Positions 1 through 53,744 of a DNA stretch of 53,744 bases are shown here, piece after piece (positions within the stretch are counted from its first letter, which is position 1; every line of letters begins with the position of its first letter). The notes beneath the pieces are model-generated. The model did not search any database. It saw only the letters and a program-made list of their open reading frames with translations, and was not told the DNA's origin. Origin of the DNA: Clostridiales bacterium (lineage in GTDB: Bacteria; Bacillota; Clostridia; Christensenellales; Aristaeellaceae); assembly GCA_012520375.1 (NCBI GenBank), contig JAAYOH010000022.1:1-53744 (forward strand). The letters are read 5' to 3'. A program made the translations under genes and the position numbers.

Positions 1-1
1 A

Positions 2-151
2 GATTTCGAAAACAAACTCATCGTAAACGGCGAACCCGTCTCCTTTACACTGGAAGAGGGAAAGGATAATGTTCCTCATGAGATTACATCAAATGAGCGG
101 CTTCAGCTTCTGAAATATGAAGAAGAAAACAGCGAAAGAGAAAGCGAATAA
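2..151 (+). CDS. C-terminal end of an unidentified protein (runs off the left edge)
   Basis: The reading frame is open from the window edge to a TAA at 149-151 and gives 49 residues rich in Glu, Lys and Ser, ending in an acidic tail. I do not recognise the family. It overlaps the 5' end of the following ATPase frame by 35 bases in a different frame. This is either a translationally coupled operon neighbour or the result of a deletion that joined two genes, because the ATPase lacks its own 5' region. Base composition is AT-rich, as in the rest of the first 2 kb. Confidence 0.4.
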   Translation, partial: DFENKLIVNGEPVSFTLEEGKDNVPHEITSNERLQLLKYEEENSERESE

Positions 152-1718
152 ACTTATTGAAGAAAAGCACGGAGAAATAACAAATGAAATCAGAGAAAGC
201 TTGGAAGCAAACGGCTTTATTAATTCGCGCTTTATTATTCTTGACCCGAACGGTGAGTATTCAAAGGCGTTTAAAGATATGGAGAATGTTCGACTTTTTG
301 CGGTTGAGGGCAATGAAGAAAAAAATATCAAACAGCTACAAGTACCACTTTGGTTTTGGAATAGCGCTGAATGGTGCGCATTTACACAGGCAAGCAGCAA
401 GACACAACGCCCAACGCTTATTCAGGCCTTGAGAAGTGTTCGTGATGAGAAAATTGGAGTAAATACAACAACGCCAAGTCATTGTATGCGCAAATTTCTT
501 CGGACTGTTGTAAAGATTATGTCTGAGGAGAAAACACAGGGAAACCCGTGGGGAACCTTCCCTAAAAATAAATCTTTCTTTGAGAAACTGCAAAAATGGC
601 AAAGTGCATTATCAGCTAATACTGCCTTTAACCAGCAGGAAAATGATTCTCTGGCGCGACTAAAAGAAAAGGTTAATCAGTTAGTACAAGCGCGATCTAT
701 TCGAAATGCTAATATGGATTTCACTTTAGCTGAAGTAAACGATCTTATTGACCTTGCTTCTTCTGCTCATTCAACGTTCGGCGGTTCTGACCAAGATTTT
801 CTTCCTATCGATGCGGATATACCCCGCAGATTCACTGGTGAAGAGCTTTTACTTAGCATTGAGGCTAACGGGGAACTTATGGGTACTTCCGACTTTATTG
901 AAACCATGCTTATGCGTATCCGTACATTGCTGTCGGATTCTCGAATGCGGACAATTACATGTTGCTCCGATGACTTAACGCTCGAAAAATGGCTTGATGA
1001 CTATATCTGCCCAAGCGATACATTAAACGGAGCCATTACAGTCATTGATCTATCCCTTGTTCCTGCTGAGGTAGTTCATATTGTTACTGCTGTAATAGCT
1101 CGTATGACGCTTGAAGCGTTACAGCGATATAGACGGTTGAATGACGGACAAACATTGCCGACAACATTGGTGATGGAGGAAGCACATACATTCATACGCA
1201 GATATACAAGCGATTCAGAGGTAATACCAACTTATTCTATGTGCACACAGGTATTTGAAAAAATCGCCCGCGAGGGTAGAAAATTTGGCTTGGGCTTAGT
1301 CCTTTCGTCACAGAGACCGAGTGAGCTATCGCCAACTGTTTTATCCCAATGCAATACATTCTTGCTTCATAGAATCAGCAACGATCGCGACCAAGAATTA
1401 GTTAATAAACTTGTCCCAGATAATCTTAGAGGCATACTTCGAGAATTACCGACCCTGCCGTCACAACGTGCAATTCTGTTAGGATGGGCGTCAGAGCTTC
1501 CTGTGATGGTTCAAATGAACTATCTCAGCGAGGAACATCGCCCGCTATCAAACGATCCTGACTATTGGGATACTTGGACTGCCCACGGAGACAGTTCACG
1601 AAAAGCAGATTGGGGAGCCATTGCTATTGATTGGCAGGAAGCTGGCCAGAAACCGCATGAAAATGTCGCTTCTGTTGGAGCAGATATTGTGGAAACGGCG
1701 GCTGATGTTGATGATTAA
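117..1718 (+). CDS. HerA/DUF87-type ATPase or DNA translocase, 5'-truncated (no Walker A)
   Basis: The protein matches the core of the HerA-FtsK ATPase family, which pumps DNA and partners with nucleases in repair or phage-defence pairs. Visible features are the FIILDPNGEYSKAF segment (about residues 39-52), the Walker B region TTLVMEEAHTFI in the middle, and the REGRKFGLGLVLSSQRPSELS arginine-finger/sensor region followed by QCNTFLLHRISN. In this family a GxTGSGKS P-loop should lie about 40 residues before the DPNGEY segment. It is not present here in any frame of the upstream 116 bases, and the start codon has no convincing ribosome binding site. I therefore read this as a gene that lost its N-terminal barrel and P-loop, or a joining artefact. 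No nuclease partner is in view. Family assignment is firm; activity is doubtful. Confidence 0.75.
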   Translation: MKKKTAKEKANKLIEEKHGEITNEIRESLEANGFINSRFIILDPNGEYSKAFKDMENVRLFAVEGNEEKNIKQLQVPLWFWNSAEWCAFTQASSKTQRPTLIQALRSVRDEKIGVNTTTPSHCMRKFLRTVVKIMSEEKTQGNPWGTFPKNKSFFEKLQKWQSALSANTAFNQQENDSLARLKEKVNQLVQARSIRNANMDFTLAEVNDLIDLASSAHSTFGGSDQDFLPIDADIPRRFTGEELLLSIEANGELMGTSDFIETMLMRIRTLLSDSRMRTITCCSDDLTLEKWLDDYICPSDTLNGAITVIDLSLVPAEVVHIVTAVIARMTLEALQRYRRLNDGQTLPTTLVMEEAHTFIRRYTSDSEVIPTYSMCTQVFEKIAREGRKFGLGLVLSSQRPSELSPTVLSQCNTFLLHRISNDRDQELVNKLVPDNLRGILRELPTLPSQRAILLGWASELPVMVQMNYLSEEHRPLSNDPDYWDTWTAHGDSSRKADWGAIAIDWQEAGQKPHENVASVGADIVETAADVDD

Positions 1719-2168
1719 TTTTCGAATGTAATCATTACGGAACGGATCTTTTCGCTCATTTGAGAAGGTAATCCGGTACGATGCTTACGCCACAGTACAT
1801 TCCGTCATCATATCACAGGGGGCCTTGTCAAAGAAATCATCATCCATTGATGAAAATGTATTTCCCGTGTTCCTTTTCAATGTAATATAGGATCTTTCTG
1901 TGATTCGGTGGTTTATACTGATTCTATTGTACCATTCTGGCTCTCTATTATCTCATCATATTCCCCATCTTTACAGCTTAACACCAAAGAAATTACAAAA
2001 GATGAGACTCCCCCCTCCCTTATCCATCCGTGCGCAAAGAAGCGGCCAATACCAAGGCGAAACAGCCCTCCCCAAAAGATATTGCTTGACAGTGGCTCAA
2101 CATTTGTGGCATACTGTTACAGTGGAAGGCTTTTGCGCTGACCCGAAAGATAAGCATTGACGGGGGGT
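1719..2168 (+). other. AT-rich intergenic region, no gene seen
   Basis: About 450 bases with no reading frame that has both a ribosome binding site and recognisable protein sequence. Short frames inside it look random. Its right end carries the promoter of the following transporter operon. Composition changes from AT-rich to GC-rich across this stretch, so it is a plausible boundary between acquired and resident DNA. I see no tRNA, integrase or clear direct repeats. Confidence 0.5.
2086..2115 (+). promoter_or_regulatory. Predicted sigma-A promoter of the LplB-type transporter operon
   Basis: A perfect TTGACA (2086-2091) is followed after 18 bases by CATACT (2110-2115). The 12-mer ATTGCTTGACAG around the -35 recurs exactly at the promoter of the DUF3798 transporter at 12810-12821. 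The predicted transcript would start about 2122, leaving a short leader before the first gene. Confidence 0.6.
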
Positions 2169-3131
2169 ATGCGAGTGAAAGATGTTAAGCGCATTCCGAT
2201 CCGCACGAAAGTGCACAACTTTTTCGTCTACTTCCGCCAGCATCCCTGGCTGTATATCATGCTCATCCCCGGCCTGTTTTTCCTGTGCGTATACAAGTTC
2301 TGGCCCCTGTACGGCATCAAGATGGCTTTTCAGGATTACAACATCTTCCTGGGGAGCAACCCCATGGAGGCCATCGCCCTGAGCCCCTGGGTGGGGTTGA
2401 AGCACTTCCGCAAGCTCTTCGCCTCATCCAATTTCCTGCGGGTGCTGTCCAATACCCTGATCATCAACGGCATGAAGATCGTCATCCTGTTCCCCATCCC
2501 CATCATCGTGGCCATCCTGCTGAACGAGATCCGCAGGAGGAACGCCCGGAAACTGCTTCAGACCTCCATCTACATCCCCTACTTCTTCTCCTGGGTGGTG
2601 GTGTTCGGCATCTTCTACTCCCTGCTGGGTACCTACGGCATCGTGAACGGGCTGCTGTCGGGGCTGGGCATCGAGCGGGTGCGCTTCTTCACCGACCAAA
2701 AGATTTTCCGCTGGCTGCTGGTGTTCACCGAGGGCTGGAAGGAAGTGGGCTACAACGCGGTGATCTACCTGGCCGCCATCACCGGCATCGACGTGGGCCT
2801 GTACGAGGCCGCCAAGATCGACGGCGCCAACAAGTGGCGGCTGACCTGGCACATCACCCTGCCCGGCATCCTGCCCACCATCGTGTTGATGCTGATCCTG
2901 AAGGTGGGCTACATCCTGGACACCGGCTTCGAGCAGGTGCTGGTCTTCTACAATGCGGCGGTGTACGACGTGGCGGACATCATCCAGACCTACGTGTACC
3001 GGCTGAGCATGGGCAAGATGGACTTCTCCATGTCCACCGCCCTGGGCCTGTTCAACTCCGTGGTGGCCTTTGTCCTGATCATCGGCGCCAACACGGTGAG
3101 CAAGAGGCTGCTGAACCGCAGCATCTGGTGA
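2169..3131 (+). CDS. LplB-type carbohydrate ABC transporter permease
   Basis: This is one of two membrane subunits of a CUT1-like importer for oligosaccharides or glycosides. The sequence shows about six membrane segments and the EAA loop YEAAKIDGANKWRLTWHITLPGI-type region that docks on the ATPase. Length (320 residues) and the N-terminal HPWLYIMLIPG are typical of the LplB family. The start is uncertain: ATG 2169 is used here, but GTG 2175 is better spaced from the G-run at 2161-2167, and an upstream TTG at 2157 is in frame. It is the first gene of the operon, 15 bases before the second permease. No ATPase gene is linked, so a shared MsmK-like ATPase encoded elsewhere probably energises it. 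Confidence 0.9.
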   Translation: MRVKDVKRIPIRTKVHNFFVYFRQHPWLYIMLIPGLFFLCVYKFWPLYGIKMAFQDYNIFLGSNPMEAIALSPWVGLKHFRKLFASSNFLRVLSNTLIINGMKIVILFPIPIIVAILLNEIRRRNARKLLQTSIYIPYFFSWVVVFGIFYSLLGTYGIVNGLLSGLGIERVRFFTDQKIFRWLLVFTEGWKEVGYNAVIYLAAITGIDVGLYEAAKIDGANKWRLTWHITLPGILPTIVLMLILKVGYILDTGFEQVLVFYNAAVYDVADIIQTYVYRLSMGKMDFSMSTALGLFNSVVAFVLIIGANTVSKRLLNRSIW

Positions 3132-3146
3132 GGGAGGGCGAAAGAT

Positions 3147-4058
3147 GTGAAAAAAAACCAATACGCCATCCTGCAGGATACAAGCGAAAAGGTGAGCCAC
3201 GCCATCGCCGTGGTGGTGCTGGTATTGCTGGCGCTGATGGCCATCCTGCCCTGCCTCCACGTCATCTCCAAGTCCATCAGCCACGGCACCCGGGTCACTG
3301 CGGGGGAGGTGCTGTTCTGGCCCGTGGGCGTCCAGTTCGAGACCATCGACTACGTGCTGAACAAGACCGCCTTTTGGAACTCCCTGAAAAATTCCCTGAT
3401 CGTCACCTCCCTGGGCACGGTGATCGCCATGTTCACCACTATCACCACCGCCTACCCCCTGTCCAAGCCCTCCTTCAAGGGGCGCAAGCTGTTCACCCTG
3501 TTGTACGTGATCTCCATGGTGTTCTTCGGGGGCATCGTGCCCGCCTACATGGTGGTGCGCACCATCGGCATCCTGGACACCTACTGGGCCTGTATCCTGC
3601 CCTTTGCCATCGTGCAGTTCAACATGTTCATCGTGAAGAACTACTTCGAGGGCCTGCCGGAGAGCGTCGAAGAGTCCGCCATGATCGACGGGGCGGGGGA
3701 CGTGCGCACCCTGTGGAGCATCGTGGTGCCCATGTCCATGCCGGTGATCGCCACCGTGTCCCTGCTGTACGCCATCACCTACTGGAACAACTACTTCCAC
3801 GCCATGATGTACACCAATTCCAGCGACATGCGCACCATCCAGCTGTACCTGTACGACATCATCAACAACGGCCAGGCCTTTGCGGAGAACCTGTACAGCG
3901 GCTGGAATACCGGGGGCGCGGCCATCTCCGCCAACGTGACCACCGAGGGCATGGTGGCGGCCGCGGTCACCATGAGCATGGTGCCCATCGTGGCTTTCTA
4001 TCCCTTTGTGCAGCGCTTTATGATCCAAGGCATTACCGTCGGTTCCGTGAAGGGCTGA
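3147..4058 (+). CDS. LplC/YtcP-type carbohydrate ABC transporter permease
   Basis: This is the partner permease of the CUT1-like importer. It is 303 residues with an N-terminal membrane segment, a long extracytoplasmic loop before NSLKNSLIVTSLGT, and the EAA motif VEESAMIDGAGDVRTLWSIV. The C-terminal GSVKG ending is characteristic of the YtcP/LplC family. The start is GTG, chosen because AGGGAGGG lies about 8 bases upstream at 3131-3138 and the N-terminus then begins with basic residues before the first membrane helix. It lies between the other permease and the binding-protein gene in one operon. Confidence 0.92.
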   Translation: MKKNQYAILQDTSEKVSHAIAVVVLVLLALMAILPCLHVISKSISHGTRVTAGEVLFWPVGVQFETIDYVLNKTAFWNSLKNSLIVTSLGTVIAMFTTITTAYPLSKPSFKGRKLFTLLYVISMVFFGGIVPAYMVVRTIGILDTYWACILPFAIVQFNMFIVKNYFEGLPESVEESAMIDGAGDVRTLWSIVVPMSMPVIATVSLLYAITYWNNYFHAMMYTNSSDMRTIQLYLYDIINNGQAFAENLYSGWNTGGAAISANVTTEGMVAAAVTMSMVPIVAFYPFVQRFMIQGITVGSVKG

Positions 4059-4107
4059 TTGCCCTCCGGGAACCGGGGTAACCATAGAAAAAAGGAGGAA
4101 GAACCCT

Positions 4108-5622
4108 ATGAAGAAGATCCTTGCCATCGTACTTACCCTGCTGTTGGCCCTCGGCGCCGTTCCCCTGTTCGCCGGCGCAGAAGCCGAGCTGCTGGGCCCC
4201 GGCAACGTGACCCTGAAGCGCCTGGGCTACAACGTGGGCTTTGACGTGAACGCCGACTACATGGTGCCCGTCATGGAGGAGGCCACCGGCTACAAGGTGG
4301 AATACTTCGCCCTGCCCGCGGAGAACGCCGACGAGAAGCTGGTCATGGAAGTGGCTGCCGGCGCGGACTACGACGTGGTGAACTGCTCCGTGAACCAGTG
4401 GCGCACCCTGATGAGCTCCGGCGCCCTGCTGCCCCTGAACGACCTGCTGGAGGCCTACGGCCAGGACATCCTGCAGGGCAACGACGCCGAGACCTGGGCC
4501 GCCCTGTCCGACAGCGAGGGCGTCATCTACGGCGTGCCCTATATGTATCCCCACAGCAGCGAGATCGCCAACTTCATCGCCTGCCGCTGGGACCTGATGC
4601 AGGCCGCCGGCATCGAGAAGCTGCCCGAGACCATCGACGAGTTCTACGAGTGCCTGAAAACCCTGAAGGCCTTCTACGGCGACCAGTACATCATCTTTTC
4701 CGGGCCCTACAGGCCCGCCTCCGAGGGCAACGAGAACTGGGTGATCCCCAAGAACATCGCCTGCGCCTTCGGCATTTACAGCGACTGGATGGTGGACGAC
4801 GCCGGCAACGTGTACTACATGACCGAGGCCGAGGGCTTCGGCCCCATGGTGGAGTTCCTGACCAAGCTGAACGCCGAGGGCCTGATCGACCCCGACTGGG
4901 CGGTGAACACCGACTCCACCGTCAACGAGAAATTCTCCTCCGGCAAGGCCATCATGGCCTGCTCCAACCGCGCCGGCGTCCAGGTGACCACCCCCGCCCA
5001 GATCGAGAACCTGGGCCTCGGCTATGAAGACCTGGCCTACATCGGCGCCCTGGAAGGCGCCGACGGCACCTGCACCTACATGAGGACCAAGGCCCTGAAC
5101 CAGATCTCCTGCGTGCTGCGCAACAGCAAGCACCCGGCGGACGCCATCAACTGGATCAATGCCAAGGTCAAGGAGCAGCTCTTCATCAACATCGGCGTGG
5201 AAGGCGTGCACTTCAACTACGACGAGGAGGGCGCCATTAGCCCCATCAACCCCATTTTCGCCAACGAGCGGGGCGACTCCTACTACTACAACGACGCCAC
5301 CAACGCCTTCACCTTCGAGATCCAGTGGCCCAGCCGCATCCGCAAGTCTGACGCCCAGTGGGCCGCCTTCTCCGTCATCACCATCGAGACCAACGAGAAG
5401 CGCCCCGAGATCTTCGTGGAGAACAACTTCGCCTTCATGCCCGCCAGCGAGAACTATGCCCGGTACAACACCTCGCTGTTCAAGAGCCTGCAGGACTTCA
5501 TCCTGATGGTCCTGTCCGGCACCCGCACCGTGGACGACCTGCCCGCCTTCCAGTCCGACTGGCAGATGAACGGCGGCGACGACGTCCGCGCCGAATTGAA
5601 GGCCTACTACGACGCCAAGTAA
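4108..5622 (+). CDS. Extracellular solute-binding protein of the LplA type
   Basis: This 504-residue protein captures the substrate for the two permeases just upstream. It begins MKKILAIVLTLLLALGAVPLFAGAEA, a Sec signal peptide with an AxA-type cleavage site and no lipobox cysteine, so it is predicted to be released or held non-covalently rather than lipid-anchored. The body is family-1-like, with the usual pattern of aromatic-rich segments and a DYDVVN region near residue 95. The start follows an AAAGGAGGAAG ribosome binding site at about 4092-4102. A strong hairpin directly follows the stop codon. The substrate is unknown; large LplA-type proteins usually bind oligosaccharides. Confidence 0.88.
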   Translation: MKKILAIVLTLLLALGAVPLFAGAEAELLGPGNVTLKRLGYNVGFDVNADYMVPVMEEATGYKVEYFALPAENADEKLVMEVAAGADYDVVNCSVNQWRTLMSSGALLPLNDLLEAYGQDILQGNDAETWAALSDSEGVIYGVPYMYPHSSEIANFIACRWDLMQAAGIEKLPETIDEFYECLKTLKAFYGDQYIIFSGPYRPASEGNENWVIPKNIACAFGIYSDWMVDDAGNVYYMTEAEGFGPMVEFLTKLNAEGLIDPDWAVNTDSTVNEKFSSGKAIMACSNRAGVQVTTPAQIENLGLGYEDLAYIGALEGADGTCTYMRTKALNQISCVLRNSKHPADAINWINAKVKEQLFINIGVEGVHFNYDEEGAISPINPIFANERGDSYYYNDATNAFTFEIQWPSRIRKSDAQWAAFSVITIETNEKRPEIFVENNFAFMPASENYARYNTSLFKSLQDFILMVLSGTRTVDDLPAFQSDWQMNGGDDVRAELKAYYDAK

Positions 5623-5643
5623 ACCATCGACCATATGACAGCT

Positions 5644-5671
5644 GCGAGGGAGTCCACAAAGGCTCCCTCGC
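5644..5671 (+). promoter_or_regulatory. Intercistronic RNA hairpin after the binding-protein gene
   Basis: GCGAGGGAG (5644-5652) pairs perfectly with CTCCCTCGC (5663-5671), and the stem can extend inward by two pairs including one G-U. There is no T-run after it, so it is more likely an mRNA-stabilising or processing hairpin than an efficient terminator. Similar elements follow the two other binding-protein genes in this window. Confidence 0.65.
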
Positions 5672-5707
5672 CTGTTGACCATGTTGACCATGGAGGGGGA
5701 CAGGAGC

Positions 5708-7090
5708 ATGGAAAAGATCAGGTTTTCCCGGGAACTGCCCGTGAGCGCCGTGACCGACGTGCTGGTGGTGGGGGCGGGCCCCGCGGGGATCTGCGCCGGA
5801 ATTGCCGCGGCCCGGGGCGGCGCGCAGGTACTGGTGCTGGACGGCAACGGCTGTGTGGGGGGCGCGGCCACGGTGAACCTGGTGGGCCCCTTCATGACCA
5901 CCTACGACGCCCGGAATGAGTACATGGTCATCCGGGGCCTGTTCCAGGAGATCCTGGAAGAGATGAAAGCCCTGGGGGGCGCCATCGACCCGGCGGAGAT
6001 CCCGGCGGAGCACCCCCGGTCCGGCTTTTACCGCATCGGCCACGCCCATGTGGGCCCCTTTGACCACGAGTGCTACAAAAGGGTGTGCACGAAGCTGCTG
6101 GTGCGCTCCGGCGCCCGGCTGCTGCTGTACACCCAGTTCGTGGAGGCGCTGCTGGAGGATGGGCGCATTGCCGGGGTGGTGATCCACAACAAGAACGGCC
6201 TGTCCGTGATCCGGGCCAGGGTGGTCGTCGACTGCACCGGAGACGGGGACGTGGCGGCCCGGGCCGGCGTACCCTTTGAACTGGGCAGGGTGGAGGACGG
6301 GAACATGCAGCCCGCCACCCTGTTCATGCGGGTGAACAACGTGGATACCCGGCGGCTGTGGGCGCACATGCGGGAGCACCGGGAGGAGATCCGCCCCTTC
6401 TACGGCCCCTTCAGCTGGCTGATCCGGGAAAAGGCGGCCAAGTGGGGGGACGTGCCCCGGGCCGAAGTGTGCCTCTTCGAGGGGGTCACAGAGGGGGAGT
6501 ACCGCCTGAACGTGACCCGGATCCTGGACGTGGACGGTACCGATGCGGAGGACCTGACGAGGGCCCAGGTGGAGGGACTGCGCCAGGCGCACAAGGTCTT
6601 TGCCTTCCTGAAGCGCTACGCCGTGGGTTTTGAGGAGGCCCGCCTCATCGACACCGCCCCCGCCGTGGGCATCCGGGAGACCCGGCACATCCGGGGCTGG
6701 TACAAGCTGACGGGACAGGATGTGCAGGACTGCCTGGTCCCCGAGGACAGCATCGCGGTGATGGCCACCAACATGGATACCCACAACAAGTCCGACCCGG
6801 GGGGGACCTACTACACCCTCACCAAGGGACGCTTCTTCGGGGTGCCTTACCGCTGCCTGCTGCCCATGGGGGTGGACAACCTGATGATGGCGGGGCGCAT
6901 GATCTCCGCCGACGCCATGGCGGCCTCCGCCATCCGCATGATCCCCTGCTGCATGGCCTTCGGGGAAGCGGCGGGCACGGCGGCGGCCCTGTCCCTGAAG
7001 CAGGGGGTGCTGCCCGGCGACCTGGACAGCAAGCTGCTGCGGGGCGAGCTGAGGTCCCGGGGGGTATACCTGGGGGAAGGGGAAAAATGA
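5708..7090 (+). CDS. FAD-dependent oxidoreductase, first of four tandem paralogues
   Basis: The 460-residue protein belongs to the FAD_oxidored (PF12831-like) group. The N-terminal dinucleotide fold is VLVVGAGPAGICAGIAAARG, followed by GGAATVN. The mid-section VDCTGDGDVAARAGVPFE and the C-terminal NLMMAGRMISADAMAASA with AFGEAAGTAAALS are hallmarks of the family. The ATG at 5708 is preferred over upstream TTG/ATG codons because GGAGGGGG lies 8 bases before it and the resulting N-terminus aligns with the other three copies. It overlaps the next copy by ATGA. The reaction is unknown. Context, directly after a carbohydrate importer, suggests oxidation of an imported glycoside or a polyol. Confidence 0.85.
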   Translation: MEKIRFSRELPVSAVTDVLVVGAGPAGICAGIAAARGGAQVLVLDGNGCVGGAATVNLVGPFMTTYDARNEYMVIRGLFQEILEEMKALGGAIDPAEIPAEHPRSGFYRIGHAHVGPFDHECYKRVCTKLLVRSGARLLLYTQFVEALLEDGRIAGVVIHNKNGLSVIRARVVVDCTGDGDVAARAGVPFELGRVEDGNMQPATLFMRVNNVDTRRLWAHMREHREEIRPFYGPFSWLIREKAAKWGDVPRAEVCLFEGVTEGEYRLNVTRILDVDGTDAEDLTRAQVEGLRQAHKVFAFLKRYAVGFEEARLIDTAPAVGIRETRHIRGWYKLTGQDVQDCLVPEDSIAVMATNMDTHNKSDPGGTYYTLTKGRFFGVPYRCLLPMGVDNLMMAGRMISADAMAASAIRMIPCCMAFGEAAGTAAALSLKQGVLPGDLDSKLLRGELRSRGVYLGEGEK

Positions 7091-8391
7091 GCAGAGTAGA
7101 GTACAGCCGCGCCCTGCCCCGCGCAGGGCGGTACGATGTGGTGGTGGCGGGCGCCGGCCCTGCGGGGATCTGCGGGGCGGTGGCCGCGGCCCGGGAGGGG
7201 GCCCGGGTCGCCCTGGTGGAGCGCTACGGGATTCTGGGGGGCATGCTCACCTCCGGCCACGTGGGGCCCATCCTGGGGGCCGTGGGGCCGGGCACCATGC
7301 GGGACGAACTGACTTTCCTCCTGGGGGTGCAGGGCAACGACATGCTGGGGGAGACCGGCGTGGCCCACGACTTTGAAAAGGCCAAGGGGACGCTGGCGCG
7401 GTTTGTGGGGGATGCGGGCGTGGACGTGCTGCTGCAGACGATGGCCGTGGACGCGGTCCGGGAGGGGGACCGACTCACCGGCCTGGTGATCGCCGGCAAG
7501 GAGGGGCTGCGGGTCCTGGAATCAAAGGTGTTCATCGACTGCACCGGGGACGGGGATCTGGCCGCCCTGGCGGGAGCGCCCGTGGAAAAGGGGCGGGACG
7601 ACGGGCTGATGCAGCCCGTTACCCTGGAATTCCTGATCGACAACGTGGACGAGGACCGGGGCATCGCCTGCATCGGGGACGTGGACGACGTACAGCTGAA
7701 GGGCGAGCGCTTCCTGGATTTCTGCCGGCGCTGCGGCGAGGAAGGGATCCTGCCTATGAACATCGTGGCGGTGCGGCTGCACCGGACGGTGTATCCGGGC
7801 CAGCGCAACGTGAACACCACCCAGGCCAACGGCATCGACGCCACGAAGACTGCGGACCTGTACCGGGCGGAGCGCACCCTCCGGGCGCAGATCCCCCTCC
7901 TCATGGACTTTTTTCGCCGGTATCTCCCCGGCTACGAGCATTGCCGCCTGGTTTCCACCCCCTCCACCCTGGGGGTCCGGGAATCCCGCAGGGTCATGGG
8001 GGAATACGTCATCACGGCGGAGGAGCTGGCCGCGGGGGCGCGCTTCCCGGACGTGGCGGTGCACAAGGCTGAGTTCATCGTGGACATCCACAACCCCACG
8101 GGGCCGGGCCAGGCGGAGAGCCGGATCCAGTATGTGAAGCCCTACGACCTCCCCTATCGCTGTTTTGTGCCCCTGGGGGTGGAGGGCCTGCTGACGGCGG
8201 GCCGCTGCATCTCGGGCACCCACCGGGCCCACGCCTCCTACCGGGTCATGTCCATTTGCATGGCCATGGGCCAGGCGGCGGGGGTGGCGGCGGCCCTGTG
8301 CGCGGCCCTGTGCTGCGATCCCCGGGCCCTTGACGTGGGCCTGCTGCAGGCGGCCCTGACGAAAAAGGGCATAGACCTTTTTTCGCCGTGA
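7087..8391 (+). CDS. FAD-dependent oxidoreductase, second of four tandem paralogues
   Basis: The 434-residue protein shares the family plan: DVVVAGAGPAGICGAVAAAR near the N-terminus, FIDCTGDGDLAALAGAPVE in the middle, GVRESRRVMGEYVITAEEL, and VEGLLTAGRCISGTHRAHAS near the C-terminus. Its start ATG overlaps the stop of the first copy (ATGA at 7087-7090), so translation is coupled. It is shorter than copies 1 and 4 in the segment after the FAD-binding domain, suggesting a different substrate pocket. It probably acts in the cytoplasm, since there is no signal peptide. Confidence 0.85.
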   Translation: MSRVEYSRALPRAGRYDVVVAGAGPAGICGAVAAAREGARVALVERYGILGGMLTSGHVGPILGAVGPGTMRDELTFLLGVQGNDMLGETGVAHDFEKAKGTLARFVGDAGVDVLLQTMAVDAVREGDRLTGLVIAGKEGLRVLESKVFIDCTGDGDLAALAGAPVEKGRDDGLMQPVTLEFLIDNVDEDRGIACIGDVDDVQLKGERFLDFCRRCGEEGILPMNIVAVRLHRTVYPGQRNVNTTQANGIDATKTADLYRAERTLRAQIPLLMDFFRRYLPGYEHCRLVSTPSTLGVRESRRVMGEYVITAEELAAGARFPDVAVHKAEFIVDIHNPTGPGQAESRIQYVKPYDLPYRCFVPLGVEGLLTAGRCISGTHRAHASYRVMSICMAMGQAAGVAAALCAALCCDPRALDVGLLQAALTKKGIDLFSP

Positions 8392-8404
8392 AAGGAAGGG
8401 AAGG

Positions 8405-9688
8405 ATGGAGCATATCGCGTATTCCGGTTCGGCTCCGGTAGCGGGGCGGTACGACGTGGTGGTGTGCGGCGGCGGACCGGGGGGCTTCATCGCCGCCGTG
8501 GCGGCGGCCCGGGCAGGGGCCCGCACCGCCCTGATCGAAAAGTATGGCTTCCTGGGGGGCATGGCCACCGCGGGGCTGGTGATGCCCATCAGCGTGTTCA
8601 ACTACAACGGGGAGCAGGTCATCGGGGGCATCCCCTGGGAATTCGCAAAGCGCCTGGAGGCCATGGGGGGCGCCCTCATCGAACAGCCCCTGAACAACGT
8701 GGCCTTTGACCCGGAGCTGTACAAGCTGTGCGCCCAACGCATGGCGCTGGAGGCGGGGGTGGACCTGTACATGCATTCCCGGCTCATAGGCTGCGGGGTG
8801 CGGGAGGGGCGCCTGCAACACGTGGTGATCCACAACAAGAACGGCGCCGAGGCCCTGGGGGGAACGGTCTTCGTCGAGGCCACCGGGGACGGGGACCTGG
8901 CCCACATGGCGGGGGTGCCCATGCTGCCCGCCCCGGCGGACCTGCAGCCCATGTCTTTCATCTTCTGCCTGGACGGGGTGGACACGGAAAGCCCGCTGCT
9001 CCAGGCCATGCACCACAACCGCCAGGGGGTGAACTGCCACTGCGGGCCGGTGCGGGAGAAACTGCTCATGCTCCGGGAATTGCCCTCCTTTGGGGGGCCC
9101 TGGTTCTGCACCCTGCTACGGCCGGGCTGTATTGCCGTCAACATGACCCGGGCCGCCGCGGACGCCTGCGACAACCGGGCCGCCACAAGGGCGGAGTGCG
9201 GGATGCGGGAGGACATTTTCGTCCTGGCCGCCGTCCTGCGGGACAATTTCCCCGAATTCAAAAACTGCCGGGTGTGCGCCACGGCGCCCCAGGCGGGGGT
9301 GCGGGAGACCCGGCGCATCCGGGGCGTCCACGTCATCACCGGGGCCGAGTACCTGCAGGCGTACCGCTACCCCGATTCGGTGTCCCGGGGCGCCCATCCC
9401 ATCGACATCCACGGCAACAGAAGCGGGGACCAGGACCTGCGCTTCCTGGAGGAGCCCGCCTACGTGCCCTACCGCGCCCTGATTGCGGGCGGGTTCTCCA
9501 ACCTGATCGTGGCCAGCCGCTGCCTGTCCGCGGACAGGGAAGCCTTCGCTTCCCTGCGGGTGCAGGCTTCGGTGATGGGCATCGGCCAGGCGGCGGGCAC
9601 TGCGGCGGCGCTGAGCGACGGGGACCTGCACCGGATGGACGTGGACATGCTGCAGAAAAGGCTTCGGGAATTGGGGGCCGTGATCTGA
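8405..9688 (+). CDS. FAD-dependent oxidoreductase, third of four tandem paralogues
   Basis: The 427-residue protein has DVVVCGGGPGGFIAAVAAAR for FAD binding, followed by VEATGDGDLAHMAGVPML, VRETRRIRGVHVITGAEY and SNLIVASRCLSADREAFAS. It differs from its neighbours in the P-loop-like glycine pattern (GGGPGG instead of GAGPAG). It starts 13 bases after the preceding stop behind GGAAGGGAAGG. It is clearly homologous to the other three but not a recent duplicate, so the set probably diverged for separate substrates or successive steps. Confidence 0.85.
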   Translation: MEHIAYSGSAPVAGRYDVVVCGGGPGGFIAAVAAARAGARTALIEKYGFLGGMATAGLVMPISVFNYNGEQVIGGIPWEFAKRLEAMGGALIEQPLNNVAFDPELYKLCAQRMALEAGVDLYMHSRLIGCGVREGRLQHVVIHNKNGAEALGGTVFVEATGDGDLAHMAGVPMLPAPADLQPMSFIFCLDGVDTESPLLQAMHHNRQGVNCHCGPVREKLLMLRELPSFGGPWFCTLLRPGCIAVNMTRAAADACDNRAATRAECGMREDIFVLAAVLRDNFPEFKNCRVCATAPQAGVRETRRIRGVHVITGAEYLQAYRYPDSVSRGAHPIDIHGNRSGDQDLRFLEEPAYVPYRALIAGGFSNLIVASRCLSADREAFASLRVQASVMGIGQAAGTAAALSDGDLHRMDVDMLQKRLRELGAVI

Positions 9689-9709
9689 CATGGGACGATT
9701 GCAGAAAGG

Positions 9710-11098
9710 ATGGAAAACACGGTGGAATATACGCTGCGGATGAAAAAAGAGTTGAATGCCCAGGTGCTGGTGGTGGGGGCGGGCCTGGCGGGCTTCGGAG
9801 CCGCCGTCGCCGCTGCCCGCAACGGGGCCCGGGTGTTGCTGATTGACCGGGCCGCCATGGCCGGGGGCATGGCCACCACAGGGCTGGTGGGCCCCTTCAT
9901 GACCTGCTTCAACAACAACGACGACGGCAAGGGCCGGGACCGGCAGCTGATCATGGGCATCTTCGACGAGCTGTGCCGCCGCACCGAGGAGAAGGGCGGG
10001 GCGATCCACCCGGAAAAGGTGGAGGGCATGACCAGCTACTGCTCCTACCTGTGGGATTCCCACCGGCACGTGACCCCTTTCCAGAGCGAAATACTGGCCC
10101 TGGTCATGGACGAGATGCTGGAGGAGGCGGGGGTGACCGTGCTGTTTGGCGTTACCCTGTGCGACTGCATCACGGAGGGGGGCCGGGTGAGCCGGGTCAT
10201 TGTGGCCATGAAGGAGGGCCTGTGCGCCATCCGGGCGGGACTGATCATCGACTGCAGCGGGGACGCGGACGCCGCCTGGTTCGCCGGGGCGCCCACGGTG
10301 CTGGGGAACGGGCGGGGGACCATGCAGCCCACCAGCCTGTTCTTCGAGGTGGACCACATCGACCGGGACCGCTTTCTGGGGGAACTGGAAGCCAACCGCC
10401 ACCGCCTGAACCGGCACGGGGCCAACTGCTTCCATTGGATCATCGAGGAAAAGAAAAAGACCGGGGAATGGACCATCGACCGGGACGAATTGGGCAACTA
10501 CGAGCAGAACCTCCCGGGCCGCTGGAAGATCAACACCACCCGCATGGCGGGGGTGGACGCCACCGACACCGCCCAGAGTTCCGAGGCCCTCCGGGAGGGG
10601 CGGAGACAGGTGCAGCAGGTGCTGGACTTCATGCGGGAGAACCTGCCGGGCTGCGAAGAGATCCGCCTGGTGCAGGTGGCCAGCGCCCTGGGCGTCCGGG
10701 AGACCCGGCACATCGCAGGGCACTACACCCTCACGGTGGAGGACATCATGGAGCAGCGCCGCTTTGCCGATAGCGTGGTTTCCTTTGCCTATGCCCTGGA
10801 CGTCCACAACGCCTCCGGGGGCGGGGTCACCTTCACTTGTGTGAAGGACTACTACAACATCCCCTACCGCTGCCTTTTGCCCAGGGGCGTGGACAACATG
10901 CTGGTGGCGGGGCGCTGCATCTCGGGGGACAGCGAGGCCGCGGCCAGTTACCGGGTGATGCCCGCCTGCTGCGCCCTGGGCCAGGCGGCGGGCACTGCGG
11001 CGGCCATTGCCCTGAAAGCCGGGGTAAACCCCGCCCGGGTGGACACCGACCTTTTGCGAAAGACCCTGCGGGATCAGGGCGCCGTCATTTGCGACTAA
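9710..11098 (+). CDS. FAD-dependent oxidoreductase, fourth of four tandem paralogues
   Basis: The 462-residue protein has VLVVGAGLAGFGAAVAAARN, IDCSGDADAAWFAGAPTV, GVRETRHIAGHYTLTVEDI and VDNMLVAGRCISGDSEAAAS. The second-to-last Gly of the usual GDGD motif is replaced (GDAD). The start at 9710 gives an N-terminus parallel to the other copies, although its ribosome binding site (GAAAGG) abuts the start codon. It is the last member of the transporter-oxidoreductase operon; exodeoxyribonuclease III begins only 22 bases later and could be co-transcribed. Confidence 0.85.
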   Translation: MENTVEYTLRMKKELNAQVLVVGAGLAGFGAAVAAARNGARVLLIDRAAMAGGMATTGLVGPFMTCFNNNDDGKGRDRQLIMGIFDELCRRTEEKGGAIHPEKVEGMTSYCSYLWDSHRHVTPFQSEILALVMDEMLEEAGVTVLFGVTLCDCITEGGRVSRVIVAMKEGLCAIRAGLIIDCSGDADAAWFAGAPTVLGNGRGTMQPTSLFFEVDHIDRDRFLGELEANRHRLNRHGANCFHWIIEEKKKTGEWTIDRDELGNYEQNLPGRWKINTTRMAGVDATDTAQSSEALREGRRQVQQVLDFMRENLPGCEEIRLVQVASALGVRETRHIAGHYTLTVEDIMEQRRFADSVVSFAYALDVHNASGGGVTFTCVKDYYNIPYRCLLPRGVDNMLVAGRCISGDSEAAASYRVMPACCALGQAAGTAAAIALKAGVNPARVDTDLLRKTLRDQGAVICD

Positions 11099-11120
11099 CG
11101 GTTTGAAAGGTGGAAGGATC

Positions 11121-11876
11121 ATGAAACTGGTTTCCTGGAACGTGAACGGCTTACGGGCTTGCCTGGGCAAGGGCTTTGAAGAGGCCTTTGCCGGGCTGGA
11201 TGCGGATGTTTTCTGTGTGCAGGAGACCAAGCTACAGCGCGAACAGCTGAACCTCACCCTGGAAGGGTATCATATGTACCTGAACAGCGCGGAGAAAAAG
11301 GGCTATTCGGGCACCGGGGTGTTCAGCAGGGTGGAGCCCCGAGAGGTCACCTATGGCATCGGCATCCCCGAACACGACAGGGAGGGCCGGGTCATCACCT
11401 GCAGCTATGAGGGCTTTCACCTGGTCAACTGTTACACCCCCAATTCCCAGGACGGGCTGAAGCGCCTGGCTTACCGCATGGAGTGGGAGGAGGCCTTCCG
11501 CGCCTATCTGCGCGGGTTGGGCGGCGACGGCAGGCCGGTGATCCTGTGCGGCGACCTGAACGTGGCGGCACAGCCCATCGACCTGAAGAACCCGGAATCC
11601 AACCGCAGGAATGCCGGTTTTACCGATGAGGAGCGGGCCCAGTTCGCCCTGCTGCTGGAGTCGGGCTTTTGCGACACCTTCCGCCTGCTCTATCCGGACA
11701 CGGTGCGCTACAGCTGGTGGAGCTACCGCTTCCGCGCCCGGGAGCGGGATGCGGGCTGGCGCATCGACTACTTCCTGATCTCACAAGACGCCGTTCCCCT
11801 TGTCCGGGAAGCCGCCATCCACACCGACATCTTCGGCTCGGACCACTGCCCGGTATCCCTGGAGGTGGATTTGTAA
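11121..11876 (+). CDS. xth: Exodeoxyribonuclease III (AP endonuclease)
   Basis: This DNA repair enzyme cleaves 5' of abasic sites and removes 3' blocking groups. The 251-residue sequence carries the ExoIII/APE fold signatures: MKLVSWNVNGLRA at the start, VQETKLQ (catalytic metal-binding Glu), the GDLNVAAQPIDL segment, the WWSYRFRARERDAGWRIDY substrate-binding region and the terminal GSDHCPVSLE with catalytic His. The ATG at 11121 is chosen over an upstream TTG because AAGGTGGAAGG precedes it and the family starts with MK(L/I)(V/I)SWNVNG. It lies 22 bases after the last oxidoreductase. Confidence 0.95.
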   Translation: MKLVSWNVNGLRACLGKGFEEAFAGLDADVFCVQETKLQREQLNLTLEGYHMYLNSAEKKGYSGTGVFSRVEPREVTYGIGIPEHDREGRVITCSYEGFHLVNCYTPNSQDGLKRLAYRMEWEEAFRAYLRGLGGDGRPVILCGDLNVAAQPIDLKNPESNRRNAGFTDEERAQFALLLESGFCDTFRLLYPDTVRYSWWSYRFRARERDAGWRIDYFLISQDAVPLVREAAIHTDIFGSDHCPVSLEVDL

Positions 11877-11996
11877 GGGAACCAAAGGGGGGCGGGACCC
11901 GGGGCAACCGCTTGCTGCAAACTTTCCCATTCTTTTCCTGCGGAACGGTTTTTTGTACCCGTCTCCCGGTTATCATAGATCAAGGAGGGGTGTGCC

Positions 11997-12749
11997 ATGA
12001 AACTGGTCCTGTTGACGGCGCTGGGGATCGGGGGTTCCACGGTCGTCGGGGCCGTCATCGGTTTTTTCGTGAAGCGGGTTTCCCACAAAATGAACGACGC
12101 GATCCTGAGTTTTGCCGCCGGGATCATGCTGGCGGCGGCGATCCAGGGACTGATAGTCCCGGCCTTTGAGATGGCGGGGAAGCGGGGGCTGTATATGCCC
12201 CTCGTCGGCATTTTCATGGGGGCGCTCTTTTTGAATTTCATGGACCGGGTCCTGCCCCATTTGCATCGGCTGTCGGGCAGCGACCCGGAGGTCCATGCCA
12301 ACAACAAAAATCTGGACCGGGCCCTGCTCTTCGTCCTGGCAATGGCCCTCCACAACCTGCCCGAGGGCATGGCAGCGGGAGTGGGCTTTGGCAACGAGGA
12401 CGTGTCCATGGCCTTCACGGTGGCGGCGGGCATCGCGCTGCAGAACATCCCCGAGGGGGTCGTCACGGTTGCGCCCCTGGTGATGGCCGGGGTGGGTCGG
12501 GGCCGGGCCTTTCTGCTGGCGGCAGCCACCGGATGTATCGAGGTGGTGGGCGTCTTCCTGGGCTATGCGATGGCGGGCATCTCCCGGGCCATTCTGCCCC
12601 TGGCCCTGGCTTTTGCCGGGGGGACCATGCTGTACATCGTCAGCGACGAAATGATCCCCGAGACCCACAGCCACGGGCACGAGCGGCTGTCCACCTACAG
12701 CCTGCTGGCGGGGTTCAGCCTGATGATGGCGATGGATGTGCTCCTGTAG
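11997..12749 (+). CDS. ZIP-family divalent metal transporter (ZupT/GufA-like)
   Basis: This 250-residue membrane protein has about eight hydrophobic segments. The family's metal-binding motifs are plain: MALHNLPEGMAAGVGFG in helix 4 and ALQNIPEGVVTVAPL in helix 5, plus a conserved EVVGVFLGY stretch. A His-rich loop (ETHSHGHERL) lies near the C-terminus. ZIP proteins move Zn2+, Mn2+ or Fe2+ into the cytoplasm. The start follows AAGGAGG with good spacing. It stands alone between exodeoxyribonuclease III and the next transporter operon, with no metalloregulator nearby. The actual metal cannot be read from the sequence. Confidence 0.92.
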   Translation: MKLVLLTALGIGGSTVVGAVIGFFVKRVSHKMNDAILSFAAGIMLAAAIQGLIVPAFEMAGKRGLYMPLVGIFMGALFLNFMDRVLPHLHRLSGSDPEVHANNKNLDRALLFVLAMALHNLPEGMAAGVGFGNEDVSMAFTVAAGIALQNIPEGVVTVAPLVMAGVGRGRAFLLAAATGCIEVVGVFLGYAMAGISRAILPLALAFAGGTMLYIVSDEMIPETHSHGHERLSTYSLLAGFSLMMAMDVLL

Positions 12750-12814
12750 CTGTAAGGGGAAAGCGGAAAGAGCACAAAATTGAAAAACAAAAGAAAAAGT
12801 CGAACAAGAATTGC

Positions 12815-12843
12815 TTGACAGAAATGGGATATTCCCGTATAAT
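12815..12843 (+). promoter_or_regulatory. Consensus sigma-A promoter of the DUF3798 transporter operon
   Basis: TTGACA (12815-12820) and TATAAT (12838-12843) are both perfect and exactly 17 bases apart. The spacer contains GGGA-TAT-TCCC, a small dyad that could bind a regulator. The leader to the first gene is about 85 bases. Confidence 0.85.
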
Positions 12844-12933
12844 ATTGTCATCCTTAGGCGCCGGGGCATTGGGTTCCGGCGTCAGGAATGCGTAGAGGAA
12901 AATGCGTAGATACCAATTTGAGGAGGAGTACCC

Positions 12934-14118
12934 ATGAAGAAGATCCTGTGCCTTGTCCTGAGCATCGCCATGGTGCTCGGCGTGGCAGCCGTTGCCCACG
13001 CCGAAGAAGAGTTCCACATCGCAATCGTCACCGGTTCCGTGTCCCAGTCCGAGGACGACCGCCGGGGCGCCGAGGCCTTCCAGGCCATGTACGGCGAGGA
13101 GATGGTCAAGCTGGCCATCTACCCCGACAACTTCACCGAAGAACTGGAGACCACCATCCAGACCATCGTGAACTTTGCCGACGACCCCCTGATGAAGGCC
13201 ATCGTGGTGAACCAGGCTGTGCCCGGCACCACCGAGGCGTTCCGCCAGATCCGGGAGCGCCGCCCCGACATCATGCTGCTGGCCGGCGAGTCCCATGAGG
13301 ACCTGCCCGAGATCGGCAGCGCTGCCGACGTGGTGTGCAACAACGACTTCGTCGCCCGGGGCTACCTGATCATCCACACCGCCCATGAGCTGGGCTGCGA
13401 CACCTTCGTGCACATCTCCTTCCCCCGCCACATGGGCTATGAGACCCTGAGCCGCCGCGTCGCCATCATGAAAGCCGCCTGCGAAGAGTTCGGCATGAAC
13501 TTTGTGATGGAGACCGCCCCCGACCCCACCAGCGACGTGGGGACCCCCGGCGCCCAGGCCTATGTGCTGGAGAAGGCCCCCGAGTGGATCGAGAAGTACG
13601 GCCAGGATTCCGCCTACTTCTGCACCAACGATGCCCATACCGAGCCCCTGCTGAAGCAGCTGTTGGCCTACGGCGGCTACTTCATCGAGGCCGACCTGCC
13701 CTCCCCCCTGATGGGCTATCCGGGCGCCCTGGGACTGGACCTGTCCGATGCCGGCGGTGACTTCGAGAAGATCCTGGCCGCCGTGGAAGATGCCGTCGTG
13801 GAAAAGGGCGGCGCGGGCCGTTTCGGCACCTGGGCTTACTCTTACGGCTATATCGTGTCCGCCGGCCTGGCCCAGCACGCCATGAACGTGATCAAGGGCG
13901 AGAGCGAGCTGCTGGACATCGACGAGATCTCCAAGGCGTATCAGGTGTTCTCCCCCGATGCCGCCTGGAACGGCTCCGGCTATACCGATGCGGAGACCGG
14001 CGTGAAGCTTGAGAACGTGTTCCTGGTCTACCAGGATACCTACATCATGGGCGATCCCGGCCACTACATGGGCGCAACCGATCTGGAGATCCCCGAGAAG
14101 TACTTCACCACCAAGTAA
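12934..14118 (+). CDS. DUF3798-type solute-binding protein
   Basis: The 394-residue secreted protein starts MKKILCLVLSIAMVLGVAAVAHAEEE, a Sec signal with an AHA cleavage site and no lipobox. The mature protein resembles the DUF3798 family of periplasmic-binding-fold proteins (FHIAIVTGSVSQSEDDRRGAE), which are regularly encoded with ABC transporter parts; no substrate is established to my knowledge. It is followed by a 13-bp hairpin and then the ATPase and permease genes. The start lies behind AGGAGGAG. DUF3798 naming is from memory of the family; a profile search would settle it. Confidence 0.8.
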   Translation: MKKILCLVLSIAMVLGVAAVAHAEEEFHIAIVTGSVSQSEDDRRGAEAFQAMYGEEMVKLAIYPDNFTEELETTIQTIVNFADDPLMKAIVVNQAVPGTTEAFRQIRERRPDIMLLAGESHEDLPEIGSAADVVCNNDFVARGYLIIHTAHELGCDTFVHISFPRHMGYETLSRRVAIMKAACEEFGMNFVMETAPDPTSDVGTPGAQAYVLEKAPEWIEKYGQDSAYFCTNDAHTEPLLKQLLAYGGYFIEADLPSPLMGYPGALGLDLSDAGGDFEKILAAVEDAVVEKGGAGRFGTWAYSYGYIVSAGLAQHAMNVIKGESELLDIDEISKAYQVFSPDAAWNGSGYTDAETGVKLENVFLVYQDTYIMGDPGHYMGATDLEIPEKYFTTK

Positions 14119-14136
14119 ATCCATATCATCATCATA

Positions 14137-14170
14137 AACAAAGGGGAGGATCGTCCCTCCCCTTTGTTTT
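14137..14170 (+). terminator. Strong hairpin with T-run between binding protein and ATPase (attenuating terminator)
   Basis: AACAAAGGGGAGG (14137-14149) pairs perfectly with CCTCCCCTTTGTT (14156-14168) around a 6-base loop, and the 3' arm runs into TTTT. It sits inside the operon, so partial termination here would give more binding protein than transporter core. Confidence 0.8.
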
Positions 14171-14189
14171 GAATAAGGTCGGGATACGT

Positions 14190-15782
14190 ATGACAGAAAA
14201 TGCTCCGTTGCTGGAGATGAAAGGCATCCGGAAGGACTTTTTCGGCAACCAGGTGCTGACGGATATCCACCTCAGCCTGAAAGAGGGTGAGGTGCTGGGG
14301 CTTGTGGGCGAAAACGGCGCCGGCAAGAGCACCCTGATGAAGATCCTGTTCGGCATGAACGTGATCGCCGAGACGGGGGGATACGACGGCGACATCCTGC
14401 TCAACGGGGAGAAGGTCCGCTTTGGCAGCCCCTTCGACGCCCTGGCTGCCGGCATCGGCATGGTGCATCAGGAGTTCTCCCTGATCCCCGGGTTCACCGC
14501 TACCGAGAATATCCTGTTGAACCGGGAGCCCCGGCACAAGGCCGGCGTGGTCTCCCAGATTTTCGGGGAGCGGCTGGAGACCCTGGACCGCAAAAAGATG
14601 CAGGATCAGGCTGCGTCGGCCATCCAGCGGATGGGCATCCGCATCGATCCCGACATGGTCATCAGCGACATGCCCATCGGGCACAAGCAGTTCACCGAGA
14701 TCGCCCGGGAGCTGAGCAAAGACCAGCTGCGCCTGCTCATCCTGGACGAGCCCACGGCAGTGCTCACCGAAAAGGAAGCCGAGGCCTTGCTGGCTTCCAT
14801 CCGGGGCATGGCGGCCAGCGGCATCGCAGTCATCTTCATCACCCACAGGCTGCAGGAGATCCTGGATGTGTGCGACCGGGTGCTGGTGATGCGGGACGGA
14901 TACGCGGTCCAGGACGTGCCGGCGGCCCGGACCAGCATCCCCGAAATCACCAAGTGGATGGTGGGCCGTTCCGTGGACACCAGCGCCTCTGCCCGGGCGG
15001 ACGAGCAGCTGGAAACGGGCAGGGTCATCATGTCCATCAGCCGTTTGTGGGTGGACATGGCCGGCGAGACCGTCCGGGACGTGAGCCTGGACGTGTACGA
15101 AGGAGAAATCCTGGGCATCGGGGGCCTGGCGGGCCAGGGCAAACTGGGCATCCCCAACGGCGTCATGGGCCTGTACGAGGCGGGGGGCAGCGTCACCTTT
15201 GACGAGAAACCCATCCCCCTGAACCAGCCCCGCAGCTGCCTGGACGCTTCCATCGCCTTCGTGTCCGAGGACCGGCGGGGCGTGGGGCTGCTGCTGGACG
15301 AATCCCTGGAGTGGAACATCGCTTTCCCCCCCATGCAGATCCAGAACAAGTTCCTGAAGAGCTATCTGGGGGGCCTGATCAAGTGGCGGGACGAGGCGGC
15401 CATCCGGGAAGTGACCAGCCGGTACGTGGATTCCCTGCAGATCCGCTGCACGGGCACCCGGCAGAAGGCCAAGGAATTGTCCGGCGGCAACCAGCAGAAG
15501 GTGTGCCTGGCCAAGGCTTTTGCCCTGGAACCCCGGTTCCTCTTCGTATCCGAGCCCACCCGGGGCATCGACGTGGGCGCCAAAGAGCTGGTGCTGAACG
15601 CGCTGAAGCGCTTCAACCGGGAACATGGCGTGACCGTGGTGATGATTTCTTCCGAGCTGGAGGAGCTGCGGCAGATCTGTGACCGGATCGCCATCGTATC
15701 CGGCGGCCGGATCGCGGGCATCCTGCCCGCTACCCGTTCCTCGGAGGAATTCGGCATGCTGATGGTCAGTCAGGTGAAATGA
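14190..15782 (+). CDS. ABC transporter ATPase with two nucleotide-binding domains (RbsA/NupO-like)
   Basis: This 530-residue protein contains two fused ATPase domains that drive the neighbouring permeases. The first has a complete Walker A (GENGAGKSTL), a divergent signature near IGHKQFTEI and Walker B LLILDEPTAVL. The second has a degenerate P-loop (GLAGQGKLGI), a good signature LSGGNQQKV, but its Walker B reads FLFVSEPTRG, with Ser in place of the usual Asp. Such a degenerate second site is known from nucleoside/BMP-type transporters (YufO/NupO). The ATG at 14190 is used because the family N-terminus begins a few residues later; an upstream TTG lies inside the terminator arm. Confidence 0.9.
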   Translation: MTENAPLLEMKGIRKDFFGNQVLTDIHLSLKEGEVLGLVGENGAGKSTLMKILFGMNVIAETGGYDGDILLNGEKVRFGSPFDALAAGIGMVHQEFSLIPGFTATENILLNREPRHKAGVVSQIFGERLETLDRKKMQDQAASAIQRMGIRIDPDMVISDMPIGHKQFTEIARELSKDQLRLLILDEPTAVLTEKEAEALLASIRGMAASGIAVIFITHRLQEILDVCDRVLVMRDGYAVQDVPAARTSIPEITKWMVGRSVDTSASARADEQLETGRVIMSISRLWVDMAGETVRDVSLDVYEGEILGIGGLAGQGKLGIPNGVMGLYEAGGSVTFDEKPIPLNQPRSCLDASIAFVSEDRRGVGLLLDESLEWNIAFPPMQIQNKFLKSYLGGLIKWRDEAAIREVTSRYVDSLQIRCTGTRQKAKELSGGNQQKVCLAKAFALEPRFLFVSEPTRGIDVGAKELVLNALKRFNREHGVTVVMISSELEELRQICDRIAIVSGGRIAGILPATRSSEEFGMLMVSQVK

Positions 15783-15792
15783 GGGATACTGC

Positions 15793-16866
15793 ATGAGCGA
15801 GAACGTATGGACCAGTAAAAGCCTGAGCGACAGGCTCAGGGGCGCGGTGGCCTCTTTCGGCCTGCCCAGGCTGATCATTGCGGGCTTCCTGCTGCTGCTT
15901 TTTATCATGGCTCCCTTTGTCGGAGTCAACTTCTTCACACAGATCACCAACACCCTCAACCGCTTCAGCTGGAACGCGGTGATGGTGCTGGCCATGGTGC
16001 CCATGGTGCACTCGGGCTGCGGGCTGAACTTCGGCCTGCCCCTGGGCATCGTCTCCGGGTTGCTGGGGGCCACCATGTCCATCGAATTCGGATTTACCGG
16101 AGCCATGAGCTTTGTGATGGCCATTGTGCTTGCCACCCCCTTCGCCGTGGTGCTGGGGCTGGGTTACGGCTGGCTGCTGAACCGCATCAAGGGCGGCGAG
16201 ATGATGATCGCCACCTACGTGGGCTTCTCCGCCGTGGCTTTCATGTGCATCCTGTGGCTGCTGCTCCCCTTCAAGAGCCCCAACATGGTGTGGGGCCTGG
16301 CGGGCAAGGGCCTGCGCACCACCATTTCCCTGGAGGGCTACTACGACAAGGTGCTGGCCAACTTTTTGCAGGTCCGCATCGGGGATCTGGTCATCCCCGG
16401 GGGCACCATCCTGTTCTTTGCGCTCCTGGCCTTTGCCATGTGGGCTTTCCTGCACACCAAGACGGGCACTGCCATGACCGCAGTGGGCTCGAATCCCACC
16501 TTCGCCAGGGCTTCGGGCATCAACATCGACAAGATCCGCATCCTGTCGGTGGTCATGTCTACCTGGCTGGCCGCCGTGGGCATCTTGGTGTACCAGCAGG
16601 GCTTCGGATTCGTCCAGCTGTACATGGCGCCCTTCTACATGGCGCTGCCCGCCGTGTCCGCCATCCTGATCGGCGGCGCCACGGTGAACAAGGCATCCAT
16701 CACCAACGTGGTCATAGGCACCTTCCTGTTCCAGGGCATCGTGACCATGACGCCCACCGTCATGAACTCCATGATCCACATGGACATGAGTGAGGTCATC
16801 CGCATCATCGTATCCAACGGCATGATCCTCTACGCATTGACCAGGAAATCGGAGGCGATCAGATGA
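15793..16866 (+). CDS. ABC transporter permease (BPD_transp_2 / RbsC-like), first of two
   Basis: The 357-residue polytopic membrane protein has about nine or ten hydrophobic segments. It contains the family's NFGLPLGIVSGLLGA region and the late GINIDKIRILSVVMST coupling segment followed by AILIGGATVNKASITN. It pairs with the next gene's unlike permease, an arrangement of two non-identical permeases that resembles nucleoside transporters (NupP/NupQ) more than ribose systems, which use one. It starts 10 bases after the ATPase and overlaps the next gene by ATGA. Confidence 0.9.
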   Translation: MSENVWTSKSLSDRLRGAVASFGLPRLIIAGFLLLLFIMAPFVGVNFFTQITNTLNRFSWNAVMVLAMVPMVHSGCGLNFGLPLGIVSGLLGATMSIEFGFTGAMSFVMAIVLATPFAVVLGLGYGWLLNRIKGGEMMIATYVGFSAVAFMCILWLLLPFKSPNMVWGLAGKGLRTTISLEGYYDKVLANFLQVRIGDLVIPGGTILFFALLAFAMWAFLHTKTGTAMTAVGSNPTFARASGINIDKIRILSVVMSTWLAAVGILVYQQGFGFVQLYMAPFYMALPAVSAILIGGATVNKASITNVVIGTFLFQGIVTMTPTVMNSMIHMDMSEVIRIIVSNGMILYALTRKSEAIR

Positions 16867-17990
16867 GTACGAAGAACCAAACGGCGAGCTTCGGCGCGAA
16901 ACTGGGCAGACTGGCGCGAGACAACTCCGTGCCCATCATGTTCATCCTCATCTGCGCGGTGTGTATCCCTTTGGCGGGCTTCTCCGGGGGCTACCTGCTC
17001 AACGAGATCATCACCCGCATGGGCCGCAATACCTTCCTGATCCTCAGCCTGCTGATCCCCATCATGGCGGGCATGGGCCTGAATTTCGGCATGACCCTGG
17101 GCGCCATGGCGGGGGAGATCGCCCTGATCCTCACCGCTGACTGGCAGATCTGGGGCATCCCGGGGGTCGTGCTGTCCATGATCCTGTCCATTCCCCTGTC
17201 CGTGGGCCTGGGCCTGCTCTGCGGCAAGATCCTGAACATGGCCAAGGGCCGGGAAATGGTGACCAGCTACATCGTCAGCTATTTCATCAACGGCGTGTAC
17301 CAGCTTGTGGTGCTGTACATGATGGGCTCCATCATCCCCATCGCCCACAGCAGCATCAAGCTGCCCCGGGGCTACGGCATCCGCAACACCGTGAGCCTGC
17401 TGAACATGCGCCAGTGTATCGACAACCTGTGGGCGATCCGGGTGGGAGGCGTCAAGATCCCGGTGCTCACCTTCCTCATCATCGCCCTGCTGTGCCTGGT
17501 CATCCTGTGGTTCCGGAAGACCAAGCTGGGCCAGGATATGCGGGCGGTGGGCCAGGACATGAACGTGGCCCGGGACGCCGGGGTCGACGTGGAGCGCACC
17601 CGCATCATCTCCATCGTGATCTCCACCGTGCTGGCGGGCTTTGGCATGATCCTGTACCTGCAGAACATGGGCAACATCTCCACCTACAGCTCCCACTCCC
17701 AGATCGGCATGTTCTGCATCGCGGCGCTGCTGGTGGGCGGCGCATCGGTGGACAAGGCATCCATCGGCAACGTGTTCCTGGGGGTATCCCTGTTCCACCT
17801 TATGTTCATCGTGGCGCCTGCCGCGGGGGCAAAGATCACCGGGGACTCCATGATCGGCGAGTACTTCCGGGTGTTCGTGTCCTACGGCGTCATCACGGTG
17901 GCCCTGGTGATGTACGAGACCAAAAAGCGCAGGGCCAAGGCCAGCCTGGGCCGGCAGCTGGAACTTGAGCAAAAGGGGGCGGACAAATGA
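16863..17990 (+). CDS. ABC transporter permease (BPD_transp_2 / RbsC-like), second of two
   Basis: The 375-residue membrane protein is homologous to, but distinct from, the preceding permease. It shares the GMGLNFGMTLGAMAGE region, the AGVDVERTRIISIVISTVL coupling helix and ALLVGGASVDKASIGN. The N-terminus is about 25 residues longer on the cytoplasmic side, and the C-terminus is basic. Start and stop both overlap their neighbours by four bases, so the three genes 15793-18451 are translationally coupled. Confidence 0.9.
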   Translation: MSTKNQTASFGAKLGRLARDNSVPIMFILICAVCIPLAGFSGGYLLNEIITRMGRNTFLILSLLIPIMAGMGLNFGMTLGAMAGEIALILTADWQIWGIPGVVLSMILSIPLSVGLGLLCGKILNMAKGREMVTSYIVSYFINGVYQLVVLYMMGSIIPIAHSSIKLPRGYGIRNTVSLLNMRQCIDNLWAIRVGGVKIPVLTFLIIALLCLVILWFRKTKLGQDMRAVGQDMNVARDAGVDVERTRIISIVISTVLAGFGMILYLQNMGNISTYSSHSQIGMFCIAALLVGGASVDKASIGNVFLGVSLFHLMFIVAPAAGAKITGDSMIGEYFRVFVSYGVITVALVMYETKKRRAKASLGRQLELEQKGADK

Positions 17991-18451
17991 ACAAGTCGCG
18001 CAAGTGGCTCTTCCGGGCGGGCGCCCTGCTCCTGCTCATCCTCGTCGCCCTCCTGATGCTGTGGATCGGCCGGGGGCACACCGTGTACTTTGACAACAAG
18101 ACCATCGAGCACCAGGGGGTGGAATACAAGCCCCCCTACAAAGTGGTGGTGCGGGTGAACGGCGAGCAGGTCGCCAAGCTCAACGCCCGGGAACGGGGCA
18201 TGGCCACCTGGATCGGCCAGAACTTCAAAATGGAGCTGGAGGTCACCTGGGAAAAGAAGGGGGAAGCGGTGGTGCGCAGTTTCACCCAGAAGCTGCCCTA
18301 CAACATGGACGGCATCGTGCTGAACCTGCCCGCCCTGCTGAACGATTTCCCCGAAGAAGTATATCTCTCCGAATTTGTCCCCGTTGCCACGGAGGCCGAG
18401 GAGGTGGAAGAGGAGATCATCACCTCGGAATTCGAACTGTCGGACCTGTAG
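17987..18451 (+). CDS. Small membrane-anchored accessory protein of the DUF3798 transporter
   Basis: The 154-residue protein has a basic N-terminus, one membrane segment (residues about 8-25, RAGALLLLILVALLMLW) and an extracytoplasmic domain of about 100 residues containing VVVRVNGEQVAKLNARERG, then an acidic tail. Tight ATGA coupling to the permease indicates it works with the transporter. I recall small proteins of this kind (possibly DUF6672) next to DUF3798 genes, but cannot verify the family. A surface docking or regulatory subunit that keeps the unlipidated binding protein near the membrane is an inference. Confidence 0.75.
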   Translation: MNKSRKWLFRAGALLLLILVALLMLWIGRGHTVYFDNKTIEHQGVEYKPPYKVVVRVNGEQVAKLNARERGMATWIGQNFKMELEVTWEKKGEAVVRSFTQKLPYNMDGIVLNLPALLNDFPEEVYLSEFVPVATEAEEVEEEIITSEFELSDL

Positions 18452-18459
18452 CCAAGAGA

Positions 18460-18505
18460 AAGAGGGTTGCTGTGAAAGGTATTTTGCAGCCACCCTCTTG
18501 ATTTT
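18460..18505 (+). terminator. Rho-independent terminator of the DUF3798 transporter operon
   Basis: AAGAGGGT (18460-18467) pairs with ACCCTCTT (18492-18499), with an inner GCTG/CAGC pairing, followed by GATTTT. It lies nine bases after the last stop codon of the operon. Confidence 0.75.
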
Positions 18506-18537
18506 GTGGAGCTGTGGCTGACTTAATACGGTCAAAC

Positions 18538-18566
18538 TTGACAGCGCGGAGAAAATTGCGTACTAT
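18538..18566 (+). promoter_or_regulatory. Predicted sigma-A promoter of the Dlt-like cluster
   Basis: TTGACA (18538-18543), a 17-base spacer and TACTAT (18561-18566). It is directly downstream of the preceding terminator, so the cluster from 18630 on is an independent transcription unit. Confidence 0.75.
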
Positions 18567-18629
18567 ATATTCGCATGTCCGGCGGCGGTGCGCCCCCGGG
18601 CGGCAAACCTGATGATTGAGAGCAACGCC

Positions 18630-18863
18630 ATGAAAGAGCAGATCATTTCCATTCTCCAGGACATTTTGCCCGGGGAGGATGTTACAGAAAGCACTACCCT
18701 GGCGGACGACGGGCGGATCGATTCCCTGGCGGTAGTAGAGCTGGTCACCGAGTTCTCCATTGCCTTTGATGTGGAAATCCCCTTCAGCGACCTGGTCAAC
18801 GAAAATTTCAACAGCGCAGAAGCCATGGAAGCCATGATCCTGCGGCTGCAGCAGGGCACATGA
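18630..18863 (+). CDS. Acyl/aminoacyl carrier protein (DltC-like)
   Basis: The 77-residue protein carries an activated acyl or aminoacyl group on a phosphopantetheine arm. The attachment site is the Ser of GRIDSLAVVELV (about residue 31), and the rest of the protein is a short four-helix carrier with an acidic surface. The ATG at 18630 gives the usual family length; a second ATG at 18612 is possible and neither has a strong ribosome binding site. It overlaps the adenylation gene by ATGA, as expected for a dedicated carrier-ligase pair. Confidence 0.9.
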   Translation: MKEQIISILQDILPGEDVTESTTLADDGRIDSLAVVELVTEFSIAFDVEIPFSDLVNENFNSAEAMEAMILRLQQGT

Positions 18864-20362
18864 GACCCGGGATATCGAAGATCCTGGCGGCCTGCGCCGC
18901 ATGGGGGGACAAGACGGCCTTTTTGGATTGCAGCGGCGCAAGCCTCAGCTTCGCGCAGCTGCATGAATTGTCTCTTCGCCTGGGCACCGCCTTTCGCCAC
19001 ATGCTGAAGGGGGCGACGGGCCGGCCCATCGCGGTGGTGGCAGACCGGAGCGTGCGTTGCATCCCCGTGCTGCTGGGGGCGGCGCTGAGCGGGAGCTTTT
19101 ATGTTCCCCTGGACGGTTCGCTGCCGGAGGCCCGGCGCCGGGCCATGCTGGCTGCGATCCAGCCGGAACTGGTGGTGGGGCTGGCGGAGGGAACGTCGGA
19201 GGCAGGGTTTCGCTACATTTCTGTCGACGAGCTGTATGGCACCCTGCCGGACGCCGACGAGCTTCCGCCTGTGGACGGAGATATGCCCCTGTACGGCATT
19301 TTCACTTCCGGTTCCACCGGCTTTTCCAAGCTGGTGCTCAAGAGCTACGCAGCCCTCATGAGTTTCATCAAAGCGTATATCGAAACTTTTGGCTTTAGCG
19401 AAAGGGATGTGCTGGGCAGCCAGATCCCCTTTTCCTTTGACGCCTCCACCAAGGACCTGTATACCCCCCTGGCCTGCGGCGCCTCCACCCTGATCATCGA
19501 CAAGGGATATTTTGCCCAGCCCGGCCGCCTGGCAGAGCTGCTTCGGGATCAACGCGTCACCTCCATCGTGTGGGTGCCTTCGGCCCTTTCCATGCTCAGC
19601 CGCTTCGGCGTGCTGGGCCATATTTCCCTGCCCGACCTGAAACGGGTCTTGTTTGTGGGGGAACAGATGCCGGTACGTCAGCTGAACATCTGGCGGGAAG
19701 CCCTGCCTGACGCCCTGTTCGCCAACCTGTACGGCGTCTCCGAGAACGCGGGCAACTGCCTGTACCACGTGGTGGAGAAAAGCTACGGGGAAGACGAGCG
19801 CATTCCCTTGGGCAAGCCCTTTCCCGGAACACAGGTGCTGCTGCTGGACGAGGCGGGGGCGATTATCCCCCCGGATCAGCCTGACCTGCAGGGGGAGCTG
19901 TGTATTGGAGGGGAGATCCTGGCCCTGAGCTACTACAACGACCCGGAGGCTACGGCAAGTAAGTTCGTCCCGGGCCCCCCTGGCGTGGGGCGCATATACC
20001 ACACCGGGGACCTTGCGCGGTACGACGAGGCGGGGGACCTGGTCTTCTGTTCCCGCCGGGACCATCAGATCAAGCTGCACGGATACCGCATCGAACTGGG
20101 GGATATCGAATGTGCGGCCCTGGCCTGTCCGGGAGTGGATGCGGCCTGCTGCCTGTTCGATCCGGGGAAGAAAAAACTGACCCTGTGCTACGCGGGCGCT
20201 TCCGGGGAAGCTGCCCTGCGCACCCATCTCAAGGGGGCGCTTCCGGCGTATATGGCGCCCGGTTCCCTGGTCCGCCTGGAAAAGATGCCCCTGAACGCCA
20301 ACGGCAAGACCGACCGGGTCGCCCTGGCGCGGCGATATTGTGGGGGAGGGGATGTGCCGTGA
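18860..20362 (+). CDS. Stand-alone adenylation enzyme (DltA-like aminoacyl-carrier protein ligase)
   Basis: The 500-residue AMP-forming ligase should activate an amino acid with ATP and load it on the adjacent carrier. Adenylation core motifs are clear: A3 FTSGSTGFSKLVLKS (about 146-160), A4 SFDASTKDLYTPL, A5 NLYGVSENAGN, A7 YHTGDL, and A10 NANGKTDRVAL with the catalytic Lys. The Asp of FDAS, which contacts an alpha-amino group in this superfamily, is kept, favouring an amino acid substrate. Where DltA has FCGE with its stereoselective Cys, this protein has FVGE, so D-alanine specificity is not assured. It is coupled to the carrier gene upstream and to the GNAT downstream. Confidence 0.88.
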   Translation: MRPGISKILAACAAWGDKTAFLDCSGASLSFAQLHELSLRLGTAFRHMLKGATGRPIAVVADRSVRCIPVLLGAALSGSFYVPLDGSLPEARRRAMLAAIQPELVVGLAEGTSEAGFRYISVDELYGTLPDADELPPVDGDMPLYGIFTSGSTGFSKLVLKSYAALMSFIKAYIETFGFSERDVLGSQIPFSFDASTKDLYTPLACGASTLIIDKGYFAQPGRLAELLRDQRVTSIVWVPSALSMLSRFGVLGHISLPDLKRVLFVGEQMPVRQLNIWREALPDALFANLYGVSENAGNCLYHVVEKSYGEDERIPLGKPFPGTQVLLLDEAGAIIPPDQPDLQGELCIGGEILALSYYNDPEATASKFVPGPPGVGRIYHTGDLARYDEAGDLVFCSRRDHQIKLHGYRIELGDIECAALACPGVDAACCLFDPGKKKLTLCYAGASGEAALRTHLKGALPAYMAPGSLVRLEKMPLNANGKTDRVALARRYCGGGDVP

Positions 20363-21153
20363 TCCCGGTGGCATCCCTTCAGGCGTATTCGGATCTTCTT
20401 GCGCCCTTTCGCTGGGCGCCCGTGGGCAACAACCTGTTGATACCGGCCCAGGTGTCGGAGTATATCCGGCAGGGATGCCTGTCCTGTGAATGGACCCCGG
20501 ACTGCCTGGTCTTTGTCCGGGATGTGGGGTCCCATGCCTACCTGTACTTCAGCGCCCGGGGAGAGGACGCCCGGCTGCCCGAACTGCCCCTGGACAAGCC
20601 CCTCATCCTGCCCCTGGTCACCCGGGGCGCTACCGGGGCGAAGGGCATGGAGGCCCTGGCCCTGGCCAATGGATTTCGCCATTTGCAGACCCATAACTTT
20701 ATGGTGGTGCGGGCGCAGGACTTTGTGCCGCCCCAGCCCCCGGCCTGGCAGCCCGAGCGGGTGACGGACCCGGACCTGCTGCATAGGGTCCATGCTTATA
20801 TGATCCGATATGTGACGGGCATCATCGAGCCCTTCCCTGCCCTGGAGGAGCTTGCCGCCTTTTGGGTGTACGCGATCCGGGATCCCGGGACGGGGGAACC
20901 CGTAGCCGGAACCCTGCTCAAACCTTTCCGGAGCTCTTTCCTGGTAGAACACGTATTCACCAAACCTACCTGCCGGGGTCGGGGCTTGGCCACTGCCGTG
21001 CTGGGTTATGCCATGGGGGATGCCTTTTCCAGGGAACCCACGGGCATCGTGATCAGTTGGGTGGATGGGGAAAACCATCCCTCCATCGCATTGCACCGCC
21101 GCTTGGGCGCAGTGGACAGCGGCAAACGCTCGGTCCAGTACGTCCGGCTCTGA
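20359..21153 (+). CDS. GNAT-family N-acyltransferase in the Dlt-like cluster
   Basis: The 264-residue protein ends in a GNAT fold with the acetyl-CoA loop CRGRGLATAVLGYAM and the typical HPSIALHRRLGAVDSG strand-helix region. The N-terminal 130 residues look like a divergent second GNAT-like half. The start is the GTG at 20359, which overlaps the ligase stop (GTGA) and follows GGGGGAGGGG at about 20342-20351; earlier codons in frame lie inside the ligase gene. Its position between ligase and MBOAT suggests it acylates the amino group of the carrier-bound amino acid, or acts on the exported group. This is inference. Confidence 0.82.
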   Translation: MIPVASLQAYSDLLAPFRWAPVGNNLLIPAQVSEYIRQGCLSCEWTPDCLVFVRDVGSHAYLYFSARGEDARLPELPLDKPLILPLVTRGATGAKGMEALALANGFRHLQTHNFMVVRAQDFVPPQPPAWQPERVTDPDLLHRVHAYMIRYVTGIIEPFPALEELAAFWVYAIRDPGTGEPVAGTLLKPFRSSFLVEHVFTKPTCRGRGLATAVLGYAMGDAFSREPTGIVISWVDGENHPSIALHRRLGAVDSGKRSVQYVRL

Positions 21154-21173
21154 CCATATAGAGGAAAGACGTC

Positions 21174-22625
21174 ATGAACATTACGAGCGGTTCCTTCCTG
21201 TTTCTCTTTCTCCCCGCCTGCGCGGGGGTCTATCATCTGCTGCTGCGCCGCTGCAACATAAAGATACGCAACGCATTTTTGCTGCTGGCAAGCCTGGGCT
21301 TTTACGCCTGGGGCGAGCCGGTGCGCATCCTGCTGCTCATCTTGATGATCCTGGCCACCCATCTGTTGGGGGCGGGGGCGGCCCGGCACGCCAGGACCCC
21401 TGCGGGCAAGCGCTATGTGCTCTTTGCCGTGCTCATGAATGTGGGCGCGCTGGCGCTGTACAAGTATGTGGACATGCTGCTGGGCACCCTGGGCTATTTC
21501 CTGGGCCGGGAACTCCCCTCCCTGGGGTTGGGGCTCCCCCTGGGGCTGTCTTACTTCTGTTTCTCCTCGATCTCCTACGTGGTGGACCTGTACCGGGGCA
21601 AGCATGCCCCCCAGAACTTGCCGGGTACTGCACTGTACCTGTCCGCTTTCTTCAAAATCACCGCAGGCCCCATCGCAGCCTATGGGGATTTTGAAGGGGC
21701 CCTCCGGGAGCGGGAGGTGTCCCCGGACGATCTGGCGGAGGGGACCTGGCGCTTCATGATCGGCTTTTGCAAGAAGGCGATCCTGGCCCTCAACCTGGCC
21801 CATGTGTCCCGGGCGGCCCTGGAGGCGGGGGCGGAGCTTTCCACCTCCCTGGCCTGGCTGGGCGCCTTCGCCTACCTGCTGCAGCTGTACTTCGATTTCT
21901 CGGGCTATTCCGACATGGCCATCGGCCTGGGCCGCATGTTCGGCTTCAGGCTCCCGGAGAACTTCAACTACCCCTACATTGCCCGCTCGGTGTCGGAGTA
22001 TTGGCGGCGCTGGCACATGACCCTGGGCGCCTGGGTCCGGGATTACATGTATTACCCCCTGACCCTGGGACCGGCGGTGCGCCTGCGCAAACGCCTCCTG
22101 AAGCATTTTGACCGGAACGTGAGCCGGGGGATCCAGTCCCTGCTCGTCCTGTCCCTGATCTGGTTCGCCATCGGCCTGTGGCACGGGGCCCAGTGGAACT
22201 GCGTGCTGTGGGGCCTGATCAACGGCCTGTTCGTCTTTGGGGAGGGCCTTCGGACAAGAGAGCCCAAGCCCTTCTGGGGCTGGCTGTATACCTTCGGCCT
22301 CTCCCTCTTTGTCAAGCCTCTGGCGGCCACGGGCACCCTGGGCCAGGCGACGCGCTACTATGGGGCTATGATGGGGATGGGCGCACCGGGCAGGGAGCAC
22401 ACCCTCTTCCTGCTGCGGGAGTACGGGGTTTTCCTGGCGGCGGGGATGCTGTGCGCGGTTCCTTCCGGCAAGTGGCTGCTGGCACGCATCGAGGAAAAGG
22501 CGAGTCCCCGGCTAACGCGCCTGGTGCGGGGCGTTGCCCTGTGTGCCCTGCTCCTCCTGTTCTTCCTGGCCCTGTCCTACGCCATATCCTATGCTGTTCC
22601 CGAATTCATCTACGGGAAATACTGA
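21174..22625 (+). CDS. MBOAT-family membrane O-acyltransferase (DltB/AlgI-like)
   Basis: The 483-residue polytopic protein belongs to the family that passes acyl groups from a cytoplasmic carrier across the membrane to an extracellular polymer. Hallmarks are the FDFSGYSDMAIGLGRMFGF region, NFNYPYIARSVSEYWRRWHMTL, and the catalytic-His segment AIGLWHGAQWNCVLWG. About eleven membrane segments are visible. Together with the carrier-ligase pair upstream and the AlgJ/AlgX-like protein downstream it completes a Dlt-like export route. The start lies behind GAGGAAAG. Confidence 0.93.
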   Translation: MNITSGSFLFLFLPACAGVYHLLLRRCNIKIRNAFLLLASLGFYAWGEPVRILLLILMILATHLLGAGAARHARTPAGKRYVLFAVLMNVGALALYKYVDMLLGTLGYFLGRELPSLGLGLPLGLSYFCFSSISYVVDLYRGKHAPQNLPGTALYLSAFFKITAGPIAAYGDFEGALREREVSPDDLAEGTWRFMIGFCKKAILALNLAHVSRAALEAGAELSTSLAWLGAFAYLLQLYFDFSGYSDMAIGLGRMFGFRLPENFNYPYIARSVSEYWRRWHMTLGAWVRDYMYYPLTLGPAVRLRKRLLKHFDRNVSRGIQSLLVLSLIWFAIGLWHGAQWNCVLWGLINGLFVFGEGLRTREPKPFWGWLYTFGLSLFVKPLAATGTLGQATRYYGAMMGMGAPGREHTLFLLREYGVFLAAGMLCAVPSGKWLLARIEEKASPRLTRLVRGVALCALLLLFFLALSYAISYAVPEFIYGKY

Positions 22626-22640
22626 AGGGAGGATACCGCC

Positions 22641-23894
22641 ATGAAAAGCCTTGGGGTCAAGCGCATCGCCTGTGTCCTCTTTTTCGCGCTCCTGCTGGTC
22701 AATGCCCTGTCCCTGTTTTTCCGCAAACCGGAAGCGAATGGTGTGTCCGGCAAAGCCGTGATCGATCTGGCGAAAGTTTATCCCTTCGAGGAGAAACAGC
22801 CTGCCCCTCCCCGCCGCTCCCTGGCCCAGCGCCTGAGCAGCCTGATCGGGAAGGTAGACAACGCCTGCAATCGGCGTACGGCGCTGCTGGACGCTTACCG
22901 GTACACCTACGGGCTGTCTGCCCGCCTGCTGGGGAAGGCCCGCGTCGAAGACCTGGAGGAAGATGTCTACCGCTTGGACAATGGCTGGCTGACCTACCTC
23001 ACCTTACCCTGTGAGCAGGAGACGCTGGATTGGGCGGTGGAAAACGCGAGCGAGTTGCAGAACTTCCTGGCTGAACGGGACGGCAGGCTGCTGGTTGTTT
23101 TCCCGTTGGCCAAGGACGACGAAATCATGGGGCAATTGCCCCGTGGGGTTACTTCCTACCGCAACCGAAACACCAAGGCGATCTGCGCGGCTCTGGACCA
23201 AAGGGGCATCCCCTGCATGGATATGGCAGAGGAGAGCGGCCTCACGGGTCAGGCCTTTTACGACATGTTTTTTCGAACCGACCATCACTTCACCCACGAG
23301 ACGGGCTTTGCGATGGCGGCGCACATCGCGGAAAAAATCCGCGCCCTGACGGGACAGGTTCTGGATGAAGCCTGTTTCGACCGGGCCAATTACCGGGCCC
23401 GGCGCTATGAAGGCGTCTTTATGGGCAGCCAGGGCAGAAAGGTGACCCGGGGGTATGGGGCTTCCTGCGAAGACCTGACGGTGCTCACCCCCACCTTTGA
23501 GACGTCCTTCCGCCTGACGGACGCGTTGACCGGTACGGTGCGGGAGGGCAACTACGAACAGACGCTGCTGGACCAAAGCATGCTGACGGAAGAGGCGTTT
23601 GCCGCAGAGAAAGATCTCTACCGGGCATTCATGTGGGGAGATCGTCCCCTGAAACAGGTGGAGAACCTGCTGGCGGACAACGAGCTGCGCATCCTGGTGA
23701 TCCGGGATTCCAAAGCGGCGGTCATCACGACCTTCCTGGCCTGCGCCATCCGGTACCTGGACATCATCGATTCCCGCCACTTCCAGGGGAGCATCCAGAC
23801 CTTTATCCAACAGAATCCGCCGGACCTCGTGCTGGTGCTGCTCCATTCCCCCGGACAGGACAGGGGCACCGCAAGGCAGTGGCGCCTGAAGTAA
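22641..23894 (+). CDS. AlgJ/AlgX-like (DHHW-type) extracellular transferase partner of the MBOAT
   Basis: The 417-residue protein has an N-terminal membrane anchor (about residues 9-27) and a large extracytoplasmic domain. The RTDHHFTHETGFAMAAHIAE segment matches the His-containing motif of the DHHW/AlgJ-AlgX group, and LVIRDSKAAVITTF near the C-terminus corresponds to the SGNH nucleophile block (usually GDSY; here RDSK, with Asp-Ser kept and the Gly replaced). It would finish transfer to the polymer, the role DltD plays in canonical Dlt systems. It follows the MBOAT gene by 15 bases with GGGAGG. Confidence 0.82.
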   Translation: MKSLGVKRIACVLFFALLLVNALSLFFRKPEANGVSGKAVIDLAKVYPFEEKQPAPPRRSLAQRLSSLIGKVDNACNRRTALLDAYRYTYGLSARLLGKARVEDLEEDVYRLDNGWLTYLTLPCEQETLDWAVENASELQNFLAERDGRLLVVFPLAKDDEIMGQLPRGVTSYRNRNTKAICAALDQRGIPCMDMAEESGLTGQAFYDMFFRTDHHFTHETGFAMAAHIAEKIRALTGQVLDEACFDRANYRARRYEGVFMGSQGRKVTRGYGASCEDLTVLTPTFETSFRLTDALTGTVREGNYEQTLLDQSMLTEEAFAAEKDLYRAFMWGDRPLKQVENLLADNELRILVIRDSKAAVITTFLACAIRYLDIIDSRHFQGSIQTFIQQNPPDLVLVLLHSPGQDRGTARQWRLK

Positions 23895-24022
23895 ATGATA
23901 GGATGATGGGATGAACGGCGTCTCCCGATTTTATTTCAGTTATCAAAAAAGTATTAAAGTTCTGAATATCTCCCCCGGGGAGGCGGATTTGGCGGTTGGG
24001 AATACTTTACAACTTGTCCTTC

Positions 24023-24051
24023 TTGTGATATGCTATGAATATGAATATAAT
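24023..24051 (+). promoter_or_regulatory. Predicted promoter of the SH3-domain protein gene
   Basis: TTGTGA (24023-24028), a 17-base spacer and perfect TATAAT (24046-24051). It lies in a short AT-rich gap between the Dlt-like cluster and the SH3 gene. Confidence 0.65.
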
Positions 24052-24088
24052 AAATAGATGTCACGAATCACTGCGGGAGGGTGTAACC

Positions 24089-24586
24089 ATGAAGAAGAAG
24101 TGCGGTGTGCAGCGGCTCATGGCTGTGCTGGTCGTCCTGATGCTCCTCATGACGGCTTTCTCTCCGGCTCTGGCCAAGGTGGGCCGGACTTATGTCAGCC
24201 GCGTCAACGGTCTGCGTGTCCGCACCAAGGGAATGAGCGGCTCTCCGGTCATCGGCAAACTGTATCGCGGACAGAAGGTCATCCATCGCGGAAGTTCCAG
24301 GGGCTGGTGGCTGATCGAGACCAACAAGGGCCTTAAGGGCTATGTCTTTCGCACCTATCTGAAGCCCGCGGAACCCCAGTGGATCAGAAATGCCGACTAC
24401 AGGGTTTATAAGACGAAAAGGGCTGTGGTGCGCAGGGGCCCCCGTCCAGCGGCCGATAAAATAGGCACCATCCAGCGGGGCACGGTGGTGAAACTGACAG
24501 GCAAGCAGGGCAACTGGGGCAAGATCCGGGTGGGCACCAGGTCCGGTTGGGTTCAGCTCAAGTTCTTGAGTTTCATCAGCAGGTAA
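24089..24586 (+). CDS. Secreted protein with two bacterial SH3 domains
   Basis: The 165-residue protein has a Sec signal peptide ending ALA at about residue 30 (LMLLMTAFSPALA) and then two SH3b-like repeats. The first reads NGLRVRTKGMSGSPVIGKL and the second RAVVRRGPRPAADKIGTI, each ending in a GW- or GYV-type strand. SH3b domains bind cell-wall peptides or help target wall enzymes; there is no catalytic domain here. The ATG at 24089 is chosen over an upstream in-frame ATG at 24035 because GGGAGG precedes it and the signal peptide follows directly. The mature protein is strongly basic. Confidence 0.85.
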   Translation: MKKKCGVQRLMAVLVVLMLLMTAFSPALAKVGRTYVSRVNGLRVRTKGMSGSPVIGKLYRGQKVIHRGSSRGWWLIETNKGLKGYVFRTYLKPAEPQWIRNADYRVYKTKRAVVRRGPRPAADKIGTIQRGTVVKLTGKQGNWGKIRVGTRSGWVQLKFLSFISR

Positions 24587-24648
24587 CACGGCCTTTTGGC
24601 AGAGGCATTGTGATTTGCATGGAGTAGAAACGGATCCTTTTCGAAACC

Positions 24649-24686
24649 AAAAGCTGCTGCAGTCTGAAGGCTGTGGCAGCTTTTTT
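24649..24686 (+). terminator. Rho-independent terminator after the SH3-domain gene
   Basis: AAAAGCTGC (24649-24657) pairs with GCAGCTTTT (24676-24684) and is followed by more T, with an inner CAG/CTG pairing. The A-run on the other side could make it work from the minus strand too. Confidence 0.8.
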
Positions 24687-24767
24687 GTGGTGGAAATCAT
24701 GCAAACGGCCGGAGGAGCATTGGTTATCCATCGCTTCCTTCTGGATATCTCCGTTGCAAATCAGAAA

Positions 24768-24789
24768 CCCACCGCTTCCGGGCGGTGGG
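24768..24789 (-). terminator. Terminator of the tRNA operon
   Basis: On the minus strand CCCACCGC pairs with GCGGTGGG around a 6-base loop and is followed by TTTCTG. It begins nine bases after the encoded CCA of the last tRNA. Confidence 0.75.
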
Positions 24790-24797
24790 GAAGTACA

Positions 24798-24873
24798 TGG
24801 TGACCCATCGGAGATTCGAACTCCGGACACCCTGATTAAAAGTCAGGTGCTCTGCCGACTGAGCTAATGGGTC
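24798..24873 (-). tRNA. tRNA-Lys (anticodon TTT)
   Basis: On the minus strand the cloverleaf starts GACCCATTAGCTCAG, has anticodon loop CTTTTAA with anticodon TTT, a T-arm GTTCGAATC, and the acceptor closes GACCC/GGGTC with an encoded CCA at 24798-24800. It is the last tRNA of the operon. Confidence 0.97.
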
Positions 24874-24878
24874 TAAAC

Positions 24879-24954
24879 TGGCTGGGGCGGCAGGATTTGA
24901 ACCTGCGTCTGCAAGAGTCAAAGTCTTGTGCCTTAACCGCTTGGCGACGCCCCA
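24879..24954 (-). tRNA. tRNA-Gln (anticodon TTG)
   Basis: On the minus strand it starts TGGGGCGTCGCCAAGCGG, the usual tRNA-Gln opening with U1-A72. The anticodon loop CTTTGAC gives TTG, the T-arm is GTTCAAATC, and CCA is encoded at 24879-24881. Confidence 0.96.
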
Positions 24955-25004
24955 AAGGGTTCGCATCGCGGCCGTTCAGACCGCACCGACCGCAGAGAAG
25001 GAAA

Positions 25005-25082
25005 TGGGGTGGATAGTGGGGCTTGAACCCACGGCCTCCAGGGCCACAACCTGGCACTCTGACCTACTGAGCTATATCCACC
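25005..25082 (-). tRNA. tRNA-His (anticodon GTG)
   Basis: On the minus strand it starts GGTGGATATAGCTCAG with the extra G-1 paired to C73, diagnostic of tRNA-His. The anticodon loop TTGTGGC gives GTG, and CCA is encoded at 25005-25007. Confidence 0.97.
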
Positions 25083-25088
25083 ACACAG

Positions 25089-25162
25089 CACGCCCGAAGG
25101 GATTCGAACCCTTGACCCACAGCTTAGAAGGCTGTTGCTCTATCCAGCTGAGCTACAGGCGC
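25089..25162 (-). tRNA. tRNA-Arg (anticodon TCT)
   Basis: On the minus strand it starts GCGCCTGTAGCTCAGCTGG, anticodon loop CTTCTAA gives TCT, and the T-arm is GTTCGAATC. The acceptor ends CGGGCGT with a G1-U72 pair and G73. CCA is not encoded, unlike the other three. It is the first tRNA of the operon. Confidence 0.96.
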
Positions 25163-25213
25163 AAGGCCCGCTCCGGGGCAGCGTCGTCGATCACATATCG
25201 CTGACAATTAAAA

Positions 25214-25242
25214 ATTATAGCATGAAAAAGCGCCGTTGTCTA
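25214..25242 (-). promoter_or_regulatory. Promoter of the tRNA operon
   Basis: On the minus strand TAGACA (25242-25237), 17 bases, then perfect TATAAT (25219-25214). It starts just inside or at the end of the upstream phosphoesterase gene, so the tRNA operon has its own promoter. Confidence 0.8.
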
Positions 25243-25247
25243 TAGGT

Positions 25248-25706
25248 TTACAGAATTTTTATTACCGGTACTGGGCCGTTGGGGCGAAACTCCAACAGGG
25301 CATAGCGGCCGCTCATCAGGGCGCCCGGATTGATGAACAGGATGGGGCCATCCCGATCCACGGAGGGGATGTGGGTGTGGCCGTACAGCACGATGTCCGC
25401 CTCCGCTGCCCGGGCCCGGAAGCTGAGCCTGGAGAGGGAGCGCTTGACCCCGTACCGATCTCCATGGGTCAGGAGGATCCGAAAGCCTTCGACGGTAAGG
25501 ATAAGTTCCCGGGAAGCAATGGGAAAAACGTCGCAGTTGCCCGCGACGGCGTGACAGGGGATGCCCAGCCGCTCCGCCAGGCGGACGCCGTCCCGGGCCG
25601 TATCCCCCATGTGGCACAGGGCCTGGCAATCCCGGAGCCGGGGCACGGCCTGCTCCAGGAAGCCTGCGGCGCCATGGCTGTCGCTGACCAGGGCCAGGCG
25701 GATCAT
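25248..25706 (-). CDS. YfcE/MJ0936-type metallophosphoesterase
   Basis: The 152-residue protein is a compact calcineurin-like phosphodiesterase. Metal-binding motifs run in order: ALVSDSHG near the N-terminus, MGDTARDG, VAGNCDVFP, ILLTHGDRYG and YGHTHIPSV. Proteins of this group hydrolyse phosphodiesters in vitro and their cell role is often unclear. The ATG at 25706 overlaps the stop of the upstream RNase PH fusion (ATGA), so the two are translationally coupled. The same gene pair order (nucleotide housekeeping enzyme then YfcE-like) is common in Firmicutes. Confidence 0.93.
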   Translation of the reverse strand: MIRLALVSDSHGAAGFLEQAVPRLRDCQALCHMGDTARDGVRLAERLGIPCHAVAGNCDVFPIASRELILTVEGFRILLTHGDRYGVKRSLSRLSFRARAAEADIVLYGHTHIPSVDRDGPILFINPGALMSGRYALLEFRPNGPVPVIKIL

Positions 25707-27022
25707 TTTTCCTTCAGGGCATCCAGCAGCAGGCGGATGGCCCGGGCCCGATGGGAGATTTGGTTCTTGTCCGCAAGCTGCGCCTGGGCGAAGGTGACGC
25801 CCAGGTCTTCGGACAGGAACAGGGGATCGTAGCCGAAACCGCCGCTGCCCCGGTATTCCCGCAGGATCTGTCCCTCGCAGGTGCCCCGGGCAAGGATGGG
25901 CTCGTGACCGGGCCGCACCAGGGCCATGGCGCAGACGTAACGGGCGGAGCGCTCTTCCTTTTCCTCCATCTCGTGGAGGAGCAGGCGATTGTTGGCCTCG
26001 TCGTCCCCGTGGACTCCGGCATAGCGGGCGGAATGGACGCCGGGCCGTCCGCACAGGGCGTCCACCTCCAGACCGGAATCGTCCGCCACTGCGGCGCAGC
26101 CCGTCAGGCGCATCAGGGCATTGGCCTTGATCAGGGCATTCTCCTCGAAGCTTTCGCCGTTTTCCTCCACGTCCACCTCCACGCCCATTTCCGTCATGGA
26201 TACCACGTCGAAGTGCTCCCTGAGCAACATGCGCATTTCCTTCAGCTTGCCGAAATTGCCGCTGGCCAGCACCAGGCGCTGCTTTTTGCCGATGACATGG
26301 GCGCGCTCCCCGAGGATTTCCCGCTGGGCGCACATCAGATCCAGGATTCCCTTGTCCGCCAGGTCCAGCAGGGCGCTCAGTTCCGGGCGGGTGAAGGTGC
26401 GCCCCTCTCCGGTACCCTGGAGCTCCGCCAGGGAAAGATCGTCCGGGCCTCCGATCATCACCGCGTTCATATCCACCTGGGCGGCGGAGTCTTCGACATA
26501 ACACAGGTCCAGCAGGGGCCGGTCTTCCACAAGGCCCACGCTCACCGCGGCCAACTGCCGGCACACGGGAGAATCCTGCAGGATGCCTTTTTCCATCAAC
26601 CTGTTCACCGCCAGGCACAGGGCCACGAAGGCGCCGGTGATGGAGGCCGTGCGGGTCCCCCCGTCCGCCTGGAGCACGTCGCAGTCCAGGGTGATGGTGT
26701 TTTCCCCCAGCCGGCTCAGGTCGCAGCAGGCGCGCAGGGAACGCCCGATGAGCCGGGAGATCTCCACGCCCCGGCCGTCCTTTTTGATGCCGTCCCTTGC
26801 CTTGCGGGTGGGGGTAGCGCCGGGGAGCATGGCGTACTCCGCCGTGACCCAGCCCCTGCCCTGTCCCTTCAGGAAGGGAGGGACGCCGGGCTGGAAGGAG
26901 GCGGTGCACAGAACCCGGGTTTTTCCGCAGCAGATCAGGGCGGAGCCCGCCGCCATTTCGGTGTAGTCGGGCAGGATGGTCACAGAGCGAAGCTCGTCAG
27001 GGGCGCGTCCGTCGGCTCTCAT
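25703..27022 (-). CDS. Fusion of RNase PH with XTP/dITP diphosphatase (Rph-RdgB)
   Basis: The 439-residue protein joins two enzymes. Residues 1 to about 240 are RNase PH (MRADGRAPDELR, GWVTAEYAMLPGATPTR, LDCDVLQADGGTRTASITGA), which trims tRNA 3' ends by phosphorolysis. From about residue 247 it is a house-cleaning nucleotide diphosphatase (RLVLASGNFGKLKEMR, AVADDSGLEVDALCGRPGVHSARYAG, SGGFGYDPLF, KNQISHRARA), which removes XTP, ITP and dITP. Both parts look complete. The ATG follows GGAGGAT. A run TAAAAT at 27060-27055 on the minus strand could be its -10, in a shared region with the divergent rqcH promoter. Confidence 0.95.
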   Translation of the reverse strand: MRADGRAPDELRSVTILPDYTEMAAGSALICCGKTRVLCTASFQPGVPPFLKGQGRGWVTAEYAMLPGATPTRKARDGIKKDGRGVEISRLIGRSLRACCDLSRLGENTITLDCDVLQADGGTRTASITGAFVALCLAVNRLMEKGILQDSPVCRQLAAVSVGLVEDRPLLDLCYVEDSAAQVDMNAVMIGGPDDLSLAELQGTGEGRTFTRPELSALLDLADKGILDLMCAQREILGERAHVIGKKQRLVLASGNFGKLKEMRMLLREHFDVVSMTEMGVEVDVEENGESFEENALIKANALMRLTGCAAVADDSGLEVDALCGRPGVHSARYAGVHGDDEANNRLLLHEMEEKEERSARYVCAMALVRPGHEPILARGTCEGQILREYRGSGGFGYDPLFLSEDLGVTFAQAQLADKNQISHRARAIRLLLDALKEK

Positions 27023-27081
27023 GGCGGGATCCTCCTTATGGGCAGGTTGCTGTCATTTTACCATATCAGGCCTGGCTTTGG

Positions 27082-27110
27082 TTGCGTCCCCTACAAATTT
27101 ACGCTATAAT
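27082..27110 (+). promoter_or_regulatory. Predicted promoter of rqcH
   Basis: TTGCGT (27082-27087), 17-base spacer, perfect TATAAT (27105-27110). The start codon of rqcH is 34 bases downstream of the -10. Confidence 0.65.
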
Positions 27111-27143
27111 TACGGACGACATTGGAATTTGGAGGAAAAAACC

Positions 27144-28886
27144 ATGCCCATGGACGGCCTGACCCTACACTACATCGTCCGGGAGCTGGATGAAGCCCTG
27201 ACGGGGGGGCGCCTGGACAAGATCGCCCAGCCTGAGCGGGACGAACTGCAGCTCACCGTCCGCAACAGGGGCAAGAACCGGGTGCTGCTGATCAGCGCCA
27301 ACGCCGGGGGCACTGCCCGGATCCACCTGACGGAGGAACGAAAAACCAACCCCCAGGAGCCGCCCATGTTTTGCATGCTGCTGCGCAAGCACTTGGGGGG
27401 CGGCCGGGTGGCGGTGATCCGGCAGATAGAGGGAGACCGCATTTTGGAGATCCTGGTGGAGAACCTGTCCGAACTGGGGGATCCCCGGCATTTCCGCCTT
27501 GTATGCGAATTCATGGGCAAACATTCCAACATCATCCTGGTCTCGCCGGAGGGCAGGATCGTGGACAGCGCCCGCCGCGTCACCCGGGAGCTCAGCCGGG
27601 TGCGGGAGGTGCTGCCGGGCCACGCCTATGAAAGGCCTCCGGCTCACGGGAAAATGCCCTTCGACGAACCGTGCGGCGATCGGCTGGAACGGGATCTCCG
27701 GGGGGCGTCCGGGCGCTTTGACCGGGTGCTCCAGGGGCTGGTGAGCGGGCTGTCTGCCCAGAGCGCCAGGGAGCTGTCCTTACGGGTGCTGGGGGAGGCG
27801 GAGGCCCGGCTCGAAGGGGAGGGCCTTCGGGATATCGCCCGAAAAACAGTTGCCCTGCTGCGGGAACTGCCCGCCCCCGCGCCGGAACTGGTATGTGCTG
27901 CGGACGGGACGCCCCTGGACCTTACCGCCTTCCCTTACCGCCTGTACCGGGACCTTCCGAGGGCATCCTGCGCTTCCCTGTCCCAGGCCATGGACAGGTT
28001 CTACCGGGAACGGGACAAGGCCATGCGCCTGTCCCAAAAGTCCGCATCCCTGCGCAAGCTGTTGCGGGCCAACATCGCCCGCTGTGAGAAGAAGCTGGCG
28101 CTGCAGGAGGAGGCCCTGGAGGGGAGCGCCCGCATGGAGGAATACCGCATCAAGGGGGAACTGCTCACGGCCGCCCAGGGCGGGGTGCGCAAGGGGCAGG
28201 ACAAGGTGATGCTGGTCAATTACTACGACCCGGACTGCGCCCCCCTGGAAGTGGAATTGGACGTAAAGCTGTCCCCCGCCGCCAATGCCCAGCGCTACTT
28301 TAAGCTGTATCAAAAGGCGCGATCCGCCCGGGACCTGGCGGCGGTGCAAAAGGAGAAGACCCTGGAGGAGCTGCAATATCTGGAGGGACAGCTGCTGAAT
28401 CTTACGGTGTGTGAGGAGGAAGCCGCCCTGAACGAGATCCGGGAGGAGATGGAGCGGCTGGGCTACGCCCGGCCCCACACCAACCGCAGGCAGCTGAAAA
28501 AGCTGCCCCCTTCCGCCCCCCTGCACAAGCTGTCCAGCACCGGGCGGGACATCCTGATCGGGCGCAACAACCTGCAGAACGACAGGCTGACCCAGACCGC
28601 AGATCCCCGGGAGATCTGGCTTCATGCCAAGGATATGCCGGGTTCCCACGTGATCATCGTGGGGGAAGACCCGGACGAAACCACCCTGTACGAGGCGGCG
28701 CTGCTGGCGGCCCGCTATTCCAAAGGCGCCTCCTCCAGCCAGGTGCCCGTGGACTATACCCTGAAGAAGTATGTGAAAAAGCCCTCCGGGGCCAAGCCCG
28801 GCTTTGTGATTTACACCAACCAGCGCACGCTGTACGTTACGCCCAGTGCGGAGAACCTGGCAGGCGTGGCGGATCGCGATCCGTAG
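27144..28886 (+). CDS. rqcH: RqcH (NFACT-family ribosome quality control factor)
   Basis: This 580-residue NFACT protein binds stalled large ribosomal subunits and recruits tRNA-Ala to add alanine tails to stuck peptides. The N-terminal NFACT domain opens MPMDGLTLHYIVRELDEAL and includes FCMLLRKHLGGGRV. A long helical coiled-coil lies in the middle (about 300-440). The C-terminal NFACT-R region carries GRDILIGRNNLQNDRLT and the IWLHAKDMPGSHVII motif with the Asp-Met-Pro-Gly-Ser characteristic of the family. The ATG at 27144 follows TTTGGAGGAAAA; longer frames upstream run through the promoter and are not coding. Older annotations call it fibronectin-binding protein. Confidence 0.95.
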   Translation: MPMDGLTLHYIVRELDEALTGGRLDKIAQPERDELQLTVRNRGKNRVLLISANAGGTARIHLTEERKTNPQEPPMFCMLLRKHLGGGRVAVIRQIEGDRILEILVENLSELGDPRHFRLVCEFMGKHSNIILVSPEGRIVDSARRVTRELSRVREVLPGHAYERPPAHGKMPFDEPCGDRLERDLRGASGRFDRVLQGLVSGLSAQSARELSLRVLGEAEARLEGEGLRDIARKTVALLRELPAPAPELVCAADGTPLDLTAFPYRLYRDLPRASCASLSQAMDRFYRERDKAMRLSQKSASLRKLLRANIARCEKKLALQEEALEGSARMEEYRIKGELLTAAQGGVRKGQDKVMLVNYYDPDCAPLEVELDVKLSPAANAQRYFKLYQKARSARDLAAVQKEKTLEELQYLEGQLLNLTVCEEEAALNEIREEMERLGYARPHTNRRQLKKLPPSAPLHKLSSTGRDILIGRNNLQNDRLTQTADPREIWLHAKDMPGSHVIIVGEDPDETTLYEAALLAARYSKGASSSQVPVDYTLKKYVKKPSGAKPGFVIYTNQRTLYVTPSAENLAGVADRDP

Positions 28887-28914
28887 CTGTGGCGGGGATG
28901 GGCCTTTGCCGGCG

Positions 28915-28960
28915 CTAAAAAAGGGCTTCTGCGGTGTTTTGCAGAAGCCCATGGGTTTTT
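28915..28960. terminator. Bidirectional terminator between rqcH and guaB
   Basis: GGGCTTCTGC (28923-28932) pairs perfectly with GCAGAAGCCC (28941-28950). The plus strand continues ATGGGTTTTT; the minus strand continues TTTTTT. It serves both convergent genes. Confidence 0.88.
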
Positions 28961-28967
28961 GGAAGGG

Positions 28968-30479
28968 TTATTCGGCCAGGATGGCGGAATGCTTGTCCTT
29001 CAGCAGGACGTCGTGGGCGCCGCCCTCCACGATGCTCACGGAACTGACCAGGGTGAGCCGGGCCTTTTGCTGGAGCTCGGGGATGGACAGAGCGCCGCAG
29101 TTGCACATGGTGGACTTGATCTTGCTCAGGGTCAGGGCCACGTTGTCCTGCAGCCGCCCTGCGTAGGGCACGTAGCTGTCCACGCCCTCTTCGAAGGAGA
29201 GCTTGGCATCGCCGCCCATATCGTAGCGCTGCCAGTTTCGGGCCCTGGCGCTGCCCTCGCCCCAGTACTCCTTCATGTAGCTGCCGTTTACCAGCACCTT
29301 GTTGGAGGGGCTCTCGTCGAAGCGGGCGAAGTAGCGGCCCAGCATGCAGAAATCGCAGCCCATGGCCAGGGCCAGGGTCACGTGGTAGTCCTGGACGATG
29401 CCCCCGTCGGAGCACAGGGGGATGTAAATGCCGGTCTCCTCAAAGTATTCGTCCCGGGCCTTGCTCACCTCGATGACCGCGGTGGCCTGGCCCCGGCCGA
29501 TGCCCTTGGTCTCCCGGGTGATGCAGATGGCGCCGCCGCCGATGCCGATCTTGATGAAGTCCGCCCCCGATTCCGCCAGGAAGCGGAACCCGTCCCGGTC
29601 TACCACGTTGCCGGCGCCTACCTTCAGGCTGTCGCCGTAGCGCTCCCGGATCCAGTTCAGGGTGATGCGTTGCCATTCGGTGAAGCCCTCGGAAGAGTCG
29701 ATGCACAGCACGTCCGCTCCCGCATCCACCAGGGCGGGCACCCGTTCGGCGTAGTCCCGGGTGTTGATGCCGGCGCCCACCACGTAGCGCTTGTGGACGT
29801 CCAGCAGCTCGTTGGGGTTGTCCTTGTGAATGTCGTAATCCTTGCGGAATACAAAGGCCACCAGGCGCTGGTTCTTGTCCACGATGGGCAGGGCGTTGAT
29901 CTTGTTCTCCCAGATGATGTCGTTGGCCTCGCTGAGGGTGACGCCTTCCCGGGCGAATACGATGCGCTCCAGGGGGGTCATGAATTGGGACACCGGGGTG
30001 TTCTTTTCCATGCGGCTGACCCGATAGTCCCGGCTGGTGACGATGCCCAGGAACTTGCCCGAGGGGGTGCCGTCGTCGGTGACCGATACCGTGGAGTGGC
30101 CCGTCTTTTCTTTCAGGTAGAGGATGTCCGCCAGGGTGTGGTCGGGGCGTACGTTGGAATCGCTGGGCACGAAGCCCGCCTTATACGCTTTGACCCGGCG
30201 CACCATATCCGCCTGTCGGGCGACGGGCTGAGAACCGAAGATGAAGGAGATGCCGCCCTCCTTGGCCAGGGCGATGGCCATGCGGTCGTCGGATACCGAC
30301 TGCATGATGGCGGAGACCAGCGGGATATTCATGGAAAGGCTTGGGGTTTCGCCCCGGCGGAACTTGGTGACCGGGGTCTTAAGCGATACGTTGGCTGGGA
30401 TGCACTCTGTGGAAGAGTAGCCGGGGATCAGCAGATACTCGCTGAAGGTATGCGACGGTTCGCTATAATAATAAGCCAT
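28968..30479 (-). CDS. guaB: Inosine-5'-monophosphate dehydrogenase, Tritrichomonas-like type
   Basis: The 503-residue enzyme oxidises IMP to XMP with NAD+, the committed step to GMP. The barrel is interrupted by a pair of CBS domains (about residues 95-215). The catalytic loop reads [12 protein letters not shown], placing the nucleophile at Cys319. The mobile-flap pair is Arg418-Tyr419 in [10 protein letters not shown]. From memory, both numbers and the total length equal those of the Tritrichomonas foetus enzyme, and long stretches such as [14 protein letters not shown] and YFARFDESP match that type rather than Bacillus GuaB (GPGSICTTR). The start follows GGGGAGGGAAAG. Confidence 0.95.
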
Positions 30480-30507
30480 GTGCTTTCCCTCCCCTCATGA
30501 TGGCCCC

Positions 30508-30548
30508 AGTATAGACCATGCGGGGGGAAGAATCAACCCACATGGGTT
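30508..30548 (-). promoter_or_regulatory. guaB promoter with an overlapping inverted repeat
   Basis: On the minus strand TTGATT (30536-30531), 17 bases, TATACT (30513-30508). An inverted repeat AACCCA-CA-TGGGTT (30535-30548) overlaps the upstream edge of the -35 and could be a regulator site. Confidence 0.55.
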
Positions 30549-30621
30549 AATATCCGGGGAATTGCGCCCGACAGCCCCTATCCCTGCCCTTCCGCCGCCG
30601 GCCGGAGTGGGAGCTATCGGA

Positions 30622-31389
30622 TTACAAAGCGATGCCGGCGAATTCCAGGGCCAGTTTCCCGATCAGCAGGGCCAGCACCACCAACATGATGTAACGGATG
30701 AATTTGGCGCCTTTCTTCAGGGCCAGGTTGGCGCCGATATAACCCCCCAGCAGGGAGCACAGGGTGGCGGGCAGGGCCAGGGGCAGCAGCACACAGCCTC
30801 CCACCAGAAAAGAGATCAGGGCAGCCACGTTGCTGGACAGGTTCACCAGTTTTGCGCAGCCCGAAGCGGAGACCATGTCCATCCCACAGACCCAGGTAAA
30901 GAGCATGATCAGGATGGTGCCGGTGCCCGGGCCGAAAAAGCCGTCGTAGGCGCCGCATGCAAGCCCGATGGCGAAGCACAGCACCAGGGTTTTTCGGGTG
31001 ATGGGCCGGGAGACCGCGGGGGAGTCCCGCTTGAACAGCAGCAGCACCGCCACCACCGGGATGGCGATCAACATGAAGAGGCGAACGTTCTCCGGACGCA
31101 TCTGCCGCTGCAGCCAGGCCCCGGCGTAGGAGCCCGGGAAGGCCCCCAAGGTGGCGCACAGGGCGGGCTTATACAGGATGCGCCCCGCACGGCCGTAGCG
31201 GATGGTGGCCAGCAGCGTGCCGAAGGAGGAGGAAAATTTGTTGGAGCCGGAGGCCATTTGGGGAGGAAGTCCTGCCAGCAGATAAGCGGGCAGGGAAATC
31301 AGGCCGCCGCCCCCCGCAATGGCGTCCACCAACGCGGCCAGGAAAATCAACGGGCACACCGTCAACAGCATCTGCAGGGTCACTTCCAA
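30622..31389 (-). CDS. TSUP-family (TauE/SafE) membrane permease
   Basis: This membrane protein of about 255 residues has eight hydrophobic segments. The family repeats are visible: FLAALVDAIAGGGGLISLPAYL in the first half and GLACGAYDGFFGPGTGTILIM in the second. TSUP proteins export or import sulfite, sulfonates or organic acids; the substrate cannot be told here. I prefer a TTG start at 31389 because AAAGGGGAG lies six bases before it, while the ATG at 31407 has no ribosome binding site and lies at the expected transcription start of a TAAAAT (31418-31413) promoter. The ATG cannot be excluded. Confidence 0.88.
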   Translation of the reverse strand: MEVTLQMLLTVCPLIFLAALVDAIAGGGGLISLPAYLLAGLPPQMASGSNKFSSSFGTLLATIRYGRAGRILYKPALCATLGAFPGSYAGAWLQRQMRPENVRLFMLIAIPVVAVLLLFKRDSPAVSRPITRKTLVLCFAIGLACGAYDGFFGPGTGTILIMLFTWVCGMDMVSASGCAKLVNLSSNVAALISFLVGGCVLLPLALPATLCSLLGGYIGANLALKKGAKFIRYIMLVVLALLIGKLALEFAGIAL

Positions 31390-31502
31390 GGCGATCTCCC
31401 CTTTCATCGCAGATTTTATTCGACCGATGTCCCCGTTGTTCCTCCATTGTGCGGGAAATTAACGACCGGTGCGCCCTGCTTCTGTAATTTTTTGCAAACC
31501 GG

Positions 31503-31531
31503 TTGCGGAATGTGTCCGGATATGGTATAAT
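31503..31531 (+). promoter_or_regulatory. Predicted promoter of secG
   Basis: TTGCGG (31503-31508), 17-base spacer, perfect TATAAT (31526-31531), followed after 33 bases by the AAGGAGG of secG. Confidence 0.7.
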
Positions 31532-31580
31532 TTTCTTCACTGTGTGGATTAGTCCCATCGTTTAAGGAGGTTTCCCAAGG

Positions 31581-32003
31581 ATGCAAGCACTGGTTATCGT
31601 TATCAATATTCTGCTGATCTTGGTTGCGCTGGTCATCATCGTAGCCGTTCTGATGCAGCAAGGAAATCGCGCTGGTTTGGGCGCCATCGGCGGCGGCGCG
31701 GAAACCTTTTTCGGAAAGAGCAAAGCCAAGAGCATCGAGGCCAAGCTGAGCCGGATCACCAAGATCGCCGCGGTGGTCTTCATCGCGCTGGCCATCGCTT
31801 GTACCATCCTCACCGCCCGCATCAGCAACATCAAAGAAGCCTCCAAAGAAGCCATTGCCCTGGAGGATGTGGTGACCGAGGAAGCCGCTGAGGAGACCGA
31901 GGAAGAGCCCGCAACCGAGGAAGCTGCCGAGCCCGCCGCTGAAGAAGCCGCTGAAACCACAGCCCAGGAGACCGAAGCTTCCACCGAAGAGACCGCGGCC
32001 TGA
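31581..32003 (+). CDS. secG: Protein translocase subunit SecG with an acidic Ala/Glu tail
   Basis: SecG assists the SecYEG channel in protein export. Residues 1-75 show the family plan: a first membrane helix, then VLMQQGNRAGLGAIGGGAETFFG, and a second helix after KLSRITK. Family members usually end soon after the second helix at about 70-80 residues. This one continues about 55 more residues as a low-complexity tail of Glu, Ala, Thr and Pro (EEAAEETEEEPATEEAAEPA), which would lie on the far side of the membrane from the SecG loop. The start follows AAGGAGG by ten bases. The gene is monocistronic, ending at a strong terminator. Confidence 0.93.
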   Translation: MQALVIVINILLILVALVIIVAVLMQQGNRAGLGAIGGGAETFFGKSKAKSIEAKLSRITKIAAVVFIALAIACTILTARISNIKEASKEAIALEDVVTEEAAEETEEEPATEEAAEPAAEEAAETTAQETEASTEETAA

Positions 32004-32026
32004 GCCGATCTGACGGATAGAAAAGG

Positions 32027-32057
32027 CCTGCCACCGGACGTCCGGTGGCAGGTTTTT
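32027..32057. terminator. Terminator between secG and the PstS-like pseudogene
   Basis: A perfect 26-base palindrome (32027-32052, arms CCTGCCACCGGAC and its complement) is followed by TTTTT on the plus strand and CCTTTTC on the minus strand. It serves both convergent genes. Confidence 0.88.
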
Positions 32058-32060
32058 CTG

Positions 32061-33242
32061 TTATACGATTCCCGTATATCCCGTCTTCTCTATCAGCTCC
32101 TGGCCCTGGGGGGAGATGATCCAGGCCAGCAGGGCGCGGGTGTTTTCGTCTGCGTCGGCGCGGGTGACGGCGTAAAAGGCGTCGGAAACGGGGTAGGCGC
32201 CGTTTTCGATGTTTTCTCTCGTGGGGGCAATGCCCTCCAGGGACAAGGGTTTGATGTCTCCCCGGGCGAGCATTTGGGTAAGATAAAAGCGGAAGGAATA
32301 GCCGATTGCGCCGGGGTGGTTTTGGTAGTCGCTGACGGCGTGGACGATGCCCCCCATGTCTCCCGCGACTTCCCGGGTTGGGGGCGTCATCAGGGGCGCA
32401 TCCCCCATGAGGCGGATCAGGGCGCTCTGGCTGCCGCTGCCCGGCTCACGCTGGAAGGCTCGGATCCGTCCCAGGGATGGTACGTCCAGATCCCTCCAGT
32501 GGGTCGTCTCGCCGGCGTAGATGGAGCGTACCTAGGCCAGGGTGAGGCCCTCGATGGGATTTTTGGCGTTCACGAAGAAAACGAAGGCTTCTTTCCCGAT
32601 GGGGGTGAAATTGAGGGTGACGCCCCGGTCTTCTGCTTCCTGCAATTGTTCCCGGCTGGGGGCGGCGGTAAAGATGATGTCCGCATCTCCCCGGACGATG
32701 GCATCCCAGGCGCCGGTGGTGGTGGAGCACAGGAGATGGCCTTCGATCTGTTCCTCCGGGTACAGGGCCCGGGCAAAGGCGGAATAGATGGGATAGAGGG
32801 CTGTGGCGCCGTCCATCCGGGGGAGCGGCTCTTCGAGGCGCAGGGTCGGGGGCGCATCCAGCCGGGCCACCAGGCTGTCTTCTCCATAGGGGGTGTAGCG
32901 GTCCAATAGATCCTGGGCTTCCCGCAGGGTGATGGATTCCCGGTAGCGCTCCATGCCATACAGGGCGCCGGAGGAGAGCAGGCACAGGGCCGTGGCCAGG
33001 CAAGCGATGCGCAAAACCACTTTGCCGTGCTTCCTGAGAAACACGGTGGGATACCAGAGGAGGATCAGAAAAATCCCAAGCCCCCACAGGATTTGCGCCC
33101 GGCAGCTCGTCGAAAAGACCAGGAGCAGGAAAGATACGAGGGCAGGCAGGGGCAGCAGGACGGCTGTCAGGATATGAAGGGGTCTTTTGTTGATCAAAAG
33201 GGAAGCCAGGCCAAGGCCCAGGATGAGGATGCACAAGATCAT
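32061..33242 (-). pseudogene. Membrane-anchored PstS-like binding protein interrupted by one in-frame TAG
   Basis: The frame from ATG 33242 to the stop at 32061 is uninterrupted except for one TAG at 32534-32532. The N-terminal 100 residues hold about four membrane segments, followed by a phosphate-binding-protein-like domain: DGATALYPIYSAFARALYP, CSTTTGAWDAIVRGDADI, NPIEGLTLA, then the TAG, then VRSIYAGETTHWRDL, RAFQREPGSGSQSAL and GAIGYSFRFYL. In homologues the TAG position is a Gln or similar residue, so a single CAG-to-TAG change fits. Both halves are well conserved around the stop, so the lesion is recent or a sequencing error. It lies five bases downstream of a membrane metallophosphoesterase, probably as one operon. 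Confidence 0.85.
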
Positions 33243-33247
33243 GATGT

Positions 33248-34537
33248 TCAGCCCCCCAGCAGGTCGTCGGTGATGGCGCTGGTGAGGGTGATCAGGGTGA
33301 CGGTGGGGGCGTTGAACAGCCGGAAGTTGGGCAGCAGGATCTTGTCGGTGACCGAGAGGCCGGGGGAGGTATACAGCTGGGTGGTGCCCAGCATCCGCAG
33401 CCCATCCACCGCATCCTTGGCGGGGAACCAGCCGTGGCGGTCCAGGGTGGTGTCGGGGACGTACAGTGCGCCCAGGAAGGGGAGCTTCCAGCCGCCCCCG
33501 CAGTAGTGGCCCGCCAGCACCAGATCCACCGCGGGGAGGAAGGTATAAGGCTCCGCCTCTGCTTCTCCCAGCTGCTGGGTGACGTCGATGTATTCCCTGG
33601 TGGGGGGGTAATGGGACAGGGCGATGTGGGTGTCCTCCGGGGCCATGAGGCGGATGGACTCATCCAGCTTTTGCAGCTGTCGCAGGCGCCAGGAGGAGAG
33701 GGGCAGGTTGTTCCGGTCCATTTCCAGGCCTTCCAGGGTCCCCTCGGTATCCGCCTCGACCTCTTCCTTCAGGATCTTCAGGGTGGTCTGGATGTCGATG
33801 GACATCTGGCTCACCGGGCTCAGCCATAGGCGGCTCCTGCCCACGGTGACCCCCGTGGTGGCGGAGAGATAGGTGGCGCCCCGTTCCTGGGCGCCCCGGA
33901 CCCAGTCGGCCAGCACCATCTGGTCCAGGGTCCCGGTGATGTCCCGGGGCTCCTCCAGCACCGGGTCGGGGTCGGAATCCCCCGCGATGAAGTAGGCGGG
34001 GCGATTGGCAGAAAGGCCCTCCAGCAGATCGTAGAAGGGCTGGGGGTCCCTGGAACGGCCCACCATGTCCCCGGCGAAGAGGATCATGTTGTAACTGGTG
34101 CCGTTGATGGTGCGCAGCAGGGAGGCCTGCCGGGTGCCGAAAGAGCGCCCGTGCAGGTCGCTGACCAGGAGCAGGCTGTACCCCTCCAGGTCGCCTGGCA
34201 GGCCCACCACGGACACGGTCTGCTTGTCCACCGTCACGGAGGCGTTGTTCAGCACCATCATGGCCACGGACATGATGACGAAGATGGTGAGCAGGAAGAT
34301 CAGGTACGTGAGGTTGCGGGACAGAGCGGGCCGACGCCTCCTGCGCTGGGCAACGCTCTCCGGTTCGCTCTGGGCATAGCGGTTGAACTCCAGGATGCCC
34401 TCGCGGGTTTTCTTGACCAAACGGACGCCGCCGGTAAACAGGGAACGGCCCAGGCGCATGGTGGTGATTGCAGAATCCCTGCGCCTGGCTTTGCCGGTCT
34501 GTTTTTTCTTTTTGGGTCTTTCTTTCTCTTGCCTCAT
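33248..34537 (-). CDS. Membrane-anchored metallophosphoesterase
   Basis: The 429-residue protein has a very basic N-terminus (KERPKKKKQTGKARRR), one membrane segment at about residues 77-95 and an extracytoplasmic calcineurin-like phosphoesterase domain. Metal-site motifs are LLVSDLHGRSFG, ILFAGDMVGRSRD, IAGDSDPDP (Asp in place of the usual Asn), IALSHYPPT and VLAGHYCGGG. It resembles YkuE/YaeI-type enzymes that may act on lipid-linked substrates. The ATG at 34537 is preferred to a GTG at 34552 because AAAGGG lies six bases before it. Co-transcription with the PstS-like pseudogene suggests a joint role in phosphate handling at the surface, which is inference. Confidence 0.85.
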   Translation of the reverse strand: MRQEKERPKKKKQTGKARRRDSAITTMRLGRSLFTGGVRLVKKTREGILEFNRYAQSEPESVAQRRRRRPALSRNLTYLIFLLTIFVIMSVAMMVLNNASVTVDKQTVSVVGLPGDLEGYSLLLVSDLHGRSFGTRQASLLRTINGTSYNMILFAGDMVGRSRDPQPFYDLLEGLSANRPAYFIAGDSDPDPVLEEPRDITGTLDQMVLADWVRGAQERGATYLSATTGVTVGRSRLWLSPVSQMSIDIQTTLKILKEEVEADTEGTLEGLEMDRNNLPLSSWRLRQLQKLDESIRLMAPEDTHIALSHYPPTREYIDVTQQLGEAEAEPYTFLPAVDLVLAGHYCGGGWKLPFLGALYVPDTTLDRHGWFPAKDAVDGLRMLGTTQLYTSPGLSVTDKILLPNFRLFNAPTVTLITLTSAITDDLLGG

Positions 34538-34566
34538 GGAGTGCCCTTTCACATGCTGGTGGGCAT

Positions 34567-34618
34567 ATTATACCGATTTGCGGCGGATGTGGCAAGCTTT
34601 TCTGCGATATGTTATAAT
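34567..34618. promoter_or_regulatory. Face-to-face divergent promoters sharing one -35 hexamer
   Basis: Minus strand: TTGCCA (34595-34590), 17 bases, TATAAT (34572-34567), for the metallophosphoesterase. Plus strand: TGGCAA (34590-34595), 17 bases, TATAAT (34613-34618), for radA. The same six bases serve as -35 for both. Confidence 0.75.
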
Positions 34619-34651
34619 GAACGCAACACGATGCGAGGAGGAATGAACGCC

Positions 34652-36016
34652 ATGGCCAAGGTCCGGACCCGGTACGTTTGCGGTGAATGCGGATACGAGT
34701 CAACCCGGTGGCTGGGCAGGTGCCCGGATTGCGGGAGCTGGAACAGCCTTGGGGAGGAGGCTGCCCCGGAGCCGCTGCCGGAGAAGAAGCTGCGCCGGAA
34801 GCCCGGGGCCGGGGCCCAGGTGATCCCCATCGATCAGGTGCCCCGGGAGAACATGGGGCGGATCCTCACCGGGGTAGGGGAGCTGGACCGGGTGCTGGGC
34901 GGCGGCGCGGTGGAGGGATCCATGCTGCTGGTGGGGGGCGACCCGGGCATCGGGAAATCCACCCTGCTGACCCAGGTATCCGCCAACCTGTCGAACCGGG
35001 GGAAGACGGTGCTGTACGTGTCCGGAGAGGAGTCTGCCCGGCAGATCGGCCTCCGGGCCAAACGGCTGGGCGCCCTGTCCTCGGGCTTTTATGTGCTGGC
35101 GGAAAACGACCTGGACGTGGTGATGAAGCGGCTGGAAGAGACCGGGCCCGGGGTGTGTATCGTGGACTCCATCCAGACCATGTACCTCCCGGACATGGCC
35201 TCCGCCCCCGGCTCCGTGTCCCAGGTGCGGGAATGCGCCGGGCGGCTGATGCGCTATGCCAAGCTGTCCGGCTGCATCATGATCCTGGTTGGACACGTCA
35301 CCAAGGAGGGGGCCATTGCGGGGCCCCGGGTACTGGAGCACATGGTGGATGCGGTGCTGTACTTCGAGGGGGACCGGCAGCACGAGTACCGCCTGCTGCG
35401 GGCGGTGAAGAACCGCTTCGGCTCCGTGAACGAGCTGGGCATGTTCGAGATGACCGGGGAGGGCATGGTGGAGGTGCCCAACGCCTCCGAAGCGCTGCTC
35501 TCCGAGCGGGCCCACGACATGAGCGGTTCCGCGGTATTGTGCACCGTGGAGGGGACCCGGCCGGTGCTGGCGGACGTACAGGCCCTGGTGAGCACCACGG
35601 TGTTTGGCAACCCCCGGCGCATGGCCAGCGGGGTGGAGCAGGGCAGGCTGGCGTTGTTGCTGGCGGTATTGGAAAAGCGGGCGGGCATCCCCCTGTACAA
35701 CCAGGACGTGTACGTAAACATCGCCGGAGGTCTGCAGCTCAGCGAGCCCGCGGCGGATCTGGCCCTGTGCGCCGCCATCGCCTCCTCCGCCAAGAACCGG
35801 GTGCTGGATCCCAGTTGTGCCCTGATGGGCGAGGTAGGCCTGGCGGGAGAGGTGCGGGCGGTGGGCCAGATCGAGCGGCGCATCGGAGAGTGCGTCCGGC
35901 TGGGTTTCGACCGCATCATGCTGCCTCAGGGCAACATGCGGCGGATCAAAGTGCCCGAAGGGATCACCCTGATTCCGGTTCGCACCGTGGCGGAGGCCAT
36001 GGCCAAGTTGTTGTAG
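34652..36016 (+). CDS. radA: DNA repair protein RadA/Sms
   Basis: The 454-residue RecA-like helicase processes recombination intermediates. The order of domains is complete: a four-Cys zinc finger CGECGYESTRWLGRCPDCG (about residues 9-27), Walker A GGDPGIGKST, Walker B VCIVDSIQTM, the RadA-specific KNRFGSVNELG motif, and a C-terminal Lon-protease-like domain with no protease active site. The ATG at 34652 is preferred to one at 34643 because GAGGAGG at 34635-34641 is ten bases from the former and only one from the latter. It is followed after 62 bases by the SpoIID-like gene. Confidence 0.97.
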   Translation: MAKVRTRYVCGECGYESTRWLGRCPDCGSWNSLGEEAAPEPLPEKKLRRKPGAGAQVIPIDQVPRENMGRILTGVGELDRVLGGGAVEGSMLLVGGDPGIGKSTLLTQVSANLSNRGKTVLYVSGEESARQIGLRAKRLGALSSGFYVLAENDLDVVMKRLEETGPGVCIVDSIQTMYLPDMASAPGSVSQVRECAGRLMRYAKLSGCIMILVGHVTKEGAIAGPRVLEHMVDAVLYFEGDRQHEYRLLRAVKNRFGSVNELGMFEMTGEGMVEVPNASEALLSERAHDMSGSAVLCTVEGTRPVLADVQALVSTTVFGNPRRMASGVEQGRLALLLAVLEKRAGIPLYNQDVYVNIAGGLQLSEPAADLALCAAIASSAKNRVLDPSCALMGEVGLAGEVRAVGQIERRIGECVRLGFDRIMLPQGNMRRIKVPEGITLIPVRTVAEAMAKLL

Positions 36017-36078
36017 CGGCGGAACAGCGGCAGGATCCCGTGCGTCAAAGGGCATAATAGGCGAATTGGGAGGATACC

Positions 36079-37734
36079 ATGGATCCGAAAAAGAAGACCC
36101 TTGCCCTGATATTGGCGCTGCTTTTCCTTTGTTTGCCCGCCGCGGCCTGGTGGTGGCCCTTTGGCGGCGACCCTGCCCCGACCCCGGAGCCCGGTTCGGA
36201 TCTGCCCGTCCTGCAGGGCGGGGAGGGGGCTATCCGGGTGTATCTGAAATCCCTGGGGCAGCCGGAGGCGCTGGGCCTCACCCTGCTGGGCAGCTATGCC
36301 CTGGAAGGGGACCCGGGCTTCCGCTTTGACGAGGACAGCTACATTGCCGTGGCAGCGGCGGGGGAGGACCTGCTGCTGTCCGCCGGGGGGCTCACCATCA
36401 ACATGGGGGCCCACTTTACCCTTACCGCCCACAGCGATGACGCCGGGATCCGGATCGCCCAGACCGACCGGGACAACCTGTACGGGGGGGATTTGAAGCT
36501 GGCCAACGAGAAGGGCGCGGTGAAAGCCGTGCTTACCGTGGACGTCGAGGAGTACCTCTACGGGGTATTGCCCTATGAGATGAGCGACTCCTTCCCCATG
36601 GAAGCCCTGAAGGCCCAGGCGGTGGCCGCCCGCACCTATGCCCTGAGCCGGCGCAGCCCGATCCGGGACTACGACGTTGTGGACACCACCGGGGACCAGG
36701 TGTACCGGGGCAAGGACCCGGACATGGAAAACAGCATCGCCGCCGTGGACGCGACCCGGGGCGTGGCGGGGTACTACAAGGGGGGCTATGCCACCTGCTA
36801 CTTCACCGCCAGCAACGGGGGCCAGACCGAACTGCCCGGGCATGTCTGGGGGGGCGAAGGGGACTACGGCTACCTGGCGATGCAGGACGATCCCTACGAC
36901 CTGGAAAACCCCAACAGCGTGGTGAAGAGCCTGGACTTGTCTTCCGATCCCACCCTGTGGGACCGGGCCCTGCAAGCGGCGTTGCGGGAGGGCGTCCGGG
37001 CCCAGTTAGAGCCGGAGGCAACATACACCGTCAAGGGCATCGCCTCCATGGCCCCTGCGGACCCCAAATACGGGGCGGACAACCGGATGTTCCGATCCCT
37101 GCAGGCGGGTGTGGAGCTGACGGACGGGCGGCTCCTGTACGTGAACATGGACTTTTACGGGTTGCTGAAGGCCAGGTATGGGTTGAAGATCAACGACCAG
37201 GATTGGGAAGTTTTGAGCGTCGTGCCTCTGAAGGAGGGGGAGCCCTGCCCGGAGGGGGAGGTTCCGGACGCGTTCCGGTTGGAATCCAGGCGCTTTGGCC
37301 ACGGCGTGGGCATGAGCCAGCGGGGCGCCCAGTGTATGGCAGGGACCCACGACAAGAACTGGGTGGAGATTTTGAACTTCTATTATCCGGGCATGGAATT
37401 GGTTCGGATGGAGATGAGCCCGAAGGCGATCACTTCCCTGGAGGAATTGCCCGAGGCCCTGGGCTATGCCAGGGTGCGGCCCACCCCCAAGCCCACTCCG
37501 GCGCCCCTGCCAAAGCTGGAAACGGGAGAGTACTACGCCCGGGTGGCGCTGAGCTCCAAGGGTTCCAGCCTGAACGTGCGGGAGCGCCCGGCCGTCGACG
37601 CCCCGGTGGTGGGGCAGCTGGATCACGAGCAGCGGCTGATCGTCACCGGAGAAAAGACCGCGGAAGGCTGGCTGGCGGTGAAGACGGCGGAAGTGAAAGG
37701 GTATTCGTCGGCAGAATTCATTCAAGCCGAGTAA
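36079..37734 (+). CDS. SpoIID/LytB-domain protein with C-terminal SH3 domain
   Basis: The 551-residue secreted protein has a signal peptide or anchor in the first 25 residues. The SpoIID domain follows, with VEEYLYGVLPYEMSDSFP, where the Glu of PYEM matches the catalytic position of SpoIID lytic transglycosylases, then EALKAQAVAARTYAL and the late HGVGMSQRGAQCMA. A Pro-rich linker (about 470-482) leads to an SH3b domain (SSLNVRERPAVDAPVVGQL) likely to hold the enzyme on the cell wall. SpoIID cleaves glycan strands during engulfment; the sequence alone does not show whether this copy is for sporulation or general wall turnover. Confidence 0.9.
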   Translation: MDPKKKTLALILALLFLCLPAAAWWWPFGGDPAPTPEPGSDLPVLQGGEGAIRVYLKSLGQPEALGLTLLGSYALEGDPGFRFDEDSYIAVAAAGEDLLLSAGGLTINMGAHFTLTAHSDDAGIRIAQTDRDNLYGGDLKLANEKGAVKAVLTVDVEEYLYGVLPYEMSDSFPMEALKAQAVAARTYALSRRSPIRDYDVVDTTGDQVYRGKDPDMENSIAAVDATRGVAGYYKGGYATCYFTASNGGQTELPGHVWGGEGDYGYLAMQDDPYDLENPNSVVKSLDLSSDPTLWDRALQAALREGVRAQLEPEATYTVKGIASMAPADPKYGADNRMFRSLQAGVELTDGRLLYVNMDFYGLLKARYGLKINDQDWEVLSVVPLKEGEPCPEGEVPDAFRLESRRFGHGVGMSQRGAQCMAGTHDKNWVEILNFYYPGMELVRMEMSPKAITSLEELPEALGYARVRPTPKPTPAPLPKLETGEYYARVALSSKGSSLNVRERPAVDAPVVGQLDHEQRLIVTGEKTAEGWLAVKTAEVKGYSSAEFIQAE

Positions 37735-37758
37735 TATGTGGCCGGTTTTCCCGGGTGG

Positions 37759-37794
37759 CGAGCGGATGGCAGCAATCCGCTCGTCCCTTTCTTT
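37759..37794 (+). terminator. Terminator after the SpoIID-SH3 gene
   Basis: CGAGCGGAT (37759-37767) pairs perfectly with ATCCGCTCG (37775-37783), followed by TCCCTTTCTTT. It marks the edge of the AT-richer 37.8-38.8 kb stretch. Confidence 0.8.
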
Positions 37795-37936
37795 GTATCG
37801 TTATGCAAACAAAAAATGGATTCCGCAGGAAGCGAAACCCATGGATTGCTTGAACGACGGCTCAAGGTGGAAAAATGAAACGCAACAAACGCGACAGAGG
37901 CTCAGGTTTTCCCGTATCCTGCATGAATATCGCAAA

Positions 37937-38176
37937 TTACTCCAGGTAATTGCCGATCGGGAACAAATTGTTCTGCCTTCTGATCTCCAGGACGATCGAT
38001 CCATCCGGTTGTTCAATCTCGCTGTCGATCTTATACTTTACGTTCTTTGCCTTCAATCCGGCTTTGTACTTCTCAACTTCTCTTTTGACTTGAAGCACTG
38101 CATCTGCGTGGGGGATGCCTTCTTTTAGCTGGAAGTGAAGCGTCTGAAACAAGCATGCTGCGATAACCCTCTTCAT
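37937..38176 (-). CDS. Small protein of unknown function (79 residues)
   Basis: I do not recognise the family. The protein starts MKRVIAACLFQTLHFQ and has a charged helical middle (VLQVKREVEKYKAGLKAKN) and a beta-like end (DGSIVLEIRRQ). There is no membrane segment. The start is supported by GGAGG nine bases upstream, lying inside the end of the preceding minus-strand gene, so the two are translationally coupled. Base composition is lower in GC than the flanking housekeeping genes. Confidence 0.7.
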   Translation of the reverse strand: MKRVIAACLFQTLHFQLKEGIPHADAVLQVKREVEKYKAGLKAKNVKYKIDSEIEQPDGSIVLEIRRQNNLFPIGNYLE

Positions 38177-38180
38177 ATTC

Positions 38181-38531
38181 TCAATCCTCCTTCTGTTTTG
38201 TCTTACGCGTTGCCGTTCGCTTGGCTGAAGCAGGCTTCTTCTTGTCACCAAGCCTTTCTGATCGACCCGGTCCATCTCCTTTGGTCATTCCACGTATCGC
38301 AATTTGTTTCGTAACAGCTTCCGCACGGGCAGTCTCTTCTGCCGCCTCAAGATCAGCCTGTGCCTGCTGCTGCGCAAAAGCGCTTGCAAAACGGATGTAT
38401 TTGCCGACGGATTGTGGATACAGAAATGTCTTCACGTCTCCCGTATGAAAAGCGATCACAATGTGCGGCGGAGCAAATTCCTTCACCTGCCCATCTCCAA
38501 ATCTGATATGGCGTATGAATTCCCCTGTCAT
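38181..38531 (-). CDS. Small basic protein of unknown function (116 residues)
   Basis: The N-terminal 50 residues (HIRFGDGQVKEFAPPHIVIAF, then KTFLYPQSVGKYIRFA) look like a compact beta domain of the CarD/SH3-like kind, with the F-x-YP-x-x-x-x-x-Y pattern seen in small Firmicutes proteins. This is followed by an Ala/Glu helix and a Lys/Arg-rich tail (DKKKPASAKRTATRKTKQKED) suited to nucleic acid contact. I cannot name it. The start at 38531 follows GGAGGTGGG; an ATG at 38549 lies before that site. It is the first gene of a two-gene unit with the 79-residue protein. Confidence 0.7.
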   Translation of the reverse strand: MTGEFIRHIRFGDGQVKEFAPPHIVIAFHTGDVKTFLYPQSVGKYIRFASAFAQQQAQADLEAAEETARAEAVTKQIAIRGMTKGDGPGRSERLGDKKKPASAKRTATRKTKQKED

Positions 38532-38549
38532 TTTCCCACCTCCATGCAC

Positions 38550-38579
38550 ATATTACCAAATATAATGTTAAGATTTCAA
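38550..38579 (-). promoter_or_regulatory. Predicted promoter of the two small genes
   Basis: On the minus strand TTGAAA (38579-38574), 18 bases, TAATAT (38555-38550), just upstream of the GGAGGTGGG ribosome binding site. The rest of the gap to the argS terminator (38580-38782) holds no gene I can support. Confidence 0.5.
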
Positions 38580-38782
38580 ACAGAGATTTTGTTAAAATAT
38601 TCTGCTATCGTTTGTTTTCTTCTTTTTCTTGTATGGAAAAAGGGGAATCAGACGTGAAAAGAAAACGCTTGAGAACAAGGGACACAACAACAAGATGGGA
38701 AGAACGCAGGCGTGGCGCTTGCGCCTTTTCCCATACTTTAAGCAAGATGGTGCGGTGTAAGGGACAAGCGACAAAAGTGCAT

Positions 38783-38810
38783 AAAAAAGCGGGCCGTTAC
38801 AGCCGAACGG
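38783..38810 (-). terminator. Terminator of argS
   Basis: On the minus strand CCGTT (38810-38806) pairs with AACGG (38798-38794), followed by CCCGC and TTTTTT (38788-38783). The stem is short but an outer CGGG/CCCG pairing can extend it. Confidence 0.6.
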
Positions 38811-38834
38811 TTGCAACAGCCCGATGGCGTTTGC

Positions 38835-40544
38835 TTACATCTGTTCCGGCGCCTGGATGCCGATGAGGCCCAGGGCGCTTTTGATCAGGGTAGCGGTGGC
38901 GCGGGTGAGGCCCAGCCGGGCTTTCCGGGTGGGCAGGTCTTCATCCAGGATGCGCCGTTCGTAGTAAAACTTGTTGTAGGCCTGGGCCAGGTCCACGATG
39001 AAGCGGGTGATCATGGAGGGTTCGCTGCGTTCCAGGGCGGTGGTAACAAGGTCGGGGAACTGCTCGATGAGGCGCACCACGTCCTGGGATTCCGGGTCCG
39101 CCAGGGCGGCGTAGTCCGGGGCGCAGTCGGGCTCCCGGGCCTTGCGCAGCACGGAGCAGCAGCGGGCATGGGTGTACTGTACGTAGGGGGCGGTTTCGCC
39201 GTCGAAGTTGAGGGCGCGGTCCCACCAGAAATCGATGTCCTTGATGCGGTTGTTGTACAGGTCGAAGAAGATCACGGCGCCCACGCCCACCTGCCGGGCC
39301 ACCTCGTCCTTGTTTTCCAGGGCGGGGCTCTTCTCGTCGATGATGGCCCGGGCCTTGGCGATGGACTGGTTCAGCAGGTCTTCCAGGTACACCACATGGC
39401 CCTTGCGGGTGGACAGGGTCTCTCCCTCGTAGGAGACCATGCCGAAGGCCACGTGTTCCAACTGTGCGTGCCAGTCGTAGCCCATCAGTTCGATCACCTT
39501 GAACCACTGCCTGAAGTGCAGGTTCTGCTGGTAGGCCACCACGTACAGGCATTTGGTGAAATCGTAGACCCGCTTGCGGTAAAAGGCGGCCGCCAGGTCC
39601 CTTGTGGCGTACAGGGTGGCGCCGTCCTTTTTCAGGATCAGGCAGGGGGGCATGCCATGGGCTTCCAGGTCCACCACATGGGCGCCGTCGGACTCGCTGA
39701 GCAGGCCCTTGGCCTGAAGTTCGTCGATGACGGGCTGCATTTTGTCGTTGTAGAAGCTTTCCCCGGCGTAGGAGTCGAATTTGACGCCCAGGATGTCGTA
39801 CACCCGCTCTGCGTCCCGAAGGGTAACGCTCTTGAACCACTCGAAGATTTCCAGGGCCTCGGGGTCCCCCTCTTCGATCCTTTTGAACCAGGCCCGCCCC
39901 TCGTCCGCCAGGGCGGGATCGTCCTGGCTGGCTTTTTCAAACTGCACGTACAGCCGCACCATTTCGTCCACGCCGCCCCGCTCCACCGCGGCCTTGTCGC
40001 CCCACTTTTTGTAGGCGCAGACCATCTTGCCGAACTGGGTGCCCCAGTCCCCCAGGTGGTTGATGGACACCACATCGTAGCCCCGGAAGCGGTACATCTT
40101 GTTCAGGGCGTGGCCGATCATGGTGGTGGACAGGTGGCCGATGTGAAAGCGCTTGGCGATGTTGATGGAGGAATAGTCGATGCAGACGGTCTTGCCCGCG
40201 CCTTCGTCCCCGGCGCCGTAGTTCGCGCCTTCGCGGAGCGCCTTCTCCACCACTTCCCGGGCGTACAGGACCCGGTTGATGTAGAAGTTCAGATACCCTT
40301 TCACCGAATCGACCCGGGCCAGGAAGGGCGCGTTGATGGCCTCCCGCAGGCCGTCCGCGATCACGGCGGGGGCTTTGCGCAGTCCTTTTGCCAGCCGGAA
40401 ACAGGGAAAGGCGTAGTCCCCCAGGGAGGGATCGGGGGGGATCTCCAGGACCTGCTGGATCTCCTCCGCGGTAAGGGGCGCCTGCCCAAAAGCCTCTTGA
40501 AGGGCGCCGGTGATGCAAACTGCGATGCTTTTTTTAAAGTCCAT
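38835..40544 (-). CDS. argS: Arginyl-tRNA synthetase
   Basis: The 569-residue class I synthetase charges tRNA-Arg. Motifs are present in order: an N-terminal Add-1 domain, the HIGH-type signature RFHIGHLSTTMIGHAL, GDWGTQFGKMVCAYKKWG, the region LSTRKGHVVYLEDLL corresponding to KMSKS in ArgRS (here STRKG), and a C-terminal helical anticodon domain with YVQYTHARCCSVLRK. The start at 40544 (MDFKKS) follows GGAG by nine bases; an ATG 15 bases upstream is possible. A TATAAT lies at 40582-40577 on the minus strand as a likely -10. No T-box is visible in the short leader. Confidence 0.96.
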   Translation of the reverse strand: MDFKKSIAVCITGALQEAFGQAPLTAEEIQQVLEIPPDPSLGDYAFPCFRLAKGLRKAPAVIADGLREAINAPFLARVDSVKGYLNFYINRVLYAREVVEKALREGANYGAGDEGAGKTVCIDYSSINIAKRFHIGHLSTTMIGHALNKMYRFRGYDVVSINHLGDWGTQFGKMVCAYKKWGDKAAVERGGVDEMVRLYVQFEKASQDDPALADEGRAWFKRIEEGDPEALEIFEWFKSVTLRDAERVYDILGVKFDSYAGESFYNDKMQPVIDELQAKGLLSESDGAHVVDLEAHGMPPCLILKKDGATLYATRDLAAAFYRKRVYDFTKCLYVVAYQQNLHFRQWFKVIELMGYDWHAQLEHVAFGMVSYEGETLSTRKGHVVYLEDLLNQSIAKARAIIDEKSPALENKDEVARQVGVGAVIFFDLYNNRIKDIDFWWDRALNFDGETAPYVQYTHARCCSVLRKAREPDCAPDYAALADPESQDVVRLIEQFPDLVTTALERSEPSMITRFIVDLAQAYNKFYYERRILDEDLPTRKARLGLTRATATLIKSALGLIGIQAPEQM

Positions 40545-40645
40545 GTTTTGACACTCCATCCCCGATTGATGTATCCATTATATACCAGATCCCGTCCGGA
40601 AGCGCTGCCGGGCGGGATAATTCCATGGAAAAATTGCACATAGCG

Positions 40646-40677
40646 AAAGGGCGCCGGCTGCTGCTGCGTCGGCGCCC
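40646..40677 (-). terminator. Terminator of the coiled-coil protein gene
   Basis: On the minus strand GGGCGCCG pairs with CGGCGCCC (plus-strand arms 40649-40656 and 40670-40677), followed by TTTCGC. The T-run is short but the stem is very stable. Confidence 0.7.
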
Positions 40678-40692
40678 CGGGAAAAGAAGAAC

Positions 40693-41520
40693 TTATTGAT
40701 CGTCGTCGGGGAAGAGCTCTTCGTAGACGGGGTCAAAGTCCTCATCGGTGGAAGCAGGCTCCTCCGCCTCGTGGAGTGCGGGCTCTTCTGCGGGGGCGGG
40801 TTCTTCCGCGGGGGCGGGCTCTTCCGCCTCCTCCGCCGGAACGGGCTCCAGCTCCTCGGCGGTGGAGTCGATCAGGTCCCCCTCCTCGTAGCTGCCGATG
40901 CCGGCGATGCGGTTGCGCTCTGCGTGGGCGTCTTCGATGATCTTGCTCGCCCTGTCCAGGGCGTTGCGCAGGGCGTCGTGGGACTGGGTCAGCCGCTGCT
41001 GGGCCAGATCCCGGATGGACTCCGCCTCTTTGTTGGCCTGGGCGATGATCTCACTGTACTCCATCTCCGCCAGGCTGGACACCACAAAGGCCTGGTCTTT
41101 TGCCTCCCGCAGGATGCGCCGGGCTTCGGCCTTTGCGTCCGGGATACGGATGTACTGGCTGCGGAAGGTGCTGAGCTCGTTGATCTGGATGCTGAGCTGG
41201 TTGGCCTGCTCCCGGCTCTCGTCCAGGGCCCGGTCCATTTCGGCCTTCTTGCGGCTCAGCTCCTCGTCCTTTTGCTTCAAAGCCTGCCTGGCCTCGTCCT
41301 CCGCCCGGCGAAGGGCGCTGTCGTTTTCCGCCCGGGCATTTTCCAGATCCCGGACCCGACGGCCCCTGGCGGACAGGGCGCCGATGAGGATGATGACCAG
41401 AAGCAGCAAAATAAAGGCGGCCAGCAACAGCTGCCAGGGCTGCACCAGGGCGAGCCAGTCGTCCAGGACGCTGGATGCCCCCGCTGCCGCGTTGGATGCG
41501 AAAGTTTTTACAGCCTCCAT
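40693..41520 (-). CDS. Membrane-anchored coiled-coil protein with acidic Pro/Ala/Glu tail
   Basis: The 275-residue protein has one membrane helix (about residues 29-50, LLLAAFILLLLVIILIGAL), then about 150 residues of coiled coil (RRVRDLENARAENDSALRR onwards), and a tail of repeated PAEE units (about 225-262). The second half of the coiled coil (EIIAQANKEAESIRDLAQQ) has the A-x-x-E-A pattern of DivIVA-like and ATP-synthase-b-like stalks. I cannot assign a function; a scaffold at the division site or envelope is a guess. The start follows AAGGGAGG and a terminator follows the stop. Confidence 0.8.
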   Translation of the reverse strand: MEAVKTFASNAAAGASSVLDDWLALVQPWQLLLAAFILLLLVIILIGALSARGRRVRDLENARAENDSALRRAEDEARQALKQKDEELSRKKAEMDRALDESREQANQLSIQINELSTFRSQYIRIPDAKAEARRILREAKDQAFVVSSLAEMEYSEIIAQANKEAESIRDLAQQRLTQSHDALRNALDRASKIIEDAHAERNRIAGIGSYEEGDLIDSTAEELEPVPAEEAEEPAPAEEPAPAEEPALHEAEEPASTDEDFDPVYEELFPDDDQ

Positions 41521-41635
41521 GTGTTTACCTCCCTTGTTGTGATGTTACGTTTACTTTACCACAAGCGCCCCCGGGTGTCAAGACGGGGATGCGCGGGAAT
41601 TGCGAAAAAACTGTGGCGTTCGCGGACCACGCGGT

Positions 41636-41672
41636 AACGAACGGTTTCGTTTGCTGTCAAATGGTTTCGTTT
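41636..41672 (+). promoter_or_regulatory. Candidate regulator-binding repeats upstream of the isomerase operon
   Basis: An inverted repeat AACGAA-N4-TTCGTT (41636-41651) overlaps the first of two direct repeats GGTTTCGTTT (41643-41652 and 41663-41672) spaced exactly 20 bases apart. They end 20 bases before the -35 element, a position suited to an activator. Confidence 0.5.
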
Positions 41673-41692
41673 TGTCCGTATTTCTTTTTTTC

Positions 41693-41721
41693 TTGACAAA
41701 CCATGATACAAAGGGTATAAT
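41693..41721 (+). promoter_or_regulatory. Consensus sigma-A promoter of the isomerase-transporter operon
   Basis: TTGACA (41693-41698) and TATAAT (41716-41721), both perfect, with a 17-base spacer. It is preceded by a T-rich stretch that may act as an UP-like element. Confidence 0.85.
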
Positions 41722-41780
41722 CCGGATAGATACGATTCCGGCGGTTCGGGGGATCTTTGCAAGGGAAGGATGAGGGCCGA

Positions 41781-43112
41781 ATGAAGGCAGTACTGGCGCC
41801 GGTCTATTTTTCCGAATGGAACGAGCGGGAACAAAACGAGTATCGGGAACAGCTGGAACGGCTGCAGGAATACTACGGGGACGTGGCGGAATTCCTGCCC
41901 TCCGTGGCGGTGGGGGAGCCCCTGCCGAAGGGGGCGGATGCCGTGGTCTTCGTGCAGTTGCTCTTTGCCGCTTTCCGCCACGATGAAGAGCTCAAAGCCT
42001 ATGGGCTGCCCATGGTGGTGCTCACCAGCCGTTTCGGCACCGTGGAGATGTGGGACTGGGAGATCGTCACCTACCTGCGGGACCTGGGCCTCACCGTGTT
42101 TTCCCCCTACAGCATCGAGATGGGAAAAGTGGTGTTGCGCGCCATCGCGGTCCGGAACACCCTGAAGAAGGGCGCCCGCTTCCTGATGTTCCAGGACAGC
42201 CCCGGGGAGGGCATGCAGGCCAACATCTTTAAAAAGTTTTACTGGTGGGAACAGCAGTCCGTGGACAAAATGGAGGAATACTTCGGCTGCAAGCTGATTT
42301 TCCGCAGCTGGAAAGCGGTCAACGAACGGGCCCGGGCGGTCTCGGACAGCGAGGCGGAGGCGGTATCCGGGGACTGGGCAGTCCACTGCGAAGGCGTGCG
42401 CCCGGCCCAATTGCTCCAGTCCGCCAAACTGTATCTCGCCATCAAGGAGGTCATCGATGAGGTGGGAGGCGTGGAAGGCGTGGGAGCCAACTGCCTGAAC
42501 GAGTCTTTCCACTGCGACACCACCCCCTGCCTGGTGTGGAACATGCTCTTCGAGCGGGACGGCATCATCTGGGCCTGCGAGGGGGACACCCTCACCCTGC
42601 TCACCACCTTCGTCCTGTACCGGGCCCTGGAAAAGCCCATCATGATGACCAACCTCTACCCCTTCCTGGTGGGCATGGCGGCCCTGGCCCACGAGCGCAT
42701 CGAACATTTCCCGGACATCCCGGATCCGGACAATCACGCCCTGGGCGTACACTGCGGCTATTTCGGTTTTGCCCCCCGCAGCTTCTGCACCGAGTGGACG
42801 CTGCGGCCCAAGGTGCTGGCTATCGTGAACGACGAGGCCACCATGGTGGACTGCCGCTTCCCCACGGGCCCCGTTACCCTGGCCAAGATCTACCCCGGCT
42901 TCAAGAAGCTGTCGGTGATCCGGGCCGAGATCGAGGAATACGTCCAGTATCCGGGCAGCGACGCCCTGAACGGCGCCCTGATTCGTTATGCCGACGGACA
43001 TCGGGTGATGGACGAACTGTGCTCCCACCACTCCATGATCATCCAGGGGGACGTGGCGCCCCAGCTGCGCCAGGTGGCCCGGGTGTTCGGCTGGGAGGTT
43101 GCCCAGCTTTGA
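41781..43112 (+). CDS. L-fucose/L-arabinose isomerase-family protein
   Basis: The 443-residue protein resembles the fucose/arabinose isomerase superfamily, metal-dependent aldose-ketose isomerases. The clearest region is ANCLNESFHCDTTPCLVWN, IIWACEGDTLTLLTTFVLY (the Glu-x-Asp metal-site stretch) and NHALGVHCGYFGFAP. It is shorter than FucI and closer in size to divergent members of unknown substrate. The start at ATG 41781 follows AAGGGAAGGATGAGGG. It is the first gene of a sugar operon with transporter, TIM-barrel enzyme and dehydrogenase, so an isomerase step on the imported sugar is likely. The specific sugar is not known. Confidence 0.75.
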   Translation: MKAVLAPVYFSEWNEREQNEYREQLERLQEYYGDVAEFLPSVAVGEPLPKGADAVVFVQLLFAAFRHDEELKAYGLPMVVLTSRFGTVEMWDWEIVTYLRDLGLTVFSPYSIEMGKVVLRAIAVRNTLKKGARFLMFQDSPGEGMQANIFKKFYWWEQQSVDKMEEYFGCKLIFRSWKAVNERARAVSDSEAEAVSGDWAVHCEGVRPAQLLQSAKLYLAIKEVIDEVGGVEGVGANCLNESFHCDTTPCLVWNMLFERDGIIWACEGDTLTLLTTFVLYRALEKPIMMTNLYPFLVGMAALAHERIEHFPDIPDPDNHALGVHCGYFGFAPRSFCTEWTLRPKVLAIVNDEATMVDCRFPTGPVTLAKIYPGFKKLSVIRAEIEEYVQYPGSDALNGALIRYADGHRVMDELCSHHSMIIQGDVAPQLRQVARVFGWEVAQL

Positions 43113-43121
43113 CGCTCCCAA

Positions 43122-43135
43122 ACCGCACGTGCGGT
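43122..43135 (+). promoter_or_regulatory. 14-bp perfect palindrome before the binding-protein gene
   Basis: ACCGCACGTGCGGT lies nine bases after the isomerase-like stop and is followed by an A-run. It could be an operator or a processing hairpin. With A rather than T downstream it is not a plus-strand terminator. Confidence 0.5.
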
Positions 43136-43161
43136 AAAAAATATCGGAGGAGGAAAACCCC

Positions 43162-44112
43162 ATGAAAAAAATCCTTGCACTGTTTCTTGTTCTGACGCTC
43201 ACCCTTGGCTTTGGCGTTGCCATGGCCGAAGAGCAGCCCCTGGTAGGCATCTCCTGCCCCTACAACCCCACCGGCTGGGTCGCCGCCGTTTCCTGGTCCG
43301 CGGAAACCACTGCCGACAGCCTGGGCATGAACTACCTCATGAAGATCGCCGAGTCCGAAGCCGAGCAGGCCTCCGACCTGGACTTCTTCATCAATGAGGG
43401 CTGCGAGATCATCGTGCTCTTCCCCTTCAACGACACCCTGGAAGCCGCCGCACAGCGGGTCATGGATGCGGGCATCACCCTGGTGAACTTCGATCGCACC
43501 CTGGGCGGTACCACCCCCGACTACTACCTGGCGGGCGACAACTACCAGATCGGCGTGCTGGGCGCTCAGTATATCGCTGAGAAGCTGGGCGGAAAGGGCA
43601 AGATCGTCATCACCACCATCCCCTCCTACGGCGCCATCTTCGAAGAGCGGGTCAACGGCTGCCGCGACGGCCTGAAAGAATTCCCCGAGATCGAAGTGCT
43701 GGGCGAGTACGCCGCCGACAACGCGGCCCAGGAGACCGGCCTGGCCCTGATGACCGACATCCTCACCGCCAATCCCGAACTGGACGGCGTATACAGCTGC
43801 GACGATGAATTGTCCACCGGCATGCTCAAAGCCATCGAGGAGCAGGGCCGCCTGGGCGAAGTGAAGGTCATGACGGGCTGCGGCGACGGACAGGCCTACT
43901 TCAAGCTGATGGACGAGTATAAAGACAAGATCTGGCTGTCCACCCAGACCTACGCCCCCTACATGATGGGCGACTGCATCAAGCTGGCCTACGGCCTGAC
44001 CCAGGGCGAAACCTATGACGCCAGGGTGATCATTCCCCCGGAGACCCTGGACTACACCAACTATGCGGACTGGATGGTGCGCAACGGCGTCACCGAGGAC
44101 GCTCCCTTCTAA
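43162..44112 (+). CDS. RbsB-like sugar-binding protein
   Basis: This 316-residue protein is a class I periplasmic-binding-fold receptor for the following ATPase and permease. The signal peptide MKKILALFLVLTLTLGFGVAMA ends in AMA and has no lipobox Cys. Mature motifs include DLDFFINEGCEIIVLFPFN, AGITLVNFDRTL, and TANPELDGVYSCDDELSTG, the usual ligand-pocket segments of ribose/xylose-type receptors. The start follows CGGAGGAGG. A strong hairpin follows the stop. The ligand cannot be read directly; neighbours point to a monosaccharide, inositol or a derivative. Confidence 0.92.
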   Translation: MKKILALFLVLTLTLGFGVAMAEEQPLVGISCPYNPTGWVAAVSWSAETTADSLGMNYLMKIAESEAEQASDLDFFINEGCEIIVLFPFNDTLEAAAQRVMDAGITLVNFDRTLGGTTPDYYLAGDNYQIGVLGAQYIAEKLGGKGKIVITTIPSYGAIFEERVNGCRDGLKEFPEIEVLGEYAADNAAQETGLALMTDILTANPELDGVYSCDDELSTGMLKAIEEQGRLGEVKVMTGCGDGQAYFKLMDEYKDKIWLSTQTYAPYMMGDCIKLAYGLTQGETYDARVIIPPETLDYTNYADWMVRNGVTEDAPF

Positions 44113-44135
44113 GGAACCATACCGTTGCCCCTTGG

Positions 44136-44165
44136 GGAGAGAGGAGGCGTTTGCCTTCTCTCTCC
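44136..44165 (+). promoter_or_regulatory. Intercistronic RNA hairpin after the sugar-binding protein gene
   Basis: A 13-bp stem with one G-U pair (44136-44148 with 44153-44165) and a GTTT loop, not followed by T-run. It occupies the same place as the hairpins after the two other binding-protein genes. Confidence 0.7.
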
Positions 44166-44211
44166 ATTCGAAGCTTGCGCCCCCTGAAACGAACGGGGAA
44201 GGAGATGGATC

Positions 44212-45729
44212 ATGGCGGAGACAGCACTGAAGATGCGGGGCATCGTCAAGACCTATGGCGGCGTCCCCGTACTCAAAGAGGTGGACTTCACGGTGGAGCG
44301 AGGGACCATCCACGCGCTGCTGGGCGAAAACGGCGCGGGGAAAACCACCCTCATGAACATCCTGGGCGGGGTCACCCCCATGGACCGGGGCAGGGTGGAA
44401 CTGTTCGGGGAGAAGGTGCGCATCACCTCCACCCAGGACGCTCGGCAGCACGGCATCGCCTTCATCCACCAGGAGCTCAACGTCATCAACGATCTGGCGG
44501 TATACGAGAACATGTTCCTGGGCAACGAGCTCCACGGGCGTTTCAAGGTGCTGGACCGGAAGCGCATGTGCGAGGCCTGCAGCCGGGTGTTCCAGCAGAT
44601 GAACGTGGACATCGACCCCAGGGCCATGATGGGCTCCCTGGAGACCAGCTACAAGCAGATCGTGGAGATCGCCAAATCCCTGCTGCGCAACGCCCGGCTG
44701 ATCATCATGGACGAGCCCACCACCTCCCTCACCCAAAGGGAGATCGACCGGGTATTTGCCATCATGAAGGGCCTTACCCGCGAGCAAAAGGTCACCATCA
44801 TCTTCATCTCCCACAAGTTGGGGGAGGTGGTGGACTTCTGCGATTCCTTCACCGTGCTGCGCAACGGGGAAAAGGTGGCCAGCGGGCTCATCAAACAGGA
44901 AGATGGCAGCAAGATCAGCCAGGTGGAGATCGCCAAGATGATGGTGGGCCGGGACGTGCTGGGGGTGGAGGTGTACGAGCCCCGTCCCATCGGGGAGCCC
45001 CTGCTGGAGGTGGAAAACCTCAGCGTAAAGGGCTATGCCCGGAACGTGTCCTTTACCCTGCACAGCGGCGAGATCCTGGGCATCACGGGCCTCTTGGGGG
45101 ACGGCAAGGAAGAACTGGCGCGCTGTCTCTTTGGGGACCTGCCCCGGAGCGGCGGCAGCGTAAAGCTGGAAGGCCGGCCCATCGAGGCGCGGCACCCCTC
45201 GGACGCCCGGAAAATGGGCATCGGCATGCTGCCCTCCAACCGCAAGGAGAATGCCATCATCAAGGACCTGTCGGTGCGGGCCAATACCACCATCGTGGCC
45301 CTGGACCGGTACCAGCACGGCATCAAGCTGTCCCTGGCGGAAGAGGCGCGGGCGGCGGAGAGCGCCCGGCAGCGCCTGTCCATCAAGGCGGACAAGCTGA
45401 CGAGCCTCATTACCTCCCTGTCCGGCGGCAACCAACAAAAGGTGGTGCTGGCCAAGTGGCTGGACGCGGAGCCCAAGGTGATGATCCTGTCCAATCCCAC
45501 CCAGGGCGTGGATGTGGGCGCCAAAAACGAGATCTATGCCGAGATCATGAAGCTGGCCAAACAGGGCATCGGCATCATCATCACCTCCGGGGAGGCCCAG
45601 GAAATCGTCAAGACCTGCGACCGGGCCCTGGTCATGTACCACGGGGAACTCCGGGGAGAACTGACGCGGGACGAGATGAGCGACGAAGCCATTATGATTC
45701 TGTGCACCGGCGGCACATTGGCGGGATAA
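44212..45729 (+). CDS. Sugar ABC transporter ATPase with two nucleotide-binding domains (RbsA/MglA-like)
   Basis: The 505-residue protein powers the RbsC-like permease. Domain one is complete: Walker A GENGAGKTTLMNIL, signature-like SLETSYKQIVEIAKSLL and Walker B LIIMDEPTTSLTQ. Domain two has a diverged P-loop (GLLGDGKEELARCLF), signature LSGGNQQKVVLAKWL, but its Walker B is VMILSNPTQGVDVGA, lacking both the usual Asp and Glu. Only one catalytic site per protein is therefore expected to hydrolyse ATP, as in other degenerate members. The start follows GGGGAAGGAG. Confidence 0.93.
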   Translation: MAETALKMRGIVKTYGGVPVLKEVDFTVERGTIHALLGENGAGKTTLMNILGGVTPMDRGRVELFGEKVRITSTQDARQHGIAFIHQELNVINDLAVYENMFLGNELHGRFKVLDRKRMCEACSRVFQQMNVDIDPRAMMGSLETSYKQIVEIAKSLLRNARLIIMDEPTTSLTQREIDRVFAIMKGLTREQKVTIIFISHKLGEVVDFCDSFTVLRNGEKVASGLIKQEDGSKISQVEIAKMMVGRDVLGVEVYEPRPIGEPLLEVENLSVKGYARNVSFTLHSGEILGITGLLGDGKEELARCLFGDLPRSGGSVKLEGRPIEARHPSDARKMGIGMLPSNRKENAIIKDLSVRANTTIVALDRYQHGIKLSLAEEARAAESARQRLSIKADKLTSLITSLSGGNQQKVVLAKWLDAEPKVMILSNPTQGVDVGAKNEIYAEIMKLAKQGIGIIITSGEAQEIVKTCDRALVMYHGELRGELTRDEMSDEAIMILCTGGTLAG

Positions 45730-45744
45730 AGGAGAAGGGACACC

Positions 45745-46782
45745 ATGCAGACGAAGAGAACGCCCAAAGGGAACAGAGACCTGCTCCGGAAGTTCATGGA
45801 CGGCTACAGCATCATCCTGGTCACTCTGGTGATGATCGTCGCCTCCATGCTGCTCCAGGGGCTGCTGAAGGACAGCTGGAGCTTTCTGACCTGGAACAAC
45901 ATCATCAACATCCTGCGCAACAACTCCATCACCGGCGTCATCGCCCTGGGCATGGCCTTCGTCATCATCACGGGCAACATCGACCTGTCCGCAGGCGCCC
46001 AGATGGTGGCGGTGAGCGCGATGTCCATTACGGTGATCAACTGGCTGGCGGAGCGGATGGCCGGCGCTTCCCCCGCCATGGCCAGCCTGATCCCCACCAT
46101 CCTGGGGGTGCTCACCGCCTTTGCCTGTTCCATTGCCCTGTCGGTGCTGACGGGCATCATCGTCACCAAAGGCCGCGTCCCCTCCTTCATCGTCACCATG
46201 GGCATGCAGCTGATTTACCGATCGGTGCTGGTGTACGCCCTGAACGGCGGCGGCGTTACCACCAAGGTGCCCGGCTACCTGGCCCTGTCTTCCACCTCCA
46301 TCCCCCTGGGTTTCGGGGAACTGCCCCTGCAGATCCTGTATTTCTTCATCATGGTGGCGGTGTACTGGTACATTTCCAAGTATACCTCCATCGGGCGGCG
46401 CATCTATGCGGTGGGCTCCAATGAAAAGGCTACCCGCCTGTCCGGCATCAAGACCGACCGGATCAAGATCATGGCGTACGCCCTGCTGGGCGTGGCCATC
46501 GCGGTGGCCGGGGTCATGGAGAGCAGCCGCATGGGCTCCATCAACTCCACCTCCTCCGGCACCAACTACGAACTGAACGCCATTGCCATGGCGGTCATCG
46601 GCGGGGTGGCCATGGAGGGCGGCCGGGGGCGCATCGTGAACACCATGTTCGGCGCCTTCATCTTCGGCATGATCTCCAACATCCTGACCCTGCTGGGCCT
46701 GCCCACCAAATTGGTGAACGCGGTGAAGGGCGCCATCATCATCCTGGCGGTGCTGATCCAGCGCAAGGACAAAGACCGTTGA
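45745..46782 (+). CDS. RbsC-like sugar ABC transporter permease
   Basis: The 345-residue polytopic protein has the family motifs GVIALGMAFVIITGNIDLSA (first), VTKGRVPSFIVTMGMQLIY and the coupling region SNEKATRLSGIKTDRIKIM, then AVIGGVAMEGGRGRIVNT. As only one permease is encoded, it should form a homodimer, unlike the two-permease DUF3798 system earlier in the window. It follows the ATPase by 15 bases behind AAGGAGAAGG. Confidence 0.95.
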   Translation: MQTKRTPKGNRDLLRKFMDGYSIILVTLVMIVASMLLQGLLKDSWSFLTWNNIINILRNNSITGVIALGMAFVIITGNIDLSAGAQMVAVSAMSITVINWLAERMAGASPAMASLIPTILGVLTAFACSIALSVLTGIIVTKGRVPSFIVTMGMQLIYRSVLVYALNGGGVTTKVPGYLALSSTSIPLGFGELPLQILYFFIMVAVYWYISKYTSIGRRIYAVGSNEKATRLSGIKTDRIKIMAYALLGVAIAVAGVMESSRMGSINSTSSGTNYELNAIAMAVIGGVAMEGGRGRIVNTMFGAFIFGMISNILTLLGLPTKLVNAVKGAIIILAVLIQRKDKDR

Positions 46783-46791
46783 CCCAAATAT

Positions 46792-46815
46792 GCGGCGGGG
46801 CGGCCTGCCGCTTTT
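46792..46815 (+). terminator. Weak intra-operon terminator or attenuator
   Basis: An 8-bp stem with one G-U pair (46792-46799 with 46804-46811), a tetraloop and then TTTT. It separates transport genes from the two enzyme genes and would lower enzyme expression relative to transport. Confidence 0.5.
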
Positions 46816-46843
46816 GCATCATATGAAAAAAGGAGGATGACCC

Positions 46844-47704
46844 ATGAAAGTCGGTATCGACAGCTATTGCTACCATCGCCTGTTCGGCGAGGTCTACGAC
46901 ATGCAGGCCCAGCCCGAAAAGCTGGCCACCGTGGACGATTTCCTGGACTATGCCCGCTGGCTGGAGGTGGACGGGGTATCCCTGGAGACCTGTTTCCTGC
47001 CCAGCCTGGAGGACGGCTACCTGAAGGAACTGGGGGCCAAACTGAAGGAGTACGGCCTGGAGAGCGTGTTCGCCTGGGGCCATCCCAACGGCCTGGAACG
47101 GGGCCTGAACCCCGAGGCCTTTGAGGAGATGAAACGGCTGATCCCCAAGACCCGGCTGATGGGCACCGATGTGATGCGCATCACTGGCTCCGCCTTCGAC
47201 TGGCGCCACGAGAACCACCGGGACCACATCGCCCGGCTGGTGCCCATGTACAAGGAGGCCACAAAGATCGCCGAGGACCATGGGGTGAAACTGGCGGCGG
47301 AAAACCACATCGACTACACCTCCGACGAGATGCTGGAGATGGTGGAAGCGGTGAATTCCCCCAACTTCGGCATCAACTTTGACACCGGGAACTTCCTGCG
47401 CCTGCTGGACGACCCCATCAAGGGCATGGAGAAGCTGGCACCCTACGTGTTCTCGGTACACCTGAAAGACCTGAAGATGCATCCCACTGCCCGGCCCGAC
47501 GACTGGTACTTCTTCTGCGGTGTGCCGGTGGGCATGGGCATCGTGGACAACGACAAGCTGGCGGCCATCCTGTCCAAGGCGGGCTTCGATGGCTTCCTGG
47601 CGGTGGAGATCGACTGTCCCGCCCCGGAATGGATGAACATGGAGCGGGAAGCCATCATGGTCTCCGTGTACAACATGAAGAAGATCGCCGCCAAGTATCC
47701 GTAA
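46844..47704 (+). CDS. TIM-barrel sugar phosphate isomerase/epimerase (AP_endonuc_2-like)
   Basis: The 286-residue protein is of the xylose-isomerase-like TIM-barrel type, which isomerise or epimerise sugars and keto-sugars with a divalent metal. Metal-ligand positions fit the family: VSLETCF, KLAAENHIDY (Glu), NFGINFDTGN (Asp), VFSVHLKDLKMH (His) and FLAVEIDCP (Glu). The order isomerase-like, transporter, TIM barrel, Gfo/Idh/MocA resembles inositol and keto-glycoside pathways. It follows AGGAGG and is 30 bases from the dehydrogenase. Confidence 0.9.
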   Translation: MKVGIDSYCYHRLFGEVYDMQAQPEKLATVDDFLDYARWLEVDGVSLETCFLPSLEDGYLKELGAKLKEYGLESVFAWGHPNGLERGLNPEAFEEMKRLIPKTRLMGTDVMRITGSAFDWRHENHRDHIARLVPMYKEATKIAEDHGVKLAAENHIDYTSDEMLEMVEAVNSPNFGINFDTGNFLRLLDDPIKGMEKLAPYVFSVHLKDLKMHPTARPDDWYFFCGVPVGMGIVDNDKLAAILSKAGFDGFLAVEIDCPAPEWMNMEREAIMVSVYNMKKIAAKYP

Positions 47705-47734
47705 GGACCACATCAAATCAGGAGGGATACCCAG

Positions 47735-48901
47735 ATGAAAAAGACGCTGAATGTCGCCATGATCGGCGGCGGGTTTATGGGCAAGGCCCATTCCAACGCC
47801 TGGCTGCGGGTGAACGAGTTTTTTGACGCCCCCTTCAAGGTCAACCTGAAGGTGATCGTGGGGGACCGGACCCGGCAGGAGGACTTCGCCAGGAACTGGG
47901 GCTACGACGAGGTCAGCTACGACTGGCGGGAAGTGGTGGCCCGGGACGACATCGACATCGTGAACATCGGAACCCCCACCTACCTCCACGCGCCCATGGC
48001 CATCGAGGCGGCGAAGCACGGCAAGCACGTCGTGTGCGAAAAGCCCTGCGGCATGAACTATGCCGAGTGCGAAGCCATGGCCAAGGCGGCGGAAGAGGCG
48101 GGCGTGGTGCACTACCTGAACCACAACTACCGCAGGGTGCCCGCAGTGGCCTACGCCAAGCAGCTCATCGAGGAGGGCAAGCTGGGCACCATCTACCACT
48201 GGCGGGGCACCTACCTCCAGGACTGGATCATGGATCCCGAGTTCCCCAAGACCTGGCATCTCACCGAAGCCAAGGCCGGCGGCGGCGTGCTCTTCGACCT
48301 GGGCAGCCACGCCGTGGACCTGGCCCGCTTCCTGATCGGCGAGCCCAAATCGGTGGTCTCCGTGCATGAGACCTTCATCAAGGAGCGGCCCCTGCCCGGC
48401 GCCAACGCAGCCACCTTCTCCAAGGGCGAGAGCAGCGGTCAGGCCGAGATGGCCCCTGTGGACGTGGACGACTGCGCCTTCATGACCCTCGAGTTCGAAA
48501 ACGGCGCCGTGGGCTCCATCGACGTGTCCCGCTTCGCCTGCGGGCGCAAGAACTTCAACGACTTCGAGGTGTACGGCTCCAAGGGCGCCCTGAAGTTCAA
48601 CTTCGAGCGCATGAGCGAGCTGCAGTACTTCGACTTCACCCTGCCCCTGGCGGAGCAGGGCTACCGCACCATCCTGTGCACCGAGAATGTGCATCCCTAC
48701 CAGTTCGCCTGGTGGCCCTGCGGCCATCCGATCGGTTACGAGCACACCTTCGTCAACGCCTTCTACGATTTCCTGTGCGCCGTGGACAAGGGCGCCGATA
48801 TCTATCCCAATTTCCGGGACGGCGCCAACATCATCCGGGTCCTGGACGCCAGCAAGCTGTCCAACAAGCTGGGGCGCAAGGTACAGATCGAAGAGATCTG
48901 A
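47735..48901 (+). CDS. Gfo/Idh/MocA-family NAD(P)-dependent oxidoreductase
   Basis: The 388-residue enzyme has the Rossmann start NVAMIGGGFMGKAHSNAW, the family hallmark CEKPCGMNYAEC with its catalytic Lys, NHNYRRVPAV, and a C-terminal beta-sheet domain including AGGGVLFDLGSHAVDLARFL with the catalytic His-Asp. Such enzymes oxidise hydroxyls of sugars or inositols at C1, C2 or C3. It is the last gene of the operon, before a terminator. Pairing with the preceding TIM-barrel enzyme is also seen in bacterial C-deglycosylation systems, but no small DgpB-like subunit is present. Confidence 0.93.
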   Translation: MKKTLNVAMIGGGFMGKAHSNAWLRVNEFFDAPFKVNLKVIVGDRTRQEDFARNWGYDEVSYDWREVVARDDIDIVNIGTPTYLHAPMAIEAAKHGKHVVCEKPCGMNYAECEAMAKAAEEAGVVHYLNHNYRRVPAVAYAKQLIEEGKLGTIYHWRGTYLQDWIMDPEFPKTWHLTEAKAGGGVLFDLGSHAVDLARFLIGEPKSVVSVHETFIKERPLPGANAATFSKGESSGQAEMAPVDVDDCAFMTLEFENGAVGSIDVSRFACGRKNFNDFEVYGSKGALKFNFERMSELQYFDFTLPLAEQGYRTILCTENVHPYQFAWWPCGHPIGYEHTFVNAFYDFLCAVDKGADIYPNFRDGANIIRVLDASKLSNKLGRKVQIEEI

Positions 48902-48925
48902 GGACGGGAGAAGATAAAAGCAACG

Positions 48926-48953
48926 GGGCTGCTGCGGCAGCCCTGTTCTTGTT
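48926..48953 (+). terminator. Terminator of the isomerase-transporter operon
   Basis: GGGCTGC (48926-48932) pairs with GCAGCCC (48937-48943) around TGCG, followed by TGTTCTTGTT. It lies 25 bases after the last stop. Confidence 0.8.
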
Positions 48954-49084
48954 CCCGGGAAGCAATTGGTTTGCTTTGCAGCACACCTGCCGGGCGTTGA
49001 TCTGTGCCACCGGCCCAATACGGCCCTTACGTGCCGATCATCGGCCGTGCCAAAATTATTCACACATTTGAGCAGGCGGCCCGG

Positions 49085-49113
49085 TTTACTTCTCCCCCGC
49101 CCAGGCGTATAAT
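49085..49113 (+). promoter_or_regulatory. Predicted promoter of the P-type ATPase gene
   Basis: TTTACT (49085-49090), 17-base spacer, perfect TATAAT (49108-49113). Between the preceding terminator and this promoter (48954-49084) I see no gene. Confidence 0.65.
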
Positions 49114-49318
49114 GTTGCCCATGGAAACCCTCCTTTGTGGGTTTTGTTTGTGTCGCAGCGACACCGCACCCCTTCCGGGTTTCCTTGCAATCGTGCGATA
49201 CTCTTACCTGTCATCCTGCAGGGATCCCTGCACAAATCGATTTCCGGCTGGTGTATGTTTCAACGCAGAAATGTTCCATTCGTTTCCGGCATACCCGGCA
49301 AGAAAAGGAGCGCAGCAA
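49114..49318 (+). promoter_or_regulatory. Long structured leader of the P-type ATPase gene
   Basis: About 200 bases of untranslated leader contain three hairpins: AAACCC/GGGTTT (about 49126-49145), GTGTCG-CAG-CGACAC (about 49151-49165) and the 16-base palindrome TGCAGGGATCCCTGCA (49217-49232). I do not recognise a known riboswitch; the conserved GGGGAG-type core of the yybP-ykoY manganese element is not apparent. The ribosome binding site AAGGAG lies at 49305-49310. Confidence 0.45.
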
Positions 49319-51982
49319 ATGGAAAAAGCTTACACCCAATCAAAAGAAGAGGTCCTTCGCCGGCTGGATACAGACGTCGGCGGACTGACGTCCGCACAGG
49401 CCGGCGAGCGCCTGGAAAAGTATGGTCCCAACAAGCTGAAGGAAGCTGAAAAACCTACTTTTTTGCAACGATTTTTGGCCCAGCTGAAAGATCCCATGCT
49501 CGTGATTTTGCTGGCTGCCGCTGCAGTCAGTGCAGCGACCGGGATGCTGGCCAATGAAAACGAATGGGCTGAAGTGATCATCATCCTGGCCGTCGTCCTG
49601 CTGAACGCAATCCTGGGCGTGATCCAGGAGAGCAAGGCCGAGGCCGCCATCGAAGCCCTGCAGACCATGACCGCCGCCACCTGCAAAGTTTTGCGTGACG
49701 GCAAGGCGGTTGTTCTGCACGCCACCGATCTGGTCCCCGGCGACGTGGTGCTGCTGGAGGCCGGTGACGCCGTTCCCGCCGATGGCCGCATCATCGAAAA
49801 CGCCTCGCTGAAGATCGAAGAAGCTGCCTTGACCGGTGAATCGGTCCCCGTCAACAAGGTTTTGGAAGCGTTGGGCGCGATCGAAGGCCGGGACGAGGTT
49901 CCCCTGGGCGACCGCAGGAACATGTGTTATATGGGTTCTACCGTGGTGTATGGCCGCGGCAAGGCTGTCATCACCGCTACCGGTATGGAGACCGAGATGG
50001 GCAAGATCGCCGGCGCCCTGGCCGACACCAAAGAGGAGGAAACGCCCCTGCAGCGCAAGCTGGGCGAATTGGGCACCCTGCTGTCCAAGCTGGTCCTGGG
50101 CATTTGTGTGTTCATCTTCGCCTTCAACCTGTTCATGGCTCGCGGCGAACTTTCCCAAACAGGCCGCGCCCTGTCCGTTGTCCTGAAAACGTTTATGGTC
50201 GCAGTCTCTCTGGCCGTTGCCGCCATCCCCGAGGGGCTGGCCACCGTCGTTACCGTGGTCCTATCCATCGGCGTCACCAAAATGTCCCAGCGCAACGCGG
50301 TCATCCGACGGCTGACCGCCGTGGAGACCCTTGGCTGTACCCAGGTCATCTGCTCAGACAAGACGGGCACCCTGACCCAGAACAAGATGACCGTTGTGGA
50401 GCACACCGGCGATACCAAGCTGGTGGCCTCTGCCATGGCCCTGTGCTCTGACGCCGTCTTGAACGAAGCCAACCGGGCCGAGGGCGAGCCCACCGAGTGC
50501 GCGCTGGTTGACTTTGCCTATTCCGTAGGCCTGGCCAAACAGAATCTGGAAAAGGCTATGCCCCGCGTGGACGAGGCGCCCTTTGATTCCGGGCGCAAGA
50601 TGATGTCCACCGTCCACGACCTGGGCGGTCCCTGTATGCAGTACACCAAGGGCGGTCCCGACGTGGTCCTCTCCCGCTGCACCTGTTATGATGATAACGG
50701 CGAAATCAAGCCCATGACCGACGAAAAACGGCGCGACATCATGGGGGAGAACAAGGCCATGGCCGACCGCGCCCTGCGCGTCCTGGCAGTCGCCAAACGC
50801 GACTGGGCTGCCAAGCCCTCCGACAACGCGCCCGAGTTTCTGGAGCGGGAACTGGTGTTCCTCGGCCTGACCGGCATGATCGACCCTGTTCGCCCCGAAG
50901 TCAAGGATGCCATGGATGAATGCCGAAGCGCTGGCATCCGCGTCGTGATGATCACCGGCGACCACAAAGACACTGCCGTTGCCATTGCCAAGGAGTTGGG
51001 CATCATTTCTGATTCGTCTCAGGCGATTACCGGCGCCGAACTGAGCGCGATCCCCGACAGCGGGATCTGCGAAGCGGTCAAGCAGTACAGCGTGTATGCC
51101 CGCGTACAGCCCGAGCACAAGACCCGCATCGTCAACGCGTGGAAGGCCAACGGCGCCATTACCGCGATGACCGGCGACGGCGTCAACGACGCTCCCTCCA
51201 TCAAGTCCGCCGATATCGGCATCGGCATGGGGATCACCGGTACCGACGTGACCAAGAACGTTGCCGATATGGTCCTGGCGGACGACAACTTCGCGACCAT
51301 CGTCGCCGCGGTCGGCGAGGGACGCCGCATTTACGACAATATCCGCAAGGCCATCCAGTTCCTGCTGGCATCCAATCTGTCCGAGGTTTTGGGCGTCTTC
51401 TCCGCAACGCTGATGGGCTTTATCTTGCTGAAACCCGTCCACCTGCTGTTTATCAACCTGATCACCGACTGCTTCCCCGCGATAGCTTTGGGTATGGAAA
51501 GCGCTGAACCCGATACCATGAACCGTCCTCCTCGCGATTCCGGAGAAGGCGTCTTTGCCGGCGGTCTGTTTGGCGATATCGTTTATCAGGGGATCCTGGT
51601 CACGGTCCTGACCCTGCTGTCCTACTTTATCGGAAACGCCTTTGAGGCAGGGCGCTTCGCCATGCCCGTCGGCATTTCCGAGCATGGCATGACCATGGCT
51701 TTCCTGACCATGTCCATGTGTGAAGTTTTCCACTCATTCAACCTGCGTTCTCAGCGCAAGTCCATTTTCAGCCTGAAATCCCAGAACAAGATCCTATGGC
51801 TGGCGATGATCGGTTCCCTCTTGCTGACCACCGCAGTCCTGGAAATCCCCTTCCTGGCCAATGCCTTTGGATTCACGCCCGTTGGCCCGGCTGAATACGG
51901 CATTGCATTGGCTTTGGCGATCGTCGTGATCCCCATCGTCGAAATCGTCAAGTTCTTCCAGCGGAAAGCAGCCAGGCGATAA
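49319..51982 (+). CDS. Calcium-type P-type ATPase (P2 family)
   Basis: The 887-residue pump has all P-type landmarks: actuator TGES (in AALTGESVPVNK), phosphorylation motif DKTGTLTQNKM with Asp347, nucleotide-domain TGDHKDTAVAIAKELGI and hinge MTGDGVNDAPSIKSADIG. Ten membrane segments fit. Transport-site motifs are PEGL in helix 4 (residues 304-307) and NLITDCFPAIALGME in helix 6, as in SERCA/PMCA-like Ca2+ pumps. The N-terminal cation-ATPase domain starts at MEKAYTQSKEEVLRRL. The ATG at 49319 follows AAGGAG by eight bases; longer upstream frames run through the leader. Codon choice is less GC-biased than in the operon to its left. Confidence 0.93.
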   Translation: MEKAYTQSKEEVLRRLDTDVGGLTSAQAGERLEKYGPNKLKEAEKPTFLQRFLAQLKDPMLVILLAAAAVSAATGMLANENEWAEVIIILAVVLLNAILGVIQESKAEAAIEALQTMTAATCKVLRDGKAVVLHATDLVPGDVVLLEAGDAVPADGRIIENASLKIEEAALTGESVPVNKVLEALGAIEGRDEVPLGDRRNMCYMGSTVVYGRGKAVITATGMETEMGKIAGALADTKEEETPLQRKLGELGTLLSKLVLGICVFIFAFNLFMARGELSQTGRALSVVLKTFMVAVSLAVAAIPEGLATVVTVVLSIGVTKMSQRNAVIRRLTAVETLGCTQVICSDKTGTLTQNKMTVVEHTGDTKLVASAMALCSDAVLNEANRAEGEPTECALVDFAYSVGLAKQNLEKAMPRVDEAPFDSGRKMMSTVHDLGGPCMQYTKGGPDVVLSRCTCYDDNGEIKPMTDEKRRDIMGENKAMADRALRVLAVAKRDWAAKPSDNAPEFLERELVFLGLTGMIDPVRPEVKDAMDECRSAGIRVVMITGDHKDTAVAIAKELGIISDSSQAITGAELSAIPDSGICEAVKQYSVYARVQPEHKTRIVNAWKANGAITAMTGDGVNDAPSIKSADIGIGMGITGTDVTKNVADMVLADDNFATIVAAVGEGRRIYDNIRKAIQFLLASNLSEVLGVFSATLMGFILLKPVHLLFINLITDCFPAIALGMESAEPDTMNRPPRDSGEGVFAGGLFGDIVYQGILVTVLTLLSYFIGNAFEAGRFAMPVGISEHGMTMAFLTMSMCEVFHSFNLRSQRKSIFSLKSQNKILWLAMIGSLLLTTAVLEIPFLANAFGFTPVGPAEYGIALALAIVVIPIVEIVKFFQRKAARR

Positions 51983-52009
51983 ACCCTGTGCCTGTGTGGC
52001 GGTTGAACT

Positions 52010-52160
52010 GACCCCAAAGTCAGGCGAGAATACGTCAGGCTGCTGGAAAGGCTTGTTTTCTGTGGACAGCGATAGCCGGGGTAAGCCTTTCAGTTTGGCT
52101 TTGATACGACGGTTGTTGCAGTGCGCAAGGTAAGCAATCAAGCCCACCTTGGCGTTGACT
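52010..52160 (-). mobile_element. Possible remnant of an IS3-family transposase C-terminus
   Basis: On the minus strand this stretch encodes a peptide with YLAHCNNRRIKAKLKGL, which resembles the C-terminal YNN-RI-x-KLKGLSP motif of IS3-family OrfB integrases. No start, DDE core or inverted repeats are seen, so it is at most a decayed fragment. The rest of the 51983-52429 gap is AT-rich and holds nothing else that I can support. Confidence 0.4.
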
Positions 52161-52429
52161 ATATACCCACAAGGGCTGCGGCTACGACGACGGCTGCGTT
52201 GTGACTGTAGACACCATACCGGATTCTCTACGCAACTGTGCAAAATTTTTGACATGAACCAATATTCTTTGTCAGTTATCAAGGTTGCCGGTATACTTGC
52301 ATAGTGTTGAAATGTCAGCATAATTCTGGCAAATCTTAAAATACGATCTGATTCTCGTCTTTAGGCGGTAATATCGATGGCGGTAGTATTTGATCTATGA
52401 TTGCTTAATATTCTTTTACACAAAAAACC

Positions 52430-52465
52430 TTGACTGTTGATATGTGTTCATATAAACTATGAACA
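52430..52465 (+). promoter_or_regulatory. Promoter and operator of the YtrA-like regulator operon
   Basis: TTGACT (52430-52435), 17 bases, TAAACT (52453-52458). A perfect inverted repeat TGTTCATA-N5-TATGAACA (52445-52465) covers the -10, the classic layout for autorepression by a GntR/YtrA protein. Confidence 0.75.
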
Positions 52466-52512
52466 GTCGATACGCAGAGAATGTGATGATTACAATGGAG
52501 GGGAAGGTAGAT

Positions 52513-52905
52513 GTGAATATACAAATCAGTAACGCTAGCAGTGATCCCATTTATTTGCAGATAAAAAATCAAATGAAATCCGCTATTATTACTGGAAAAT
52601 TGAAGGCGGGAGAACAGTTGCCATCAATCAGGTATTTGGCAAAAGAATTGCGCGTTAGTGTAATAACGACCAAACGGGCCTATGACGAATTGGAAATAGA
52701 AGGTTTTATAAACTCAGTACAAGGAAAGGGAAGTTTTGTCTCTCTTCAAAACAAAGAGTTTGTCCGGGAAGAGCAACTCCGTAAAGTGGAGGCTTCGTTG
52801 TTGGAGGCTATCAAAGGCGCCGAGCTTGCCGGATTATCCATAACAGATTTAAAAGAAATATTAGACGCTTTGGGAGGAGTTGGAGATGATCAACAATGCA
52901 ATTGA
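52513..52905 (+). CDS. GntR-family transcriptional regulator, YtrA subfamily
   Basis: The 130-residue protein has a winged helix (DPIYLQIKNQMKSAII, GEQLPSIRYLAKELRVSVIT, KRAYDELEIEGFI, GKGSFVS) and a short C-terminal dimer helix pair, the compact YtrA plan without an effector domain. The GTG at 52513 is chosen because GGAGGGGAAGG precedes it and YtrA proteins start (M/V)NIxIS; ATG codons at 52459, 52486 and 52495 are upstream in frame. It overlaps the ABC ATPase gene by 20 bases. By analogy it represses its own operon through the inverted repeat at 52445-52465, often relieved by wall-active antibiotics. Confidence 0.92.
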   Translation: MNIQISNASSDPIYLQIKNQMKSAIITGKLKAGEQLPSIRYLAKELRVSVITTKRAYDELEIEGFINSVQGKGSFVSLQNKEFVREEQLRKVEASLLEAIKGAELAGLSITDLKEILDALGGVGDDQQCN

Positions 52906-53744
52906 AATACAAAATCTAACCAAGAATTATGCCGGATTCTCGTTGGGACCATTGAATTTCAATATCCCTGTGGGCTGCATGGTCGGTTATATAGGAGAGA
53001 ACGGTGCGGGTAAAAGCACGACCTTAAAAGCAATTTTGGGCCTTATAAAGCCGGATGACGGGGAAATAAAAATTTTCGACAGGAATATAAAAGAGTGTAC
53101 GCCTGATCTTATGAATAGAATCGGCGTGGTTTTTGACAATATAAACATCCCCGGAGAAATGAAAGTCAAGGAAGTTGGCAACCTATGCAAATTGAGTTTT
53201 GACAGTTGGGAAGAGGGCACTTTTCGTTCATACATCAAGAGATTCGGCTTGCCGAGCGATCAGAGGGTAAAACGCTTATCCCGTGGTATGAGAATGAAGC
53301 TTTCTTTATCTATCGCGCTCTCTCATCAGGCGGAATTATTGATCCTTGATGAAGCGACAAGTGGGCTGGACCCCGTGATAAGAGATGAGATCTTAGATAT
53401 TCTTTTGGATTTTCTGCAAGATGAAAACCATACGATTTTGATATCTTCCCATATTTTATCCGACTTGGAGAAAGCAGCTGATTATATTGCTTTTCTTCAT
53501 CATGGCAAAATTCTCTTCATGGAGGAAAAAGATGCACTGGTGGAACGCTATGCTCTATGTTCATTGGATAATGAAATGATTGAAAACCTCGATCCGAAAT
53601 CGATTATAGGCAGGAGAAAGCATGCGTTTGGGCAAGATTTGCTTGTTGTCCGCGATTTGATGCCGGCAAATATCGAATTATTCAAACCGAGCATTGAAGA
53701 CATCATGGTTTATATCATTAAGGGAGAAGAAAATGAAAGCATTA
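52886..53744 (+). CDS. ABC transporter ATP-binding protein (YtrB-like), runs off the right edge
   Basis: The frame is open from ATG 52886 to the window end (286 codons). Walker A is GENGAGKSTTLK, the signature is LSRGMRMKLSLS, Walker B is LLILDEATSGLD, and the switch His is in ISSHILSDLEKAAD. The type is that of exporters and bacitracin/wall-stress ABC systems controlled by YtrA regulators. It is AT-rich like the regulator gene. The frame is probably near its stop, since a ribosome binding site and start codon for the next gene lie at 53721-53735. The permease is outside the window. Confidence 0.93.
   Translation, partial: MINNAIEIQNLTKNYAGFSLGPLNFNIPVGCMVGYIGENGAGKSTTLKAILGLIKPDDGEIKIFDRNIKECTPDLMNRIGVVFDNINIPGEMKVKEVGNLCKLSFDSWEEGTFRSYIKRFGLPSDQRVKRLSRGMRMKLSLSIALSHQAELLILDEATSGLDPVIRDEILDILLDFLQDENHTILISSHILSDLEKAADYIAFLHHGKILFMEEKDALVERYALCSLDNEMIENLDPKSIIGRRKHAFGQDLLVVRDLMPANIELFKPSIEDIMVYIIKGEENESI
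53733..53744 (+). CDS. First codons of a downstream gene, probably the permease
   Basis: AGGGAG (53721-53726) stands six bases before ATG AAA GCA TTA at the window edge, in a different frame from the ATPase. In YtrA-type operons the ATPase gene is followed by a membrane permease. Only four codons are visible. Confidence 0.4.

Follow-up and report, generated by a model that had tools for sequence, protein, structure and literature searches.

An apparent hybrid relative of ligase-GNAT gene clusters in an uncultured Clostridiales bacterium, with a possible role in envelope decoration

The locus considered here lies on the + strand at 18630-23894 of the window (the whole analyzed stretch of 53,744 nucleotides from an uncultured Clostridiales bacterium), and it raises the question of whether its five genes form one pathway and, if so, which group this pathway might deliver. 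The first gene (18630..18863) codes for a 77 aa carrier protein with the phosphopantetheine site Ser32 in a GRIDSL motif (PF00550, PP-binding; 30.4 bits, cut-off 20.8), and is followed by a stand-alone adenylating ligase of 500 aa (18860..20362; PF00501, AMP-binding; 185.2 bits, cut-off 29.9) with the pocket DAKWLVLGNK and a match to TIGR01733 of 288 bits (cut-off 317.4). Next come a tandem GNAT of 264 aa (20359..21153; PF00583, Acetyltransf_1; 36.0 bits, cut-off 20.7) with a CoA-type RGRGLA motif at residue 206, an MBOAT of 483 aa (21174..22625; PF03062; 71.4 bits, cut-off 27) with His337 in WHGAQW and Tyr480 in a C-terminal FIYGKY hexapeptide, and an AlgX/PatB1-like SGNH acyltransferase of 417 aa (22641..23894; PF16822, ALGX; 40.4 bits, cut-off 26.5) with TDHHF (Asp214) and IRDSKA (Ser357) motifs. 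The original prediction of five genes in one unit is borne out, as all are present and each protein scores above its curated Pfam cut-off; all five frames are open, with intact catalytic or carrier motifs. The ATGA/GTGA overlaps described there occur at two of the four junctions (ATGA at 18860-18863 between carrier and ligase, GTGA at 20359-20362 between ligase and GNAT), the other two being gaps of 20 (GNAT/MBOAT) and 15 bases (MBOAT/SGNH). The predicted promoter of the cluster's own upstream of the carrier is plausible but unproven: a consensus scan recovered a single sigma-70-like match there (TTGACA-17-TACTAT, 18538..18566, + strand, 10/12 positions), which is not functional evidence, and the region 18400-24200 contains 4 promoter-like sites, where shuffled sequence gives 1.6 (sd 1.3).

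The reading that we favor, with a probability of roughly one half, is that the five genes constitute a single operon whose products assemble an acyl group on the carrier and attach it to a glycan of the envelope. The substrate of the ligase would be a free amino acid, probably an acidic one, which it would adenylate and load onto the carrier; there the tandem GNAT would N-acylate it with an acyl-CoA as the acyl source. Once complete, the acyl group might be moved by the MBOAT from the carrier to Tyr480 of the MBOAT's own C-terminal hexapeptide, from which the PatB1/AlgX-like SGNH enzyme would take it over and transfer it to a surface polysaccharide.

The strongest competing explanation, which we consider possible though clearly less likely, is that two functions lie side by side, with the MBOAT and the PatB1-like enzyme forming an acetyl-CoA-dependent O-acetyltransferase pair, and the carrier, ligase and GNAT making something else. 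It draws on the affinities of the pair itself. In the tree the MBOAT sits on a long branch grouping with the AlgX-type MBOATs (100/96), and it scores 264-310 bits against 16 of the 18 AlgX-type MBOATs, compared with 131-202 bits against the 43 ligase-linked ones. Bacillus cereus PatB1 (5v8d) matches the SGNH protein at 1.7e-18 with both motifs aligned, and we take Asp214 and Ser357 to correspond to the PatB1 catalytic residues. The DHHW-type end enzyme originally proposed is not upheld, with PF14286 reaching 12.8 (cut-off 25) and DHHF standing in place of DHHW. A PF14286 search of the bacterium's own genome is uninformative on this point, as it recovered no match there and none in the control genomes. 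The nearest sequence relatives of the pair are the MBOAT-SGNH O-acetyltransferases of the acetyl-CoA type (PatA/PatB, PatB1, AlgI/AlgX), which share with it the C-terminal FxYxx[aromatic] motif and the SGNH partner, and ligase-free pairs of this kind are common in the bacterium's own family. As described in excerpts of PMC12148441, these pairs use an acyl-CoA donor and no carrier, whereas in the window the pair comes after genes for a carrier, a ligase and a GNAT.

Several observations weigh against such a separation. The five genes are closely packed on the + strand as a single transcription unit, and an AU test leaves placement of the MBOAT on the ligase-linked side unrejected (p 0.179). The window MBOAT possesses the conserved His and an FxYxxF-type shuttle motif at its C-terminus, the shuttle Tyr there being a feature of MBOAT-SGNH pairs (PMC12148441, in part), and its partner has the expected Ser and Asp/His motifs; however, the residue after the shuttle Tyr is Gly, while it is Phe in 17/17 intact AlgX-type sequences (L044, the remaining one of the 18, was excluded because it has no such motif at its C-terminus). 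This Phe is missing from 42/43 ligase-linked MBOATs and present in one. The three other MBOATs of the same genome all have the Phe of the AlgX-type hexapeptide, with no ligase-type MBOAT among them. FIYGKY also ends in Tyr in place of the Phe of FxYxxF, as do several ligase-linked MBOATs. Nevertheless, the lost Phe does not prove that the donor has changed: the pairs most similar to this MBOAT-SGNH pair are of the acetyl-CoA type, and NgPatA, which uses acetyl-CoA, itself carries FIYANF (PMC12148441, in part).

A further argument against separate functions is that in relatives the ligase-GNAT pair is accompanied by an MBOAT. The GNAT as a single query against genome contigs found no relative, the family being diverse and recovered by profile search. 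Such a search of 391 class genomes yielded 11 strong near-full-length members among the matches listed, window included, and in 10/10 of the others the gene lies directly behind a ligase, with genes for an MBOAT and an SGNH-type enzyme after it. From the weaker matches listed, 11 loci were hand-picked as GNAT controls. A second set of 80 loci was collected via an SGNH-deacetylase fusion, whose presence there is hence by construction, and its first 34 (L162-L195) were examined: 21 have a ligase and 13 show none, some being cut by contig ends. A GNAT is present in 16 of the 21, recognized in L162 and L168 by stop-to-stop reading only, and all 16 directly follow the ligase; its absence from the other 5 implies that it is dispensable for the core. 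Independence of the two sets is incomplete, since L184 and L150 carry identical ligases. Gene calls in the relatives are mechanical ORFs, among which no carrier was detected in L111, L165 and L167, and by the same calls the ligase and GNAT frames overlap in 23 of 24 measured non-window pairs, the last having a 42-base gap. The proposal that the GNAT belongs with the ligase, carrier and MBOAT is thus supported by both sets; homologs standing apart from these genes, which would have spoken against it, were looked for, and the GNATs were found behind ligases.

What the GNAT might do is indicated by its slot, which in related clusters holds a PLP decarboxylase or nothing. The decarboxylase occupies it for 12/73 ligases of the ligase set, and the gene lists contain no cluster with both enzymes; in this tally the GNAT label was assigned before the decarboxylase label, and the group with no tailoring gene includes L092, whose decarboxylase lies beyond the carrier. 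The decarboxylases BtrK (excerpts of PMC7857480) and VinO (excerpts of PMC11284099) act on a carrier-bound amino acid. Given this shared slot, the GNAT would be a tailoring enzyme that acts on the carrier within a Dlt-like envelope pathway, the amino acid probably being N-acylated while on the carrier, before its transfer to a surface sugar polymer. The AlphaFold2 model (pLDDT 91.1) is a tandem GNAT, with a fold near those of mycothiol synthase and glycine N-acyltransferase. It is unlikely that the GNAT instead has a free amino acid or the polymer as its substrate, or offloads the group from the carrier to an amine in the manner of the N-acyl amino acid synthases, although GNATs are versatile and the gene is missing from a minority of the ligase-bearing second-set loci. 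In relatives it sits between ligase and carrier, the decarboxylase slot, and the pocket Asp that holds the amino group of the substrate (excerpts of PMC11253843), Asp235 in the window, is kept in 25/25 GNAT-cluster ligases, window included, which argues against loading of a pre-N-acylated substrate. Hence the ligase likely loads the free amino acid, with N-acylation afterwards. Lys239 in the pocket suggests an acidic amino acid; behind this suggestion stand a single basic residue and the glutamate pocket code, which Lys239 and Asp331 presumably resemble and for which a text search of the literature gave no paper. No precedent for a GNAT N-acylating a substrate on a carrier was found among the open-licence PMC papers listed.

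The related ligase-GNAT clusters (L107-L111, L146-L150 and L162-L190) share with the window the same GNAT family directly behind the ligase, with carrier and MBOAT nearby. They differ in having the carrier between GNAT and MBOAT instead of first, an MBOAT of another clade and, as end enzyme in those examined, an SGNH-deacetylase fusion or an SGNH-like protein of 345-354 aa, the window being the only case of the AlgX/PatB1 type encountered. Conservation of the gene order with an AlgX-type end enzyme is not upheld in the clusters examined. Within the bacterium's own family the full order was not found: the ligase clusters read there contain either a PLP decarboxylase or a second ligase, or lack a tailoring gene. 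No second genome with the window's order was recovered among the class genomes and loci examined. On gene order, end enzyme and tree position the window would thus be a hybrid relative of the ligase-GNAT clusters and not a typical member. That it is a recently acquired or decaying hybrid devoid of present function is quite improbable: the lack of a second case and the long branches of the MBOAT and the ligase (the longest end branch of the ligase tree, with unsure placement) would fit, but the five open frames and intact motifs do not. A genomic island is a conceivable setting: in the sole further genome of the genus (89% complete), similarity stops at the tRNA-Lys edge, but the contig there ends 459 bases beyond this point.

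A plain D-alanylation pathway with a stray GNAT, to which we give hardly any credence in spite of the overall Dlt-like parts, is rejected on the ligase pocket and the model scores, and conservation of the GNAT with the ligase likewise opposes it. None of the equivalog models for DltA (TIGR01734, 214.7 bits, cut-off 559.85), DltB (TIGR04091, 157.7, cut-off 375) and DltC (NF003464, 40.5, cut-off 68; TIGR01688, 22.3, cut-off 52.35) reaches its cut-off. The ligase pocket differs from that of DltA, with Val301 at the position of the pocket Cys (C268/C269), the role of which in the D-alanine pocket is described in excerpts of PMC11253843; pocket and TIGR01734 score each speak for a ligase other than DltA. 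As in the Dlt pathway (DltA, DltC, DltB, DltX, DltD), a ligase would load a carrier, and an MBOAT and SGNH enzyme would pass the group to a surface polymer. Unlike it, the window has an added GNAT, an AlgX/PatB1-like end enzyme, and the shuttle Tyr on the C-terminus of the MBOAT itself rather than on the DltX microprotein.

The proposed route is also reminiscent of BtrI/BtrK (butirosin) and VinN/VinL/VinO (vicenistatin), in which an amino acid is modified on a stand-alone carrier, though there by decarboxylation, for an antibiotic product and with no MBOAT. AlmE, the glycine ligase of lipopolysaccharide glycylation, has AlmF and AlmG as partners and, to our knowledge, no MBOAT. Its likeness to the window lies in being a stand-alone ligase for envelope decoration (PMC11253843, in part).

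The groups known to pass through MBOAT-SGNH systems are CoA-derived acetyl and carrier-derived D-alanine. If amino acids first undergo decarboxylation or N-acylation while on the carrier, this would widen the known range of gut-bacterial surface decorations and predict directly assayable chemistry, and the window would show a naturally arisen donor switch in an MBOAT-SGNH pair, bearing on what selects the acyl group. More speculatively, and doubtful as a whole, these clusters might serve to replace one group by another on amino-sugar polymers of the envelope. In the common version of the cluster, the fusion of a DltD-like transferase with a PgaB/IcaB/PplD-like N-deacetylase would replace the acetyl of GlcNAc with a carrier-built N-acylated acidic amino acid (an anionic versus a cationic decoration), and in the window an acetyl-CoA-type MBOAT-SGNH pair would have been converted to the same group. 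No paper on such a ligase-GNAT cluster was found in the open-licence PMC literature (subscription papers and preprints lie outside it), and excerpts of PMC9558356 contain nothing on carrier-fed MBOATs beyond Dlt. Comparison of the ligase with plasmids returned 2499 records, all below 60% identity, the best listed being of the NRPS type where annotated.

The five genes of the cluster, all on the + strand and coding for a carrier (18630-18863), a ligase (18860-20362), a GNAT (20359-21153), an MBOAT (21174-22625) and an SGNH protein (22641-23894), were recovered as originally predicted, each with a Pfam match over its curated cut-off. The proposed ATGA and GTGA overlaps are present at two junctions, the other two being short gaps, and of the AlgX- and DHHW-like identities suggested for the end enzyme the former stands (ALGX 40.4 bits, cut-off 26.5), while DHHW was rejected at 12.8 bits, below its cut-off of 25. 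The best solved relative of the SGNH protein is Bacillus cereus PatB1 (5v8d, 1.7e-18), and those of the MBOAT are DltB chains (1.4e-25). The cluster is real and, as had been claimed, not a textbook system: by the tests made it is not a member of the Dlt pathway, and in comparison to the usual ligase-GNAT clusters it is an atypical, hybrid relative.

The conserved, unusual part of the cluster is the ligase-GNAT link. As a single query the window GNAT recovered only short C-terminal matches in four other genomes among the 200 family genomes searched, with zero matches in the one other genome of the genus, and matched eight others among 391 class genomes, three over most of the protein. A six-row profile run over these 391 genomes gave 11 near-full-length matches (E 1e-108 to 1e-21), six of them its own rows; beyond the break the weaker matches, from 1e-16, cover mostly the C-terminal half among the matches listed. 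The ligase lies directly upstream of the GNAT in all 10 strong members outside the window, with an MBOAT and an SGNH-like gene then downstream, which bears out the GNAT as a true cluster member. In nine of these 10 loci the carrier gene separates the GNAT from the MBOAT; no carrier was found at L111, where the contig ends within the ligase. As a control, no ligase is visible around nine of the 11 weaker GNATs whose neighbourhoods were read, and in the two exceptions, L151 and L158, where the GNAT matches cover most of the profile, a ligase-carrier pair is present but not directly adjacent. These pairs (L151, 5421-9029; L158, 8289-11853), with the pocket DIFWWALLDK, lie near a more distant tandem-type GNAT.

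For related ligases, both within the window's own family and in other parts of the class, ALTERNATIVES in this slot comprise a PLP decarboxylase, a GNAT or neither. In the final set of 73 ligases, an ornithine/DAP-type PLP decarboxylase (best model TIGR03099, under its cut-off) lies between ligase and carrier in 12, a GNAT is the partner in 25, window included, and neither adjoins the remaining 36, 13 of which belong to twin-ligase clusters; GNAT and decarboxylase occur together in no gene list read. Mapped onto the ligase tree, the slot labels require 8 changes, compared with 30.6 for shuffled labels. Most of the ligase-decarboxylase-carrier clusters (L083-L086, L093, L271, L275, L281, L285, L286, L290) also hold an MBOAT and an SGNH-like gene, and possibly place decarboxylated amino acids on the surface. 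At L087-L091 and L094 the order is carrier, ligase, MBOAT, SGNH, second ligase. Decarboxylation as tailoring on the carrier has been described for BtrI-S-glutamate by BtrK (PMC7857480) and for 3-methylaspartyl-VinL by VinO (PMC11284099), and because of this analogy the GNAT is read as a putative on-carrier N-acylating enzyme. Its AlphaFold2 model (15 rows, pLDDT 91.1, pTM 0.84) is a tandem GNAT closest to MAB_4324 (Z 19.2, 255 residues, 3.8 A), followed by mycothiol synthase (19.1), the clavulanate tandem GNAT (16.9) and glycine N-acyltransferase (15.0), with RGRGLA, a CoA-type motif, in the C-terminal half.

Ligase pocket positions were fixed by motif anchoring to GrsA numbering. The GNAT-cluster ligases have Asp235 (25/25), Lys239 (23/25), Trp278 (25/25) and Asp331 (23/25). 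The window ligase (DAKWLVLGNK) has Asn331, as do L111 and the decarboxylase group, whose pocket is DVKW[LM]SLCNK in 12/12. Lys239 suggests an acidic substrate side chain, and the pocket may resemble a glutamate code. Asp235, the role of which is described along with the DltA pocket residues in PMC11253843, implies a free amino group when the substrate is loaded; N-acylation would therefore come after loading. In the twin clusters the six first ligases show DNLW[FLWY]CMDVK, with Cys301, and the second ligases (7 rows) possess no Asp235 and therefore may activate a non-amino acid. As judged from sequence, the cluster most likely operates as a Dlt pathway does, but with one more step in which the carrier-bound group is tailored.

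The window cluster is read as a hybrid. A tree built from 62 MBOATs places all 43 ligase-linked ones on one side (100/98); the window MBOAT falls with the 18 others, of which 16 come from AlgX regions in the family and two stand beside a deacetylase fusion without ligase (L186, L189). Its placement on the ligase-linked side is not rejected by the AU test (p 0.179). Its bit scores, 264-310 against 16 of these 18 and 173 against the other two, versus 131-202 against ligase-linked MBOATs, favour the AlgX type. According to PMC12148441, the acyl group in PatA is carried by the hexapeptide Tyr, and Dlt uses a carrier where other MBOAT-SGNH pairs evidently use acyl-CoA. A Phe follows this Tyr in 17/17 AlgX-type rows with the C-terminal motif (one further row is without it) versus 1/43 ligase-linked rows. 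The window hexapeptide is FIYGKY, those of the three other MBOATs of its genome being FIYFRF, FIYFRF and FIYFNF; the lost Phe is not to be over-read, because NgPatA has FIYANF (same source). With moderate confidence, the window cluster can be regarded as an AlgX-type MBOAT-SGNH pair that has been coupled to a front end of carrier and GNAT.

Eight of the 10 strong GNAT loci finish with a gene for a protein of some 580-620 aa, a fusion of an SGNH-like N-terminal part to a C-terminal polysaccharide deacetylase (PF01522, 96.7 bits; among NCBIfam models PgaB and IcaB score best, each under its cut-off), with Asp-Asp and His/His motifs invariant across 8 rows. Its model (pLDDT 88.0) matches PplD, PgaB and IcaB structures at 1e-17 to 1e-13 and DltD much more weakly (6o93, 4.5e-4; 7dxm, 7.0e-4; TM-scores <0.4), the part matching DltD being taken to be the N-terminal half. 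At the other two loci the final gene codes for an SGNH-like protein, 354 aa long in one and 345 aa in the other; a Pfam search with the one from L111 had no match. The fusions reside in carrier-MBOAT clusters (L107, 5085-6920; L110, 10726-12555; L146, 5475-7301; L162, 7001-8833; and others). A named-genome scan with the fusion kept 80 loci, mostly from uncultured Oscillospiraceae, Clostridia and other Bacillota; among the 34 examined, 16 have a GNAT, with the ligase directly upstream in 16/16, five have a ligase without GNAT, and in 13 no ligase is visible. At L186 (2271-5563) and L189 (1317-4724) an MBOAT with the AlgX-type hexapeptide FLYFQF adjoins the fusion without a ligase, perhaps as an acetyl-CoA-fed version.

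Just upstream of the window cluster lies a DUF6672 protein (17987-18451, 184 bits), which had no match in the other genome of the genus and by eye closes an ABC-transporter operon. Downstream, tRNA genes for Lys, Gln, His and Arg, four in all, occupy 24798-25162. The sequence resembles that other genome from 26994 down to position 24798, and the similarity ends there, precisely at the edge of tRNA-Lys.
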